Below are positions 1-49,103 of a stretch of 49,103 bases of DNA, in pieces. The notes beneath the pieces are model-generated. The model did not search any database. It had not been told where the DNA came from and was given only the letters and a program-made list of their open reading frames with translations. The translations under genes were made by a program, and so were the position numbers. This DNA is from Chloroflexota bacterium. GTDB lineage: Bacteria > Chloroflexota > Dehalococcoidia > UBA1151 > TMED-70. The stretch covers positions 1 to 49,103 of the forward strand of contig PBHA01000004.1 in NCBI GenBank assembly GCA_002719425.1. The letters are read 5' to 3'. Position 1 is the first letter of the stretch, and the number at the start of each line of letters is the position of its first letter.

Positions 1-693
1 TCTTGCAGTATATTTTCCATTTTCTCCAGATCTTAGAGATTCAATCCATCTTTTATCTTTATCTGTAAACTTATTCCAATTTGATTCATTTACTGAGTAT
101 ACTTTTGAATTACCATGTATGATTTTTTGGTTAGTGATTATTGCTTTACCATTTTTATCAAATGAAAACATGGATGTATCTTCTTTTGAAGAAATACACA
201 TTACGGATGAGGAACCGTAAACAGTATATCCAGCAACAATTGCTTGACTTCCTTTTTGAAGTAAGTTTGATTCATCAGTTTGGTCATCATTTATTCTTTT
301 ATAAACTGCAAAAATAGTACCAATAGTAACTGCAACGTCAATATTTGAAGATCCATCTAATGGATCAAAAACGACTACGAAATCAGCATCTTTATTATTG
401 GGATTGGGAACTATTATAGACTCGATCTCTTCTGATCCCATTAGAAAAACTTTACCTGATTCAGAAAGATTTTTTATGAGTAAATTATTTGAAAATTCAT
501 CAAGTTTTTCTACCTGTTCTCCTTGTACATTTATTTCTCCGGTTTTACCAACTAAATTATTTATATTCGAAGATCTAATTGCCTCAGATATTTTGTAGCA
601 GGTATTTGATATAACAGAAAGTATTTTTTTTAAATTATCATCTAGATCAAGATCATCTAGATAGTCATCAAGGAATTTATTTTTTTTAACCAT
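1..693 (-). CDS. fbp: Fructose-1,6-bisphosphatase class I, N-terminal 231 residues (runs off the left edge)
   Basis: Hydrolyses fructose-1,6-bisphosphate to fructose-6-phosphate in gluconeogenesis (cytosol, Mg2+-dependent). The frame is open from an ATG at 693-691 to base 1. The class I metal/phosphate motif FDPLDGSSNID sits at residues 109-119, a metal-binding SEE at 87-89, and the family block with GTIFAVY and GSQAIVAGYTVYG at about 125-160. About 100 C-terminal residues, including most substrate-binding loops, lie outside the window. There is no clear Shine-Dalgarno before the ATG. A class I aldolase 2.3 kb away supports a gluconeogenic role. The family call is firm; completeness cannot be judged. 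Confidence 0.95.
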   Translation of the reverse strand, partial: MVKKNKFLDDYLDDLDLDDNLKKILSVISNTCYKISEAIRSSNINNLVGKTGEINVQGEQVEKLDEFSNNLLIKNLSESGKVFLMGSEEIESIIVPNPNNKDADFVVVFDPLDGSSNIDVAVTIGTIFAVYKRINDDQTDESNLLQKGSQAIVAGYTVYGSSSVMCISSKEDTSMFSFDKNGKAIITNQKIIHGNSKVYSVNESNWNKFTDKDKRWIESLRSGENGKYTAR

Positions 694-815
694 AAATTTT
701 TTATAAAAAGTTTAAATTTGTTTATAAAAACATATTACTTTGGTCAAAATTTTTCAAGAAATATTGGTTGTTAAAATATTTTTTTAATAATCAAAAATAT
801 AAAACTAAATTTATA

Positions 816-932
816 TCAAATTACAGATATAATTACTCCTGATATTAGAACCAACACATAAAAGGAAACAATAAGTGCAGATCGCTTAGAATCTCTAGCA
901 ATATCATTGTTGTTAATTACAGATTTTTTCAT
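816..932 (-). CDS. Possible 38-residue single-pass membrane peptide
   Basis: An ATG at 932-930 opens 38 codons ending in TGA at 818-816. The peptide has a charged, Asn-rich N-terminus (MKKSVINNNDIARDSKR) and then one continuous hydrophobic segment at about residues 19-38 that reaches the C-terminus. This is the layout of a tail-anchored or single-pass small membrane protein. There is no Shine-Dalgarno and no coupled neighbour, so support is only the amphipathic-then-hydrophobic pattern. It lies between fbp and amt, transcribed in the fbp direction. It may be chance in AT-rich DNA. Confidence 0.35.
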   Translation of the reverse strand: MKKSVINNNDIARDSKRSALIVSFYVLVLISGVIISVI

Positions 933-1117
933 AATTTTTTGAATTGTTAAATTATTACAATAATATTTTCTATCTAAAGTATTTCATCAATATTATCAAT
1001 TTGTTACGCAAATGTTTAATTAAATTAAAATTCACATTAATGAAAAAAATTAGAAACATTTTCTTAACTCTTTAGAAATAAAAGGCAAATAATATCATCG
1101 TCATAATTGAAATTTTT

Positions 1118-1123
1118 AAGGAG
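1118..1123 (+). promoter_or_regulatory. Ribosome binding site deciding the amt start
   Basis: A perfect AAGGAG seven bases before the ATG at 1131. It favours this ATG over the in-frame TTG at 1107. Confidence 0.8.
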
Positions 1124-1130
1124 TAATATT

Positions 1131-2387
1131 ATGGATTTTAATCCCGTAGCTCTAGATATAGTATGGACACTATTAGCTACAGTTTTAGTATTTTTAATGC
1201 AAGCTGGTTTTTCTTTGTTAGAAGCTGGAGCTACTAGAGCAAAAAACTCAATAAATATTGTTATGAAGAATGTAATGGATATGTCTTTGGGTTCTTTAGT
1301 ATTTTGGCTTGTTGGTTTCGGATTTATGTTTGGAACAAACAGTTCAGGATGGATTGGTACTGATAATTTTTTATTATCAAGTATAGATCCTGCATCAGAA
1401 ACAGGATACTTTGATTTTGCATTCTTCATTTTTCAAACTGTTTTTGCCGCTACAGCAGCTACTATAATATCTGGGGCTGTTGCAGAAAGAACTAAATTTA
1501 CAGCATATCTGATTTACGCTATTGCAGTAACTGGATTTATTTATCCAATTTTTGGTTCATGGGTTTGGGGTGGAGGATGGTTAAATGATGTAGGTCCTGG
1601 TTTTGTAGACTTTGCTGGATCAACTGTTGTTCATAGTGTAGGTGGATGGGCTGCTTTAGCAGGAGCAATTGTTGTAGGTCCTAGATTAGGTAAATACATT
1701 GATGGTAAACCTCAAAGATTACCAGGTCATTCAGTAGTATTAATGGCATTAGGTGTTTTTATTCTTTGGTTTGGATGGTTTGGGTTCAATGCTGGCTCTA
1801 CAGTATCAGGAAATGATGGATCAATAGCTGTAATATTCATAACTACAAACTTAGCTGCCGCAGCTGGAGCAGTTGGTGCAATGGTTCTCTCATATGCAAT
1901 ATGGAAGAGATTCGATGTATACATGACACTCAATGGAGTAATTGCTGGTTTAGTAGCTATTACTGCTGGTTGTGCAAATATGGGTCCTGGCATGGCTCTT
2001 CTTACAGGTTTAATTGGTGGATTTGTAGTAGTAGGTTCTGCAGTTTTGCTTGAAAGTGTATTAAAGATTGATGATCCAGTTGGAGCTATAGCTGCTCATG
2101 GATTTACAGGAGCTTGGGGAACTTTAGCAGTAGGATTATTCGCACAAGAAGAATTTGGTGGAATCAATGGACTATTATTTGGAGGTGGTGCTGGCCAACT
2201 TGGAGCTCAATTTGTTGGAGTACTAGCTGCATTTATATTTGTTTTTGGAACATCATTTATTGTTTTCAAACTTATAGATTTAACTATAGGAATGAGAGCT
2301 TCTGATGAAGAACAAGAAATTGGTCTAGATGTTACTGAACATAGTGCTTCAGGATATCCAGATTTTACTAATGTTGCTCAAAAATAA
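1131..2387 (+). CDS. amt: Ammonium transporter (Amt/MEP/Rh family)
   Basis: Channel-type uptake of ammonium across the inner membrane. The 418-residue protein has about 11 hydrophobic segments, the N-terminal AGFSLLEAG block (25-33), the family signature around DFAGSTVVHSVGG (160-172) with the first pore histidine (H168), and AAHGFTGAWGT with the second. I chose the ATG at 1131 because AAGGAG (1118-1123) sits seven bases upstream; the frame extends to a TTG at 1107, but that would make the ribosome site coding. It is followed by a strong hairpin and then a small winged-helix gene, not the usual glnB. The supply of ammonium complements the amine-oxidising enzymes elsewhere in the window. Confidence 0.96.
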   Translation: MDFNPVALDIVWTLLATVLVFLMQAGFSLLEAGATRAKNSINIVMKNVMDMSLGSLVFWLVGFGFMFGTNSSGWIGTDNFLLSSIDPASETGYFDFAFFIFQTVFAATAATIISGAVAERTKFTAYLIYAIAVTGFIYPIFGSWVWGGGWLNDVGPGFVDFAGSTVVHSVGGWAALAGAIVVGPRLGKYIDGKPQRLPGHSVVLMALGVFILWFGWFGFNAGSTVSGNDGSIAVIFITTNLAAAAGAVGAMVLSYAIWKRFDVYMTLNGVIAGLVAITAGCANMGPGMALLTGLIGGFVVVGSAVLLESVLKIDDPVGAIAAHGFTGAWGTLAVGLFAQEEFGGINGLLFGGGAGQLGAQFVGVLAAFIFVFGTSFIVFKLIDLTIGMRASDEEQEIGLDVTEHSASGYPDFTNVAQK

Positions 2388-2396
2388 ATTATAATT

Positions 2397-2428
2397 CTTT
2401 AGCTCCCTATTACTTTAGGGAGCTAAAG
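2397..2428 (+). terminator. Strong hairpin after amt, probable transcription terminator or attenuator
   Basis: A perfect 12-bp inverted repeat (CTTTAGCTCCCT and AGGGAGCTAAAG) with an eight-base loop starts ten bases after the amt stop. The U-tract is not immediate: a T7 run comes at 2443-2449, just before the next gene. It may therefore act as a partial terminator or a 3'-end stabiliser that lowers transcription into the winged-helix gene. Confidence 0.7.
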
Positions 2429-2451
2429 TAGTGTGAAGAGGATTTTTTTAA

Positions 2452-2721
2452 ATGCTTAAGGTCAGTGAAGCTAAATATGAAATATCCTATAGAGATGAAG
2501 TGATTGATTTGACTCCTAAAGAGTATGATCTTTTGAAAATATTTATACATCAATCACATAAAGTTATTAGTAAATCTGAAATTACTAAACAAATTTGGCC
2601 AGAAAAAGTACTTAAATCTAGAGTAGTTGATACTTATGTTTCTAGAATTAGAAAAAAATTAAATAAATTGGGTCATCCTGGTATAAAGGTAATAACTAAG
2701 AGAGGATATAGGCTTATCTAA
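2452..2721 (+). CDS. Stand-alone OmpR/PhoB-type winged-helix DNA-binding protein
   Basis: At 89 residues this is only a C-terminal effector domain: the LTPKEYDLL wing/helix block (20-28), a recognition-helix region with RVVDTYVSRIRKKL (about 57-70), and the closing KRGYRLI, as in PhoB and GlnR family regulators. No receiver domain precedes it: only 64 bases separate it from amt, and those hold the hairpin and an AAGAGG ribosome site (2436-2441). It is a complete orphan domain, not a 3' fragment with a missing partner. Its position behind amt suggests a role in nitrogen-responsive transcription, but that is inferred from location only. Confidence 0.85.
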   Translation: MLKVSEAKYEISYRDEVIDLTPKEYDLLKIFIHQSHKVISKSEITKQIWPEKVLKSRVVDTYVSRIRKKLNKLGHPGIKVITKRGYRLI

Positions 2722-3034
2722 ATGACAATAATTCAACCTAAATGTTGGGTAAAACTTAGAAAAATCAATAAAGCTAAGTATCAATCTAAATTTCAAACTT
2801 TTAAGTCAAATAATGATAACAAAAGATTATTGGCGGGGCTATAAATTACTTTCTGTAATTTACTTAAAGAAATCATTTATAACTAAAAAATATACCATAT
2901 ATTAAAAATTTCTTTTTTAATTTTCAATTTGAACTCAAGTAACCAGTTTCAATTTATATAAAGATGCTATAAATTCTAATGTAATTACATATCGATAAAT
3001 TATTATTTTATTTCATGAATTTGGAGAGAAATTA
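2722..3034. other. Intergenic region before the aldolase gene
   Basis: About 310 bases. An ATG immediately follows the winged-helix stop and opens 40 codons (2722-2844) rich in Lys/Arg; it has no ribosome site of its own and I do not call it a gene. An AT-rich hairpin (8-bp stem TAAATTAC/GTAATTTA, loop TTTCT) lies at 2842-2862 without a T-run. A weak promoter candidate is at 2929-2958. GGAGAG at 3023-3028 serves the aldolase. Confidence 0.4.
2929..2958 (+). promoter_or_regulatory. Possible promoter of the aldolase gene
   Basis: TTGAAC (2929-2934) and TTTATA (2953-2958) with an 18-base spacer resemble a sigma-70-type promoter, about 75 bases before the aldolase ATG. Such matches are frequent in AT-rich DNA, so this is tentative. 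Confidence 0.3.
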
Positions 3035-4039
3035 ATGAATACAAAGGAATTGAATAGAGTCGCAAAACACATGGTAATGCCTGAAAAAGGTATATTAGCA
3101 GCTGATGAGAGCACTGGAACAATAAAAAAGAGATTTGATTCAATCAATGTTGAATCAACTGAAGAAAACAGAAGAGATTGGAGACAACTTTTATTTCAAA
3201 CAAAAACTATTTCTGATTATATTAGTGGGGTTATTTTTTATGATGAAACATTAAGGCAAAGTACAAGCGATGGAGAAAAATTTGTTGATCTACTTAATAA
3301 AAATGATATTGTTCCTGGAATAAAGGTAGATAAATCAACCCATCCTCTTGCTCTGAGTGATGGAGAAGTTATAACAGAAGGTTTAGACGGATTGAGAGAG
3401 AGGTTAGAAGAATATCTAGAAATTGGTGCTAAGTTTACTAAATGGAGAGCAGTAATAAATATTGGAGAAAATATACCTTCTGATTATGCCATAAATACAA
3501 ATTCATATCTTTTATCTTTATATTCTGCACTAAGCCAAGAGGTTGGGCTTGTACCTATAGTAGAACCTGAAGTGCTTATGGATGGAGAGCATTCAATTGA
3601 TCAATGTTCTGAGGTAACAGTAAAGACATTAAAAAAAGTTTTCGAAGATTTATCTGAAAGTAATGTCCATTTACCTGGAATTGTTCTGAAACCAAATATG
3701 GTGCTTTCTGGAAAAGATGCAACAAAAAGAGCTGACGCGAAAATAGTAGCAAAATATACAGTTGATGTACTTGAAGAAACTGTTCCTAAAGATGTTCCAG
3801 GAATTGCTTTTTTATCTGGAGGCCAGGAAGATCAAGAATCCATAGATAACTTAAATGAAATAAACATATATGCTAAAAATAAAAAATCTCCATGGGAGCT
3901 CACTTACTCTTATGGTAGAGGTTTGCAGGCAGCTCCATTAAAGATTTGGTCAGGAAATAGAAGTAACATACCTGATGCTCAGAATGAGTTTGAAAAAAGA
4001 GGTATATCAGTATCAAAAGCAAGACAAGGTGAATATTAA
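3035..4039 (+). CDS. Fructose-bisphosphate aldolase class I
   Basis: Reversibly cleaves fructose-1,6-bisphosphate to dihydroxyacetone phosphate and glyceraldehyde-3-phosphate through a Schiff base. The 334-residue protein is the eukaryote-like class I type: KGILAADESTGT at 18-29, KWRAV at 136-140, IVEPEV at 175-180, the Schiff-base lysine K219 in VLKPNMV, and FLSGGQ in the C-terminal third. It starts at ATG 3035 after GGAGAG (3023-3028). The next gene begins one base after its stop, so the two are probably co-transcribed. With fbp nearby, it fits gluconeogenesis from three-carbon products. Confidence 0.96.
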   Translation: MNTKELNRVAKHMVMPEKGILAADESTGTIKKRFDSINVESTEENRRDWRQLLFQTKTISDYISGVIFYDETLRQSTSDGEKFVDLLNKNDIVPGIKVDKSTHPLALSDGEVITEGLDGLRERLEEYLEIGAKFTKWRAVINIGENIPSDYAINTNSYLLSLYSALSQEVGLVPIVEPEVLMDGEHSIDQCSEVTVKTLKKVFEDLSESNVHLPGIVLKPNMVLSGKDATKRADAKIVAKYTVDVLEETVPKDVPGIAFLSGGQEDQESIDNLNEINIYAKNKKSPWELTYSYGRGLQAAPLKIWSGNRSNIPDAQNEFEKRGISVSKARQGEY

Positions 4040-4040
4040 T

Positions 4041-5204
4041 ATGGATATGAAGAAATTGTTGAGTGAATCAAATGATAATTTAGTAAATCATAGAAGAATT
4101 TTACATTCTATGCCTGAGTTAGGTTTTGAAGAAAATAAAACTTCACAATATATTCAAGATGAACTAAAAAAATTAGGAATTCCCATTGAAACAAAATATG
4201 GTAAAACTGGTGTTGTTGGAATTATAAAAGGAGGACTTGGTAAAGGAAGATCAATTATGATCAGAGCCGATATTGATGGATTACCGATAACTGAAGAGAC
4301 TGAATTAGATTTTGCATCTAAAAATGGCTGTATGCATGCTTGCGGTCATGATGGTCATATATCAATACTCTTAGAAACAGCAAGAATTCTACAATCTGTA
4401 AAAGATTCAATAAAAGGTGAAATTATCTTATGTTTTCAGCCAGCTGAAGAAATTGTTCAGGGAGCTTTAGCAATGATAGATGATGGACTTTTTGATGACT
4501 ATCATCCTGAAAGAGTTTTAGGTTTACATATATGGAATCAACTTCCTTCTGGGTTTGTTGGAGTAAATGATTCAGCTGTTTTTGCTTCCGCTGATGCATT
4601 TTCTCTTGAAGTTAAGGGTAGAGGAGGGCATGGTGCTCTTCCTCACTTAAATGTAGATCCAATAGTTGCGGCATCTCAAATAATTACTAATGCTCAAACT
4701 ATAGTTAGTAGAGAAATATCACCTCAGGATCCAGGGGTACTAACTTTTGGGAAGATAGAGTCTGGATCAGCTCCAAATATAATTCCTGATTCTGTAAGTA
4801 TTGAAGGAACAATTAGAGCATATTCTCAGGATGTAAGAGAGCGCATTTATTCATCCCTTGAAAGAATAAGTAAACTAAGCGCTGAATCCATGAGATCATC
4901 TGCTACTACAGAAATTATGTATGGAGCAGGGCCTGTAGTCAATGAGCAGGAAGTAGCATCATGGGTTAGAGATAAGGCTAGAGAAGTTTTAGATGATTCA
5001 CTAGTAGGTCCAACCGAGCCTGTAAGTGTTGGAGATGACATGGCAGAATTTCTTCAAAGAATACCAGGAGTTTATTTTTTGTTAGGTGCAAGCGTTGGAA
5101 ACAAATACCCTCATCATAATTCTCGGTTTGACTTTGACGAAAAAGCTATGATTAATGGTGTAAAAGTTTTTATTTCTTGCACCTTAGATTTCCTAAATAA
5201 TTAA
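4041..5204 (+). CDS. M20-family amidohydrolase (hippurate hydrolase / N-acyl amino acid amidohydrolase type)
   Basis: Zn-dependent hydrolysis of an N-acylated amino acid or similar amide. The 387 residues show the M20D metal motif MHACGHDGH (98-106), the catalytic QPAEE (133-137), the dimerisation-lid GRGGHGALPH (about 195-205) and a C-terminal HHNSRFDFDE. I chose ATG 4041 over an upstream start inside the aldolase gene because AGGTGA lies about ten bases before it and the family N-terminus (RRILHSMPELGF) follows at the right distance. The exact substrate cannot be told from sequence. Its TAA overlaps the stop of the convergent SDR. Confidence 0.9.
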   Translation: MDMKKLLSESNDNLVNHRRILHSMPELGFEENKTSQYIQDELKKLGIPIETKYGKTGVVGIIKGGLGKGRSIMIRADIDGLPITEETELDFASKNGCMHACGHDGHISILLETARILQSVKDSIKGEIILCFQPAEEIVQGALAMIDDGLFDDYHPERVLGLHIWNQLPSGFVGVNDSAVFASADAFSLEVKGRGGHGALPHLNVDPIVAASQIITNAQTIVSREISPQDPGVLTFGKIESGSAPNIIPDSVSIEGTIRAYSQDVRERIYSSLERISKLSAESMRSSATTEIMYGAGPVVNEQEVASWVRDKAREVLDDSLVGPTEPVSVGDDMAEFLQRIPGVYFLLGASVGNKYPHHNSRFDFDEKAMINGVKVFISCTLDFLNN

Positions 5205-5992
5205 ACTACAGGAGATGTTCCTCCGTCAACATTAACTGCTGTTCCCGTTACATAGCTTGCTTTTGCTGAAGATAGAAAACAAATAACATCTCCTACTTCA
5301 ATAGCTTCTCCTACTCTTCCCATAGGAACATTTTTACCCATAACTTCCCAGTGATCTTCTAATGTATAATCAGGTTTTTCTTTTTGAATGTTTTCTACTC
5401 TTGTTCTATGTTGCCCAGATTTTAACAATCCGACACATACGGTATTAACTCTTATGTTAGAAGCTGCATATTCTTTTGACCAAGCTTTCGTCAAAGATAT
5501 CCCAGCAGCTCTTGAAAGTGATGTTGGTTGACTCCCTCCAGCTGTAGCTTTTCCTCCAGGAGTAGTAATATTTATGATGCTTCCTGATCCACTTGATTTC
5601 ATGTCTTCAATAACTGCTCTTGCACAATAAATTGCACCATAAACCTTTAAGTTTAGATCTTCTGTAAGTTGATCATTTGTCATTTCCTCTAAAGGAGAGG
5701 CAGATGATGTCCCAGCATTATTTACTAAAATATCTATTCCTCCAAACTCATCTTTAACTTTATTTATAGAACTTTTAACAGAAGTTTCATCTCTGACATC
5801 TGTTGAGAATGCGACTACTTTTCCTTTAGCATCTTTTTTGATTTCATTCACAGCGTTATCTAGTTTTTCTTGAGTTCTCGCTAAAATTGCAACGTTTGCT
5901 CCTTCTCTAGAAAGAGAAATAGCTGCAGCTAATCCAATACCATCACTTCCGCCAGTAATTATTGCATTTTTGCCATTTAATCCAAGGTCCAT
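5201..5992 (-). CDS. Short-chain dehydrogenase/reductase with non-canonical active site
   Basis: A 263-residue classical-length SDR with the cofactor motif TGGSDGIG (13-20), NNAG in the fourth strand, and the C-terminal VTGTAVNVDGG. The ribosome site AAGGAC precedes ATG 5992. The catalytic residues differ: where SDRs have Ser, and YxxxK, the aligned positions read INITT and TSLSR, so Ser, Tyr and Lys are replaced by Thr, Thr and Arg. The surrounding helix (AAGISLTKAWSKEY) is intact, so this is not a frameshift. I recall related SDRs with PTSxSRAAG at this place, so it may be an established subgroup with an unusual or absent oxidoreductase activity. Confidence 0.9.
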   Translation of the reverse strand: MDLGLNGKNAIITGGSDGIGLAAAISLSREGANVAILARTQEKLDNAVNEIKKDAKGKVVAFSTDVRDETSVKSSINKVKDEFGGIDILVNNAGTSSASPLEEMTNDQLTEDLNLKVYGAIYCARAVIEDMKSSGSGSIINITTPGGKATAGGSQPTSLSRAAGISLTKAWSKEYAASNIRVNTVCVGLLKSGQHRTRVENIQKEKPDYTLEDHWEVMGKNVPMGRVGEAIEVGDVICFLSSAKASYVTGTAVNVDGGTSPVV

Positions 5993-6060
5993 CTTTTTGT
6001 CCTTTCAGTTATAATGAGTTAATTCTTAAGAATATAAATATATATCAATAGGAATTTTCT

Positions 6061-7161
6061 TTGAAGCCTCTAAAAGTAAATAAAAGAATTATTCTTGGCC
6101 CAGGCCCTTCATCTGCTAATCCAGATGTTCTGAAGTCTATGTCGAATCCTATACTTGGATATTTAGACCCTGATTTTTTCAAAATACTTGACGATGTAAG
6201 AGATAGTCTTAAAAATTTATATAGGACTAAAGATCATGCTTTTGCACTTAGTGGATCTGGTTCATCAGGTATGGAAGCTGGTCTAACTTGTCTTGCTGAA
6301 AGGGGAGATAAGGTTATTATTTGTGCTTATGGATATTTTTGTGAGAGACAAATTCTAATGGCAGAAAGACTAGGATTAGAAATAATTCCTTTAAGGTCTG
6401 ATTGGGGTAAACAAATGGATCCATCGCTTCTTGAAGATGCTCTGAAACAACATCCTGATACTAAACTTGTAGTAGCAACCCATGCTGAAACCAGCACTGG
6501 GGTTTTGCAAAATATTGAAGAATTAGGAAAGATAGTATCTAAGACAGATGCTTTATTTATGATTGATTGTGTAACTTCTATCGCTGGTACTGAAATACTT
6601 TTTGATGATTGGAATATTGATTTTGCATATTCTGGAAGTCAGAAATGTTTGGCTTCGCCCCCAGGATTATCCCCATGTGCGATGTCTGAAAAAGCTTATC
6701 AATATATAAAAAATAGAAAGACTAAACCTTCATCTTGGTATCTTGACCTTTCTCTAGTAAATGATTATTGGGGTAGCGAACATGTACCTCAATATACGGT
6801 TGCTGTAAGCTCAATATATGCACTTTATGAATCACTTAGGCTTCTTGATGAGGAAGGAATTGAAAATAGGTGGAATAGGCATAAAGTTAATGCTGAAAAA
6901 CTAAGAGCAGGCCTCACAGAAATTGAACTTAATTTACCTATATTACCTCAAGATAGGCTTGATCAATTAACTGTGGTAACTAAACCTGACCACATAGATG
7001 ATGTTGAATTTAGAAATAAACTCATTTATAACTATAATATTGAAATAGGAAGAGGCCTTGGAGACTTTGCAGGGAAAGTTTTCAGAATTGGACTCATGGG
7101 TGAATCTTGTAAATCTGAGTATGTTGATCAAATATTAGAGGTTTTTAGGAAAGAAATTTAA
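6061..7161 (+). CDS. Class V aminotransferase, alanine/serine-glyoxylate aminotransferase type
   Basis: PLP enzyme that most likely transfers an amino group to glyoxylate, giving glycine. The 366 residues contain the family N-terminus LGPGPSS (12-18) with GYLDPDF (33-39), SGSGSSGMEA (64-73) for the phosphate, D169 in MIDCVTS and the Schiff-base lysine K195 in SGSQKCL. The start is a TTG at 6061: TAGGA lies seven bases upstream, and the first in-frame ATG would cut off the GPGPSS motif. Its end faces, two bases away, an FMN 2-hydroxyacid dehydrogenase that could produce glyoxylate from glycolate. Confidence 0.93.
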   Translation: MKPLKVNKRIILGPGPSSANPDVLKSMSNPILGYLDPDFFKILDDVRDSLKNLYRTKDHAFALSGSGSSGMEAGLTCLAERGDKVIICAYGYFCERQILMAERLGLEIIPLRSDWGKQMDPSLLEDALKQHPDTKLVVATHAETSTGVLQNIEELGKIVSKTDALFMIDCVTSIAGTEILFDDWNIDFAYSGSQKCLASPPGLSPCAMSEKAYQYIKNRKTKPSSWYLDLSLVNDYWGSEHVPQYTVAVSSIYALYESLRLLDEEGIENRWNRHKVNAEKLRAGLTEIELNLPILPQDRLDQLTVVTKPDHIDDVEFRNKLIYNYNIEIGRGLGDFAGKVFRIGLMGESCKSEYVDQILEVFRKEI

Positions 7162-7163
7162 AA

Positions 7164-8309
7164 TTATCTAAATCTCAGATTTTTTCTGTTTAACTCCGAT
7201 ATATTTGTACAACCCATTAGTTTCATATCTCTTTCTAAGGCTGTCTTATATAGACTTAGTGCTTTCTCTACGCCGGCTTGTCCTGCAGCTGCTAATGCAT
7301 AAAGATACAGTCTACCTCCAGCAACAGCTTTTGCTCCAATTGATAAAGCTTTCAGCATATGCGTAGATCTTTGGATCCCACCTTCACATATAACATCTAT
7401 CTTATCTCCAACAGCATCAACAATATCTGTAAGTACATCAAAATTAGCTACTTGACCATCAAGCTGTCTTCCGCCATGATTTGACACTACAATCCCTGTA
7501 CAACCAATATCAACTGCTCTTTTAGCATCTTCAACGCTTACTACCCCTTTTAGAGCAAAATCCTTACCCCAATCAGAAGCAAGTTTTTCTGCATCATCCC
7601 AGCTCATTGATTGATCTAGCATTGTTGAAAAATAACTACCTATAGATGTAGAAACATTAGAAAGCTCGCTAACACTATCTTTCAATAAAGGAAGTTCAAA
7701 TTTTTCTCTTAAAACATAATTTAATCCCCACATTGGTTTAGAGAAAAAACTATATAAACTACCAAGTGTAAGTTTTGGAGGAGATGTAAATCCTGTTCTT
7801 AAATCTCTCTCCCTGTTACCAGATGTTATTGTATCAACTGTTAATGCAATTACATCAAAAGAAGATGCTTTCACTCTATCAAGTACCGCATCGTTAATTC
7901 CATGATCTTTGTGATAATAAAATTGGAACATTTTAGGAGTATTAAACTTACTTAATTCTTCAATAGGTACTGTTCCAATAGTTGATAAACCAAACATAGT
8001 CCCATATTTTTCAGCTGCCTTTGCAACCGCTCTTTCACCTTGATGATGAAATAATCTTTGAAGTGCTGTAGGTGAACAGTAAAAAGGTAAATCTAATTTT
8101 TTCCCAAAAATAGTTGTAGATAGATCAATATCTTCTACTCCTCTCAAAACATTAGGAATTAAGTCTACATCCTCGTAAGCACTTGTATTTCTTCTGTACG
8201 TAGTCTCATCTTCAGCAGCTCCATCAATATAATGAAAAATAGGAGATGGAAGTTTCTTTTTTGCTAGTTTCCTAAAGTCGTGGAAATTTTGACAATCATT
8301 TAATCTCAT
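7164..8309 (-). CDS. FMN-dependent alpha-hydroxy acid dehydrogenase (L-lactate dehydrogenase / glycolate oxidase family)
   Basis: Oxidises a 2-hydroxy acid such as L-lactate or glycolate with FMN. Across 381 residues the family residues are in place: FHYIDGAAEDE (25-35), K254 in LKGV, the catalytic SNHGGRQLD with H278 and R281, and the FMN phosphate site GGIQRS with the following GRLYLYALAAAG. Lactate and glycolate oxidases cannot be separated safely by eye. Both substrates make sense here: glycolate beside a glyoxylate aminotransferase, or lactate from the deoxysugar route suggested at 23-34 kb. It is divergent from thrC. Confidence 0.92.
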   Translation of the reverse strand: MRLNDCQNFHDFRKLAKKKLPSPIFHYIDGAAEDETTYRRNTSAYEDVDLIPNVLRGVEDIDLSTTIFGKKLDLPFYCSPTALQRLFHHQGERAVAKAAEKYGTMFGLSTIGTVPIEELSKFNTPKMFQFYYHKDHGINDAVLDRVKASSFDVIALTVDTITSGNRERDLRTGFTSPPKLTLGSLYSFFSKPMWGLNYVLREKFELPLLKDSVSELSNVSTSIGSYFSTMLDQSMSWDDAEKLASDWGKDFALKGVVSVEDAKRAVDIGCTGIVVSNHGGRQLDGQVANFDVLTDIVDAVGDKIDVICEGGIQRSTHMLKALSIGAKAVAGGRLYLYALAAAGQAGVEKALSLYKTALERDMKLMGCTNISELNRKNLRFR

Positions 8310-8425
8310 AATATTAATATTTTTTTATTTGATAATTTAAAATCTTACAGTAATTTTGAGATGCAAAGACCTTTTTTTCTTTGATTATTTTTCGTTATCA
8401 GAGATAATTTTATTAAGGATTCAAA

Positions 8426-9514
8426 ATGCAAACCTATTCATTGAAATGCTATAAGTGTAATGTCACTCAGAAAGATAATTCTATATCTAGAATTTTCTGC
8501 GAAAAAGGCTGTAACGAATTATTGATATGTCAAGATATTTCTCCAATGAAACAAGACCCTCTAAAATCAATAAGGGATGATGAAGAATCATTTTCTCTAG
8601 GTGAGGGGAGTACTCCATTGATTCCCTTAAATAAAATTGGAAAAAGACTAGGATTAGAAAAACTTTTTGCCAAACTAGAATTCATGTCACCAACGGGGTC
8701 ATTTAAGGATAGAGGAAGTTCTCTTGTAATAAATATTGCAAGAAAAGAAAGAGTTGAAGAATTTGTTGAAGATTCTTCTGGAAATGCTGGAGCTTCATTA
8801 TCTGCATATGCTGGAGCTACAGATATAAAAGCTCATATTTTTGTACCTGATAGTGCTGGAAAAGGTAAACTTGATCAAATCTCTATTTTTGGAGCAAAAT
8901 TACATAAAATTGAAGGTCCAAGAGAAAACTCTACAATTGCTGCAAAAGATTTTTCGAAAAAAAATCATATCCCATATTTATCACATAATTTATCTCCATA
9001 TTTTTCTGAAGGAATGAAAAGTTTCGCATACGAAATTTATTCAGAATTTGGAGAAGTAGATCATATTATTTTTCCTACTGGAAACGGATCTCTCTTATTA
9101 GGAACATGGAGGGGGTTTATAGATATATCAAAGAATTCTAATTTAAAGCTTCCTAAATTGCATGCAGCTCAATCTAATGTTGTTGAGCCAATTGTAGCTG
9201 AGTATTCTCAAAAAAAATGGAATTTTGATCCTTCATCAAAGACTATAGCTTCGGGTATTTCAGTCTCAAACCCGCCTAGATTAATAGAGATTGTTGATGC
9301 CATAAAAAATAGTAATGGTTCAGCCACCTCATCAAGTGATAATGAAGCATTGATTTGGCATGAAATATTAGCAAAAGAAGAGGGGGTTTATTCAGAAAAA
9401 ACTTGTGCTTTTTCTTTTGCTACACTAGAAAAATTAGTAAAATCTGGGATAATCCAAAAGAATGAAAAAATAATCGTACCGATAACTGGTTCGGGCCTTA
9501 AGGAATCTACTTAA
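8426..9514 (+). CDS. thrC: Threonine synthase
   Basis: Converts O-phosphohomoserine to threonine with PLP. The 362-residue protein starts with a short zinc-ribbon-like part (C8, C11, C25, C29), then EGSTPLIPL (60-68) and the Schiff-base motif SFKDRG with K94. SSGNAGASLSAYA and FPTGNGSL bind the cofactor. An AAGGA ribosome site precedes ATG 8426. This is the thrC type with N-terminal Cys residues seen in many bacteria and archaea; a threonine-dehydratase relative is less likely because of that N-terminus. Its last eight bases overlap the convergent aminotransferase gene. Confidence 0.88.
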   Translation: MQTYSLKCYKCNVTQKDNSISRIFCEKGCNELLICQDISPMKQDPLKSIRDDEESFSLGEGSTPLIPLNKIGKRLGLEKLFAKLEFMSPTGSFKDRGSSLVINIARKERVEEFVEDSSGNAGASLSAYAGATDIKAHIFVPDSAGKGKLDQISIFGAKLHKIEGPRENSTIAAKDFSKKNHIPYLSHNLSPYFSEGMKSFAYEIYSEFGEVDHIIFPTGNGSLLLGTWRGFIDISKNSNLKLPKLHAAQSNVVEPIVAEYSQKKWNFDPSSKTIASGISVSNPPRLIEIVDAIKNSNGSATSSSDNEALIWHEILAKEEGVYSEKTCAFSFATLEKLVKSGIIQKNEKIIVPITGSGLKEST

Positions 9515-10688
9515 AAGAGTTATATGCCTCTTTGAATCCTTTTATAGATCCTTCTAAGACCCAGTCGTCTACACTGTAAGATATTCTAAAGTATCCACCT
9601 AATCCGAAGCCTCTTCCAGGAACGGTTAGAACTTTATGATTTTGAAGTTCTTTAACAAATTTAGCGTCATCTTCTATAGGAGTTCTTGGGAATAGGTAAA
9701 ATGCACCTTCCGGCTTAACACAATCATAGCCTATATTAATTAATTCTTTATATAAAAAATCTCTTTTTTTCCTATAAACATCTATATCGACAGTTTCATT
9801 TTGAATATCTTCTATAGCCCTTTGCATGAATGCAGTAGCGTTAACATGTCCCAGTGTTCTTAGTGAAAAAATAATAGCATCAAATAATACTTGTCTATCA
9901 TTATCTTTAGGAGACACAACAATATAACCAATCCTTTCACCAGCCAATCCTAAATCTTTAGAATGTGAAGTAACAACAATTGATCTGTCATGATAATTGA
10001 AAATAAATGGATATTCTTTATTATCGAAAATAATTTTTCTATATGGTTCGTCTGAAACAAGATATATTTCAGTTTGAAGTTTTTTTTCAGCACGCTTTAT
10101 TACGTCAGAAAGTTTTTCTATGATTTCTTTTGGGTATAGAATTCCTGTAGGATTGTTTGGTGAATTTATGATTACGGCTCTGGTTTTTTTTGTGATTTTA
10201 TTTTCAAGGTCAGCTAAATCTGGAAGGAAATTTTCATCAGTTTTTGCTATAACTGATTTACCGTTATGGTTAGAAACATAGAATAGATACTCTACAAAAA
10301 AAGGTGAAAAAATTATTATTTCATCATCAGGATTTAGTAATGTTTTTAATACAGAATTTAGTCCGCCTGCTGCTCCAGTAGTTACGATAACATGCTCGCT
10401 TCCAATATTTAGTGAGAATTCATCATTTAGATTTTTGGCAATAGCACTTCTTGTCGATAAAAATCCAGGATTAGGCATATATCTATGCATTCCTTTTTCT
10501 TCAGATTTTGAAAGATCAATTATTTTTTCCTTAAATTTTTTAGGAGGTTCTAGTAAAGGGTTACCTAAAGAAAGATCAAATACATTTTTTTCACCATATT
10601 GCTGTTTTAGTTGGATTCCTTCTTCGAACATTTTTCTTATCCAACTGGACTTTTCAAGGACTTCTAAAATGCCTTTTGAAATACTCAT
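9507..10688 (-). CDS. Class I/II PLP-dependent aminotransferase
   Basis: Fold-type I aminotransferase of 393 residues: NSPNNPTG (175-182), SDEPYR (212-217), the Schiff-base lysine K244 in SHSKDLGLAGERIGY, and the substrate-carboxylate arginine near the C-terminus in GYFRISYS. The LSLGNPLLEPP start is typical of the aspartate/aromatic/alanine aminotransferase group; the amino donor is not determined. Its ATG overlaps the stop of the upstream RDD gene in an ATGA arrangement, indicating translational coupling. Confidence 0.9.
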   Translation of the reverse strand: MSISKGILEVLEKSSWIRKMFEEGIQLKQQYGEKNVFDLSLGNPLLEPPKKFKEKIIDLSKSEEKGMHRYMPNPGFLSTRSAIAKNLNDEFSLNIGSEHVIVTTGAAGGLNSVLKTLLNPDDEIIIFSPFFVEYLFYVSNHNGKSVIAKTDENFLPDLADLENKITKKTRAVIINSPNNPTGILYPKEIIEKLSDVIKRAEKKLQTEIYLVSDEPYRKIIFDNKEYPFIFNYHDRSIVVTSHSKDLGLAGERIGYIVVSPKDNDRQVLFDAIIFSLRTLGHVNATAFMQRAIEDIQNETVDIDVYRKKRDFLYKELINIGYDCVKPEGAFYLFPRTPIEDDAKFVKELQNHKVLTVPGRGFGLGGYFRISYSVDDWVLEGSIKGFKEAYNSFK

Positions 10689-11116
10689 TTTTTCTTCTCC
10701 GTTTTAGTTTCTTTAATAACAAGAGTTTCAAAAAATATATCATACCAAGCTCTATTTTTATCATCTTTTATTATCCAAAATATACCAATCATTAATGGCA
10801 TTATTGCTATGAATTTCCCCCCAATTTCTCTAGCAAAAGCAGCTCCTATTCCAATATTATCTCCTTCAGGATTTACAACTTTAATTCTTAATGCCCATTT
10901 GCCAATTGTTTTACCATATAGTCCTGTAGGAATTACTAAGTAGCAAAAACAAATAATTACAATAAAATAATCAAATAAAGAGTAATTTATACCAAGTATA
11001 TTTTTACCAACTATGTTTAGCCCAAAATATAACAATAATATGTATGAAGTATCTACAAATGCAGCCATAAAACGTCTGAATATGGGAGCTATATTTTTTT
11101 CTTTTTTCATAAGCAT
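10685..11116 (-). CDS. RDD family membrane protein
   Basis: A 143-residue protein with three predicted membrane segments (about 20-38, 47-65 and 103-118). The first carries the RDD-like motif (FRRFMAAFVDTSYI), and TIGKWALRIKVVN follows the second segment as in other RDD proteins. Function is unknown for most of this family; ion transport has been proposed for some. The start may be ATG 11116 or the ATG at 11110; neither has a clear ribosome site. It is the first gene of a two-gene unit with the aminotransferase. Confidence 0.85.
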   Translation of the reverse strand: MLMKKEKNIAPIFRRFMAAFVDTSYILLLYFGLNIVGKNILGINYSLFDYFIVIICFCYLVIPTGLYGKTIGKWALRIKVVNPEGDNIGIGAAFAREIGGKFIAIMPLMIGIFWIIKDDKNRAWYDIFFETLVIKETKTEKKK

Positions 11117-11194
11117 TTAAATAAATAGTCTTCTTATTATGGTATATAAAATTCAAATTTAGGAATATATTATTTACTTAATTATTTGTTTATC

Positions 11195-11199
11195 GGAGG
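11195..11199 (+). promoter_or_regulatory. Ribosome binding site deciding a TTG start
   Basis: GGAGG six bases before the TTG at 11206. No ATG near the N-terminus would keep the cofactor motif in place, so this site supports the TTG start. Confidence 0.75.
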
Positions 11200-11205
11200 C
11201 TCATA

Positions 11206-11982
11206 TTGTCAAGATTAGAGGGAAAAGTAGCTGTAGTAACAGGGGCTGGTTCTGGAATAGGAATGGCTACAACAAGACTTTTTTTAGAGATGGGATGCAA
11301 GGTGGTTTGTTCAGATGTAAGTGATAATTTTTTGAATGAGTTGGAAAATGAAATTTCTTCACACAAACCAAATTATTTGATTTTAAAATCTGATGTTACA
11401 AAAAGATCTGATTGTAAAAATATTGCAAAATCAGCAGTTGATAATTGGGGTAAGTTAGATATTTTAGTTAATAGTGCAGGTGTGACTCCAAGACACGCTC
11501 CTCCCGAGTGGGATTTTGAGCAAAAATGGGATTTTGTAATGGAAGTAAATCTGAAGGGCTCTATGCTAATGTCTTACGAAAGTGTTGAGCAAATGAAGAA
11601 AAATACAGGCGGATCTATTATTAATTTATCTTCAATAATTGGATTAGTTGGATATTCTGATACACTTGGATTTTCAGATGGATTTAATCCGTATCCTCAT
11701 TCTAAAGGTGGTGTTGTTCAGATGACTAGGGATATGGGAGTTAATCTTGCAAAGCATTCAATTAGGGTTAACGCATTGTGTCCCGGATTTGCATATACTA
11801 ATTTAACTAAATCTATTACTGACGATGAAACTATCCACAAAAAATTAATTGAGTTACATCCTATGGGAAGACTTGGCACAGCAGATGATATAGCTAATGC
11901 TGCATTGTTTTTAGCAAGTGATGAATCATCATTTATTACTGGAACTGCTATACCTGTAGATGGTGGATATACAGCTAGATAA
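11206..11982 (+). CDS. Short-chain dehydrogenase/reductase (3-oxoacyl-ACP-reductase-like)
   Basis: A 258-residue SDR: TGAGSGIG cofactor motif at 12-19, NSAG, catalytic Ser in INLSSI, and a complete YPHSK (YxxxK). It ends with the usual VDGGYTAR. The start is TTG 11206 with GGAGG (11195-11199) six bases upstream, giving the canonical LEGKVAVVTG N-terminus. The following gene's AAGGAG overlaps this stop codon, so it is co-transcribed with an ADP-ribosylglycohydrolase-type protein. The alcohol substrate is unknown, probably a sugar or polyol. Confidence 0.92.
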   Translation: MSRLEGKVAVVTGAGSGIGMATTRLFLEMGCKVVCSDVSDNFLNELENEISSHKPNYLILKSDVTKRSDCKNIAKSAVDNWGKLDILVNSAGVTPRHAPPEWDFEQKWDFVMEVNLKGSMLMSYESVEQMKKNTGGSIINLSSIIGLVGYSDTLGFSDGFNPYPHSKGGVVQMTRDMGVNLAKHSIRVNALCPGFAYTNLTKSITDDETIHKKLIELHPMGRLGTADDIANAALFLASDESSFITGTAIPVDGGYTAR

Positions 11983-11993
11983 GGAGTTTTATT

Positions 11994-13388
11994 ATGCTTA
12001 TTCGATTAGATACATTAAGAGAAAGACTTCATGGTGTTGTTCTTAATAAGGGAGAGCAAGGATATGATATTAAAGGTCTACAAGATGAGCTAGATAACCT
12101 CCCTGATAGCTATGACGAGTTTGTAAAGTTTACTGAAAAATTATTAAATCTAAAAATTAGAAATGATTGGTCTTATGTAGAACCAAGCTCTATAAATGAT
12201 ATTTTGAATGAGATGGATCCATCAAGACCAAAAGGACAAATTAAAGAAATTGATTATGAAGATAGTTCAAAGAGGGTAGAAGCAGCTTTTATAGCATCTT
12301 TATGTGGGTGTATGTTAGGTAAGCCATTAGAAGCTATGTTTACAGGACATGAAATTAGAAAGGCTTTAGAAGAAATAGATGAATGGCCTATGTCAGATTA
12401 TGTATCTAAAGATGTAGAAAATGTTCTTCCTAGAGTTCATAGATCTTTTCCTGAAACAGCTAGAGAGTTTATAAATTATGTTGCTCCAGATGATGATATT
12501 AATTACACAATTATGGGGATGTTGATTTTAGAAAAATATGGTGCAGACTTTACTCATGAAAATATGAAAGAACTTTGGATTCATCATCTACCAATAGGCA
12601 CAACTTTTGGACCTGAAAATACAAAGTTACTCAAATCAGGAATGGATCTAAAAATCGATGGAATGGACAGATCTACTTTTCTTGAAAAAGGGGGTAATGG
12701 ACCTAGAAATGTTTTGCCAACTGATAATCCTGAGGACCTAATAGATGTTTTCAACGATATATTAAATCCTGGCGATGAACTATGTGGAGCTGCAATTAGA
12801 GCAGATGCATATGGATATGCTTATCCAGGCAACCCAGCCATGGCCTCTGAATTAGCTTGGAGAGATGCTAGCTTCACCCATAATCGAACTGGTGTCTACG
12901 GAACTATGTTTATAGCAGCAGCTATTTCATGTGCTCAAATTATGGAAGATAGAGATGAAATAATAGAAACCGCTCTTAAGTTTGTACCTCAAAAGAGTCG
13001 TTTTTACGAAAGAGTTTCAGCTTGTTTTAAAGATGTAAAAGATTCTGATTCTTGGGAAGAAGCTTACGATAAAATAAGTGATAAATATGGAGAGTATGGT
13101 CACTGTAGGATTTATCAAGAGATAGGTATGTTGATTAATACTTTGAAGTTTGCTGAAAATGTAGGTCATGGAATTTGTATTCAAGTAAGCCAAGGTGCAG
13201 ATACAGATAGCTTTGGAGCTACCTCAGGGTCTCTTCTGGGAGCATATTTTGGCCCCGGTAATCTTGAGGATAAGTGGATAAAACCATTTAATGACGACAT
13301 ACATACTGGTTTAGCCTGGTTTTTTGAAAGATCTATCTCTAAATTAGCTAAAAGAATGTCAAAACTACCTACTATAGTTAGGGTGTAA
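11994..13388 (+). CDS. ADP-ribosylglycohydrolase (DraG/ARH) family protein with N-terminal extension
   Basis: The 464-residue protein has the family core from about residue 94: AAFIASLCGCMLGKPLE, then PDDDINYTIMG with the metal-binding acids D166-D168, and GADTDSFGATSGSLLGAYFG towards the C-terminus, which supplies the second metal site. Family members hydrolyse ADP-ribose or related N/O-glycosidic bonds with two Mg2+ ions. A region of roughly 90 residues before the core is not part of the usual fold of about 300 residues. Being coupled to an SDR suggests small-molecule glycoside metabolism rather than protein de-ADP-ribosylation; that is inference. Confidence 0.88.
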   Translation: MLIRLDTLRERLHGVVLNKGEQGYDIKGLQDELDNLPDSYDEFVKFTEKLLNLKIRNDWSYVEPSSINDILNEMDPSRPKGQIKEIDYEDSSKRVEAAFIASLCGCMLGKPLEAMFTGHEIRKALEEIDEWPMSDYVSKDVENVLPRVHRSFPETAREFINYVAPDDDINYTIMGMLILEKYGADFTHENMKELWIHHLPIGTTFGPENTKLLKSGMDLKIDGMDRSTFLEKGGNGPRNVLPTDNPEDLIDVFNDILNPGDELCGAAIRADAYGYAYPGNPAMASELAWRDASFTHNRTGVYGTMFIAAAISCAQIMEDRDEIIETALKFVPQKSRFYERVSACFKDVKDSDSWEEAYDKISDKYGEYGHCRIYQEIGMLINTLKFAENVGHGICIQVSQGADTDSFGATSGSLLGAYFGPGNLEDKWIKPFNDDIHTGLAWFFERSISKLAKRMSKLPTIVRV

Positions 13389-13398
13389 TTTTATTTGA

Positions 13399-13475
13399 TG
13401 GCACGCCCGGGAGGATTCGAACCCCCGACCTAATGGGTAGAAACCATTCGCTCTATCCAACTGAGCTACGGGCGC
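13399..13475 (-). tRNA. tRNA-Arg (anticodon UCU), CCA encoded
   Basis: On the minus strand the cloverleaf folds fully: acceptor GCGCCCG paired with CGGGCGT, D-arm GCTC/GAGC, anticodon stem AATGG/CCATT around the loop TTTCTAC (anticodon TCT, reading AGA), and a T-arm GGGGG-TTCGAAT-CCTCC. The discriminator base is G and CCA is encoded at 13401-13399. AGA is a frequent arginine codon in this AT-rich region. Confidence 0.97.
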
Positions 13476-13490
13476 ATGACAACATATACT

Positions 13491-13520
13491 ATTATAAAAT
13501 TTATTTTTACCTATTGGCAA
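13491..13520 (-). promoter_or_regulatory. Promoter of the tRNA-Arg gene
   Basis: On the minus strand TTGCCA (13520-13515) and a perfect TATAAT (13496-13491) are separated by 18 bases. The -10 box ends 15 bases before the tRNA 5' end, so transcription would begin with a leader of about ten bases. This is the clearest sigma-70-type promoter in the window. Confidence 0.65.
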
Positions 13521-13572
13521 TGGTTATTCTTAGTGCTCTTACTTTAAGCTTGTAATTTAGGTATATAAAATT

Positions 13573-14769
13573 TTACTTCTTGAAATTTGCTGCTTCTTCT
13601 GACCCTCCAGTAGCACTTCCTTTTGAATAAGAGTGAGCACCCATTCCAGCTAGGTCACCGTTTTCTACTATTAGATATTCATTTCTAATATTTTTACCTT
13701 CAAAAACACATTCAAGTATTTCTCTTACACCAGCTGCATATCTTGCTTGAGCTGATAATGATGTACCACTTGTATGAGGCGTCATTCCATGGTTTGGCAT
13801 TTTTCTCCATATATGATCGTTAGGAGCTGGTTGAGGGAACCAAACATCTCCAGCATAACCACTTATGTGTCCAGATTCTAACGCTTTAGCCATTGCTTCT
13901 CTATTAACTATCTTACCTCTTGCAGTATTTATAACATAAGCACCTTTTTTACACTTACTAATCAGATCTTCATCAAAAAGATTTTCAGTTTCCGAGTGCA
14001 ATGGACAACTTATATTAATAACATCACATACTGAAACTAAAGACTCTACAGTTTCATGGAATGTTAGATTTAATTCTTTTTCCTTATCTTCTGGTAATCT
14101 ATGACGATCATTATAGTGAAGTTTTACATCAAAAGGGTACATTTTTCTTAAAACGTCGTAACCTATTCTTCCTGCAGCTATTGTTCCTACATTCATTCCT
14201 TCAACATCATAAGATCTCTTAACAGCATCAGCTATATGCCAACCTCCATCATTAACTATTCTGTGCTGGTTATGATAATCTCTAACCATTGCTAAAATCA
14301 TCATTACGATATGTTCAGATACTGATCTTGAATTACAATAAGTCACCTCAACTACATCAACTTTGTGATCAATTGCTGCTTGGAGATCAACGTGATCTGA
14401 ACCTATACCTGCGGTGATAGCCATTTTTAAGTTTTTTGCTGACTCTATTCGTTCTCTTGTAAGGTAGTATGGCCAAAATGGTTGAGATATTACTATATCT
14501 GCATCTACTAGTTCTTTATCTGCGGTACACCCTTTTGCATCTTTATCAGATGTTACTACTAGTGTGTGTCCATTTTCTTCTAAAAATTTTCTAAGACCCA
14601 ATTCACCTGAAACACAACCAAGTAGTTCTCCAGGATTAAAATCTATAGATTTTGGAGTTGGTAATGTCATCCCATCTGGATATTTTTCCAAATGAGGAAG
14701 TTCACTCATAGGGTAAGATTTTGGCATTCCGTCAACAGGATCATCATATAAAACACATAAAATTTTCAT
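13573..14769 (-). CDS. fdh: NAD-dependent formate dehydrogenase
   Basis: Oxidises formate to CO2 with reduction of NAD+; cytosolic and metal-free, of the D-2-hydroxyacid dehydrogenase superfamily. The 398-residue sequence shows N146, D221 in HYNDRHRLP, R284 in NTARGK, Q313 in FPQPAPNDH and H332 in TPHTSGTSLSAQ. These positions coincide with the published numbering of the Pseudomonas sp. 101 enzyme, so there is no net insertion up to the active site. The nucleotide motif is GTIAAGRIG (195-203), and the formate pocket PFWPYYLT is at 97-104. A TTAGGA site precedes the ATG. It would supply NADH from C1 units. Confidence 0.96.
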   Translation of the reverse strand: MKILCVLYDDPVDGMPKSYPMSELPHLEKYPDGMTLPTPKSIDFNPGELLGCVSGELGLRKFLEENGHTLVVTSDKDAKGCTADKELVDADIVISQPFWPYYLTRERIESAKNLKMAITAGIGSDHVDLQAAIDHKVDVVEVTYCNSRSVSEHIVMMILAMVRDYHNQHRIVNDGGWHIADAVKRSYDVEGMNVGTIAAGRIGYDVLRKMYPFDVKLHYNDRHRLPEDKEKELNLTFHETVESLVSVCDVINISCPLHSETENLFDEDLISKCKKGAYVINTARGKIVNREAMAKALESGHISGYAGDVWFPQPAPNDHIWRKMPNHGMTPHTSGTSLSAQARYAAGVREILECVFEGKNIRNEYLIVENGDLAGMGAHSYSKGSATGGSEEAANFKK

Positions 14770-14837
14770 AATTTTTTCCTAAGTTTAGTATATTTTATTA
14801 ACAGTATACAGACACAAAAAAAAAATCCTAATTCAAA

Positions 14838-15458
14838 TCAATGTTTTTTGAGTTTATAAAATTTCAATAAAATATAAGTTAAAACAATAAAAAAAATTAA
14901 TATTAAAAATGGAACTTTAAAGGGATCTATATATTCTGAAATTTTTTTATAATTTTCTCCTAATTTATTACCTAAATAGATATACAAAAAATTTGATGGA
15001 AAACTTGCTGTAAATGTAATAATTGAATATTTATAAAAATTCATTTTATAAATTCCAGCTATTATGGATGTTATAGGTTTAGGGAATAGTGGTACAAATC
15101 TAGTAATTATCACAAATAATGATCCGTATTTAAGAAAATATTTTTCAGACGATTTGATTTCATTCTTAGAAACTAAAATATATTTTCCAAATTTTTCTAT
15201 AAGAGAATATCCAAACTTTTTTGACAAATAATATTCAAGAGAACATCCTAGTAGTGTACCGGTAGAAGCTAATGTTGTGACAAAAATTAGTTCAATAACA
15301 CTGTCCACAAGCAGCCAACCAGCTAAAGTAAGTATTATTTCACCTGGAAATGGCAGAACAGTCGGTTCAATAACCATAAAAAAGAAGATTCCAGGATAAC
15401 CAAGCCATTCGAAAGCATTAATAACCCATTGAATTATAGTATTTTCCAAACTAAACAT
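14838..15458 (-). CDS. DedA family (VTT domain) membrane protein
   Basis: A 206-residue integral membrane protein with four to five hydrophobic segments. The hallmark of DedA is present: an acidic residue and proline-glycine loop in FFMVIEPTVLPFPGEIIL (about 25-42), and later the conserved arginine loop RFVPLFPKPITSIIAGIYKM. Family members act in lipid flipping (undecaprenyl phosphate or phospholipid recycling) and envelope homeostasis. Its start has no strong ribosome site. Confidence 0.88.
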   Translation of the reverse strand: MFSLENTIIQWVINAFEWLGYPGIFFFMVIEPTVLPFPGEIILTLAGWLLVDSVIELIFVTTLASTGTLLGCSLEYYLSKKFGYSLIEKFGKYILVSKNEIKSSEKYFLKYGSLFVIITRFVPLFPKPITSIIAGIYKMNFYKYSIITFTASFPSNFLYIYLGNKLGENYKKISEYIDPFKVPFLILIFFIVLTYILLKFYKLKKH

Positions 15459-15664
15459 TGCTTTTAAGGCACCTTTTATTCAATAACTAATAAAAAGTAT
15501 ACCTAACAATATTGATGGCCCTAAAATAATTTTAACCTTAAATCTAAATCCTGAAGTTAAAACCAATATTTTAATAGTTTTAAAATATTTATTGAACTTT
15601 ATTTGATAAATATATTATAATTTAACTATGGATTTCCCACTGCTTTTTCACTTCAAAACACTAT

Positions 15665-15719
15665 AAGTATTGAAATAGTTTTGAACAAGTTCAAAACAAG
15701 TATTGTAAAAGTTTTGTAC
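15665..15719. repeat. Two imperfect 22-bp direct repeats, 33 bp apart, in front of the small HTH gene
   Basis: Copies at 15665-15686 and 15698-15719 share AAGTATTG then (T/A)AGTTTTG and end in AAC or TAC, differing at only a few bases. Their start-to-start distance of 33 bp is about three helical turns, placing both on the same face. The palindrome at 15678-15697 lies across the first copy and the gap. Confidence 0.75.
15678..15697. promoter_or_regulatory. Perfect palindromic operator candidate upstream of the HTH gene
   Basis: Half-sites GTTTTGAAC and GTTCAAAAC are perfect 9-bp inverted repeats around a central AA. Further half-site-like GTTTTG(T)AC occurs at 15711-15719, overlapping the putative -35, and CTTCAAAAC at about 15651. 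Position and symmetry suggest binding by a dimeric regulator, most simply the adjacent small HTH protein acting on its own promoter. Confidence 0.6.
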
Positions 15720-15743
15720 TAATATTTTATTTTGTGTTATAAT
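15714..15743 (+). promoter_or_regulatory. Promoter of the small HTH gene, probably giving a leaderless mRNA
   Basis: TTGTAC (15714-15719) and a perfect TATAAT (15738-15743) are 18 bases apart. Only seven bases separate the -10 box from the ATG at 15751, so the transcript should start at or next to the start codon. No Shine-Dalgarno is present, which fits. The -35 falls inside the second direct repeat. Confidence 0.55.
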
Positions 15744-15750
15744 TTTAAAT

Positions 15751-15987
15751 ATGGCTTTAGAGGCAAAAAAAACATCAAAAATGCTAAGTGTGGAAAAGAA
15801 GTTCAAGAGAGATCTTGAACGTATTATTCCAGAGCTTGTCAATGAAAAGGGTCTTACTGGTGCTGCAAAAGAACTTGGTTTAGGTAAGGCTACTTTATCA
15901 TACTGGATGTTAAAACTAGGAATTCAATTTAGAAAAGTTGCACTTGCTCCTGGTGAGACTATTGAAATCAAAAGAATCTCTGATTAA
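15751..15987 (+). CDS. Small helix-turn-helix protein
   Basis: A 78-residue basic protein. Residues about 33-58 (LVNEKGLTGAAKELGLGKATLSYWMLKLGI) form a helix-turn-helix of the resolvase/Fis kind, preceded by a Lys/Arg-rich helix and followed by a short strand-like tail (VALAPGETIEIKRI). No ligand or receiver domain is present. It lies alone between divergent dedA and a cytochrome gene and is preceded by an operator array, so autoregulation is likely. Its other targets and physiological role cannot be told from the sequence. Confidence 0.8.
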   Translation: MALEAKKTSKMLSVEKKFKRDLERIIPELVNEKGLTGAAKELGLGKATLSYWMLKLGIQFRKVALAPGETIEIKRISD

Positions 15988-16072
15988 TGGTTATTTTTTT
16001 CTCTTTATTTTTTAATTATGTTCATTTACATTTAAACAGAGAATTAAATCATACCCATACATAACTCAAGCT

Positions 16073-16522
16073 ATGAATAAAAAAATTACAGTTTTGTTAT
16101 TTGTTATTTTTCTGTCATTTGCAGTAATCTCTTGTAGAGAAGTAACGGAACCTCCGTCAGATCCAGTTGTATTTGAACCAACCCCAGCTGCTAAAGAAAT
16201 GGTCATGGCTGGTGCAGCGCCTGAAGTAGAGGTAGTTATTGTTGGGGATCCAGCTTCAGGTTCAGAATGGTTTTTGAATGAAGGTTGTAATGCTTGTCAT
16301 TCATTAGGACCTGAAAAAATAGTTGGGCCAGGTTTTGCTGGAATCTATGAAAGAGCTGCTACAAGAGGTTATAGCTCTCCTGATGATTATATTGAAGCTT
16401 CAATAAGATACCCTGGTGAGTATATAGTCGAAGGTTATTCTAATCTTATGCCTGCTAGTTGGGAAGAAGCTGAAAAGCAAGAAATTGCAGATATAATTTC
16501 ATACTTAAAAACCTTACAATAA
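16073..16522 (+). CDS. Lipoprotein c-type cytochrome
   Basis: A 149-residue exported mono-haem cytochrome. A hydrophobic signal segment (5-19) ends in the lipobox AVISC with the lipid-anchor cysteine C21. A Pro/Val-rich spacer (22-60) leads to one haem site CNACH (72-76) and a distal methionine (M126 in NLMPASW), followed by the usual C-terminal helix ADIISYLKTL. It resembles the small soluble domain of cytochrome c oxidase subunit II and other class I cytochromes, so it is probably an electron carrier at the outer face of the membrane. No oxidase genes are adjacent. Confidence 0.93.
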   Translation: MNKKITVLLFVIFLSFAVISCREVTEPPSDPVVFEPTPAAKEMVMAGAAPEVEVVIVGDPASGSEWFLNEGCNACHSLGPEKIVGPGFAGIYERAATRGYSSPDDYIEASIRYPGEYIVEGYSNLMPASWEEAEKQEIADIISYLKTLQ

Positions 16523-16550
16523 TTAGTTTCAAGCTATTTTTTTGAACAAA

Positions 16551-17216
16551 TTATCCTCTAGCGATTAATGCTGCTTGGTAACCCGCTGAAAAGCCCGCGT
16601 CTATATTCACTACAGATATTCCAGGAGCACAGGAATTAAGCATGGTTAGAAGTGCTGAATAACCATCTGCTCCTGTTCCAAAACCTACTGAAGTTGGAAC
16701 AGCAATAACTGGTTTATCAACTAATCCTGCGACAACTGTTGGCAATGCTCCTTCCATTCCAGCAACAACGACTATACAGTTAGATTTTTTTATTTTATCT
16801 ACTTTACCCAATATTCGATGAATTCCAGTAACCCCTACATCATTTATAGACTCCACCTCAACTCCCATTAATTTTGCAGTAATTTCTGCTTCTTTTGCTA
16901 TGGGGATATCAGATGTTCCTGCATTTACTACAGAAACTCTACCTTTATAGTTTTTTTCTTTTTTTGAACAAAAGATCATTCTAGCTTGATCATCAAATTC
17001 TGCTTCTGGGATAAGTTTTTTTACTTCATTAAATGTTTCGATATTGGTTCGGGTTATTAGAAAAAGATTTGATTTATTATAAATTTTTTCAGCAATTAAA
17101 GCAGATTGTTCTGGAGTTTTTGTTTCTCCAAAAATTACCTCAGGGAAACCTGTTCTTTGTTCTCTATCCAAGTCTATCTCAGCAAAATCTTTAGTATTGT
17201 CGTTATTTTCTATCAT
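16551..17216 (-). CDS. larB: Nickel-pincer cofactor biosynthesis protein LarB
   Basis: LarB carboxylates and hydrolyses nicotinic acid adenine dinucleotide to pyridinium-3,5-biscarboxylic acid mononucleotide, the first step to the nickel-pincer cofactor of lactate racemase LarA. The 221-residue sequence has the diagnostic REQRTGFPEVIFGETKTPEQ block at about 19-38, the PurE-like VVAGMEGALPTVVAGL, and the conserved cysteine C196 in NSCAPGISVVNID that forms the substrate adduct in characterised LarB. LarC, LarE and LarA are not in the window. A plain PurE is excluded by the N-terminal block. Confidence 0.92.
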   Translation of the reverse strand: MIENNDNTKDFAEIDLDREQRTGFPEVIFGETKTPEQSALIAEKIYNKSNLFLITRTNIETFNEVKKLIPEAEFDDQARMIFCSKKEKNYKGRVSVVNAGTSDIPIAKEAEITAKLMGVEVESINDVGVTGIHRILGKVDKIKKSNCIVVVAGMEGALPTVVAGLVDKPVIAVPTSVGFGTGADGYSALLTMLNSCAPGISVVNIDAGFSAGYQAALIARG

Positions 17217-17261
17217 TTATTTATTTTATGAATAAATTTCTAAACTTATTATAATTGATCC

Positions 17262-17289
17262 TTGTAAAATTTATTCTTGTTTTTATACT
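17262..17289 (+). promoter_or_regulatory. Possible promoter of dnaN
   Basis: TTGTAA (17262-17267) and TATACT (17284-17289) with a 16-base spacer lie about 40 bases before the dnaN ATG, leaving room for the AAGGGA ribosome site. The match is moderate in AT-rich DNA. Confidence 0.35.
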
Positions 17290-17330
17290 TTACTTATAAG
17301 TAAATAATTATTCGATTTTAAGGGAAACTT

Positions 17331-18455
17331 ATGAAATTAAGCTGTATTCAATCTAACCTAAGAAAAGGTTTGGCAACAGTTAGTAAAGCTGTTGCTACTA
17401 GATCAACCATACCTGAGACACAAAATGTTCTTATAGCTACTGATAATGGTAGATTGAAACTTACTGCTACAAACCTTGAAATTGCTATAACAACCTGGAT
17501 TGGGGCTCAAATCGAGGAGGAAGGCTCTGTAACAATACCAGCTAGAATGCTTTCTGATTTTATTAATTCCTTACCTGATAAGAAAGTTGACATCGAAACG
17601 GTTGCAAATCCGATAGGACTTAAAATACACTGTGCTAATTTCGATGCTCAAATGAATGGAATTGATCCTGAAAACTATCCTCCAATACCAAATATTAGTG
17701 ACGGTCCTAAAATTTCTATTTCCTCCTCAGACTTTAAGAGTTCTTTATCTAGAGTCAGATTTGCAGTTGCAACTGATGAATCAAGACCAGCTTTGACAGG
17801 GGTTAAGGTAGATATCAAAGGTAATGAATTTACTTTGGCATCTGCTGATGGATTTAGGTTAGCAATTGAAACAGGTAGCTGTGAGTCTTCCGTAGAAGAA
17901 GATGTTTCAGTTATAGTACCCGGAAGAACTATGAATGAAATTTTTTCCTTATTAGGTTCAGATTCAGGTATGCTCGATATGACAGTTACTGAGCAAAAAA
18001 GTCAGGCATTATTCAAGTTTGGAGATGTAGAGGTTGTAACTCAATTAATTCAGGGTAATTTCCCGGACTATGAGAGATTGATTCCTGCAGAGAAAGGAAC
18101 AATTTGTAGGGTTAATAGAGAAGAAATTTTACAAGCCACAAATGCCGCTTCAGTTTTTGCTAGAGATGGAAGTGGAATAATTAGAATGGTTTCAGATGAC
18201 TCAGACGAAGGTTCAATTAGAATTATGTCTCAGGCTGAGGAACTAGGATCAAATGAATCAAGAGTAAATGCCAGTATTGAAGGAGAAGAAACTAGAATCG
18301 CATTTAATTCTAAATTTCTAAATGAAATTTTAAGTGTTCTTGATGGAGATGAAGTTGAAATTGAGACCATGAGTCCTTCAAGCCCTGGAGTTTTCAGATC
18401 AGCTGCAAATAATGGTTATATTCACATTATTATGCCAATGTTCGTGCAATGGTAA
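17331..18455 (+). CDS. dnaN: DNA polymerase III subunit beta (sliding clamp)
   Basis: A ring-shaped dimer that tethers the replicative polymerase. The 374 residues make up three tandem clamp domains of about 120 residues. Typical signatures are ATNLEIAI (43-50) in domain 1, SRPALTGVKVD and ASADGFRLA in domain 2, and a C-terminal NGYIHIIMPMFVQW in place of the common YLVMPM-type end. AAGGGA (17320-17325) precedes ATG 17331. It is not next to dnaA or recF, and no DnaA-box cluster is visible upstream, so this is not an obvious origin. Confidence 0.96.
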   Translation: MKLSCIQSNLRKGLATVSKAVATRSTIPETQNVLIATDNGRLKLTATNLEIAITTWIGAQIEEEGSVTIPARMLSDFINSLPDKKVDIETVANPIGLKIHCANFDAQMNGIDPENYPPIPNISDGPKISISSSDFKSSLSRVRFAVATDESRPALTGVKVDIKGNEFTLASADGFRLAIETGSCESSVEEDVSVIVPGRTMNEIFSLLGSDSGMLDMTVTEQKSQALFKFGDVEVVTQLIQGNFPDYERLIPAEKGTICRVNREEILQATNAASVFARDGSGIIRMVSDDSDEGSIRIMSQAEELGSNESRVNASIEGEETRIAFNSKFLNEILSVLDGDEVEIETMSPSSPGVFRSAANNGYIHIIMPMFVQW

Positions 18456-18464
18456 TCTAAATTA

Positions 18465-19586
18465 TTAATATCCCCAACTTGAGTATTTAACATTTACTCC
18501 ATTCTCTATTAATTTATTTGCCCCATCATCTCTCATTAGTACATCCAATGCTGATCCATGTACTTTTTCATCTAAATATATTTGTTCTAATCCTTCAAGC
18601 TCTAGCAGGGGTGTTAAATCTGTAATTTTTTTATTTCCTAAAAGATTTATGTGTCCTAAATTTGGGAACCCGTGCTCTTGAGATAATAGTTCTTGAAGTA
18701 TCTTGTTGTCAATATCTAGTCCTTGAAGTTGAAATGTCCTAATATTTTTACTAAATACTTGATTCCAATTTTTTGAAACTATTGGATTTCTGCCTAGACC
18801 AACATGAGTTAATTGTTTTGAGAATTCATTTAATGATGTTACAAATGGAGCAACTGTAGAAATATTATTTCCATCCAACCATAAATGTTTCAAGTACGGA
18901 TTTTTTTGTGGGGTAAAAGCCCAAATATCAGATATTTTATTATCATATAAATATAGATGTTCCAGATTACGTAAAAGAGAAATTTTTTCAATATTTTCAA
19001 TATTATTATATGAAAGGTCTAAATATTCTAAATTGTGAAGTTCTTCTATTCCATCAATGTCAATTATTCCTGCTTCTCTGATGGTTAATTTCTCAAGGTT
19101 TTTAAAATATTTCAGATCTCTTAAGTTTTCCATACTAATTTTATTATTTAGATCAGTATCAACAAAATGATCCCCTATTTTTATCTCTTTAATATTAGAG
19201 ATATCTTCTAACGTAATATAAGGATCAAAATAAGTACTAGTCTTATTAATCTTCTCTCGAATATATGATTCAAATTCTAAATTTTCAAAAATTATAGCAT
19301 TCTCTTTAGAATTCGGTGTAGGAGTTATTGTAGGAGTTATTGTAGGAATTTTTGTTGGGACTACAGTAGGGTAAAAAGTTGTTTTTTGCTTATTTTCTAT
19401 AGTAGGTTTTTCAGTTGGTAGAATTTTTCTTTCATTATTATCTTTTATAACAGGTTTTGAAGTTTCTATTGGTTCTGAAGTATTAGTAGGAAAAATATTG
19501 CTGTTATCATTAATAGCTTCGTTAGATGAATTAGATGAACAACTAATTGAGAATATCGCTAAAAATATAATTAAATTCGTTTTCAT
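18465..19586 (-). CDS. Leucine-rich repeat lipoprotein with a Pro/Thr stalk
   Basis: A 373-residue surface lipoprotein. The signal peptide ends in the lipobox FSISC (C16). Residues about 17-95 are low-complexity Ser/Asn then Thr/Pro-rich (PTKIPTITPT type), a probable cell-surface stalk. The rest holds about eight leucine-rich repeats of the internalin-like 22-residue type, for example LHNLEYLDLSYNNIENI and LRNLEHLYLYDNKISDI. Such domains bind proteins or glycans; the ligand is unknown. It is divergent from guaC. Confidence 0.88.
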   Translation of the reverse strand: MKTNLIIFLAIFSISCSSNSSNEAINDNSNIFPTNTSEPIETSKPVIKDNNERKILPTEKPTIENKQKTTFYPTVVPTKIPTITPTITPTPNSKENAIIFENLEFESYIREKINKTSTYFDPYITLEDISNIKEIKIGDHFVDTDLNNKISMENLRDLKYFKNLEKLTIREAGIIDIDGIEELHNLEYLDLSYNNIENIEKISLLRNLEHLYLYDNKISDIWAFTPQKNPYLKHLWLDGNNISTVAPFVTSLNEFSKQLTHVGLGRNPIVSKNWNQVFSKNIRTFQLQGLDIDNKILQELLSQEHGFPNLGHINLLGNKKITDLTPLLELEGLEQIYLDEKVHGSALDVLMRDDGANKLIENGVNVKYSSWGY

Positions 19587-19679
19587 AGTACTTATTATAA
19601 TGTAATGTTTTTACTGTAGTAAAAGTAAAATTATCTAATCAATTTTTATACTGTTAATCAATTATCAAAATAATTTGTT

Positions 19680-20693
19680 ATGTTCTATTCAAGTGAAAAA
19701 AAATTAAATTTTAAAGATGTATTAATAGTTCCTAAATCATCAAAAATAAACTCAAGAAAAGATGTAGTTTTAGACACAAAAATTTTATTTCCAGCTTCAG
19801 GAATAAATTGGACTGGAGTTCCTATCATGGCTTCTAATATGGATAATGTTGGAACTTTTGAGATGGGATTTGCTCTACAAAATTTTCATATGGCAAACGC
19901 TGTAAGTAAATTTTATAATAAGGATGCTTGGGTTAAGTCTATACGTATTGGATTAGATCTAGAATTTAATTTCATAACATTTGGATTACAAGAAATTTCA
20001 GAAATTGATGAAATTATTTCATACATTTTACAAAAAACTAACAAAAACATTAAAACTATTGTGTTTGATATACCAAATGGATACATAGAAAAATTTTCTA
20101 AAATTATTTCTGAAGCTAGAAAACAATTTCCTGATTTAGGAATAATTGCGGGTAACGTTGTTACCTCTGAAGGAGTAAAACAAATAATGGATTCAGGAGC
20201 AGATGGTGTCAAGGTAGGTATTGGTTCTGGAGGAGTTTGCGATACTACTGAGACAACAGGCATAGGTTATCCTCAATTGGCTGCAGTCATAGATTGTAGT
20301 ATTGAAGTCAAAAAATATGGTGGGTTCATAGTCTCAGATGGTGGTGTAAAAATAACAGGAGATATTTCTAAAGCTTTTGCAGCAGGATCTGGATTTGTTA
20401 TGTTAGGATCTTTGCTGGCAGCTCACAAAGAAAGTATGGCTCCCATTATAAGAAAAGAAAATAGAAACTACAGAGAACTATATGGTATGAGTTCTACACA
20501 AGCTATGACAAAACATTATGGTGGAGTTGCAGATTATAGAACATCTGAGGGAAAATCAATTCTAGTAGAAGATAGGGGGCCTGTAAAATATACTCTGAAC
20601 AAAATGCTAGGAGCTTTGAGATCAACCTGTACATATATAAACGCAAAAAATATTGGAGAAATTCACAAAAATTCAAGATTTATTATTCTGTAA
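19680..20693 (+). CDS. guaC: GMP reductase
   Basis: Deaminates GMP to IMP with NADPH in purine salvage. The 337-residue TIM-barrel protein lacks the CBS domains of IMP dehydrogenase. The catalytic loop is GIGSGGVCDTTETTGIGYPQ (181-200) with Cys187, equivalent to the family's C186. The flap block YGMSSTQAMTKHYGGVADYR is close to that of GMP reductases and differs from IMP dehydrogenase. ATG 19680 has no Shine-Dalgarno, so the start could be leaderless; the N-terminus LNFKDVLIVPKSS is as expected. Confidence 0.9.
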   Translation: MFYSSEKKLNFKDVLIVPKSSKINSRKDVVLDTKILFPASGINWTGVPIMASNMDNVGTFEMGFALQNFHMANAVSKFYNKDAWVKSIRIGLDLEFNFITFGLQEISEIDEIISYILQKTNKNIKTIVFDIPNGYIEKFSKIISEARKQFPDLGIIAGNVVTSEGVKQIMDSGADGVKVGIGSGGVCDTTETTGIGYPQLAAVIDCSIEVKKYGGFIVSDGGVKITGDISKAFAAGSGFVMLGSLLAAHKESMAPIIRKENRNYRELYGMSSTQAMTKHYGGVADYRTSEGKSILVEDRGPVKYTLNKMLGALRSTCTYINAKNIGEIHKNSRFIIL

Positions 20694-20807
20694 AATTAGT
20701 ATCTAAATTTTTCAATTTAGTCTAAAAATATAAATGATACTGTATTACTATTCCACAAAATTTAATCTCTAACTATAATTATGAAAAATTAATAAGGATA
20801 TTTATAA

Positions 20808-22295
20808 ATCAAAATTTTAGAAAATTATAATCCAGACATAATAATAGTGGGAGCAGGAAATGCAGCTTTTGCTTCTGCTGTAGCTGCTGTAGAAAATGGT
20901 TCAAAGGTCTTGATGTTAGAAAAAACATCTGAAGATCATATGGGAGGGAATAGCGCTCTGACTATACATATGCGTTTTGCTTACAACTCATCTAATGATC
21001 TGATTCCTCTAATCAAATTTCCTGAAGAAAAAGATAAATTGTCTGAATTTGAAAAAAAAATGAATCAGTTTAAAGATTCAGTAACCTCTTACTCAGAAAC
21101 AGATTATTTGGATGATATTTTAAAAGTTACTGATAACAAATCTGATAAAAAATTAGCCATAGAACTTGTATCAAAATCATTTAGTACAATCCAGTGGATG
21201 AATAAACTTGGACATTACTGGAAACCAACTTTTGATAATCCAACTTCAGCTAATGTTGTTTCATTTGATGGAAAAGGTTATGGGCTAATAAATAGATGGA
21301 AAAGAATAGCACTCCAAAAAGGAGTCAAAATTTTATTTGAATGTCCAGTGGTTGATTTGATTAATAGCAAAAATAAAATTTCTGGAGTAATAATAAATTA
21401 TAAAAATCAAAGAATAAAATTATTTTCAAAATCAGTAATTTTGGCCTGTGGAAGCTTTGAATCAAATTCTGAAATGAGAGCAAAATTTTTGGGAGAAAAT
21501 TGGAGGAATATTAAGCTTAGAGGTGTTCCACATAATACTGGAGAGGGCCTCGAAATGGCAATAAATCATGGCGCAATACCTTATGACGATTGGTCCACAT
21601 GCCATTCTTCTCCTCAGGATATTAATAGACCGCCATATGATTTACCAGGAATTAATAAATCTGGAGATTATTGGAGTAGATATGCATACCCGTTCAGTAT
21701 TTTAGTAAATCAAGATGGAGATAGATTTATTGATGAAGGAGAAACATGGAGAGGTCTAACATATGCCAAAACAGGAAAGGCGATTTTGGAGCAAAAGAAT
21801 CAAATAGCTTATCAATTTTTTGATGCTAAACATAGAAAAGCAGGTGTTTTAGATAAGTATAAAAATCCTACTGTTTATAATTCAAATAATCTTTTAGAAC
21901 TGGCAAAAAAAATAAAAATAATCAATATAAAAAAATTTTCTCGAGATATTGATCTTTTCAATAAAAATATTTCTTCTGATATATATAATCCCCATACGCT
22001 TGATGGAAGATCAAATAGAAATATCAGTCCTACTAGATCCAACTGGGCTTTATCATTAGATACTCCCCCCTTTGAAGCATATCCAGTTGTTGCCGGTATG
22101 ACCTTCTGTTATGGAGGGTTAAAAACCTCTATTAATGGGGAAGTTTATGATAAAAATGGAGGAATGATTGAAGGGCTTTATGCAGTAGGTGAGATGCTTG
22201 GAGGTCTTTGGTATAATAATTATCCATCAGGTGGAGGTATGATGGCTGGTGCAGTATTTGGAAAAAATGCAGGTAATAAGGCCTCAACTATTTAG
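20808..22295 (+). CDS. FAD-dependent dehydrogenase, tricarballylate dehydrogenase (TcuA)-like, apparent ATC start
   Basis: A flavoprotein of the succinate dehydrogenase/fumarate reductase group. The N-terminal dinucleotide fold DIIIVGAGNAAFAS is followed by GGNSALT, and the C-terminal cap has RFIDEGETWRGLTYAK and YPSGGGMMAGAVFGKNAG, closest to TcuA in my judgement. The first standard codon, GTG 20847, would start inside the glycine motif and remove its first strand. In frame upstream, between AAGGA (20794-20798) and that strand, the only candidate after the stop at 20805 is ATC 20808, nine bases from AAGGA, giving (M)KILENYNPDIIIVGAG, 495 residues. It is either a rare AUC start or an ATG changed by mutation or error. 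Confidence 0.85.
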   Translation: MKILENYNPDIIIVGAGNAAFASAVAAVENGSKVLMLEKTSEDHMGGNSALTIHMRFAYNSSNDLIPLIKFPEEKDKLSEFEKKMNQFKDSVTSYSETDYLDDILKVTDNKSDKKLAIELVSKSFSTIQWMNKLGHYWKPTFDNPTSANVVSFDGKGYGLINRWKRIALQKGVKILFECPVVDLINSKNKISGVIINYKNQRIKLFSKSVILACGSFESNSEMRAKFLGENWRNIKLRGVPHNTGEGLEMAINHGAIPYDDWSTCHSSPQDINRPPYDLPGINKSGDYWSRYAYPFSILVNQDGDRFIDEGETWRGLTYAKTGKAILEQKNQIAYQFFDAKHRKAGVLDKYKNPTVYNSNNLLELAKKIKIINIKKFSRDIDLFNKNISSDIYNPHTLDGRSNRNISPTRSNWALSLDTPPFEAYPVVAGMTFCYGGLKTSINGEVYDKNGGMIEGLYAVGEMLGGLWYNNYPSGGGMMAGAVFGKNAGNKASTI

Positions 22296-22518
22296 TTTTT
22301 AATTCTGAAATTTTTGATAACAACTCTTCTTCGTTACAAATTATAATTTTTTTAATTTTTTCCCTTGATTTTTCTGGAAATATTCTGTGCAACATAACTT
22401 CACAATGCTTATCAAGCTCATTTTTATTTTTTGTAATAAAATCACCCAATAAGGATAATTTCAGTATTTTATAGCTATTTTCAAACTGATAAAAAATATA
22501 TTCTTTTTCAGAATTCAT
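22288..22518 (-). CDS. Small hypothetical protein
   Basis: A 76-residue, Lys/Glu-rich protein with no recognised motif and no membrane segment; two predicted helices flank a short hydrophobic strand (KKIIICNEEELL). It follows the 226-residue unknown gene by 32 bases on the same strand and its last eight bases overlap the end of the TcuA-like gene. No ribosome site is visible. The position in a same-strand series is the main support. Confidence 0.5.
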   Translation of the reverse strand: MNSEKEYIFYQFENSYKILKLSLLGDFITKNKNELDKHCEVMLHRIFPEKSREKIKKIIICNEEELLSKISELKTK

Positions 22519-22550
22519 AATAAATAAATTAATATAAAATTAGTTGTTTA

Positions 22551-23231
22551 CTAGCTTAATTGCCCATCTTCATAAAGTTTCAATAAACTTTGTATTTCTT
22601 TGAAATTAAGGTTCTTATAATTATTTATAATATCATCTTCATTAAATGGTTCATTAATATGAGTGTCATAAGATTCATAGATAATTCCAATTTTATTGAA
22701 AATATCCTTAAATGGACTTAAGAAATTATCCACTGAGACTTGAATTTGGCTGTTTGTAGGAGTTGCTCTTTCTAATCCATAAGGGCTCATTACTTCAGCG
22801 TAATTTTCACCTGAATTAAGTTTATCTGAATCTTCATTTTTATCTATTCTTGATAATAATACTTCAAGATATTTTACCAAAGTTCCTGCTAGTTCTAAAA
22901 TATCTTCTGTAGAGTCATCGTCACCAAAATCTAGATTTGAAATTTTTTCTGAAAGATTTTCATGAAACTTAATAAAATCCTGATAACCAAAAGGTTCCTT
23001 ATATTCTGTTCCATATTTCATTTCTGTATCTAAAATTTTTGAATATTGATTAAGTTCAAAATATTCAGGTCTTATATCTCTACCAGATTCTTTAGCTTCA
23101 ATAATTAATTCATTAAATTCTTTAGGACTAATACCTAATTTTTTCATTAGTTCAGGTTGAGTTGGGAATATACCAGCTCTATTTAAGCCGATTCTCATAT
23201 ATCTATGTAGTTTATTGATTAGGTCTGACAT
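22551..23231 (-). CDS. Protein of unknown function with an HTH-like N-terminus
   Basis: A 226-residue acidic cytosolic protein. Residues about 20-48 (IFPTQPELMKKLGISPKEFNELIIEAKE) look like a helix-turn-helix, while the rest is acidic and mostly helical, with no membrane segment, signal or catalytic motif I recognise. It starts 33 bases after the FAH-family gene ends and is probably co-transcribed with it. It might be a regulator or adaptor; no function is assigned. Confidence 0.6.
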   Translation of the reverse strand: MSDLINKLHRYMRIGLNRAGIFPTQPELMKKLGISPKEFNELIIEAKESGRDIRPEYFELNQYSKILDTEMKYGTEYKEPFGYQDFIKFHENLSEKISNLDFGDDDSTEDILELAGTLVKYLEVLLSRIDKNEDSDKLNSGENYAEVMSPYGLERATPTNSQIQVSVDNFLSPFKDIFNKIGIIYESYDTHINEPFNEDDIINNYKNLNFKEIQSLLKLYEDGQLS

Positions 23232-23264
23232 AAAAAAAATTGTTTATTTTTTTGTAACTTTATT

Positions 23265-24044
23265 TTATTCTCTAATAACTGGGTTGATCAATCTGCCTAT
23301 ACCTGATATTTCTATCTCAACTATATCTCCGTCTTTTATATTTTTAGGGACTTCGTCAGTTCCCATCCATATGACATCTCCTGGATATAGTGTTAGATAT
23401 TTAGTCATTTTACAAAGATAATCGCTTATTCCAAAAATCATATCATTTGTCTTAAAATTATCCATGATTTCATCATTTATTTTTATAATAGTTCTCAAAC
23501 TATCTAAGTTTATATCCGTCTCTATATAGGGACCCATAGGCTTAAATGAATCTGTATTTTTAGCTCTCCATAATGTTCTATCATTTGACTGCCAATTTCT
23601 CTCACTAACATCATTACCAATTGTGTATCCAAAAATATGATCCCAAACATTATTTGTATTTAAGTTTTTTGCTACTTTTCCTATTACAATTACTAATTCT
23701 CCTTCATACTGAACATCTTCAGATGCATCTTTAGGAATAATTATAGGTTCATTATGTGCAATCAGAGCATTATTAGCTCTATAGCCAACATCTGGATTCT
23801 TTGGAATAATACCTTCTACTCCTCTGATTTTTGCCATTTTATTTATATGGTTAATATAATTTACTCCAACTGCATAGAATGTGCTTGGTACTACTGGAAT
23901 GTGTAGTTTCACATCAACTATATTGAATTTTTCATTAGATAATTCATAATTTTGAAATGGATTGCCAAAGACCTTTGTTATAAACGGATCTTCATAAACC
24001 CCAAAAAATAATTCTTTATTGTGCTCAAATCTACACCATTTCAT
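23265..24044 (-). CDS. Fumarylacetoacetate hydrolase (FAH) family protein
   Basis: A metal-dependent C-C bond hydrolase or decarboxylase of 259 residues. Metal ligands are visible as YEGELVIVIG (E114, E116) and GNDVSER (D145), with the FAH lid motif NWQSNDRTLWRAKNTDSFKPMGPYI after them and the end motif GDVIWMGTDEVP. AAGGAGA precedes the ATG. The family includes 2,4-diketo-3-deoxy-L-fuconate hydrolase, 2-hydroxyhepta-diene-dioate isomerase and acylpyruvases. The sugar-acid genes nearby make a diketo-deoxy-sugar-acid hydrolase plausible, but sequence alone does not settle it. Confidence 0.9.
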   Translation of the reverse strand: MKWCRFEHNKELFFGVYEDPFITKVFGNPFQNYELSNEKFNIVDVKLHIPVVPSTFYAVGVNYINHINKMAKIRGVEGIIPKNPDVGYRANNALIAHNEPIIIPKDASEDVQYEGELVIVIGKVAKNLNTNNVWDHIFGYTIGNDVSERNWQSNDRTLWRAKNTDSFKPMGPYIETDINLDSLRTIIKINDEIMDNFKTNDMIFGISDYLCKMTKYLTLYPGDVIWMGTDEVPKNIKDGDIVEIEISGIGRLINPVIRE

Positions 24045-24174
24045 AATTTCTCCTTATGTATGGTTGTAATGAATACTATGATTTCATTTTTCTTTATCAA
24101 CATTGTAAATGTTTCAAAAAAAAACTAAATGAATATAATGTAGAAAAGTTTATTAAAGTAAAGAGGGGTATAGT

Positions 24175-26142
24175 TTGGTTGAATCACAAAAAAAATTACG
24201 AGATATAAAGTTAAATTCTATTTCTCATCCTCTAGACCCCCTCAATATAGAAGAAATTAATAAGGCAACATTCATAGTAAAAAACAAATCTGAACTAGGG
24301 GATCATTTACTTTTTGAAACAATTACACTTATTGAACCTCCGAAAAATCAAGTATTAAGCTTCAGTTTAGGAGATGAGATCAAAAGGAAAGCCCTTGTGG
24401 TTGCACTAAATTATAAAGAAGAAAAACTCTACGAATTAGACATAGATATTAGTAATGAAAAAATCCTTCGGTGTGAGTATAAACCTGGTGTTCAACCAGC
24501 GTTTATATTTGGTGATTTAGATATGGATTTTAATGAATGGGAAACAAAAATGAAGCATGATCCATTAGTAGTAGATGCACTTAAAAAAAGAGGAATAACT
24601 AATCCTGATCTACTGCAATTAGATCCTTGGCCTATTGCAAATTTTGGGAAAAAGGAAGAAGAGGGTAAAAGACTTGCTATTGGTCGATGTTGGATAAGAA
24701 GAGAACCTGGCGATAATGCCTATGCACGACCTGTTGAAGGCTTATCTATCATTCTTGATCTAAATAAAAATAAGGTGGTTGAAATCCAAGATTTTGGAAC
24801 GGTACCTATTCCACCAAATGATGGAAACTATTCACAAAAATATCAAAAAGAATTTAGAAAAGATCTAAAGCCTATTGAAATAACTCAACCAGAGGGCCCG
24901 AGCTTTGAAGTAAAAGGTCATGAAGTAAAATGGCAAAAATGGAATTTAAGAGTAGGTTTTACCAAAAGAGAAGGGCTTGTTATACATAATGTTTCTTATG
25001 AAGATGATGGAAAATTGAGACCTATAATATATAGAGCTTCTCTTTCTGAGATGATAGTTCCTTATGGTGATCCTACAAATGATCATTATAAAAAACAAGT
25101 TTTTGATTCTGGTGAAGTTGGAATTGGGAAGTGCGCAAACTCATTAGAATTAGGCTGTGATTGTCTTGGTGAAATATACTATTTTGATGCATCATTATTT
25201 GATATTAGAGGTGAATCTCAGATTATAAAAAATGCAATTTGTATGCATGAAGAAGATTATGGGATTTTGTGGAAACACACGGATACTAGAACTGGAGAAG
25301 TAGAGACTAGAAGATCAAGAAGATTAGTTATCTCTTCTATCGTAACAGTTGGAAATTATGAATATGGTTTCTTCTGGTATTTTTATCAGGATGGTGGAAT
25401 TGAGTATGAAGTAAAGCTCACAGGCATAGTTAATTCTGCAGCAGTAGCTCCTGGAGTAAAACCTAAACACGGAACACTAGTAGCTCCTCAGGTGGTTGCT
25501 CATAATCATCAACATTTTTTTAATGTTCGCTTAGACATGATGGTTGATGGTACAGAAAATTCTGTTTATGAAGTTGATACAATTTTAGATCCTATAGGAC
25601 ATGAAAATCCACATGGTAATGCTTTTTCTACGAAGAAAACTTTGATAGAAAAAGAAGGAGATGGGGTAAGGACAATAGATCCTTTTGCAGCGAGATATTG
25701 GACAATTATTAACTCTAACAAGAAAAATTATATGAATGAGCCTGTTGGTTATACAATTTCTCCAGGGGAAAATGTTTTACCATTTAGTCATTCAGACTCT
25801 GTAGTTAATAAAAGGGCAGGATTTATGAACGGACATCTTTGGGTAACTCAATTTAATGAAAAAGAACTATATGCTTCGGGTGATTATCCACAACAACATT
25901 CTGGAGGAGACGGATTACCAAAATGGGTAAAGTCAAACAGAGATATAAAAGATAAAGATTTAGTAGTTTGGTACACATTAGGTCATAATCATATTCCAAG
26001 ACTTGAAGATTGGCCAGTTATGCCAGTTGCTTATATAGGATTTAGAATTAAGCCATCTGGATTTTTTGATAGAAATCCTGCATTAGATGTTCCTCCTTCA
26101 ACAAACCATTCTTGTGAAACAACTTGCGAATGTTGTAAATAA
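24175..26142 (+). CDS. Copper amine oxidase (primary-amine oxidase), topaquinone type
   Basis: Oxidises primary amines to aldehydes, releasing ammonia and H2O2. The 655 residues include the catalytic-base aspartate D299 in EMIVPYGDP, ANSLELGCDCLG, MHEEDYGILWKHTD, the topaquinone tyrosine Y395 in TVGNYEYGFFWY, copper histidines H445 and H447 in HNHQHFF, and the third in GHNHIPRLEDWPVMP. The order is that of the Arthrobacter enzyme. The start is TTG 24175, six bases after GAGGGG. There is no signal peptide, so it seems cytosolic. The C-terminus ends in a cysteine-rich CETTCECCK, not a catalytic element I know. Confidence 0.96.
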   Translation: MVESQKKLRDIKLNSISHPLDPLNIEEINKATFIVKNKSELGDHLLFETITLIEPPKNQVLSFSLGDEIKRKALVVALNYKEEKLYELDIDISNEKILRCEYKPGVQPAFIFGDLDMDFNEWETKMKHDPLVVDALKKRGITNPDLLQLDPWPIANFGKKEEEGKRLAIGRCWIRREPGDNAYARPVEGLSIILDLNKNKVVEIQDFGTVPIPPNDGNYSQKYQKEFRKDLKPIEITQPEGPSFEVKGHEVKWQKWNLRVGFTKREGLVIHNVSYEDDGKLRPIIYRASLSEMIVPYGDPTNDHYKKQVFDSGEVGIGKCANSLELGCDCLGEIYYFDASLFDIRGESQIIKNAICMHEEDYGILWKHTDTRTGEVETRRSRRLVISSIVTVGNYEYGFFWYFYQDGGIEYEVKLTGIVNSAAVAPGVKPKHGTLVAPQVVAHNHQHFFNVRLDMMVDGTENSVYEVDTILDPIGHENPHGNAFSTKKTLIEKEGDGVRTIDPFAARYWTIINSNKKNYMNEPVGYTISPGENVLPFSHSDSVVNKRAGFMNGHLWVTQFNEKELYASGDYPQQHSGGDGLPKWVKSNRDIKDKDLVVWYTLGHNHIPRLEDWPVMPVAYIGFRIKPSGFFDRNPALDVPPSTNHSCETTCECCK

Positions 26143-26151
26143 AGAGTTTGA

Positions 26152-27249
26152 TTAATCGACTTTTTTTGATTTGACTGTAAATTTTGAAAGTAAATTCTTG
26201 TCAGGTGTAGGAAGTTTATCTAGAGGCTCAAAAATGTAGGGAGACTTGAATTTATTTTCGGGTTTACATAGGTCATTTCTATAGAATCTTTCTGAAGGAA
26301 ATAAATCTCCTGGGTATGTGAAATTATCAAGCGTTGCTAAAGCTATACAAATACTAGCACCAAGCGCACTTTCTAACATTCCACCAACCCAAACAGGTAT
26401 CCCTGAATCTTCTGCCAACTTGTTAATGGCTAATGAATTTGTTAATCCTCCCACTCTTCCAGGTTTAATATTTATATACTTGCAAGCATTTATTTGTATA
26501 GCTTGTTTAGCTCTTTCAACGCTGTTAATAGATTCATCTAAACAAATCGGAGTGTTTATTGTTGAAGATAGTTTTGAGTGGTCAATTAGGTCATCTGAGG
26601 ATAAGGGTTGTTCAATGAATGCTAAATTATATTTATCTATAGATTTGAAGAAATCAAGATCATCTAGTGAATAACCTCCATTACAATCTACATGAAAAAT
26701 TGAATTAGGGTAGGAATTGTAAACTGCATCTAAAACCTCTGAATCCCAACCTTTTTTTATTTTTAGTTTTATTCTAGGTGTATTCTTATCTACAGCTAAT
26801 TGAATTTTTTCCAATAATGTATCGATGTCTTTTTCTACTCCAAAATCAGCACCTGCTATAACCTCTTTTCTTGTTCCTCCTAATAATTCATGAAGTGGAG
26901 TTTTAGTTATTTCACTCTGTAAATTCCACCAAGCAATGTCTATTCCTGCTTTGGCAAATGGATTACCTTTGTAAATTGATAATTCTTGGTTAATATCCTC
27001 AGATGAATCAAACTCTTTTCCTGCTATCTTCGGTGCAAATGTTTCAGATATATTATAAAAAATAGAATTTGCACTTTCATATGAATAGGTTGGTAGTTCT
27101 AGTGCACAAGTCTCTGACCAAGCATTAGCATTTTCACCAATTATATTAATCAAAATTGAATGAATCTCATAATCAGCTCCATATGAGGTTATCCACGGAT
27201 CAATTAGAGGCATTGCAACATGATAGATGTTTAATTCATTTATTTTCAT
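26152..27249 (-). CDS. Enolase-superfamily protein, o-succinylbenzoate synthase / N-acylamino acid racemase (OSBS/NSAR) type
   Basis: A 365-residue muconate-lactonising-subgroup enzyme. The two catalytic lysines are present, K163 (LKIK) and K262 in INIKPGRVGG, and the metal ligands D188, E213 and D238. These numbers are nearly those of the Amycolatopsis racemase (K163, D189, E214, D239, K263). It is the last gene of an eight-gene minus-strand operon and no other menaquinone genes are present, so racemisation or epimerisation of an N-acyl amino acid is more likely than menaquinone synthesis. The M20 amidohydrolase at 4 kb would be a logical partner, though unlinked. Confidence 0.9.
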   Translation of the reverse strand: MKINELNIYHVAMPLIDPWITSYGADYEIHSILINIIGENANAWSETCALELPTYSYESANSIFYNISETFAPKIAGKEFDSSEDINQELSIYKGNPFAKAGIDIAWWNLQSEITKTPLHELLGGTRKEVIAGADFGVEKDIDTLLEKIQLAVDKNTPRIKLKIKKGWDSEVLDAVYNSYPNSIFHVDCNGGYSLDDLDFFKSIDKYNLAFIEQPLSSDDLIDHSKLSSTINTPICLDESINSVERAKQAIQINACKYINIKPGRVGGLTNSLAINKLAEDSGIPVWVGGMLESALGASICIALATLDNFTYPGDLFPSERFYRNDLCKPENKFKSPYIFEPLDKLPTPDKNLLSKFTVKSKKVD

Positions 27250-27274
27250 ATATATTCTTTTTCTTATTGATAAT

Positions 27275-28402
27275 TTATCTTAGACCAACACTCCCATCAT
27301 TGGCTATAGGAGGGGGTATGTTAGCTGGATCAAAAGGATGCACTGTGGGAGCTTTATTGTTAAAATTAACTCCAAGACCAGGTTTTTCTGAAGGAGTATA
27401 CCATCCATTTTCTAATTTTATAATCTCGTCTGTCATGTCTCGTCTTGGAGAAATATCCTCTTGTAATGATTCCTGAAGATCCCAAGAAGGTGAAGAAGTA
27501 CCTAAGGCTATGCAAGCAGCAGTTGCTATTGGCCCTTGAAAATTATGAGGACAAATCTTTATATGATTAGCTTCAGCAATTGTTGCAATTTTTTTAACTC
27601 CAGTAATACCACCAGCAACAGCAATATCTGGTTTGAAAAACGCAGGTTTGGCTAGTTGAGCATACTCTCTAAATTCCCATATTCCCATATTTCTTTCACC
27701 CACAGCAAGAGGTAATTTTATTTTTGAAGAAACATCAGCCATTGCGACAACTGAGTCAGGTACGATTGGATCTTCTATGAAATAAGGTCTAAATTTTGCT
27801 ACTTCCTCACAAAAAGCTACAGCTTCATGAGGTTGCATATTTCGATGTATTTCTATACCAATATCGAAATCCCATCCTACTGTATCCCTCACAGCTTCTA
27901 CCATTTCCAAAGCAAGTCCAATTAATTTTGTGTAAGTTAATTCTGCCCAATTATGAGGCATAGGTGTAAATTTTAGTGCTGTAAAACCTTGTTCTAGCAC
28001 TTTTTTAGCACCTGAAGCACATTCTTCTGGTGTATCACCACCTACTCCAAGTGCGATAGCTCTTATTTTATGTCTGACCTTTCCTCCCAAAAGATTCCAT
28101 ACAGGAGTTTGAAGTCTTTTTCCTTTTATATCCCATAATGCCATATCAATGGCACTTATTGCTCCTCCAATACTATTTCCTCTAAAAGCAGAGTTATATC
28201 TCCACAAATAATTCCAAATATGCTCTATATCATCTGAATCCATTCCTATCAGCGCATCAGAAAAAGAATGGATAGTTGCTTCAGCTGCTTTAGGATAAGA
28301 CCAATAACAAGATTCTCCAATTCCTTCTATACCATCCTCTGTGGTAACCTTAGCTACTAAAAACCGCGATACAAAAAAGGTTTCAATTTTAGCTATTTTC
28401 AT
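27275..28402 (-). CDS. Enolase-superfamily sugar-acid dehydratase, galactonate-dehydratase-like
   Basis: A 375-residue mandelate-racemase-subgroup protein. The capping domain (1-120) has GIGESCYW and IDMALWDIKGK; the barrel supplies metal ligands E184 (IEIHRN), E210 (FIEDP) and E236 (VGERN), and bases H186 and H286 (CPHNFQGP). An E-x-H in place of the D-x-H of D-galactonate dehydratase at the first ligand is a conservative difference. It probably dehydrates a six- or five-carbon aldonate to a 2-keto-3-deoxy acid. The gap to the Gfo/Idh gene is 18 bases and the operon continues both ways. Confidence 0.88.
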   Translation of the reverse strand: MKIAKIETFFVSRFLVAKVTTEDGIEGIGESCYWSYPKAAEATIHSFSDALIGMDSDDIEHIWNYLWRYNSAFRGNSIGGAISAIDMALWDIKGKRLQTPVWNLLGGKVRHKIRAIALGVGGDTPEECASGAKKVLEQGFTALKFTPMPHNWAELTYTKLIGLALEMVEAVRDTVGWDFDIGIEIHRNMQPHEAVAFCEEVAKFRPYFIEDPIVPDSVVAMADVSSKIKLPLAVGERNMGIWEFREYAQLAKPAFFKPDIAVAGGITGVKKIATIAEANHIKICPHNFQGPIATAACIALGTSSPSWDLQESLQEDISPRRDMTDEIIKLENGWYTPSEKPGLGVNFNNKAPTVHPFDPANIPPPIANDGSVGLR

Positions 28403-28420
28403 AAATTTCTCCTTGTAAAT

Positions 28421-29671
28421 CTAGATATTCCAATATTCATTTATACTTGTTTCATAAACAGAGGTTGATTCATTCTCAATTTCTTCAATTTTTACAGGTC
28501 TACCCAAAACAGAAGATTCCAAAGCTGCATTACAAACTGCCAAATCTTTTCTTCCAACATAGGCATCAACTTCAGGTTTAGTACCATCGGTGATACATTG
28601 TCCTAACTCATAATACTCCAAAGCCACTAGAAATCTATCTGCATCTTCGAAAGGTATATTGTACGAAGAAATTCTTTCTGATCCAAATAAACGGGATGTT
28701 AGTTCATCTAAGTGAAAATCTGGTACTAGGTCTATTACTTCTTTTCCTTTGATCTCTCCTAATCCGTCAATGTTTATTGAGAGAGAATCACCTCTTCTTT
28801 GTTTTGCAGGTTTCATAGAGCCCTTACTTCCATAAATCATAGAATAATCTAATGGTTCACCATGAGCTGCCCAAAATGAAGTCCATTGTCCAATAGCTCC
28901 ATTTTTATATTTCAGCGTAGAGATAACCATATCTTCTGATGATGCTTTTATTTTTTCAGGAACTTCATCAGCCCAGTGGTCATAGAAATTAGAAACTCCT
29001 ATTTTATCTCCTCTATACCTTATTGGTTCCCAAATTTTCGATACAGCAAATACTTCTTCTATATCACCTAAATAATACATCATTTGATCTACAGCATGTA
29101 CACCTGCATCCACAAAAATTCCACCAACATTTTTATAGTGTCTCCAAGGCCAAATTATAATATCATTTCCACCTCTAGCAGATCCAAGAATGAAGCTATA
29201 TGGATCCCCAATAATCCCTGCATCGATAATAGCTTTATTCAATCTGCAAATAGGATCTCTTCTCTCTTGCTCGCCGACACTGAGAACTTTTCCACTTTTT
29301 TTCCAAGCCTCTATGACTTTATTGCATCCTTTTATGGTCAAAGACAATGGTTTTTCACACAAAACGTTATATTCTAACTCAAAAGCTTTTTGAGCAATTA
29401 AATGATGAGATCCCGAATCGGTTGTTATGTCAACAGCTTCTATTTCAGGCATAGAAGATTTCATTTCATCTAAAGAGGTAAAAATTTTTGGACGTTTCCC
29501 CAGTATTTCATACGCATTATCTGCAAGGTAGATTGCGTTCTCTTTTCTTTTGTCGCAAACTGCAACTAACTCTACATTAGCCATACCACTTTCATATAAG
29601 GCACCTAATGCTCTTAGGTGCCTTCCACCCATTCCTCCCGCACCTATTATTGCTATTGGTATTTTAATCAT
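28421..29671 (-). CDS. Gfo/Idh/MocA family oxidoreductase
   Basis: NAD(P)-dependent sugar or inositol dehydrogenase of 416 residues. The N-terminal Rossmann motif is IGAGGMGGRHL (9-19), the cofactor/catalytic EKP is in NVLCEKPLS (about 92-100), and the D-x-x-x-H pair appears in VDAGVHAVDQM. Members oxidise hydroxyl groups of sugars or act as isomerases and hydrolases. It sits inside the sugar-acid operon, 36 bases from the next gene upstream. A perfect hairpin in its own coding region is listed separately. Confidence 0.9.
   Translation of the reverse strand: MIKIPIAIIGAGGMGGRHLRALGALYESGMANVELVAVCDKRKENAIYLADNAYEILGKRPKIFTSLDEMKSSMPEIEAVDITTDSGSHHLIAQKAFELEYNVLCEKPLSLTIKGCNKVIEAWKKSGKVLSVGEQERRDPICRLNKAIIDAGIIGDPYSFILGSARGGNDIIIWPWRHYKNVGGIFVDAGVHAVDQMMYYLGDIEEVFAVSKIWEPIRYRGDKIGVSNFYDHWADEVPEKIKASSEDMVISTLKYKNGAIGQWTSFWAAHGEPLDYSMIYGSKGSMKPAKQRRGDSLSINIDGLGEIKGKEVIDLVPDFHLDELTSRLFGSERISSYNIPFEDADRFLVALEYYELGQCITDGTKPEVDAYVGRKDLAVCNAALESSVLGRPVKIEEIENESTSVYETSINEYWNI
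29598..29624 (-). repeat. Perfect 11-bp hairpin inside the start of the Gfo/Idh gene
   Basis: AAGGCACCTAA and TTAGGTGCCTT flank a five-base loop, in codons 16-25 of the oxidoreductase. In the mRNA this would fold about 48 bases after the start codon. Nothing in the protein motif requires this symmetry. Confidence 0.7.
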
Positions 29672-29707
29672 TGTTTATTATGAATTTTTTTAACATTTAA
29701 AATTAGT

Positions 29708-30886
29708 TTAATTTTTGGATATTTTTTCCCACTCAGGATCAGGATTAGATTGTATGAAATCATGATTTAATTCATATCCTAAACCAGGTTTGTTATTAAG
29801 ATATAGAAAGCCATCTTTAATATCTAATGGTTCAGTTATAACATTATTATAATTTTCTAATGAATGATCAGTCATTTCTAACCTATAAATATTTGGAACA
29901 TTCATTAAAACATGAGCGCCACTAATTACGTTGAATGCTCCAGATGCATCATGGGGACTTATAGGAATATAAAAAGTTTCAGCCAAAGTAGCTATTCGTT
30001 TCATTTCAGAAATTCCTCCTGTCCAGCAAATGTCTGGCATTATGTAATTTACTAATCCTTCCTGCAGATATGGAGCAAAATCCCACCTAGTATATTTTCT
30101 TTCTCCAATGCAAAGATTTATATCTGTATTTTTTCTTAGTTGTCTGTGAGCATCAATACTTTCAGGTTGAAGAGGTTCCTCAAACCAAATCAAATTATGT
30201 TTTTTCATTCTATTACATAGCTCTGTTGCTGTTGAAACATCAAAATTTCCATGTGCATCAATCATGAGCTCTATCGAAGGACCAATGGCTTTTCTAATTT
30301 CACTCATTAGATCATCTGCGTAAGAAGCTCCTTCATCTGAAATTTTACCGTCAATATATCTTCTATGATGTTTTTTCATTTCTGGCATAAATGGATCAAG
30401 TTTAAGAGCTTTATATCCTAAATTTACCTGTCTAACTGCATCAGACACTGCAGTTTCAATTTTATCTAAAAACCCAACGTGTGAATAAACTGGGATCTTT
30501 TCTCTAACTTTTCCACCTAGCAAGTCCCAAACTGGTCTGTTTAAGGCTTTCCCCTTAATATCCCATAGAGCCATATCAATTCCACTTGCTAAAGTCGTAG
30601 CAAAACCTCTTGAACCCAGTGTTCCAAATCTTCTATAAATTTTATGCCAAATATAGTCAATATTAGAAGGATCTTCTCCAATTAAACCTTCAGAAAAATC
30701 CTGTCCTTCAAGATCGTTTTTCATCATATTATAAGTATGAGCTAAAACTAAAGCCCCTCCTCCACCAGAATTAGTGGATTCTCCTGTACCAGTTATACCT
30801 TCATCTGTATCAATTTCAACGAATAACCATGATCTTGTACTATTTTTAGGTCTAGTTAAGTATACCCTTAGATCTGTTATTTTCAT
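29708..30886 (-). CDS. Enolase-superfamily sugar-acid dehydratase, D-galactonate/gluconate-dehydratase-like
   Basis: A 392-residue mandelate-racemase-subgroup protein with GTGEST (33-38), IDMALWDIKGK (103-113), metal ligands D210, E236 and E262, the D-x-H catalytic His H212 (IDAHGNF), and H312 in SPHDASGA. The D-x-H and the C-terminal His resemble D-galactonate dehydratase more than L-fuconate dehydratase, which uses a KxK. Expected chemistry is removal of water from an aldonate to a 2-keto-3-deoxy acid. The specificity is unresolved. It lies 21 bases from the upstream SDR gene in the same operon. Confidence 0.9.
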   Translation of the reverse strand: MKITDLRVYLTRPKNSTRSWLFVEIDTDEGITGTGESTNSGGGGALVLAHTYNMMKNDLEGQDFSEGLIGEDPSNIDYIWHKIYRRFGTLGSRGFATTLASGIDMALWDIKGKALNRPVWDLLGGKVREKIPVYSHVGFLDKIETAVSDAVRQVNLGYKALKLDPFMPEMKKHHRRYIDGKISDEGASYADDLMSEIRKAIGPSIELMIDAHGNFDVSTATELCNRMKKHNLIWFEEPLQPESIDAHRQLRKNTDINLCIGERKYTRWDFAPYLQEGLVNYIMPDICWTGGISEMKRIATLAETFYIPISPHDASGAFNVISGAHVLMNVPNIYRLEMTDHSLENYNNVITEPLDIKDGFLYLNNKPGLGYELNHDFIQSNPDPEWEKISKN

Positions 30887-30907
30887 TTTTTCCTGCTTCT
30901 AAATTTT

Positions 30908-31696
30908 CTAATCATGTATTTTCTGTGATGCTATCATTCCTCCATCAACTAATAAAGTTTCACCATTTACATATTGTCCAAGATGTGAAGAAAGATATAG
31001 CACAGCATTAGCTATATCACTTGGTAAACCACCTATTCCTGCAGGTACGAACCGCTTGAAGTCCTTTGGATCATGAGGTGGACCGTCAATTGATTCATCA
31101 TTGATGTCAGGAAGTCTATTTGAAATAGCTCCTGGTGCTATACAATTTGCTGTAATATTTTTTCCAGCTAAATCTGCTGCAATTCCTTTTACCATTCTTC
31201 TCAGAGCCATTTTCGCTGTACCATATGCTGTCCAATTAGGCATTGCAACGTAAGAATGGACACTTGAAAGACATATTATTCTACCCCCATCACCACTATT
31301 TATCATTTCTTTTGCAGCTCTTTGTGAGCAGAAAAAATATCCTTTCAATGATAAATCCATCATCCGATCCCAATATTCTTCGTCTGTTTCAAAAAAAGGT
31401 CTTTGTTGATCAGGAAAAATGGCATTATTTATCAAAATATCTATTTTTTTATGAGACTCTATAAATGAATCAAACACAAACTTGATCTCGTCTAATTTAC
31501 TAACATCACCTTTATGAAAAGTTGCATTTACACCATTCTTAGAAACGATATTCACACACTTTTGTGAAACTTCATCATCCACAATATCATTTAATCCTAC
31601 GTCAGCTCCTTCTTTTGCTAATGTAATAGCTATCCCTCTTCCTATTCCTTTTCTTGCTCCTGTAATTAATACTTTTTTCCCATCAAGTAAACCCAT
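30908..31696 (-). CDS. Short-chain dehydrogenase/reductase in the sugar-acid operon
   Basis: A 262-residue SDR with TGARKGIG (12-19), catalytic Ser in ICLSSV and YGTAK (YxxxK), and a C-terminal VNGETLLVDGG. A good ribosome site (AAGGAG) precedes the ATG. The family includes aldose 1-dehydrogenases and 2-keto-3-deoxy-sugar-acid 4-dehydrogenases; either fits the neighbours. It lies between an enolase member and the deiodinase-like gene. Confidence 0.9.
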   Translation of the reverse strand: MGLLDGKKVLITGARKGIGRGIAITLAKEGADVGLNDIVDDEVSQKCVNIVSKNGVNATFHKGDVSKLDEIKFVFDSFIESHKKIDILINNAIFPDQQRPFFETDEEYWDRMMDLSLKGYFFCSQRAAKEMINSGDGGRIICLSSVHSYVAMPNWTAYGTAKMALRRMVKGIAADLAGKNITANCIAPGAISNRLPDINDESIDGPPHDPKDFKRFVPAGIGGLPSDIANAVLYLSSHLGQYVNGETLLVDGGMIASQKIHD

Positions 31697-31714
31697 TTTT
31701 TACTCCTTATATTT

Positions 31715-32380
31715 TTATGTTTTTGATGAAATGTTTTCTAAAGGTAGTTTTTCTATGTTTGGAATTAAAGTTTTCTCTTCTGCAATTCCAACAATTAATA
31801 ATAGATAAGGTCTTTCATTTTTTGAGCGATTAAAAATTTTATTCATAAATCCCATTGGAGAGGGAGTATGAGTTAAAGTTGACAACCCTGACATATGTAA
31901 TGCCGTTATAAGTATACCTGTTGCTATACCAACAGATTCTTTAGCATAATAATGCTTAACCTTTTTACCATTTTTAGTTATGCTGTAATTTTTTGCGAAT
32001 ATACCTATAACATATGGAGCATCTTCCAAAAAAGGTTTGTTAGCATCCGTTCCCAATGGTTCTAGAGCTTCTAACCAATCTTTGGGAGCCTTTTCATCAT
32101 AAAATTTTTTTTCTTCTAATTCAGCTTCTTTTCTTAACAATTTTCTAAGATCATTCCTAGTTGATATTGAAAAATGCCATGGTTGCATATTTGCTCCACT
32201 AGGGGCTGTTCCTGCAGCTTTTATACAATTTTCAATCACAGATATTGAGAAAGTTTTTTTTGAAAATTCTCTTATAGTTTTTCTTTGTTTTATATTTTCA
32301 TAAAAATGCTTAGATTTTGAGACTATATTATCTAAATCTAAGTTTGGATTTCCATCATATTCTATAAATTTTTTTTTCAT
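31715..32380 (-). CDS. Nitroreductase-superfamily protein, iodotyrosine deiodinase (IYD)-like
   Basis: FMN flavoprotein of 221 residues with the RKTIREF start (33-39), TAPSGANMQPW (58-68) and HYYAKESVGIATGILITAL (143-161). It matches human iodotyrosine deiodinase better than generic nitroreductases, including the C-terminal IPNIEKLPLENI. The three residues that hold the zwitterion of halotyrosine, Glu157, Tyr161 and Lys182 in the human enzyme (spacings 4 and 21), are here E90, Y94 and K115 with identical spacings. Expected reaction: reductive removal of iodide, bromide or chloride from halotyrosine. Location in a sugar operon is unexpected. Confidence 0.88.
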   Translation of the reverse strand: MKKKFIEYDGNPNLDLDNIVSKSKHFYENIKQRKTIREFSKKTFSISVIENCIKAAGTAPSGANMQPWHFSISTRNDLRKLLRKEAELEEKKFYDEKAPKDWLEALEPLGTDANKPFLEDAPYVIGIFAKNYSITKNGKKVKHYYAKESVGIATGILITALHMSGLSTLTHTPSPMGFMNKIFNRSKNERPYLLLIVGIAEEKTLIPNIEKLPLENISSKT

Positions 32381-32393
32381 TTTTTATATCTTC

Positions 32394-32741
32394 TTAGTAA
32401 TAATTTTTAGTATCAAATATTTTTTCGGTTAATTCCCAATATCTTGGTCGTCCTGTCTCAAGTTCTTCAAATAAATTTCCCATAATTTCCTGCCATTCCT
32501 TTACTTGATCATTCATTGGTTCTATATGAATCCCATCAGCTAGATCAAAATCTTTATCCACCTCTAAAAGCATTACTAGTTTATTTTGATAATTATAAAT
32601 TCTCATTCTTCCAATAGGTTTTTTTTCTAAATCCTTAACTATTTCAGGAAATGGATTATCATGATATTCGATATATTTTTTTATCTTTTCATTATCATTT
32701 TTGAGTTCGTTTATTAGAACCAATAATTTTTTATTTTTCAT
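32394..32741 (-). CDS. rhaM: L-rhamnose mutarotase-like protein
   Basis: A 115-residue dimeric ferredoxin-fold protein that interconverts alpha and beta anomers of a deoxysugar. The family pattern is visible: EYHDNPFPEIVKDL (24-37), an Arg-Tyr strand near GRMRIYN (44-50), and the C-terminal block with MNDQVKEWQEIM and RYWELTEKIFD. Sixteen bases separate it from the SMP-30 gene upstream. Mutarotases of this family act on L-rhamnose, L-fucose or similar; the substrate here is not determined. Confidence 0.82.
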   Translation of the reverse strand: MKNKKLLVLINELKNDNEKIKKYIEYHDNPFPEIVKDLEKKPIGRMRIYNYQNKLVMLLEVDKDFDLADGIHIEPMNDQVKEWQEIMGNLFEELETGRPRYWELTEKIFDTKNYY

Positions 32742-32757
32742 AATTCTCTTCTATAAA

Positions 32758-33657
32758 CTAAAGATTCGTTTTATACTCAGGTTTACCTTGAATATCAAGT
32801 TTTACTCTGAACAAATCTCCTCCTCTGTATGCTTTGTGATCATAGTTTTTTGGTTCACTTCCAATTGGATTTTCACCCGTTCCAGAACTTGCGGTTGTAA
32901 CGTAAAGTTCATTTAGGTTTTCTCCTCCAAACATAGGACAAGATGTTTGGGTAGCTGGGAAATAAATTTCTCTTTCAAGTTTTCCGTCTGGATCAAATCT
33001 CATTACTTTAGAACTAAACCAAATCGCTGACCAAATAAATCCTTCTGAATCTACTGTCATTCCATCTACTATTCCTACGTCATCATTATCTAGTTTTACA
33101 AAAATGCTTTTATTAGAAATTGATTTAGTTTTTGAATTATAATCCCACTTATAAATTGTTTTTCTGAGTGAATCTGTACTATAAAAAATAGTTTCATCAG
33201 GAGAAAATCCCATACCATTACATAATTTTACTCCTTCATCAATTACATCTATTGAGTGATCTGGATTAATTCTAAAAACTACATCACTTTGCCAATCAGT
33301 TGCATCTGTGCCACAGTAAAAACTTCCGTCAGGTCCAGAAATTGCATCATTAACTCTTATTTTTGTATTTGTTCCTTCAATTAGACCTTCTTTTATAATT
33401 TTAAAATCATCATCAGATTTCCATAATATAATCCCCTCCCATGATCCAAGAATTAAGCCTCCTGATCGATTAAATCTAAATCCACCTACTTGTACACCTT
33501 TATGTATGGTTTCATTCGTTCCTTTTAGAGGATCATATTTGAATAATTTCCCTCCATAAATATCAGTCCAATATATTTTTTTTTCTTCAGAATTCCAAAC
33601 AGGGCCTTCACCGACTACAGCGTTAGGGGATGCTAATTTTTCTATATGATATTCCAC
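32758..33657 (-). CDS. SMP-30/gluconolactonase family lactonase
   Basis: Six-bladed propeller metalloenzyme of 299 residues that hydrolyses aldonolactones. The metal ligands are E17 in GEGPVW, the asparagine in RVNDAISGPDG (about residue 103) and the aspartate in IVDGMTVD (about 197); LCNGMGFSPD is also typical. It is the first gene of the eight-gene operon reading to 26152 and diverges from an SDR gene 91 bases away. With an aldose dehydrogenase upstream, it would turn the lactone into an aldonate for the dehydratases downstream. Confidence 0.92.
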   Translation of the reverse strand: MEYHIEKLASPNAVVGEGPVWNSEEKKIYWTDIYGGKLFKYDPLKGTNETIHKGVQVGGFRFNRSGGLILGSWEGIILWKSDDDFKIIKEGLIEGTNTKIRVNDAISGPDGSFYCGTDATDWQSDVVFRINPDHSIDVIDEGVKLCNGMGFSPDETIFYSTDSLRKTIYKWDYNSKTKSISNKSIFVKLDNDDVGIVDGMTVDSEGFIWSAIWFSSKVMRFDPDGKLEREIYFPATQTSCPMFGGENLNELYVTTASSGTGENPIGSEPKNYDHKAYRGGDLFRVKLDIQGKPEYKTNL

Positions 33658-33748
33658 AATACACCTTTACTCCAATATGGAACTTATAATATCACCTGAA
33701 ATATAAATCGTGTATACTTTTTGGAGAAGAAACTTAGAAAGGTTTAAC

Positions 33749-34546
33749 ATGCTTGATCATAATGGAAAAGTTGCAATAGTGACAGGGGGAGCCCAAGGAA
33801 TTGGAAGAGGAATAACTGATGTCCTCTCACATGATGGAGCAATCTTGTGTATTGCTGATATTTCAAAAGAGCATGGTAATCAAGCAGTAATTGATTTAGA
33901 AGCATTAGGACGAAAGGCTATTTTTATAGAAGCTGATTTTAGAAAATCAGAATCATCAAATAAGGTAGTTGAGGAATGCATAGATAGACTTGGAAGATTA
34001 GACATTCTAGTTAATAACGTTGGAATTCAGCCCCCTGCATCATATAAAAATGTTGAAGATACTACTGAAGATATGTGGGATGCAGTAATAAATGTAAACT
34101 TAAAAAGCTATTTCTTAATGAGTAAATATTCAATTCCATATATGAAAAAATCAGGAAAAGGGGTAATTATTAATATTTCCAGTGTGCAGGGATTACAATC
34201 TCAAAAACTAGTACCTCCTTATGCTGCAAGTAAAGGTGGAGTTCTGTCTTTAACTAGACAAATGTCACTTGATTATATAAAAAGTAATATCAGAATTAAT
34301 GCTATAAATCCCGGAACATTTAACACTCCAATGGTTAGAACTTCAATAACAGGTGATATTGAAGAAAGTATGCAATTATTTGGTAAAGATATTCCTATAG
34401 GTAGAGTAGGGGATCCAAAAGAAATTGGATATGTCGCATCTTTTCTAGCAAGCGACAGAGCTTCATTTATTTCTGGAGAATATGTGAATGTGGATGGTGG
34501 TATTATGGCAAAAGGTGGTTGGGATGCAGATCTACAAGGAGAATAA
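33749..34546 (+). CDS. Short-chain dehydrogenase/reductase, divergent from the lactonase gene
   Basis: A 265-residue SDR: TGGAQGIG (12-19), NNVG, Ser in INISSV, YAASK (YxxxK) and VNVDGG. Starting at ATG 33749 rather than an upstream in-frame codon gives AGAAAGG (33736-33742) six bases before it and the family N-terminus LDHNGKVAIVTGG. Position next to the lactonase suggests an aldose dehydrogenase (for example L-rhamnose or L-fucose 1-dehydrogenase), but SDR specificity cannot be read by eye. Its stop is one base from the convergent epimerase-like gene. Confidence 0.9.
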   Translation: MLDHNGKVAIVTGGAQGIGRGITDVLSHDGAILCIADISKEHGNQAVIDLEALGRKAIFIEADFRKSESSNKVVEECIDRLGRLDILVNNVGIQPPASYKNVEDTTEDMWDAVINVNLKSYFLMSKYSIPYMKKSGKGVIINISSVQGLQSQKLVPPYAASKGGVLSLTRQMSLDYIKSNIRINAINPGTFNTPMVRTSITGDIEESMQLFGKDIPIGRVGDPKEIGYVASFLASDRASFISGEYVNVDGGIMAKGGWDADLQGE

Positions 34547-34547
34547 A

Positions 34548-35621
34548 TTATCTGAAAGGATTTTTTCTTTCTTCTTCTTTATAATCTAAAATTACACCTG
34601 CTTTCATATGCGCAGAGATTGTTTCTCCGGCTCTAACACAATAAGCTGAACCATTTTTTTCAGCCTGTTCAACTCCTCCGTTATGCCATCCTGTGCAAGG
34701 CTCTAGCCCTGCGTTATAACACCTTCCGTACCATGGATATCCATATCCTCCTCCAAAATTTCTCCAGTACCAAATATATCTAAATAAATCCTTAGGAAAC
34801 TCAACACCCCATGCAATTTGTAGTTCATTATTTTTTACTACATACCATCCTTCTTCCAGTTCAGTGAAGTAAGCCATATCTAATGATCGGTCAGATTTTC
34901 CTGGTATATTTCTAAAATCTGATTGTGATCCATCCTTCAGATCAACCATAGGCCATTTTCCTGAAAAATTAGGTTTTAATTTGGAAGATTTATCCACATC
35001 TTCTGGATGGGAAAGTATCTTGCAATTAGGAAGAGTTAGGGTGCATTTTTCGGATAAAAATGAACCTCCGATAGCTATATGTTCTAGCCATACAATATCT
35101 AATTCTTGCTCAGCATAATTTGTAACATTTTGGTCAATCTCAAGAAATGAATCGTCAGCTCTAAGGGAAATTGTTCTTGTGATTTCAAATGGGCTTCTTA
35201 CGCTCCTTCCAGTAAATTCAATAGTACAAATTTCTGGAGAATCAGTGATAATTTTTGTATCCCATGGAATATTATTTACATCCCCATGTATTCCAAAATC
35301 AGCACCAAAATATTCACTTGGATATCCTCCGTGAGGTACAACTGTTTGCCATCCTCCTTCATAATAATCAAGCCAAACAGAAGCTGGATCTCCTGTTGAA
35401 GGTACTGTGTAACTAGGGTTTCTTATTCCCCATGGAGTTTTGAACATAAATTCAGTATCAGTAGGTTTATAGACAAAACTTGAAATATCTGCACCTTTAT
35501 CAGAAATAATCAAAACTCTAATTTTTTTATTTTCTAAAATTACAGTTTTTAATCCCCTGTAATGCCAAGCATCTGAAACTCTTACTCCCTCAGATCTTTC
35601 TTGTTGATAGTTTGTACCCAT
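34548..35621 (-). CDS. Aldose 1-epimerase-like protein (DUF4432-type)
   Basis: A 357-residue beta-sandwich protein that belongs, in my judgement, to the galactose-mutarotase-like superfamily. Visible elements are KGADISSFVYKPTDTEFMFKTPWG (about 42-65), a conserved His in VWLEHIAIGG, and LEPCTGWHNGGVEQA near the end with the acidic residue expected of the family. DUF4432 proteins often lie in sugar-acid or deoxysugar operons. Whether it is an active epimerase, a mutarotase or a binding protein is open. Confidence 0.8.
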   Translation of the reverse strand: MGTNYQQERSEGVRVSDAWHYRGLKTVILENKKIRVLIISDKGADISSFVYKPTDTEFMFKTPWGIRNPSYTVPSTGDPASVWLDYYEGGWQTVVPHGGYPSEYFGADFGIHGDVNNIPWDTKIITDSPEICTIEFTGRSVRSPFEITRTISLRADDSFLEIDQNVTNYAEQELDIVWLEHIAIGGSFLSEKCTLTLPNCKILSHPEDVDKSSKLKPNFSGKWPMVDLKDGSQSDFRNIPGKSDRSLDMAYFTELEEGWYVVKNNELQIAWGVEFPKDLFRYIWYWRNFGGGYGYPWYGRCYNAGLEPCTGWHNGGVEQAEKNGSAYCVRAGETISAHMKAGVILDYKEEERKNPFR

Positions 35622-35737
35622 ATTTAATCCTTGAAATTAATAGTTATTTAGAAATATTATATGTGAATTATTTATATGATAAATTTTTAAAATTTAGTAT
35701 CTTTATTTTATATTTAGCTACAAAAGTCAGGTTTAAT

Positions 35738-37063
35738 ATGAATGATATAAATAATTCAAAAAAACTTTATACAAAGGCCAAAAAATACATAGCTGGTGGA
35801 ATTTCCTCGCAAATAAGAGCTTTAGAGCATTCAGAAGTTCCTCTTTTTATACAAAATGCTAAAGGATCAAAGATTTGGGATGTTGATGGTAATGAATACA
35901 TTGATTATATTCAAGGAATGGGTCCAAATATTTTCGGTCATGCACCCGATTTTATAAATCAAAGAGTCTCTAAAGAAATTAAGAATGGCATGGTTTATGC
36001 TGCGCAATTTGATAAAGAAATTGAGGTGGCTGAAAAATCATTAGAAATTCTAAATGTTAGAGATTGGACTGTTAGATTTGCATCTAGTGGAACAGAAATC
36101 GATCAGCTTCTGATTAGATTGATGAGAGGTTATACCAACAGACAATTATTTGTAAAATTTGAAGGACATTACCATGGTTGGATGGATTCAATAAACTATT
36201 CTGTACATCCAGATTTAGAATTAGCAGGAGATAATTCTTCACCAGAGGCTGTTCCTGAATCTAAAGGAATGGATGAAAATACTAAAAATAGTGTGATAAT
36301 TGCTAGATGGAATGATATAGATCACCTAAAAGAAATTTTTCAGAAATATGGTGATGAAATTGCCGGTGTTCTTATGGAGCCAATCCTAGCTAATACTAAT
36401 TGTATAATTCCAGATAAAGGATATATACAATCTGTAAAAAAACTTTGCCATGATAACGGATCTCTAATGGCTTTCGACGAAGTTATAACAGGATTTAGGA
36501 TTTTGAAAGGAAGTGCAAAAGAATATTTTGGTGTAACTCCTGACTTAGCAACTTTTGCAAAATCCTTTGCAGGAGGATTTCCAATCGCTATGCTAGCGGG
36601 TAAAAGAGAAATAATGAATTTTATTGGTGATGGTACCGTATATCATGGAGGTAGCTTCAACTCCAACGTTGCTTCTATTGCAGCTGCAAATGCATCTCTA
36701 GACGAAATGATAAAGGGTAAAAATTTTTTTTATAATTTAGAAAAAAAGGGTCAAAAATTAATTCAAGGTATCAAAGATCTTTCTGATGATTTGGATATAG
36801 ATATTCATGCACAAGGACTAGGTTCAGTTTTTTCAATTTCCTTCACTGAAAAGGAACATATAAGAGACTGGAGAGATCATTTTAGAAACTGTGACGAGAA
36901 TAAATATAAGTCATTTTGTGAAATAGCATTTAAAAAAGGAATAAGACTATCATCAAATGGGAGGGTACACCTTTCTACTTCTCATACGGAAAATGATATA
37001 GAAAAAACTTTAGAAATGTTTAAACTCTCATTAATTGAACTTAAACAAAAATTAGCAGGATAG
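35738..37063 (+). CDS. Class III aminotransferase, glutamate-1-semialdehyde 2,1-aminomutase-like
   Basis: PLP enzyme of 441 residues: ASSGTEID (116-122) for the phosphate, FEGHYHGW (141-148), D247 in MAFDEVITGFR and the Schiff-base K275 in TFAKSFAGGFPIA. ATG 35738 follows CAGG at 35728-35731; an upstream frame extension encodes a poor, hydrophobic N-terminus and is not used. In this setting it may be an amino-sugar or beta-amino-acid transaminase, not a haem-synthesis enzyme, as no other tetrapyrrole genes are here. Its end overlaps the convergent enolase-type gene by 12 bases. Confidence 0.88.
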   Translation: MNDINNSKKLYTKAKKYIAGGISSQIRALEHSEVPLFIQNAKGSKIWDVDGNEYIDYIQGMGPNIFGHAPDFINQRVSKEIKNGMVYAAQFDKEIEVAEKSLEILNVRDWTVRFASSGTEIDQLLIRLMRGYTNRQLFVKFEGHYHGWMDSINYSVHPDLELAGDNSSPEAVPESKGMDENTKNSVIIARWNDIDHLKEIFQKYGDEIAGVLMEPILANTNCIIPDKGYIQSVKKLCHDNGSLMAFDEVITGFRILKGSAKEYFGVTPDLATFAKSFAGGFPIAMLAGKREIMNFIGDGTVYHGGSFNSNVASIAAANASLDEMIKGKNFFYNLEKKGQKLIQGIKDLSDDLDIDIHAQGLGSVFSISFTEKEHIRDWRDHFRNCDENKYKSFCEIAFKKGIRLSSNGRVHLSTSHTENDIEKTLEMFKLSLIELKQKLAG

Positions 37064-38131
37064 TTTTCTTACCATACTCATATCGAATTCTACACCTAAT
37101 CCAGGACCATCAGGAATTTCTAGCAATCCATCAGATATTACTAAAGGATTTTTTAGTATAGGATTTGTATCTCTTATAGAAATTTCTTCTATATTATACT
37201 CCTGAGCATATGGGAAATTATCACTCGAGCATACAAAATGAGCATGGGCTATAGTGCTAATAATTGGTTGAGTATTATGACATGTTAAAGGGATTCCTAA
37301 AATATCAGCTAATTTAGAAATTTTTAAGAAAGTAGTAAACCCTGGGGTTTTTACAATATCAGGCTGAACAATATCTACTCCCCCCTTAATGATAAGATCC
37401 TTATATTCATATTCATTATATATATTTTCGCCCGAAGCTATTGGAATATCTAAAGATTCAGAAACTTTTGATAGTCCATCTAAATCATAATGGGGTCGAG
37501 GTTCTTCAAAATGGAAAACTCCTAATTGCTCAAGTTCTTTTCCTATTTCTATAGCATGGTGTACTGAATATGCTCCATTCACGTCAACTAGAATATCAAA
37601 ATAATCTCCAACTGCTTTCCTAACTTCAGTAACAGTTTCAATAGTCTGATCTGAATCATCATCAATCTTACCAGGAACGGCACTATGAAGTTTGTATGCC
37701 TTAAATCCTTTTTCTGCATAATATACAGCTCTTTTAGCTTCTTCCTTGGGAGTGAGATCTCTCCTCATAGAGCTTGCATAAACCGGCATTTTCTCTTTTG
37801 TTTTACCACCAAGAAGATCGTAAATTGGTTTATTAAGATACTTCCCCTTTATATCCCACAATGCTATATCTATGCCTGCAATTGCTATCCAGATAGCCCC
37901 TCCTATTTCTAAGGCATTTCCAGCTTTCATCATATCTTTAAATCTTTTATCAGTTTCTAGAGGATTCTTACCTAATAAAGCTGGCTCTAATATATTTTCA
38001 ATAACTGATTTTGTAACCTTTGGTTGACGCCTAAAACATTCTCCAAAACCAATAATATCTTCGTCTGTATGAACGAAAATGAAAGGATAGTGATTATCTA
38101 AAATTTCACACTTAATTGATTTGATTTTCAT
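37052..38131 (-). CDS. Enolase-superfamily protein, mandelate racemase subgroup
   Basis: The fourth enolase-superfamily member in the window, 359 residues from ATG 38131. I prefer this start because all three paralogues begin MKIxxI/L; an in-frame ATG at 38155 adds eight residues and has no better ribosome site. Metal ligands are D183 (VDVNGAY), E209 (FEEPRP) and E235 (SGENIY); bases are K147 and H149 (YKLHS) and H285 (CHNTQP). The K-x-H motif, distinct from the paralogues, suggests another aldonate, aldarate or a racemisation. It is divergent from the MMPL transporter. Confidence 0.85.
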   Translation of the reverse strand: MKIKSIKCEILDNHYPFIFVHTDEDIIGFGECFRRQPKVTKSVIENILEPALLGKNPLETDKRFKDMMKAGNALEIGGAIWIAIAGIDIALWDIKGKYLNKPIYDLLGGKTKEKMPVYASSMRRDLTPKEEAKRAVYYAEKGFKAYKLHSAVPGKIDDDSDQTIETVTEVRKAVGDYFDILVDVNGAYSVHHAIEIGKELEQLGVFHFEEPRPHYDLDGLSKVSESLDIPIASGENIYNEYEYKDLIIKGGVDIVQPDIVKTPGFTTFLKISKLADILGIPLTCHNTQPIISTIAHAHFVCSSDNFPYAQEYNIEEISIRDTNPILKNPLVISDGLLEIPDGPGLGVEFDMSMVRKLSC

Positions 38132-38274
38132 AGATAGATAACTTTTTATGGTCATTTTATTTTATACACAAATTTTTTTTTTGAATAGAATATGTGACAA
38201 TTTTACAATTATGAAACACAAAGAGTTTTACTAAATAATATAATATAAATTATCTATACAATCCCAAGGACAAT

Positions 38275-40641
38275 ATGAATTTAAAATCTCTTACTTCTTT
38301 TTGTGCCAGAAAACCATATATAGTAATTTTGGCTTGGGTGATTTTATTAGGGCTATCAGGATTTGTTTCTCAGAACTATCTTTCCCAAGCTTTATCAGGA
38401 GGTGATGGAGCAACGGTAGATACTGAATCACTGTTAGCTAACAAAATAAAGAAAGAAAAAAAAGATTTACTTGAAAAATCAGATCCAAAAGTATCAGATG
38501 AAAAAGTACAAGAAAAAACCTCTGATAATCTTCTTGTTATTAATTCTGAAATCTATAAATTTCCTTCAGAAGAATATTCAAAAGCAATAGGAGATTTTTT
38601 TGTATTAGTTCAGGATGAGATAGATAAATCAGGAATAGATCAAAACGTAGGATCCGTATCTGATTATCAGATAAACCCTTCACCAGATGGAACCACCGTT
38701 ATGATGTCTGCTCCATTCGTTAGAGGTGAATTGGTGGCGCCTCTGGTTCATTTACTTGAGGAAAATTCTAATGAAGATTTTCATTTTTATTTCATTGGAC
38801 AAGATTCCATAGAATATACCTTCCTAGAGTTGGCTGAGAAAGATTTGGTAACAGGTGAAACAATAGGTATTTCAGTAGCTATTATTATTCTTGCACTAGT
38901 TTTTGGTTCTGTAACTTCAGCTTTTATACCAGTAATAATAGCTATCGTTTCAATTACTATAGCTGTTGGCTTGATTTCTATTATTGGTCAGTTTGTAAGT
39001 CTTAATGAATTTGTTCCGAATATTATGTCTATGATGGGTTTGGCTGTGGGGATTGACTACTGCTTGTTTATATTATCAAGATACAGAGAAGAAAGGGAAT
39101 CTGGACTGGACAAATTACAGGCAATTATTAATTCTGGATCCACCGCAGGTAAAGCTGTTATGTTCAGTGGACTGACCGTTGTTTTTGCACTTGTTGGAAT
39201 GTTTGTTATACCTGAAAAAACATTTCATGCCTTAGGAACTGGTGCAATAGTTGTAGTTTTTGTAGCAGTATTTGCCGGTATTACACTTTTACCAGCTATA
39301 GTAGGATTACTTGGAGATAAGGTAAACAGTTTTGAGGTTCCTAAATTAGCTACAGTTATATTATTCATTATTGGATTTTTGTTTATTGCACTAACTCAAG
39401 AGCTGGGGCCAAAATTATTGATAGTTTCTGGGATAATTATGCTTATTATAATTTTGTCCTCATTTCTCAGAAAGAAGGGTGTCTCAATCAAATTTTTATC
39501 TACTAACTCCGAATCAAAAATTGATGAAGGAGGGTTTTGGAATGCTATCACAATTCAGGTAATGAAAAGATCTGTATTAAGTATGTCTATAGCGGCTTTA
39601 TTTTTATTATTACTTTCTTATTTTTATTTTGATCTAGAGAAGGGGACTGCTGGAATTTCAGCTCTACCGGATGACGAACCTATAAAAGTTGGTTTTGAGC
39701 TACTTAATGAAAAATATGGTTATGGGGCAAATTTACCTGCAAATATTGTTATAGAAGCAAATGTTGGATCAGAAAATATTATTCAAGCTATTGATAATCT
39801 CGAAGAAAAGTTGATAGAAGATGATTTTTTTCTTCCTCCTGAAGTAATTATTCAAGATAGTGTAAATTTTGCTGAAATAACGTCAATGATTCCTGGAGAT
39901 CCTCAAAATCAGCCTGCACTTAATGCAATAAGAAGGCTTAGAAGTGAAATGATCCCTTCATCATTTCAAGGAATTTCAGAAAATCAATATAAGGTTTATG
40001 TTGGGGGAACCTCAGCTGAAGTCGTAGATGCTGTTACTATGACTGATGATTATTTTCCTCTTGTTCTTGCAATTGTTTTGTCCCTAAGTCTATTTTTACT
40101 ATTATTAGCCTTCAGATCGATAACTATTTCTATAGCCTCGATAATTATGAATTTGTTATCAGTTGGTGCATCTTATGGACTTTTGGTACTTGTTTTTCAG
40201 AAGGGTTTTTTGATTGACGTAATTGGATTTCAACAAGTAGATCAACTTGAATTTTGGCTTCCTTTATTTATGTTTAGTATTCTATTTGGATTATCCATGG
40301 ATTATCACGTTTTTATGTTAAGTAGAATTAAAGAAAATTATGATCAAACAAGCTCTACTGATAATTCTGTTGCATTCGGTCTAAGAAAAACAGCAAGTAT
40401 TATTACTGGTGCTGCATTGATAATGGTAGCCGTTTTTGGAGGTTTTGCATTAGGAGAAATAACCTTTTTCCAATCTATGGGATTTGGACTTGGAGCTGCA
40501 GTTTTGATAGATGCTACTATAGTTAGATCTATACTAGTTCCTAGTGTTATGAAAATTTTAGGTACGAAAGCTTGGTATTTACCAGAATGGTTAAATTGGT
40601 TACCTAATATATCAATAGAGGGCTCAAAAGAAAAAGAATAA
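38275..40641 (+). CDS. MMPL/RND family transporter
   Basis: A 788-residue membrane protein with about 12 predicted helices: one near the N-terminus (16-33), a periplasmic loop of about 150 residues, a helix bundle with the family motif AVGIDYCLFILSRYREE at about 260, a second loop, and another bundle with LSMDYHVFMLSRIKE near 690. Both GxxxDY/SMDY motifs are complete, as in MmpL and other proton-driven lipid or drug exporters. AAGGA precedes ATG 38275. The cargo is unknown; the nearby catabolic genes do not define it. Confidence 0.92.
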   Translation: MNLKSLTSFCARKPYIVILAWVILLGLSGFVSQNYLSQALSGGDGATVDTESLLANKIKKEKKDLLEKSDPKVSDEKVQEKTSDNLLVINSEIYKFPSEEYSKAIGDFFVLVQDEIDKSGIDQNVGSVSDYQINPSPDGTTVMMSAPFVRGELVAPLVHLLEENSNEDFHFYFIGQDSIEYTFLELAEKDLVTGETIGISVAIIILALVFGSVTSAFIPVIIAIVSITIAVGLISIIGQFVSLNEFVPNIMSMMGLAVGIDYCLFILSRYREERESGLDKLQAIINSGSTAGKAVMFSGLTVVFALVGMFVIPEKTFHALGTGAIVVVFVAVFAGITLLPAIVGLLGDKVNSFEVPKLATVILFIIGFLFIALTQELGPKLLIVSGIIMLIIILSSFLRKKGVSIKFLSTNSESKIDEGGFWNAITIQVMKRSVLSMSIAALFLLLLSYFYFDLEKGTAGISALPDDEPIKVGFELLNEKYGYGANLPANIVIEANVGSENIIQAIDNLEEKLIEDDFFLPPEVIIQDSVNFAEITSMIPGDPQNQPALNAIRRLRSEMIPSSFQGISENQYKVYVGGTSAEVVDAVTMTDDYFPLVLAIVLSLSLFLLLLAFRSITISIASIIMNLLSVGASYGLLVLVFQKGFLIDVIGFQQVDQLEFWLPLFMFSILFGLSMDYHVFMLSRIKENYDQTSSTDNSVAFGLRKTASIITGAALIMVAVFGGFALGEITFFQSMGFGLGAAVLIDATIVRSILVPSVMKILGTKAWYLPEWLNWLPNISIEGSKEKE

Positions 40642-40699
40642 CAATTTGATTTCTACGATATTTTTCTAATAAATATGATCTATAGTTAATCATTATAAA

Positions 40700-41500
40700 A
40701 TGAAAAATAACACAACAATCGAAGTTGCCCTATTAGGTGGTAAAGGTACCATTGGTTCAGGGTTAAGAAAATTTCTACCCAAAATCAATCCAAACTATAG
40801 ATTTACTATAATAGATCATGAAAAATCTGTTGATAAGTCTAGTTTTGTAAATTCTAATGAGGTATTTGTAAACCTAGATATTTCAGATGAAAGTGATAAG
40901 CTATCTGAGTCAATTTTGGACAAAGATCTAATAATTTATTTAGCAAGAAAAGATCCTTTGCTTGAAATGAATAAGATGACAGATTTAATTTTCAAAACTG
41001 TTGAGAAAATTAATCCAAAGGCACTTATTATCGGTTCAAGTTCAGTTCATGCTACCGGTGGAGCTTATTTCCCATTTATAAAAGAGCCGTATAAAACAAT
41101 AGCTTCAAGAAAATTTAATAAAATTGAAAAATGGCCTAAACTTCTAGATGCTAATCTTGAACCTTGCCCAACTGGCGATTACGGCTTGGAAAAAGCCTAT
41201 GTAGAATCGTGGTGCCAGAGATTTGCTGCAACCGACAAGAATGCAATTGCAGCCAGGTGGGGAGGAATAAATATTGAAAATAAAATGATTGATGAAGTTG
41301 CATACTTTACTGTTTGGTGTCATCAGGAAGATTCTGCAAAATTTGTTGATAGCTGTTATAAAACTTTTATTGATGGAAAACTTCGATCAGGAGCACATTA
41401 TTATGTAATATCAAAAAATAAATATAGTATTTTTGATATTGAAACTCCAAAAAAAGAAATAGGTTATGATCCATTACATGATGCAGAGATTTTTTACTAG
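40700..41500 (+). CDS. NAD-dependent epimerase/dehydratase, uronate-dehydrogenase-like
   Basis: An extended-SDR-type protein of 266 residues: the cofactor motif LLGGKGTIGSGL (11-22), a serine-rich GSSSVHA (112-118) and the catalytic YGLEK (Y161, K165). Closest in layout to the small uronate dehydrogenases and related NAD-dependent sugar oxidoreductases. It is the first gene of a four-gene plus-strand operon with an amidohydrolase, 6-phosphogluconate dehydrogenase and a FAD oxidoreductase. The substrate is not determined. Confidence 0.82.
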   Translation: MKNNTTIEVALLGGKGTIGSGLRKFLPKINPNYRFTIIDHEKSVDKSSFVNSNEVFVNLDISDESDKLSESILDKDLIIYLARKDPLLEMNKMTDLIFKTVEKINPKALIIGSSSVHATGGAYFPFIKEPYKTIASRKFNKIEKWPKLLDANLEPCPTGDYGLEKAYVESWCQRFAATDKNAIAARWGGINIENKMIDEVAYFTVWCHQEDSAKFVDSCYKTFIDGKLRSGAHYYVISKNKYSIFDIETPKKEIGYDPLHDAEIFY

Positions 41501-41511
41501 AAGGCAGAAAT

Positions 41512-42678
41512 ATGACTTTTGATTTGGTAATTAAGAATGGATTAGTCATTGATCCAAAAAATAAAATTCAAGAAAAAAAAGATATAGGAATATCATCTGG
41601 AAAAATTAGGGCTATAGAAACTAGTATCCCTGATAGAAATGCAATAGATATCATTGAAGCGGAAAATAAACTAGTTCTACCAGGTTTAGTAGATTTACAT
41701 GTACATGTTTGGTGGGGAGTTGCTCATCTAGCCGTAGAGGCAGATCCTTTTTGTTTAGAAAGAGGAGTTACTACTGCAATTGATGCAGGTTCATCTGGAG
41801 CAAATACAATTTCAGGATTCCAAAAGTATGTAATTTCTCAAGCAAAAACGAGAATTTTAGCCTTCTTACATATATCTGGAATGGGGCAATTAGATAATGA
41901 TATTGGGGAATTAGAAGATATTAGGTGGGCAAGAGTAGAAAAAGCTGTAGAAGCATCTGAGTTGCACTCTGATCATATAGTAGGAATTAAGGTTAGGCTA
42001 TCTCATGATATTGTAGGAAAAAATGATATTGAAGCTTTTGAAAGAGCATTACAAGTAGCTAAAGAAATTCGTAAACCACTCATGATTCATATAGGAGGAT
42101 CTCATAATACATTAGAACATATTTTACCTAAAATGAGACCCGGAGATATAGTTACTCATGCATTCACTCAGAGACCACATGGAATACTAGATAATAATAA
42201 TAAAGTGATTGACATAGCATGGGATGCTTATAATAGAAATGTTATTTTTGATGTTGGTCACGGTGCTGGATCCTTCTCTTTTCCTGTAGCTGAAGCATGT
42301 TTAGATCAAGGTATTGCACCAAATACTATTTCATCAGATATTCACAAATATAATGCAAGGGGACCTGTTTTTGATTTGTTGACTACTTTATCGAAATACT
42401 TACAACTAGGATTATCACTAAATGAAGTAATAGCAAAATCATCTTTCATTCCAGCAGAAGCGGTAAACATGGATTCTCATATTGGAACAATTCAAATAGA
42501 CTCAGATGCAGATATAGCCATTGTAGAGCATTTAAAGGATGGTAAATTTAATTTTACTGACGCAGAAAATAATCAAAGGATTGGAAATGAACTTTTAGTT
42601 CCTGAAGTCACGTTAAGAAAAGGAATAAGATTTAATCCAAAACATAAAATACATAGAAAATTATTATCAAGAAATTGA
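41512..42678 (+). CDS. Amidohydrolase/deacetylase family metallohydrolase (dihydroorotase-like)
   Basis: A 388-residue amidohydrolase-superfamily protein. Metal ligands: H63 and H65 (DLHVHVWWG), the carboxylated lysine K160 (VGIKVRLS), H193 (MIHIGG), H216 (THAFT) and the catalytic aspartate D276 (SSDIHK). This layout suits the group near N-acetylglucosamine-6-phosphate or alpha-N-acyl-amino-acid deacetylases, not pyrimidine synthesis. The ribosome site AGAAGG overlaps the preceding stop region and 11 bases separate the two genes. Confidence 0.88.
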   Translation: MTFDLVIKNGLVIDPKNKIQEKKDIGISSGKIRAIETSIPDRNAIDIIEAENKLVLPGLVDLHVHVWWGVAHLAVEADPFCLERGVTTAIDAGSSGANTISGFQKYVISQAKTRILAFLHISGMGQLDNDIGELEDIRWARVEKAVEASELHSDHIVGIKVRLSHDIVGKNDIEAFERALQVAKEIRKPLMIHIGGSHNTLEHILPKMRPGDIVTHAFTQRPHGILDNNNKVIDIAWDAYNRNVIFDVGHGAGSFSFPVAEACLDQGIAPNTISSDIHKYNARGPVFDLLTTLSKYLQLGLSLNEVIAKSSFIPAEAVNMDSHIGTIQIDSDADIAIVEHLKDGKFNFTDAENNQRIGNELLVPEVTLRKGIRFNPKHKIHRKLLSRN

Positions 42679-42685
42679 GGAAATT

Positions 42686-43579
42686 ATGGAAATAGGGGTT
42701 GTTGGTTTAGGAAAAATGGGTGGACAAATAGCTGAAAAATTATACCAAGAAAAATTTAAAGTTTTCGGTTATGATCAAAATTCAAATTTGTATAAAGATT
42801 CTTCATTCACCTTCGAAACGGTTAATGATTTAGACACACTTGCAAGTAAATTTACTGGTAGAAAAGTTATTTGGGTAATGGTTCCAAGTGGAAATCCTAC
42901 TAATCAAACAATCATTGATTTATCTGAGAGACTTAATCCTGGGGATGTAATCATAGATGGTGGTAATTCTTACTATAAAGATTCAATAGAAAACTCAATT
43001 ATTTGTCAAAAAAAAGAGATTGAATTTTTAGATTGTGGAACTAGTGGTGGAGTATGGGGTTTAGAAAATGGTTTCTGTTTAACAATTGGAGGTAATAAGA
43101 AAATTTATAATGAATTATTAGATTTATTTGATTGTCTTTCAACTGAAGAATCTAAGGGAGGATTGTATGTGGGAGATTCAGGTTCAGGTCATTTTGTAAA
43201 AATGATTCATAATGGAATAGAGTATGGAATGATGCAATCTATTGCTGAAGGCTTTGCGATACTCAAGAATAAAAAGAAATATAGTCTTAATTTATCTGAA
43301 ATTTCATCAAATTGGAGATCAGGTTCTGTTATTCAATCTTGGTTAATTGATCTTATCTCTGAAGAATTGAAAAATGATAAAGACTTGTCTGGTTATAGTT
43401 CTAAAGTAAGTGATTCTGGTGAAGGAAGATGGACAATAAAGGAATCTATAGATTTATCTGTTCCTATTCCAAGCATATATGCTTCTATCTCAGAGAGATT
43501 TAATTCTAAGTTAGAAGATTCTTTTTCTGGAAAAATTTTATCTGCAATGAGAAGAGCTTTTGGAGGGCATAAAAATTAG
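42686..43579 (+). CDS. 6-phosphogluconate dehydrogenase, short (NAD-type, GntZ-like) form
   Basis: Oxidatively decarboxylates 6-phosphogluconate to ribulose-5-phosphate. The 297 residues show GLGKMG (7-12), DGGNSYYKDS (91-100), GTSGGVWG and the catalytic K-x-x-N in GHFVKMIHNGIEYGMMQ. At about 300 residues it is the shorter decarboxylating form common in Gram-positives, archaea and Chloroflexota. GAGGAA precedes ATG 42686. It joins sugar-acid catabolism to the pentose phosphate pathway. Confidence 0.9.
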   Translation: MEIGVVGLGKMGGQIAEKLYQEKFKVFGYDQNSNLYKDSSFTFETVNDLDTLASKFTGRKVIWVMVPSGNPTNQTIIDLSERLNPGDVIIDGGNSYYKDSIENSIICQKKEIEFLDCGTSGGVWGLENGFCLTIGGNKKIYNELLDLFDCLSTEESKGGLYVGDSGSGHFVKMIHNGIEYGMMQSIAEGFAILKNKKKYSLNLSEISSNWRSGSVIQSWLIDLISEELKNDKDLSGYSSKVSDSGEGRWTIKESIDLSVPIPSIYASISERFNSKLEDSFSGKILSAMRRAFGGHKN

Positions 43580-44636
43580 AATTCAAAATATAGAAAACTT
43601 AGTTTTAGGAGGAGGTGTTTTTGGACTTTCAGTATCTAATTATTTATTAGATAAAGGGCAAGAAGTTAACCTAGTAGACAAGAACCCTAAATTTGATGAA
43701 GCATCTTCAAATGCTCTGGGAAGAATTGATCCGATATTGGGTGGTGCTGGACATGGTAATGAAACAAAACCTTTAGAGGTTGCAAAAATAAGTCTAGGAG
43801 CATATAAGAAATTTTTTGAATCTGGATTTGAGTTTAAAAAACAAATTGATTTTGAAGTGAAACCTACTCTTCATTTTTACGAGAATGATTCAGAGTATGA
43901 AGCTATAAAAAATGTTATTAATTTAATTGATCCAAAAGAAAAATATTTTTCAATTAATCCTTATGAACCTTATGAAAAAAAATCAGATATTTTGAGTCTA
44001 AAAAATAATAAAATTGCAAATTTTGAAGGAACAATTTTTTTAGACTCAAAAAAATATCAAAAATACCTTTTTGATCAATTTAATAATTTAGGCGGAAATT
44101 TCATAAAAAATGAGATAACTACGATTAACACTACAAAAAGTGGTATTGAAGTTATTTCAGCAAAAGAAAAATACATGACTAAAAGATTAATCATAGCTGC
44201 AGGACCATGGACTAGTTGTTTAGAAGGAATAAATTTAAGAAAGAAAATTTTTCCTTCTAAAGGACAAATACTTAAGCTTTCTGATCCAGAAAATACTTTT
44301 ACAGATTTTCATCTTCATGGACCATGTTCTGTAGTAAAGAAAAAAGACGGACTTATTTGGGTTGCAGCCACTGTGGAAGATAAAGATTTTGATAAATCCA
44401 AGACTAGCTTTGCTAAGAATTATCTTATCGAAAAAGGTTCTCAAATGACTAAAAATATAACTGATTATGATTTTCATAGCCAAACAGCTTGTTTGCGACC
44501 TTCAAATGATGACGATTTACCAAATATAGAAAAGATTGGTGATGAAGAAATTTATGTAGCCTCTGGTGGAGGAGGATGGGGGATAATGATGTCTATATTA
44601 GTTGGTGAAATTTTGTATGAAATTATAAATAACTAG
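43560..44636 (+). CDS. FAD-dependent oxidoreductase of the D-amino-acid oxidase (DAO) family
   Basis: A 358-residue flavoprotein. The dinucleotide motif LGGGVFGLSVSNYLL is at about 18-32; VDKNP follows the second strand, and the C-terminal FAD block is in YVASGGGGWGIMMS. Glycine or other amine oxidation is likely (compare ThiO and sarcosine oxidase). The start is uncertain: TTG 43560 has no well-spaced ribosome site, whereas GGAGG (43562-43566) is eight bases from an in-frame ATT at 43575 that overlaps the upstream TAG. I use the TTG because it is a standard start. Confidence 0.8.
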   Translation: MEGIKIRIQNIENLVLGGGVFGLSVSNYLLDKGQEVNLVDKNPKFDEASSNALGRIDPILGGAGHGNETKPLEVAKISLGAYKKFFESGFEFKKQIDFEVKPTLHFYENDSEYEAIKNVINLIDPKEKYFSINPYEPYEKKSDILSLKNNKIANFEGTIFLDSKKYQKYLFDQFNNLGGNFIKNEITTINTTKSGIEVISAKEKYMTKRLIIAAGPWTSCLEGINLRKKIFPSKGQILKLSDPENTFTDFHLHGPCSVVKKKDGLIWVAATVEDKDFDKSKTSFAKNYLIEKGSQMTKNITDYDFHSQTACLRPSNDDDLPNIEKIGDEEIYVASGGGGWGIMMSILVGEILYEIINN

Positions 44637-45385
44637 CTTATCAAACTGACTTTGTCACCAATTTTTATTGTACCTCCATTTGAAATCAACTTAAGTTTTA
44701 TTCCGAATGATGGCTCTTCTATTCCATTTAAGTTTGGTAATATCCTTAATAAATTTTTGTCATAGATACCACTTGTAGGATTACAATTTACAGCTGCGCA
44801 TCTTCTAATGATTTTGATTACTTTAAATTTAAGTTCTGAAATTGATATTGTTTTTCCTACCCAACTTAATTCTTCAAAAGGCTCGCAAGAATCAATTATA
44901 AAATTACTCCTGAATCTTACTCTTTCTATTGCTTCAAAACTATTTTTAATTTTTTTCTCACTAGCTAAAGAATGAAGGCTAATTAGTCCATCTTTTGTAT
45001 CGTGAAATGAAATATTCCCATGATTTGTTGAGATAAAATTAAATTTTTTTTCGAATTTATTTTTATTTAAAAAATCTGAGATTAAAGTTTCCATTTTTTT
45101 TATGTTGGATGCACTGATCTGTATTTCATCCTTATCAGGAATTTTTAGAGAAAGCTTATTTATTGAGTCTATATATTTTATTTTAATTCTCGATATGTGA
45201 GGAACATGCATCAAAGACAAATAATTTTTTTTGGGAAGCCAATCATGATTTAAATGATCATTTCCTATCCTAAACGCTGCTATTCTATCTCCTATAATTC
45301 TGCTGAAATCACTTATTTGTACCACATTTTTTTCTTCCTCGGTAAATGATTTTATTGGGTATCTATAAATATTGGTTATTTTCAT
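44633..45385 (-). CDS. MOSC domain protein
   Basis: A 250-residue protein. Residues about 5-100 form the beta-barrel MOSC N-terminal domain (IYRYPIKSF at the start is the classic beginning), and the C-terminal MOSC domain has RFRSNFIID, SWVGKTISI and the molybdenum-sulfide cysteine in RRCAAVNCNPTSG. Relatives are the amidoxime-reducing mARC and YcbX proteins, which use molybdenum cofactor. Its partners are not here. The gene overlaps the DAO gene's end by four bases, and GAAGGTG precedes the ATG. Confidence 0.9.
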   Translation of the reverse strand: MKITNIYRYPIKSFTEEEKNVVQISDFSRIIGDRIAAFRIGNDHLNHDWLPKKNYLSLMHVPHISRIKIKYIDSINKLSLKIPDKDEIQISASNIKKMETLISDFLNKNKFEKKFNFISTNHGNISFHDTKDGLISLHSLASEKKIKNSFEAIERVRFRSNFIIDSCEPFEELSWVGKTISISELKFKVIKIIRRCAAVNCNPTSGIYDKNLLRILPNLNGIEEPSFGIKLKLISNGGTIKIGDKVSLIS

Positions 45386-45398
45386 AATTTCACCTTCT

Positions 45399-45527
45399 TT
45401 AAGTTGAAAAAACTAATGTATATATTGAAATAGACAGGGAAAAAATAGTTATTATTGAAAAGAACAACCATTCTTTATGAGTATTTGGGATATTTACTGG
45501 AATCCCATACCATTTAAGAGATTTCAT
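45399..45527 (-). CDS. 42-residue membrane peptide, translationally coupled to the DUF1330 gene
   Basis: An ATG at 45527-45525 shares its A with the TAA stop of the DUF1330 gene (TAATG), so ribosomes can re-initiate. The peptide has a short polar N-terminus with Trp, Pro and Tyr (MKSLKWYGIPVN) and one hydrophobic helix (about 20-41), ending TLVFST. It is followed by the MOSC gene after 13 bases. The coupling, and its placement within a same-strand gene series, make it more credible than a chance frame. Function unknown. Confidence 0.6.
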   Translation of the reverse strand: MKSLKWYGIPVNIPNTHKEWLFFSIITIFSLSISIYTLVFST

Positions 45528-45814
45528 TAAATTCCTTCAACTACAAATCCTTCACTTGTAGAAGCCTTTAATCTGATTGCAGCAACAGGTTTATATTCTT
45601 CTGAATCTCTGAAATTATTTAGATCTTCCAAAGTAGGAAATTCTAGAATTACAACTCTCTTGGGTTTCCAAGAAGTAGTATCTGATTTTATATCTCCACC
45701 TCTTACTAAATATTTTCCTCCAAATTTGTGAATTACATCAGGAACAAGCTTCATATACTCTTTGTAAGCCTCCCAATCCTTAACTTCTATACTACTAATT
45801 GAGTAAACAGACAT
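45527..45814 (-). CDS. DUF1330 domain protein
   Basis: A 95-residue dimeric alpha/beta-barrel protein. Typical DUF1330 features are VKDWEAYKEYMKLVPDVIHKFGGKYLVRGG (12-41), RVVILEFPTLEDLNNFRDSEEYKPV (53-77) and AAIRLKAS. AGAGAGGA precedes the ATG directly after the HAD gene. The fold resembles monooxygenase-like ABM domains; no activity is known for most members. It is co-transcribed with the HAD and the small membrane gene. Confidence 0.9.
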   Translation of the reverse strand: MSVYSISSIEVKDWEAYKEYMKLVPDVIHKFGGKYLVRGGDIKSDTTSWKPKRVVILEFPTLEDLNNFRDSEEYKPVAAIRLKASTSEGFVVEGI

Positions 45815-45816
45815 TA

Positions 45817-46545
45817 TTATCCTCTCTTATAAATTTTTATTTTTTCTCTTATTTCTTCTATACTTTCAACAACTATATCAAACCTAGAAAGATCTCCATA
45901 ATTTTCACTTTTATAATTTCCAAACTCGTTTGGTCTATGTATATAACAAGTTTTCATACCTGACATTTTAGCTCCATCTAGATCGTATGCATGAGATGCA
46001 ACCATCATTGATTCAGAAGTTTTAATTTCTAATAGTTTTGCTGCACCCAAATATACTTCAGGATCAGGCTTATATGTTCCAAATAACTCAGTAGATATTA
46101 TTGAATCCCAAGGAATATTTGAGTTTTTTGATAATCTTATCAGCATAGATAAATTGCCATTTGAAAGTGCAGAAACAAAAAAATTATTTTTAAGTTCTGT
46201 TAAACCTGGTATTGAATCTAACCAAGGACTTAATCTATGCCAAGATTTATTAAATTCAACTAATTTATCTTGGCTAATGCTATCAATTTTTAGTTCATCA
46301 AAAAGTTCCAATAATACTTCAAAATGGATATCATCCATTGATAAATAACTCCTTTTTCCTGAAGCAACTTGTGACTGTAAATCTCTAAATCCTTCTCTCC
46401 ATTTATCAGTAAAATAAAATTCATCAATCGATAGTTTGTTTTCTTTAGCAAACATTAATGTTTCATTATGAATAGACTTATGCCAATCAAAAACTGTCCC
46501 AAAAACATCAAAAAAAATAGCTTTTATTTTCATAGGTTTATCCAT
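45817..46545 (-). CDS. HAD-superfamily hydrolase, type II haloacid dehalogenase-like
   Basis: A 242-residue HAD subclass IA enzyme. The nucleophile aspartate D13 is in FFDVFGTVFDW; SALSNGN (about 131-137), KPDPEVY (about 165-171) and VASHAYDLDGA (about 189-199) supply the other three motifs, with the arginine of KWREGFRDL as in L-2-haloacid dehalogenases. Those enzymes hydrolyse L-2-haloacids via an ester intermediate. The place of an active-site Asn in the characterised enzymes is a His here, as in many database members called type II. A phosphatase role is not excluded. Confidence 0.8.
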   Translation of the reverse strand: MDKPMKIKAIFFDVFGTVFDWHKSIHNETLMFAKENKLSIDEFYFTDKWREGFRDLQSQVASGKRSYLSMDDIHFEVLLELFDELKIDSISQDKLVEFNKSWHRLSPWLDSIPGLTELKNNFFVSALSNGNLSMLIRLSKNSNIPWDSIISTELFGTYKPDPEVYLGAAKLLEIKTSESMMVASHAYDLDGAKMSGMKTCYIHRPNEFGNYKSENYGDLSRFDIVVESIEEIREKIKIYKRG

Positions 46546-46555
46546 ATAAATAGAA

Positions 46556-47359
46556 CTATATTTTTGCTGCTACTCCACCATCAATATTTATAATTTCTGA
46601 TGTTATAAATCTTGAATCTTCACTAACTAGAAAAAGAACTAAGTTAGCTACATCATTTGGGTATCCAGGTCCTGGTATAATTTGAGTTAAATCAAACATT
46701 GATTCAAAAACGTGATGACCTCCATCAGGGTCGTTAATGGTTCCTCTAGTTGCACCTGGAGTCATGATTTGTCCAGGTCTGATACAGTTTACTCTTATAT
46801 TTTTATCTCCTCCAACTCCAGCCATATATCTAGTTAAGGCATCGATTCCTGCTTTAGCTACGTAATAGGATGGGGCAGTGGTTCCAAAAACCTCTTTCAT
46901 TTTTGGTGAAAAACCTCTTTGAGCTGCTAGTGATGACATATTCACTATTGCTCCTCCTCCTGATTTTTCCATTATTGGCCAAACTGCTCTTGATACAAAA
47001 AAGGTACCATTCAAATTATTATTTATTACAGTATTCCAATCTTCTGTTTTAGAATTAGGAAAATCTCCTGCAGCACCATGACCTGCATTATTGAAAAGAA
47101 TATTGATTTTTCCGTACAAGCCTGCAGCAGCTTCTACTGCTGAATTAACTGTTTTTTCATCACCTACATCGCACTTAATGAAATTTGCTACTCCTCCGTT
47201 ATCCTTTATTTCATTTTCAACTCTTTTACCTTCTTCATCTCTTCTTGCCATGATGATTACCTTTGCACCTTCTTGGGCAAAAAGTTTTGCTGTTGCTTCT
47301 CCTATGCCACTATTACCTCCAGTAACAATAGCTATTTTGTTTTTTAGTTTTTGTGCCAT
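46556..47359 (-). CDS. Short-chain dehydrogenase/reductase
   Basis: A 267-residue SDR with TGGNSGIG (13-20), NNAG (about 91-94), Ser in VNMSSL and the complete YYVAK (YxxxK), closing with INIDGGVAAKI. AAAGGA lies nine bases before ATG 47359. It belongs to the same minus-strand unit as the HAD gene; the gap is ten bases. The substrate is not determined. Confidence 0.9.
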   Translation of the reverse strand: MAQKLKNKIAIVTGGNSGIGEATAKLFAQEGAKVIIMARRDEEGKRVENEIKDNGGVANFIKCDVGDEKTVNSAVEAAAGLYGKINILFNNAGHGAAGDFPNSKTEDWNTVINNNLNGTFFVSRAVWPIMEKSGGGAIVNMSSLAAQRGFSPKMKEVFGTTAPSYYVAKAGIDALTRYMAGVGGDKNIRVNCIRPGQIMTPGATRGTINDPDGGHHVFESMFDLTQIIPGPGYPNDVANLVLFLVSEDSRFITSEIINIDGGVAAKI

Positions 47360-47373
47360 AAATCAAATCCTTT

Positions 47374-47802
47374 CTATTGAGGTATTCCTATAGGTCTTTT
47401 TTCTGGGTCAGATTCATATGATTCTTCGCTCCACCAAACCCATAGAATTATCCACCCAATAATAATAAATAGAACAAGTAAAATTTGTAATATTATGAAT
47501 GTTATAGGTAAAAGCCAAGATGGCTTTATTTTCCAATTACCTTTTCCTGTATCCATAAGTCTTCTATTATTTATTGAAAAATAAGGAAGTAAGTTTAAAA
47601 TTATCCAAATTGCTCCAAGCCAACCAAAGTCAGAATATGGATCCCAAATTATAAAGCCAAAAAGTAGATAATCAATTATGCTCCATATGAATAATCCACC
47701 CCAAAAATATAACTTAAACCACCAAAATTCTGATCTGCCAGTTCTTCCAGTAAAATCTAGAGATCTCTTATAAGTTTGTTTTATAGAATCTAAAAATTCC
47801 AT
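47374..47802 (-). CDS. DUF805 membrane protein
   Basis: A 142-residue protein with four hydrophobic segments. The N-terminal SLDFTGRTGRSEFWWFKLYF (about 14-33) and the INNRRLMDTGKGNW loop (about 76-89) are the two family motifs of DUF805. The acidic, proline-ending C-terminus (ESYESDPEKRPIGIPQ) is probably cytosolic. Function is unknown. It stands between an SDR and the FAD oxidoreductase gene on the same strand. Confidence 0.88.
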   Translation of the reverse strand: MEFLDSIKQTYKRSLDFTGRTGRSEFWWFKLYFWGGLFIWSIIDYLLFGFIIWDPYSDFGWLGAIWIILNLLPYFSINNRRLMDTGKGNWKIKPSWLLPITFIILQILLVLFIIIGWIILWVWWSEESYESDPEKRPIGIPQ

Positions 47803-47839
47803 TTATAATCCTCTAATTTATATAAAAATAATATATTAT

Positions 47840-49051
47840 TTAGTGTCTCTTAACCTCTAAATCTTCTAGTTTATGAGTTTTATCTAAGTATAATTTTGTT
47901 TTGAAGTCCTTAAATCTGCTAGGCAAATAACTATCTGAGTCAATACTTGTTTTTCCAAATAGAAGATGTTCTGTAACTAGTAAACCTGCAACAGGATTGT
48001 AAGCAAATCCACCTGAATGAAAATTTGAACAAAGATAAAATCCTTCTATATTGGGAACAGGGCCAATAACTGGGGTAGCATCAGCAGTTACACTTATCAG
48101 TCCAACTGTGTGATAATCCCATTTTTTATCCCTAATAATAGGAACTCTATGCTGAAATGATTCTTTAAGAAAATCTAAAGCATCGTGATGAGGTTTGAGT
48201 TCCTCTATATTAAAATCTCTATCATTTATTAAGAAATTTTCTGGGTTATGTTGAGAAGTTCCTACTAAAATTCTATTATCTTCTGTTCCTCTTACATAAC
48301 TTTGATAAACCCTATCATTTATTGCTGGAAGACTTAATTCTCTATCGAAAGGTTCAGTGACAAATCTCTCATGAATAAAATTTTTCATAGGTACCTTAAA
48401 ATCAATTGAATCAAGGAGTATATTAGTCCAAGCATTTACTGCGCAAACTACATCATCTGCTAAATATTTTCTTTCTGCGTTATCAGTCTTAGAATAAGTT
48501 ATTATTCCACTTATTCTATTGCCTTTGAAAATAAAGTTATTTACTTTCTCATTTTCTTGTATTTTTACACCCATGCTTTCTATTTTTTTTCTAAGAGCTG
48601 GAATATAAGTATGAGGTTCACTATAACCTCCTCTAGGATCCAGTACTCCATACTCATCATCCTGTGTTTTTACATCGGAAAATCTTTCAGTTAGCTCTTT
48701 ACCTATGAAAGTCTCATATTTTGCACCTAATCTGTCATGCAAATCACGCAAATCAGCACCCTCATCATAATCAGATTTTGTAGATAAATTAAGGCAACCA
48801 ACTTGTTGGAAAGTATACCCATCTAAAACTTTGCTAAAATTTTCAAATAAATCTAAAGTTTTCATTCGAGCTACAACCGAAGTTGCATTCCATTGAAGAC
48901 AAGTAACTATTCCTGCTGCTTGAGAACTTGATCCACTACCTATTGAATCTTTTTCAATAATCGTTATATCTTTTATTCCATTATTTGCTAGGTGGAAAGC
49001 TGTACTCATACCCACAACCCCTCCACCTATAATTACTATTTTCTTTCCCAT
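47840..49051 (-). CDS. FAD-dependent oxidoreductase, sarcosine/dimethylglycine-oxidase-like (DAO family)
   Basis: A 403-residue flavoprotein. The N-terminal VIIGGGVVGMSTAFHL is a canonical FAD fold, with IIEKDSIGSGSSSQAAG next. The C-terminal TPVIGPVPNIEGFYLCSNFHSGGFAYNPVAGLLVTEHL closes the FAD site. Covalent-flavin histidine usage cannot be confirmed. I chose ATG 49051, which starts MGKKIVIIGGG, over an upstream GTG that adds a poorly conserved 14 residues. Likely substrates are N-methylated amino acids; oxidation would feed C1 units to the formate dehydrogenase found at 13.6 kb. Confidence 0.9.
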   Translation of the reverse strand: MGKKIVIIGGGVVGMSTAFHLANNGIKDITIIEKDSIGSGSSSQAAGIVTCLQWNATSVVARMKTLDLFENFSKVLDGYTFQQVGCLNLSTKSDYDEGADLRDLHDRLGAKYETFIGKELTERFSDVKTQDDEYGVLDPRGGYSEPHTYIPALRKKIESMGVKIQENEKVNNFIFKGNRISGIITYSKTDNAERKYLADDVVCAVNAWTNILLDSIDFKVPMKNFIHERFVTEPFDRELSLPAINDRVYQSYVRGTEDNRILVGTSQHNPENFLINDRDFNIEELKPHHDALDFLKESFQHRVPIIRDKKWDYHTVGLISVTADATPVIGPVPNIEGFYLCSNFHSGGFAYNPVAGLLVTEHLLFGKTSIDSDSYLPSRFKDFKTKLYLDKTHKLEDLEVKRH

Positions 49052-49103
49052 ATTAGTTAATTCCCATTTGAGTATTAAGTCTTTGCTCTTCACTTGGAGC
49101 GCC

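Follow-up and report, generated by a model that had tools for sequence, protein, structure and literature searches.

A probable halotyrosine dehalogenase of the iodotyrosine deiodinase family encoded within a SAR202 sugar-acid operon

We find that a gene in a 49,103-nucleotide stretch of DNA (the window, meaning the whole of the sequence analysed) encodes a 221-aa flavoprotein of the iodotyrosine deiodinase (IYD) family that probably strips halogens from tyrosine. The ORF lies on the minus strand at positions 31715..32380, begins with ATG, and is placed in the family by both sequence and fold matches. Taken as a whole, an IYD-type halotyrosine dehalogenase that serves salvage or detoxification, and whose gene was inserted into a SAR202 sugar-acid operon, is the best explanation of our data, and we consider it likely.

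In IYDs, binding of a halotyrosine closes a lid over FMN, whose reduced form then strips off the halogen one electron at a time. By analogy, the product would be a soluble FMN-dependent reductive dehalogenase in which E90, Y94 and K115, on a lid closing over the FMN, would hold the halotyrosine zwitterion. The phenolate would be bound near the backbone of A63, and reduced FMN would then remove the halogen by electron transfer to give tyrosine and halide. Bromo- or chlorotyrosine is a plausible substrate, and the enzyme likely serves to salvage or detoxify halogenated tyrosines present in marine organic matter. An existing SAR202 sugar-acid operon appears to have received the gene between its mutarotase and dehydrogenase genes; the IYD is probably encoded on the operon's transcript without belonging to the operon's pathway.

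Family assignment and the substrate-binding triad

Nitroreductase (PF00881, 64.9 bits) was the sole Pfam family above cut-off for the ORF, none of the NCBIfam models passed, and the BluB model (TIGR02476) reached only 34.9 bits against a curated cut-off of 150, leaving the protein outside BluB. Among solved structures the assignment was far more specific, as the six top PDB sequence matches were all IYDs, at 202.5 to 79.8 bits: the Haliscomenobacter hydrossis enzyme (HhIYD; 5ko7, 202.5 bits, E 5.9e-59), human IYD (4ttb, 128.7 bits, E 2.4e-36), two mouse forms, one human mutant and 6pz0 (79.8 bits). The first non-IYD chain, the BluB-like 3eo8, scored 35.7 bits, and the other solved chains listed scored no higher. 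Given the E values to HhIYD and human IYD, the resemblance to IYD lies far beyond chance. Structural alignments with IYDs showed the same fold and the presence of the TAPSGA loop and the THTPSPM motif, and the lid block was the part modelled with lowest confidence (pLDDT 74 for residues 101-110 and 66 for residues 111-120). The gene is under purifying selection, with a dN/dS of 0.108, the second highest among 11 genes compared (range 0.022-0.143).

The original prediction had proposed an IYD match with a complete Glu-x3-Tyr-x20-Lys triad at the spacing of the human enzyme, and this was borne out: the E-x3-Y-x20-K stretch aligns without gaps to human, mouse and Haliscomenobacter IYD. Its residues are E90 (codon GAA, 32113-32111, minus strand), Y94 (TAT, 32101-32099, minus strand) and K115 (AAA, 32038-32036, minus strand), which we take to correspond to human Glu157, Tyr161 and Lys182. 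The triad was invariant in 25 aligned relatives, in 111/111 locus homologues (counted after removal of 20 duplicate loci), in 119/119 proteins of a first homologue search and in 120/120 from a second search that started with another IYD. Over the searches it was thus present in 350/350 homologue rows, a set picked by similarity that includes near-copies and is no unbiased sample. Beyond the triad, 43 further columns were more than 97% conserved across 354 rows.

The complete triad was found in 0/8 nitroreductases from genomes G002, G004 and G496, a set that omits L175 and two weak matches on contig 41 of G004 (L183, L184). Single triad letters occurred there in the Y94 column (L170, L172, L177) and the E90 column (L171), where the alignment is uncertain. 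The earlier separation of this protein from generic nitroreductases is upheld by sequence, fold and tree. We conclude that the query is an ordinary-looking bacterial member of the IYD family, and that this identification, of an established enzyme family within a clade whose annotation is poor, is sound.

Phylogeny and a split within the family

A quick maximum-likelihood tree of 137 rows separated the IYDs, including the query, from the eight nitroreductases, whose outgroup branches are very long, and a second quick tree of 54 rows, midpoint-rooted only, divided the IYD family in two. The phylogenetic check attached to the original prediction came out in part as expected, in that the query groups with IYDs (98% SH-aLRT), and in part otherwise, in that its clade excludes HhIYD and the mammalian enzymes (99% SH-aLRT). 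One side of the split holds HhIYD, human and mouse IYD, L097 and a group of sequences (set A) whose nine organism-naming records are Acidimicrobiia or Actinomycetota; the other holds the query with Chloroflexota, Gemmatimonadota, Planctomycetota, Verrucomicrobiota, Balneolota, Pseudomonadota and others. 6pz0 is in neither tree. To our knowledge, the query's own clade has no characterised member and, because HhIYD and the mammalian enzymes fall outside it, the proposed halotyrosine activity is an extrapolation from a sister clade.

The query's side and set A show sharp differences at eight positions, and at five of them (64, 69, 93, 196 and 209) the three solved IYDs also depart from the residue usual in the query's clade, whereas at positions 125 and 157 they agree with the query's side. 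Asparagine occupies position 64 in 227/230 query-clade rows, against histidine in 121/121 rows of the other set and in all three solved IYDs, and phenylalanine occupies position 93, just ahead of triad Y94, in 228/230 query-clade rows, against asparagine or serine elsewhere. The split is nonetheless mild, though tree-supported, because HhIYD is about equally identical to both sides (mean 54.4% to the query's clade and 53.9% to its own) and agrees with the query's side at positions 125 and 157. The class contains both clades, since L097, from another of its genomes (G218), falls with HhIYD across the split, scoring 256 bits to HhIYD and 189 to mouse IYD.

Distribution and annotation

Relatives are widespread: a protein search returned at least 8000, with all of the 8000 most word-sharing candidates passing, and scanning one genome per species confirmed at least 585. 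At E 1e-30 or better, matches were present in 13/393 genomes of the class of G002 and in 36/250 genomes of the order of G390, scans for which genome completeness was not given, making absences uncertain. Among the matches of the protein search, the SAR202 and Chloroflexota records that bear a name call the protein only nitroreductase, and a JGI label on some relatives reads iodotyrosine deiodinase. What stands in those SAR202 and Chloroflexota records as a nitroreductase is therefore homologous to IYD and has the complete triad. Among open-licence papers we found no report of IYD in SAR202, or of an IYD gene next to sugar-acid genes. Bacterial IYD is reportedly covered chiefly by Phatarphekar (2014) and Sun (2017).

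The window itself seems to be of SAR202 origin; genome G496, which belongs to the same order as G001-G003, matches it over 16 ORFs across 16 kb at 80-98% identity.

Genomic context

The IYD gene sits in a tightly packed minus-strand run. The run begins with an SMP-30/gluconolactonase-like lactonase (SGL, PF08450; 32758..33657, minus strand) and a rhaM-like mutarotase (PF05336; 32394..32741, minus strand), the latter directly upstream of IYD with a 13-base gap. Directly downstream, after 18 bases, comes a short-chain dehydrogenase (SDRa; 30908..31696, minus strand), followed on the same strand by an enolase-superfamily protein resembling mandelate racemase and galactonate dehydratase (29708..30886), a Gfo/Idh/MocA oxidoreductase (28421..29671), a second enolase-superfamily, dehydratase-like protein (27275..28402) and a third enolase-superfamily protein (26152..27249). 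The four gaps from SGL to the first enolase-superfamily gene measure 13-21 bases. A second short-chain dehydrogenase (SDRb; 33710..34546, plus strand) is divergent from the operon, and occupies the same place in G496, G495, G497, G499 and G020.

Outside this run, the window carries a 655-aa copper amine oxidase beside the operon (PF01179, 557.7 bits; 24175-26142, plus strand), which is shared by G496, where IYD is in the operon, and by G495 and G497, where it is not. A class III aminotransferase (35612-37063, plus strand) has GntE and glutamate-1-semialdehyde aminomutase as its best models, both below cut-off, and a 226-aa protein without a Pfam match (22551-23231, minus strand) is 80% identical in G496 and 60% identical in G495.

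In G496 the same operon carries an 86% identical IYD in the same position. G495 and G497 have the dehydrogenase immediately after the mutarotase (gaps of 17 and 18 bases), and both IYD and the first enolase-superfamily gene are missing there; G499 and G020 pass straight from lactonase to dehydrogenase, with neither mutarotase nor IYD at that place. None of these four genomes is among the 36 of the order that match IYD at E 1e-30 or better. A Gfo/Idh/MocA gene at E 1e-90 or better occurs in 29/247 genomes, including G496, and the surroundings were read in 7 of the other 28: four have the operon without IYD, and three (G486, G254 and G462) have only part of the operon genes, with no IYD beside them. 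Conservation of IYD with the operon across related genomes was thus not observed, the gene being present in G496 and absent from the operon in G495, G497, G499 and G020.

Viewed from the IYD side, a mutarotase, lactonase and dehydrogenase of the window type accompany the gene only in G496 among 111 IYD loci, many of which span just ~1.5 kb per side and some of which stop at a contig end. Two other loci have a dehydrogenase-like stretch (29-31% identical) and nine an enolase-superfamily paralogue (25-28%). In G390 a 75% identical IYD adjoins a homologue of window gene 11994, and in G498 and G207 a 62-63% identical IYD lies in another location common to both. A functional link between IYD and the sugar-acid operon, which we considered, is disfavoured by the four empty sites and because 110/111 loci lack these neighbours.

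Nine SAR202 genomes (G001-G003 and G588-G593; loci L001-L003 and L100-L105) share an arrangement in which IYD (60-67% identical) is divergent from an enolase-superfamily gene and adjoins an amidase-like gene, so named by sequence judgement only. This arrangement is well conserved.

A dehalogenase within a sugar-acid operon had originally been noted as an unfamiliar arrangement; that the arrangement is informative is not supported by comparison. According to PMC10444878, SAR202 typically carries sugar-acid genes of this sort, so the neighbourhood is one expected for the clade, and the four related genomes carry the operon without IYD. The operon context is ordinary for the clade and functionally uninformative. 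The simplest reading is that a lineage shared by the window and G496 gained the IYD gene by insertion into an already working operon, although loss from the other genomes could also have produced the pattern. The empty sites warn against deducing the function of IYD from this operon.

Across phyla, 80 IYD loci had a close same-strand ORF upstream in 40 cases, downstream in 32 and on neither side in 23. When 63 of 70 neighbour ORFs (all except seven near-copies of a single alphaproteobacterial gene) were run against Pfam as one alignment of unrelated proteins, no recurring partner appeared among the first 25 of 92 matched families, the commonest, alpha/beta hydrolases, accounting for 3/63. An earlier BLAST clustering had recovered the IYD ORF in 67/80 loci, shadow ORFs masking it in 13. 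One fixed IYD neighbourhood is shared by eight marine alphaproteobacterial single-cell genomes (L031, L033, L037, L051, L060, L062, L071 and L073), with a rhodanese-like gene upstream and phosphoribosyltransferase-like and transport-like genes downstream, kinds read from the starts of the sequences only.

Discussion

Three other readings of the gene deserve weighing against halotyrosine dehalogenation. That it encodes a generic nitroreductase or flavin reductase, with the triad a mere family relic, would fit PF00881 being its only Pfam family above cut-off and the silence of NCBIfam; we nevertheless think this very improbable, as IYDs score 202.5 to 79.8 bits against at most 35.7 for the other solved chains listed, and the triad recurs in every one of the 350 homologue rows and is complete in none of the eight nitroreductases. 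Least credible of all is a redox role for the enzyme within the sugar-acid pathway encoded around it: the close same-strand spacing (13 and 18 bases) and the gene order kept in G496 invite the idea, yet the operon of four related genomes does not contain the gene, the remaining SAR202 IYD genes examined sit elsewhere, and the lid residues suit an amino acid, not a sugar acid.

A subtler alternative is that the query's clade is a functional offshoot, which kept the lid and acts on another tyrosine-like substrate, such as a nitro- or otherwise ring-substituted tyrosine or a halogenated aromatic amino acid that is not a halotyrosine. The separate clade (99% SH-aLRT), the near-fixed N64 and F93 where the other side has H and N or S, and relatives spread over many phyla with no recurring neighbours among the families listed all speak for it. 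Against it, HhIYD is as close to the query's clade as to its own and shares the clade's residue at positions 125 and 157, marking the split as mild; the triad and 43 further columns are more than 97% conserved over 354 rows; and the more distant solved 6pz0, which is in neither tree, is also named an IYD, so that the function may predate the split. We judge this offshoot unlikely. A related proposal, that the clade is a functionally distinct IYD branch found in many phyla, with the signature N64/H69/F93 and a natural ring-substituted tyrosine, not iodotyrosine, as substrate, strikes us as doubtful; were it true, aromatic amino acids would commonly undergo flavin-dependent dehalogenation, or a related reduction, in marine organic-matter turnover. 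The clade split is the one part of this analysis worth assaying.

Under the preferred reading, halotyrosine dehalogenation, the fate of the tyrosine bears on the role. 4-Hydroxyphenylpyruvate dioxygenase (4-HPPD) was above cut-off in 0/250 genomes of the order, with weak sub-cut-off matches in 153/250 (best 65.3 bits against 277), a search in which just 1/14 control genomes passed. Tyrosine breakdown via homogentisate is therefore not supported, and the product would not be expected to enter that route; tyrosine salvage or halotyrosine detoxification fits best. This 4-HPPD result weighs against the preferred reading, as do the place of HhIYD and the mammalian enzymes across the 99% split with their deviating residues at 64, 69, 93, 196 and 209, the low model confidence of the lid block, the lack of a recurring partner among the first 25 Pfam families and a dN/dS second highest of 11 genes. 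If active, the enzyme would open halotyrosines to an abundant ocean lineage by a flavin-dependent route distinct from the organohalide respiration known in the same class.

Several known systems frame these proposals. Non-phosphorylative fucose and rhamnose catabolism of SAR202 is the closest known pathway context for the operon, and the main text describing it (PMC10444878) contains no occurrence of nitroreductase, dehalogen- or tyrosine. BluB (2isj) and BluB-like flavoproteins are remote from the query, at 35.7 bits to 3eo8 and 34.9 against the cut-off of 150 for BluB. The IYD 6pz0, bound to FMN and L-tyrosine and presumably from Thermotoga, is closer, a 192-aa chain 32% identical at 79.8 bits. 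Mammalian IYD carries a membrane anchor and salvages iodide in the thyroid; the human and mouse enzymes (4ttc, 3tnz, 3gfd) share ~34% identity with the query over nearly the whole chain, including the lid, and have the same triad, but belong to the other clade and were solved as constructs of 259-265 aa against 221. HhIYD (5ko7, 5ko8, 5krd) resembles the query most, with 42-43% identity in structural alignments and the fold, triad, TAPSGA and THTPSPM in common, even though it lies across the 99% split and carries H, T and S where the query has N64, H69 and F93.
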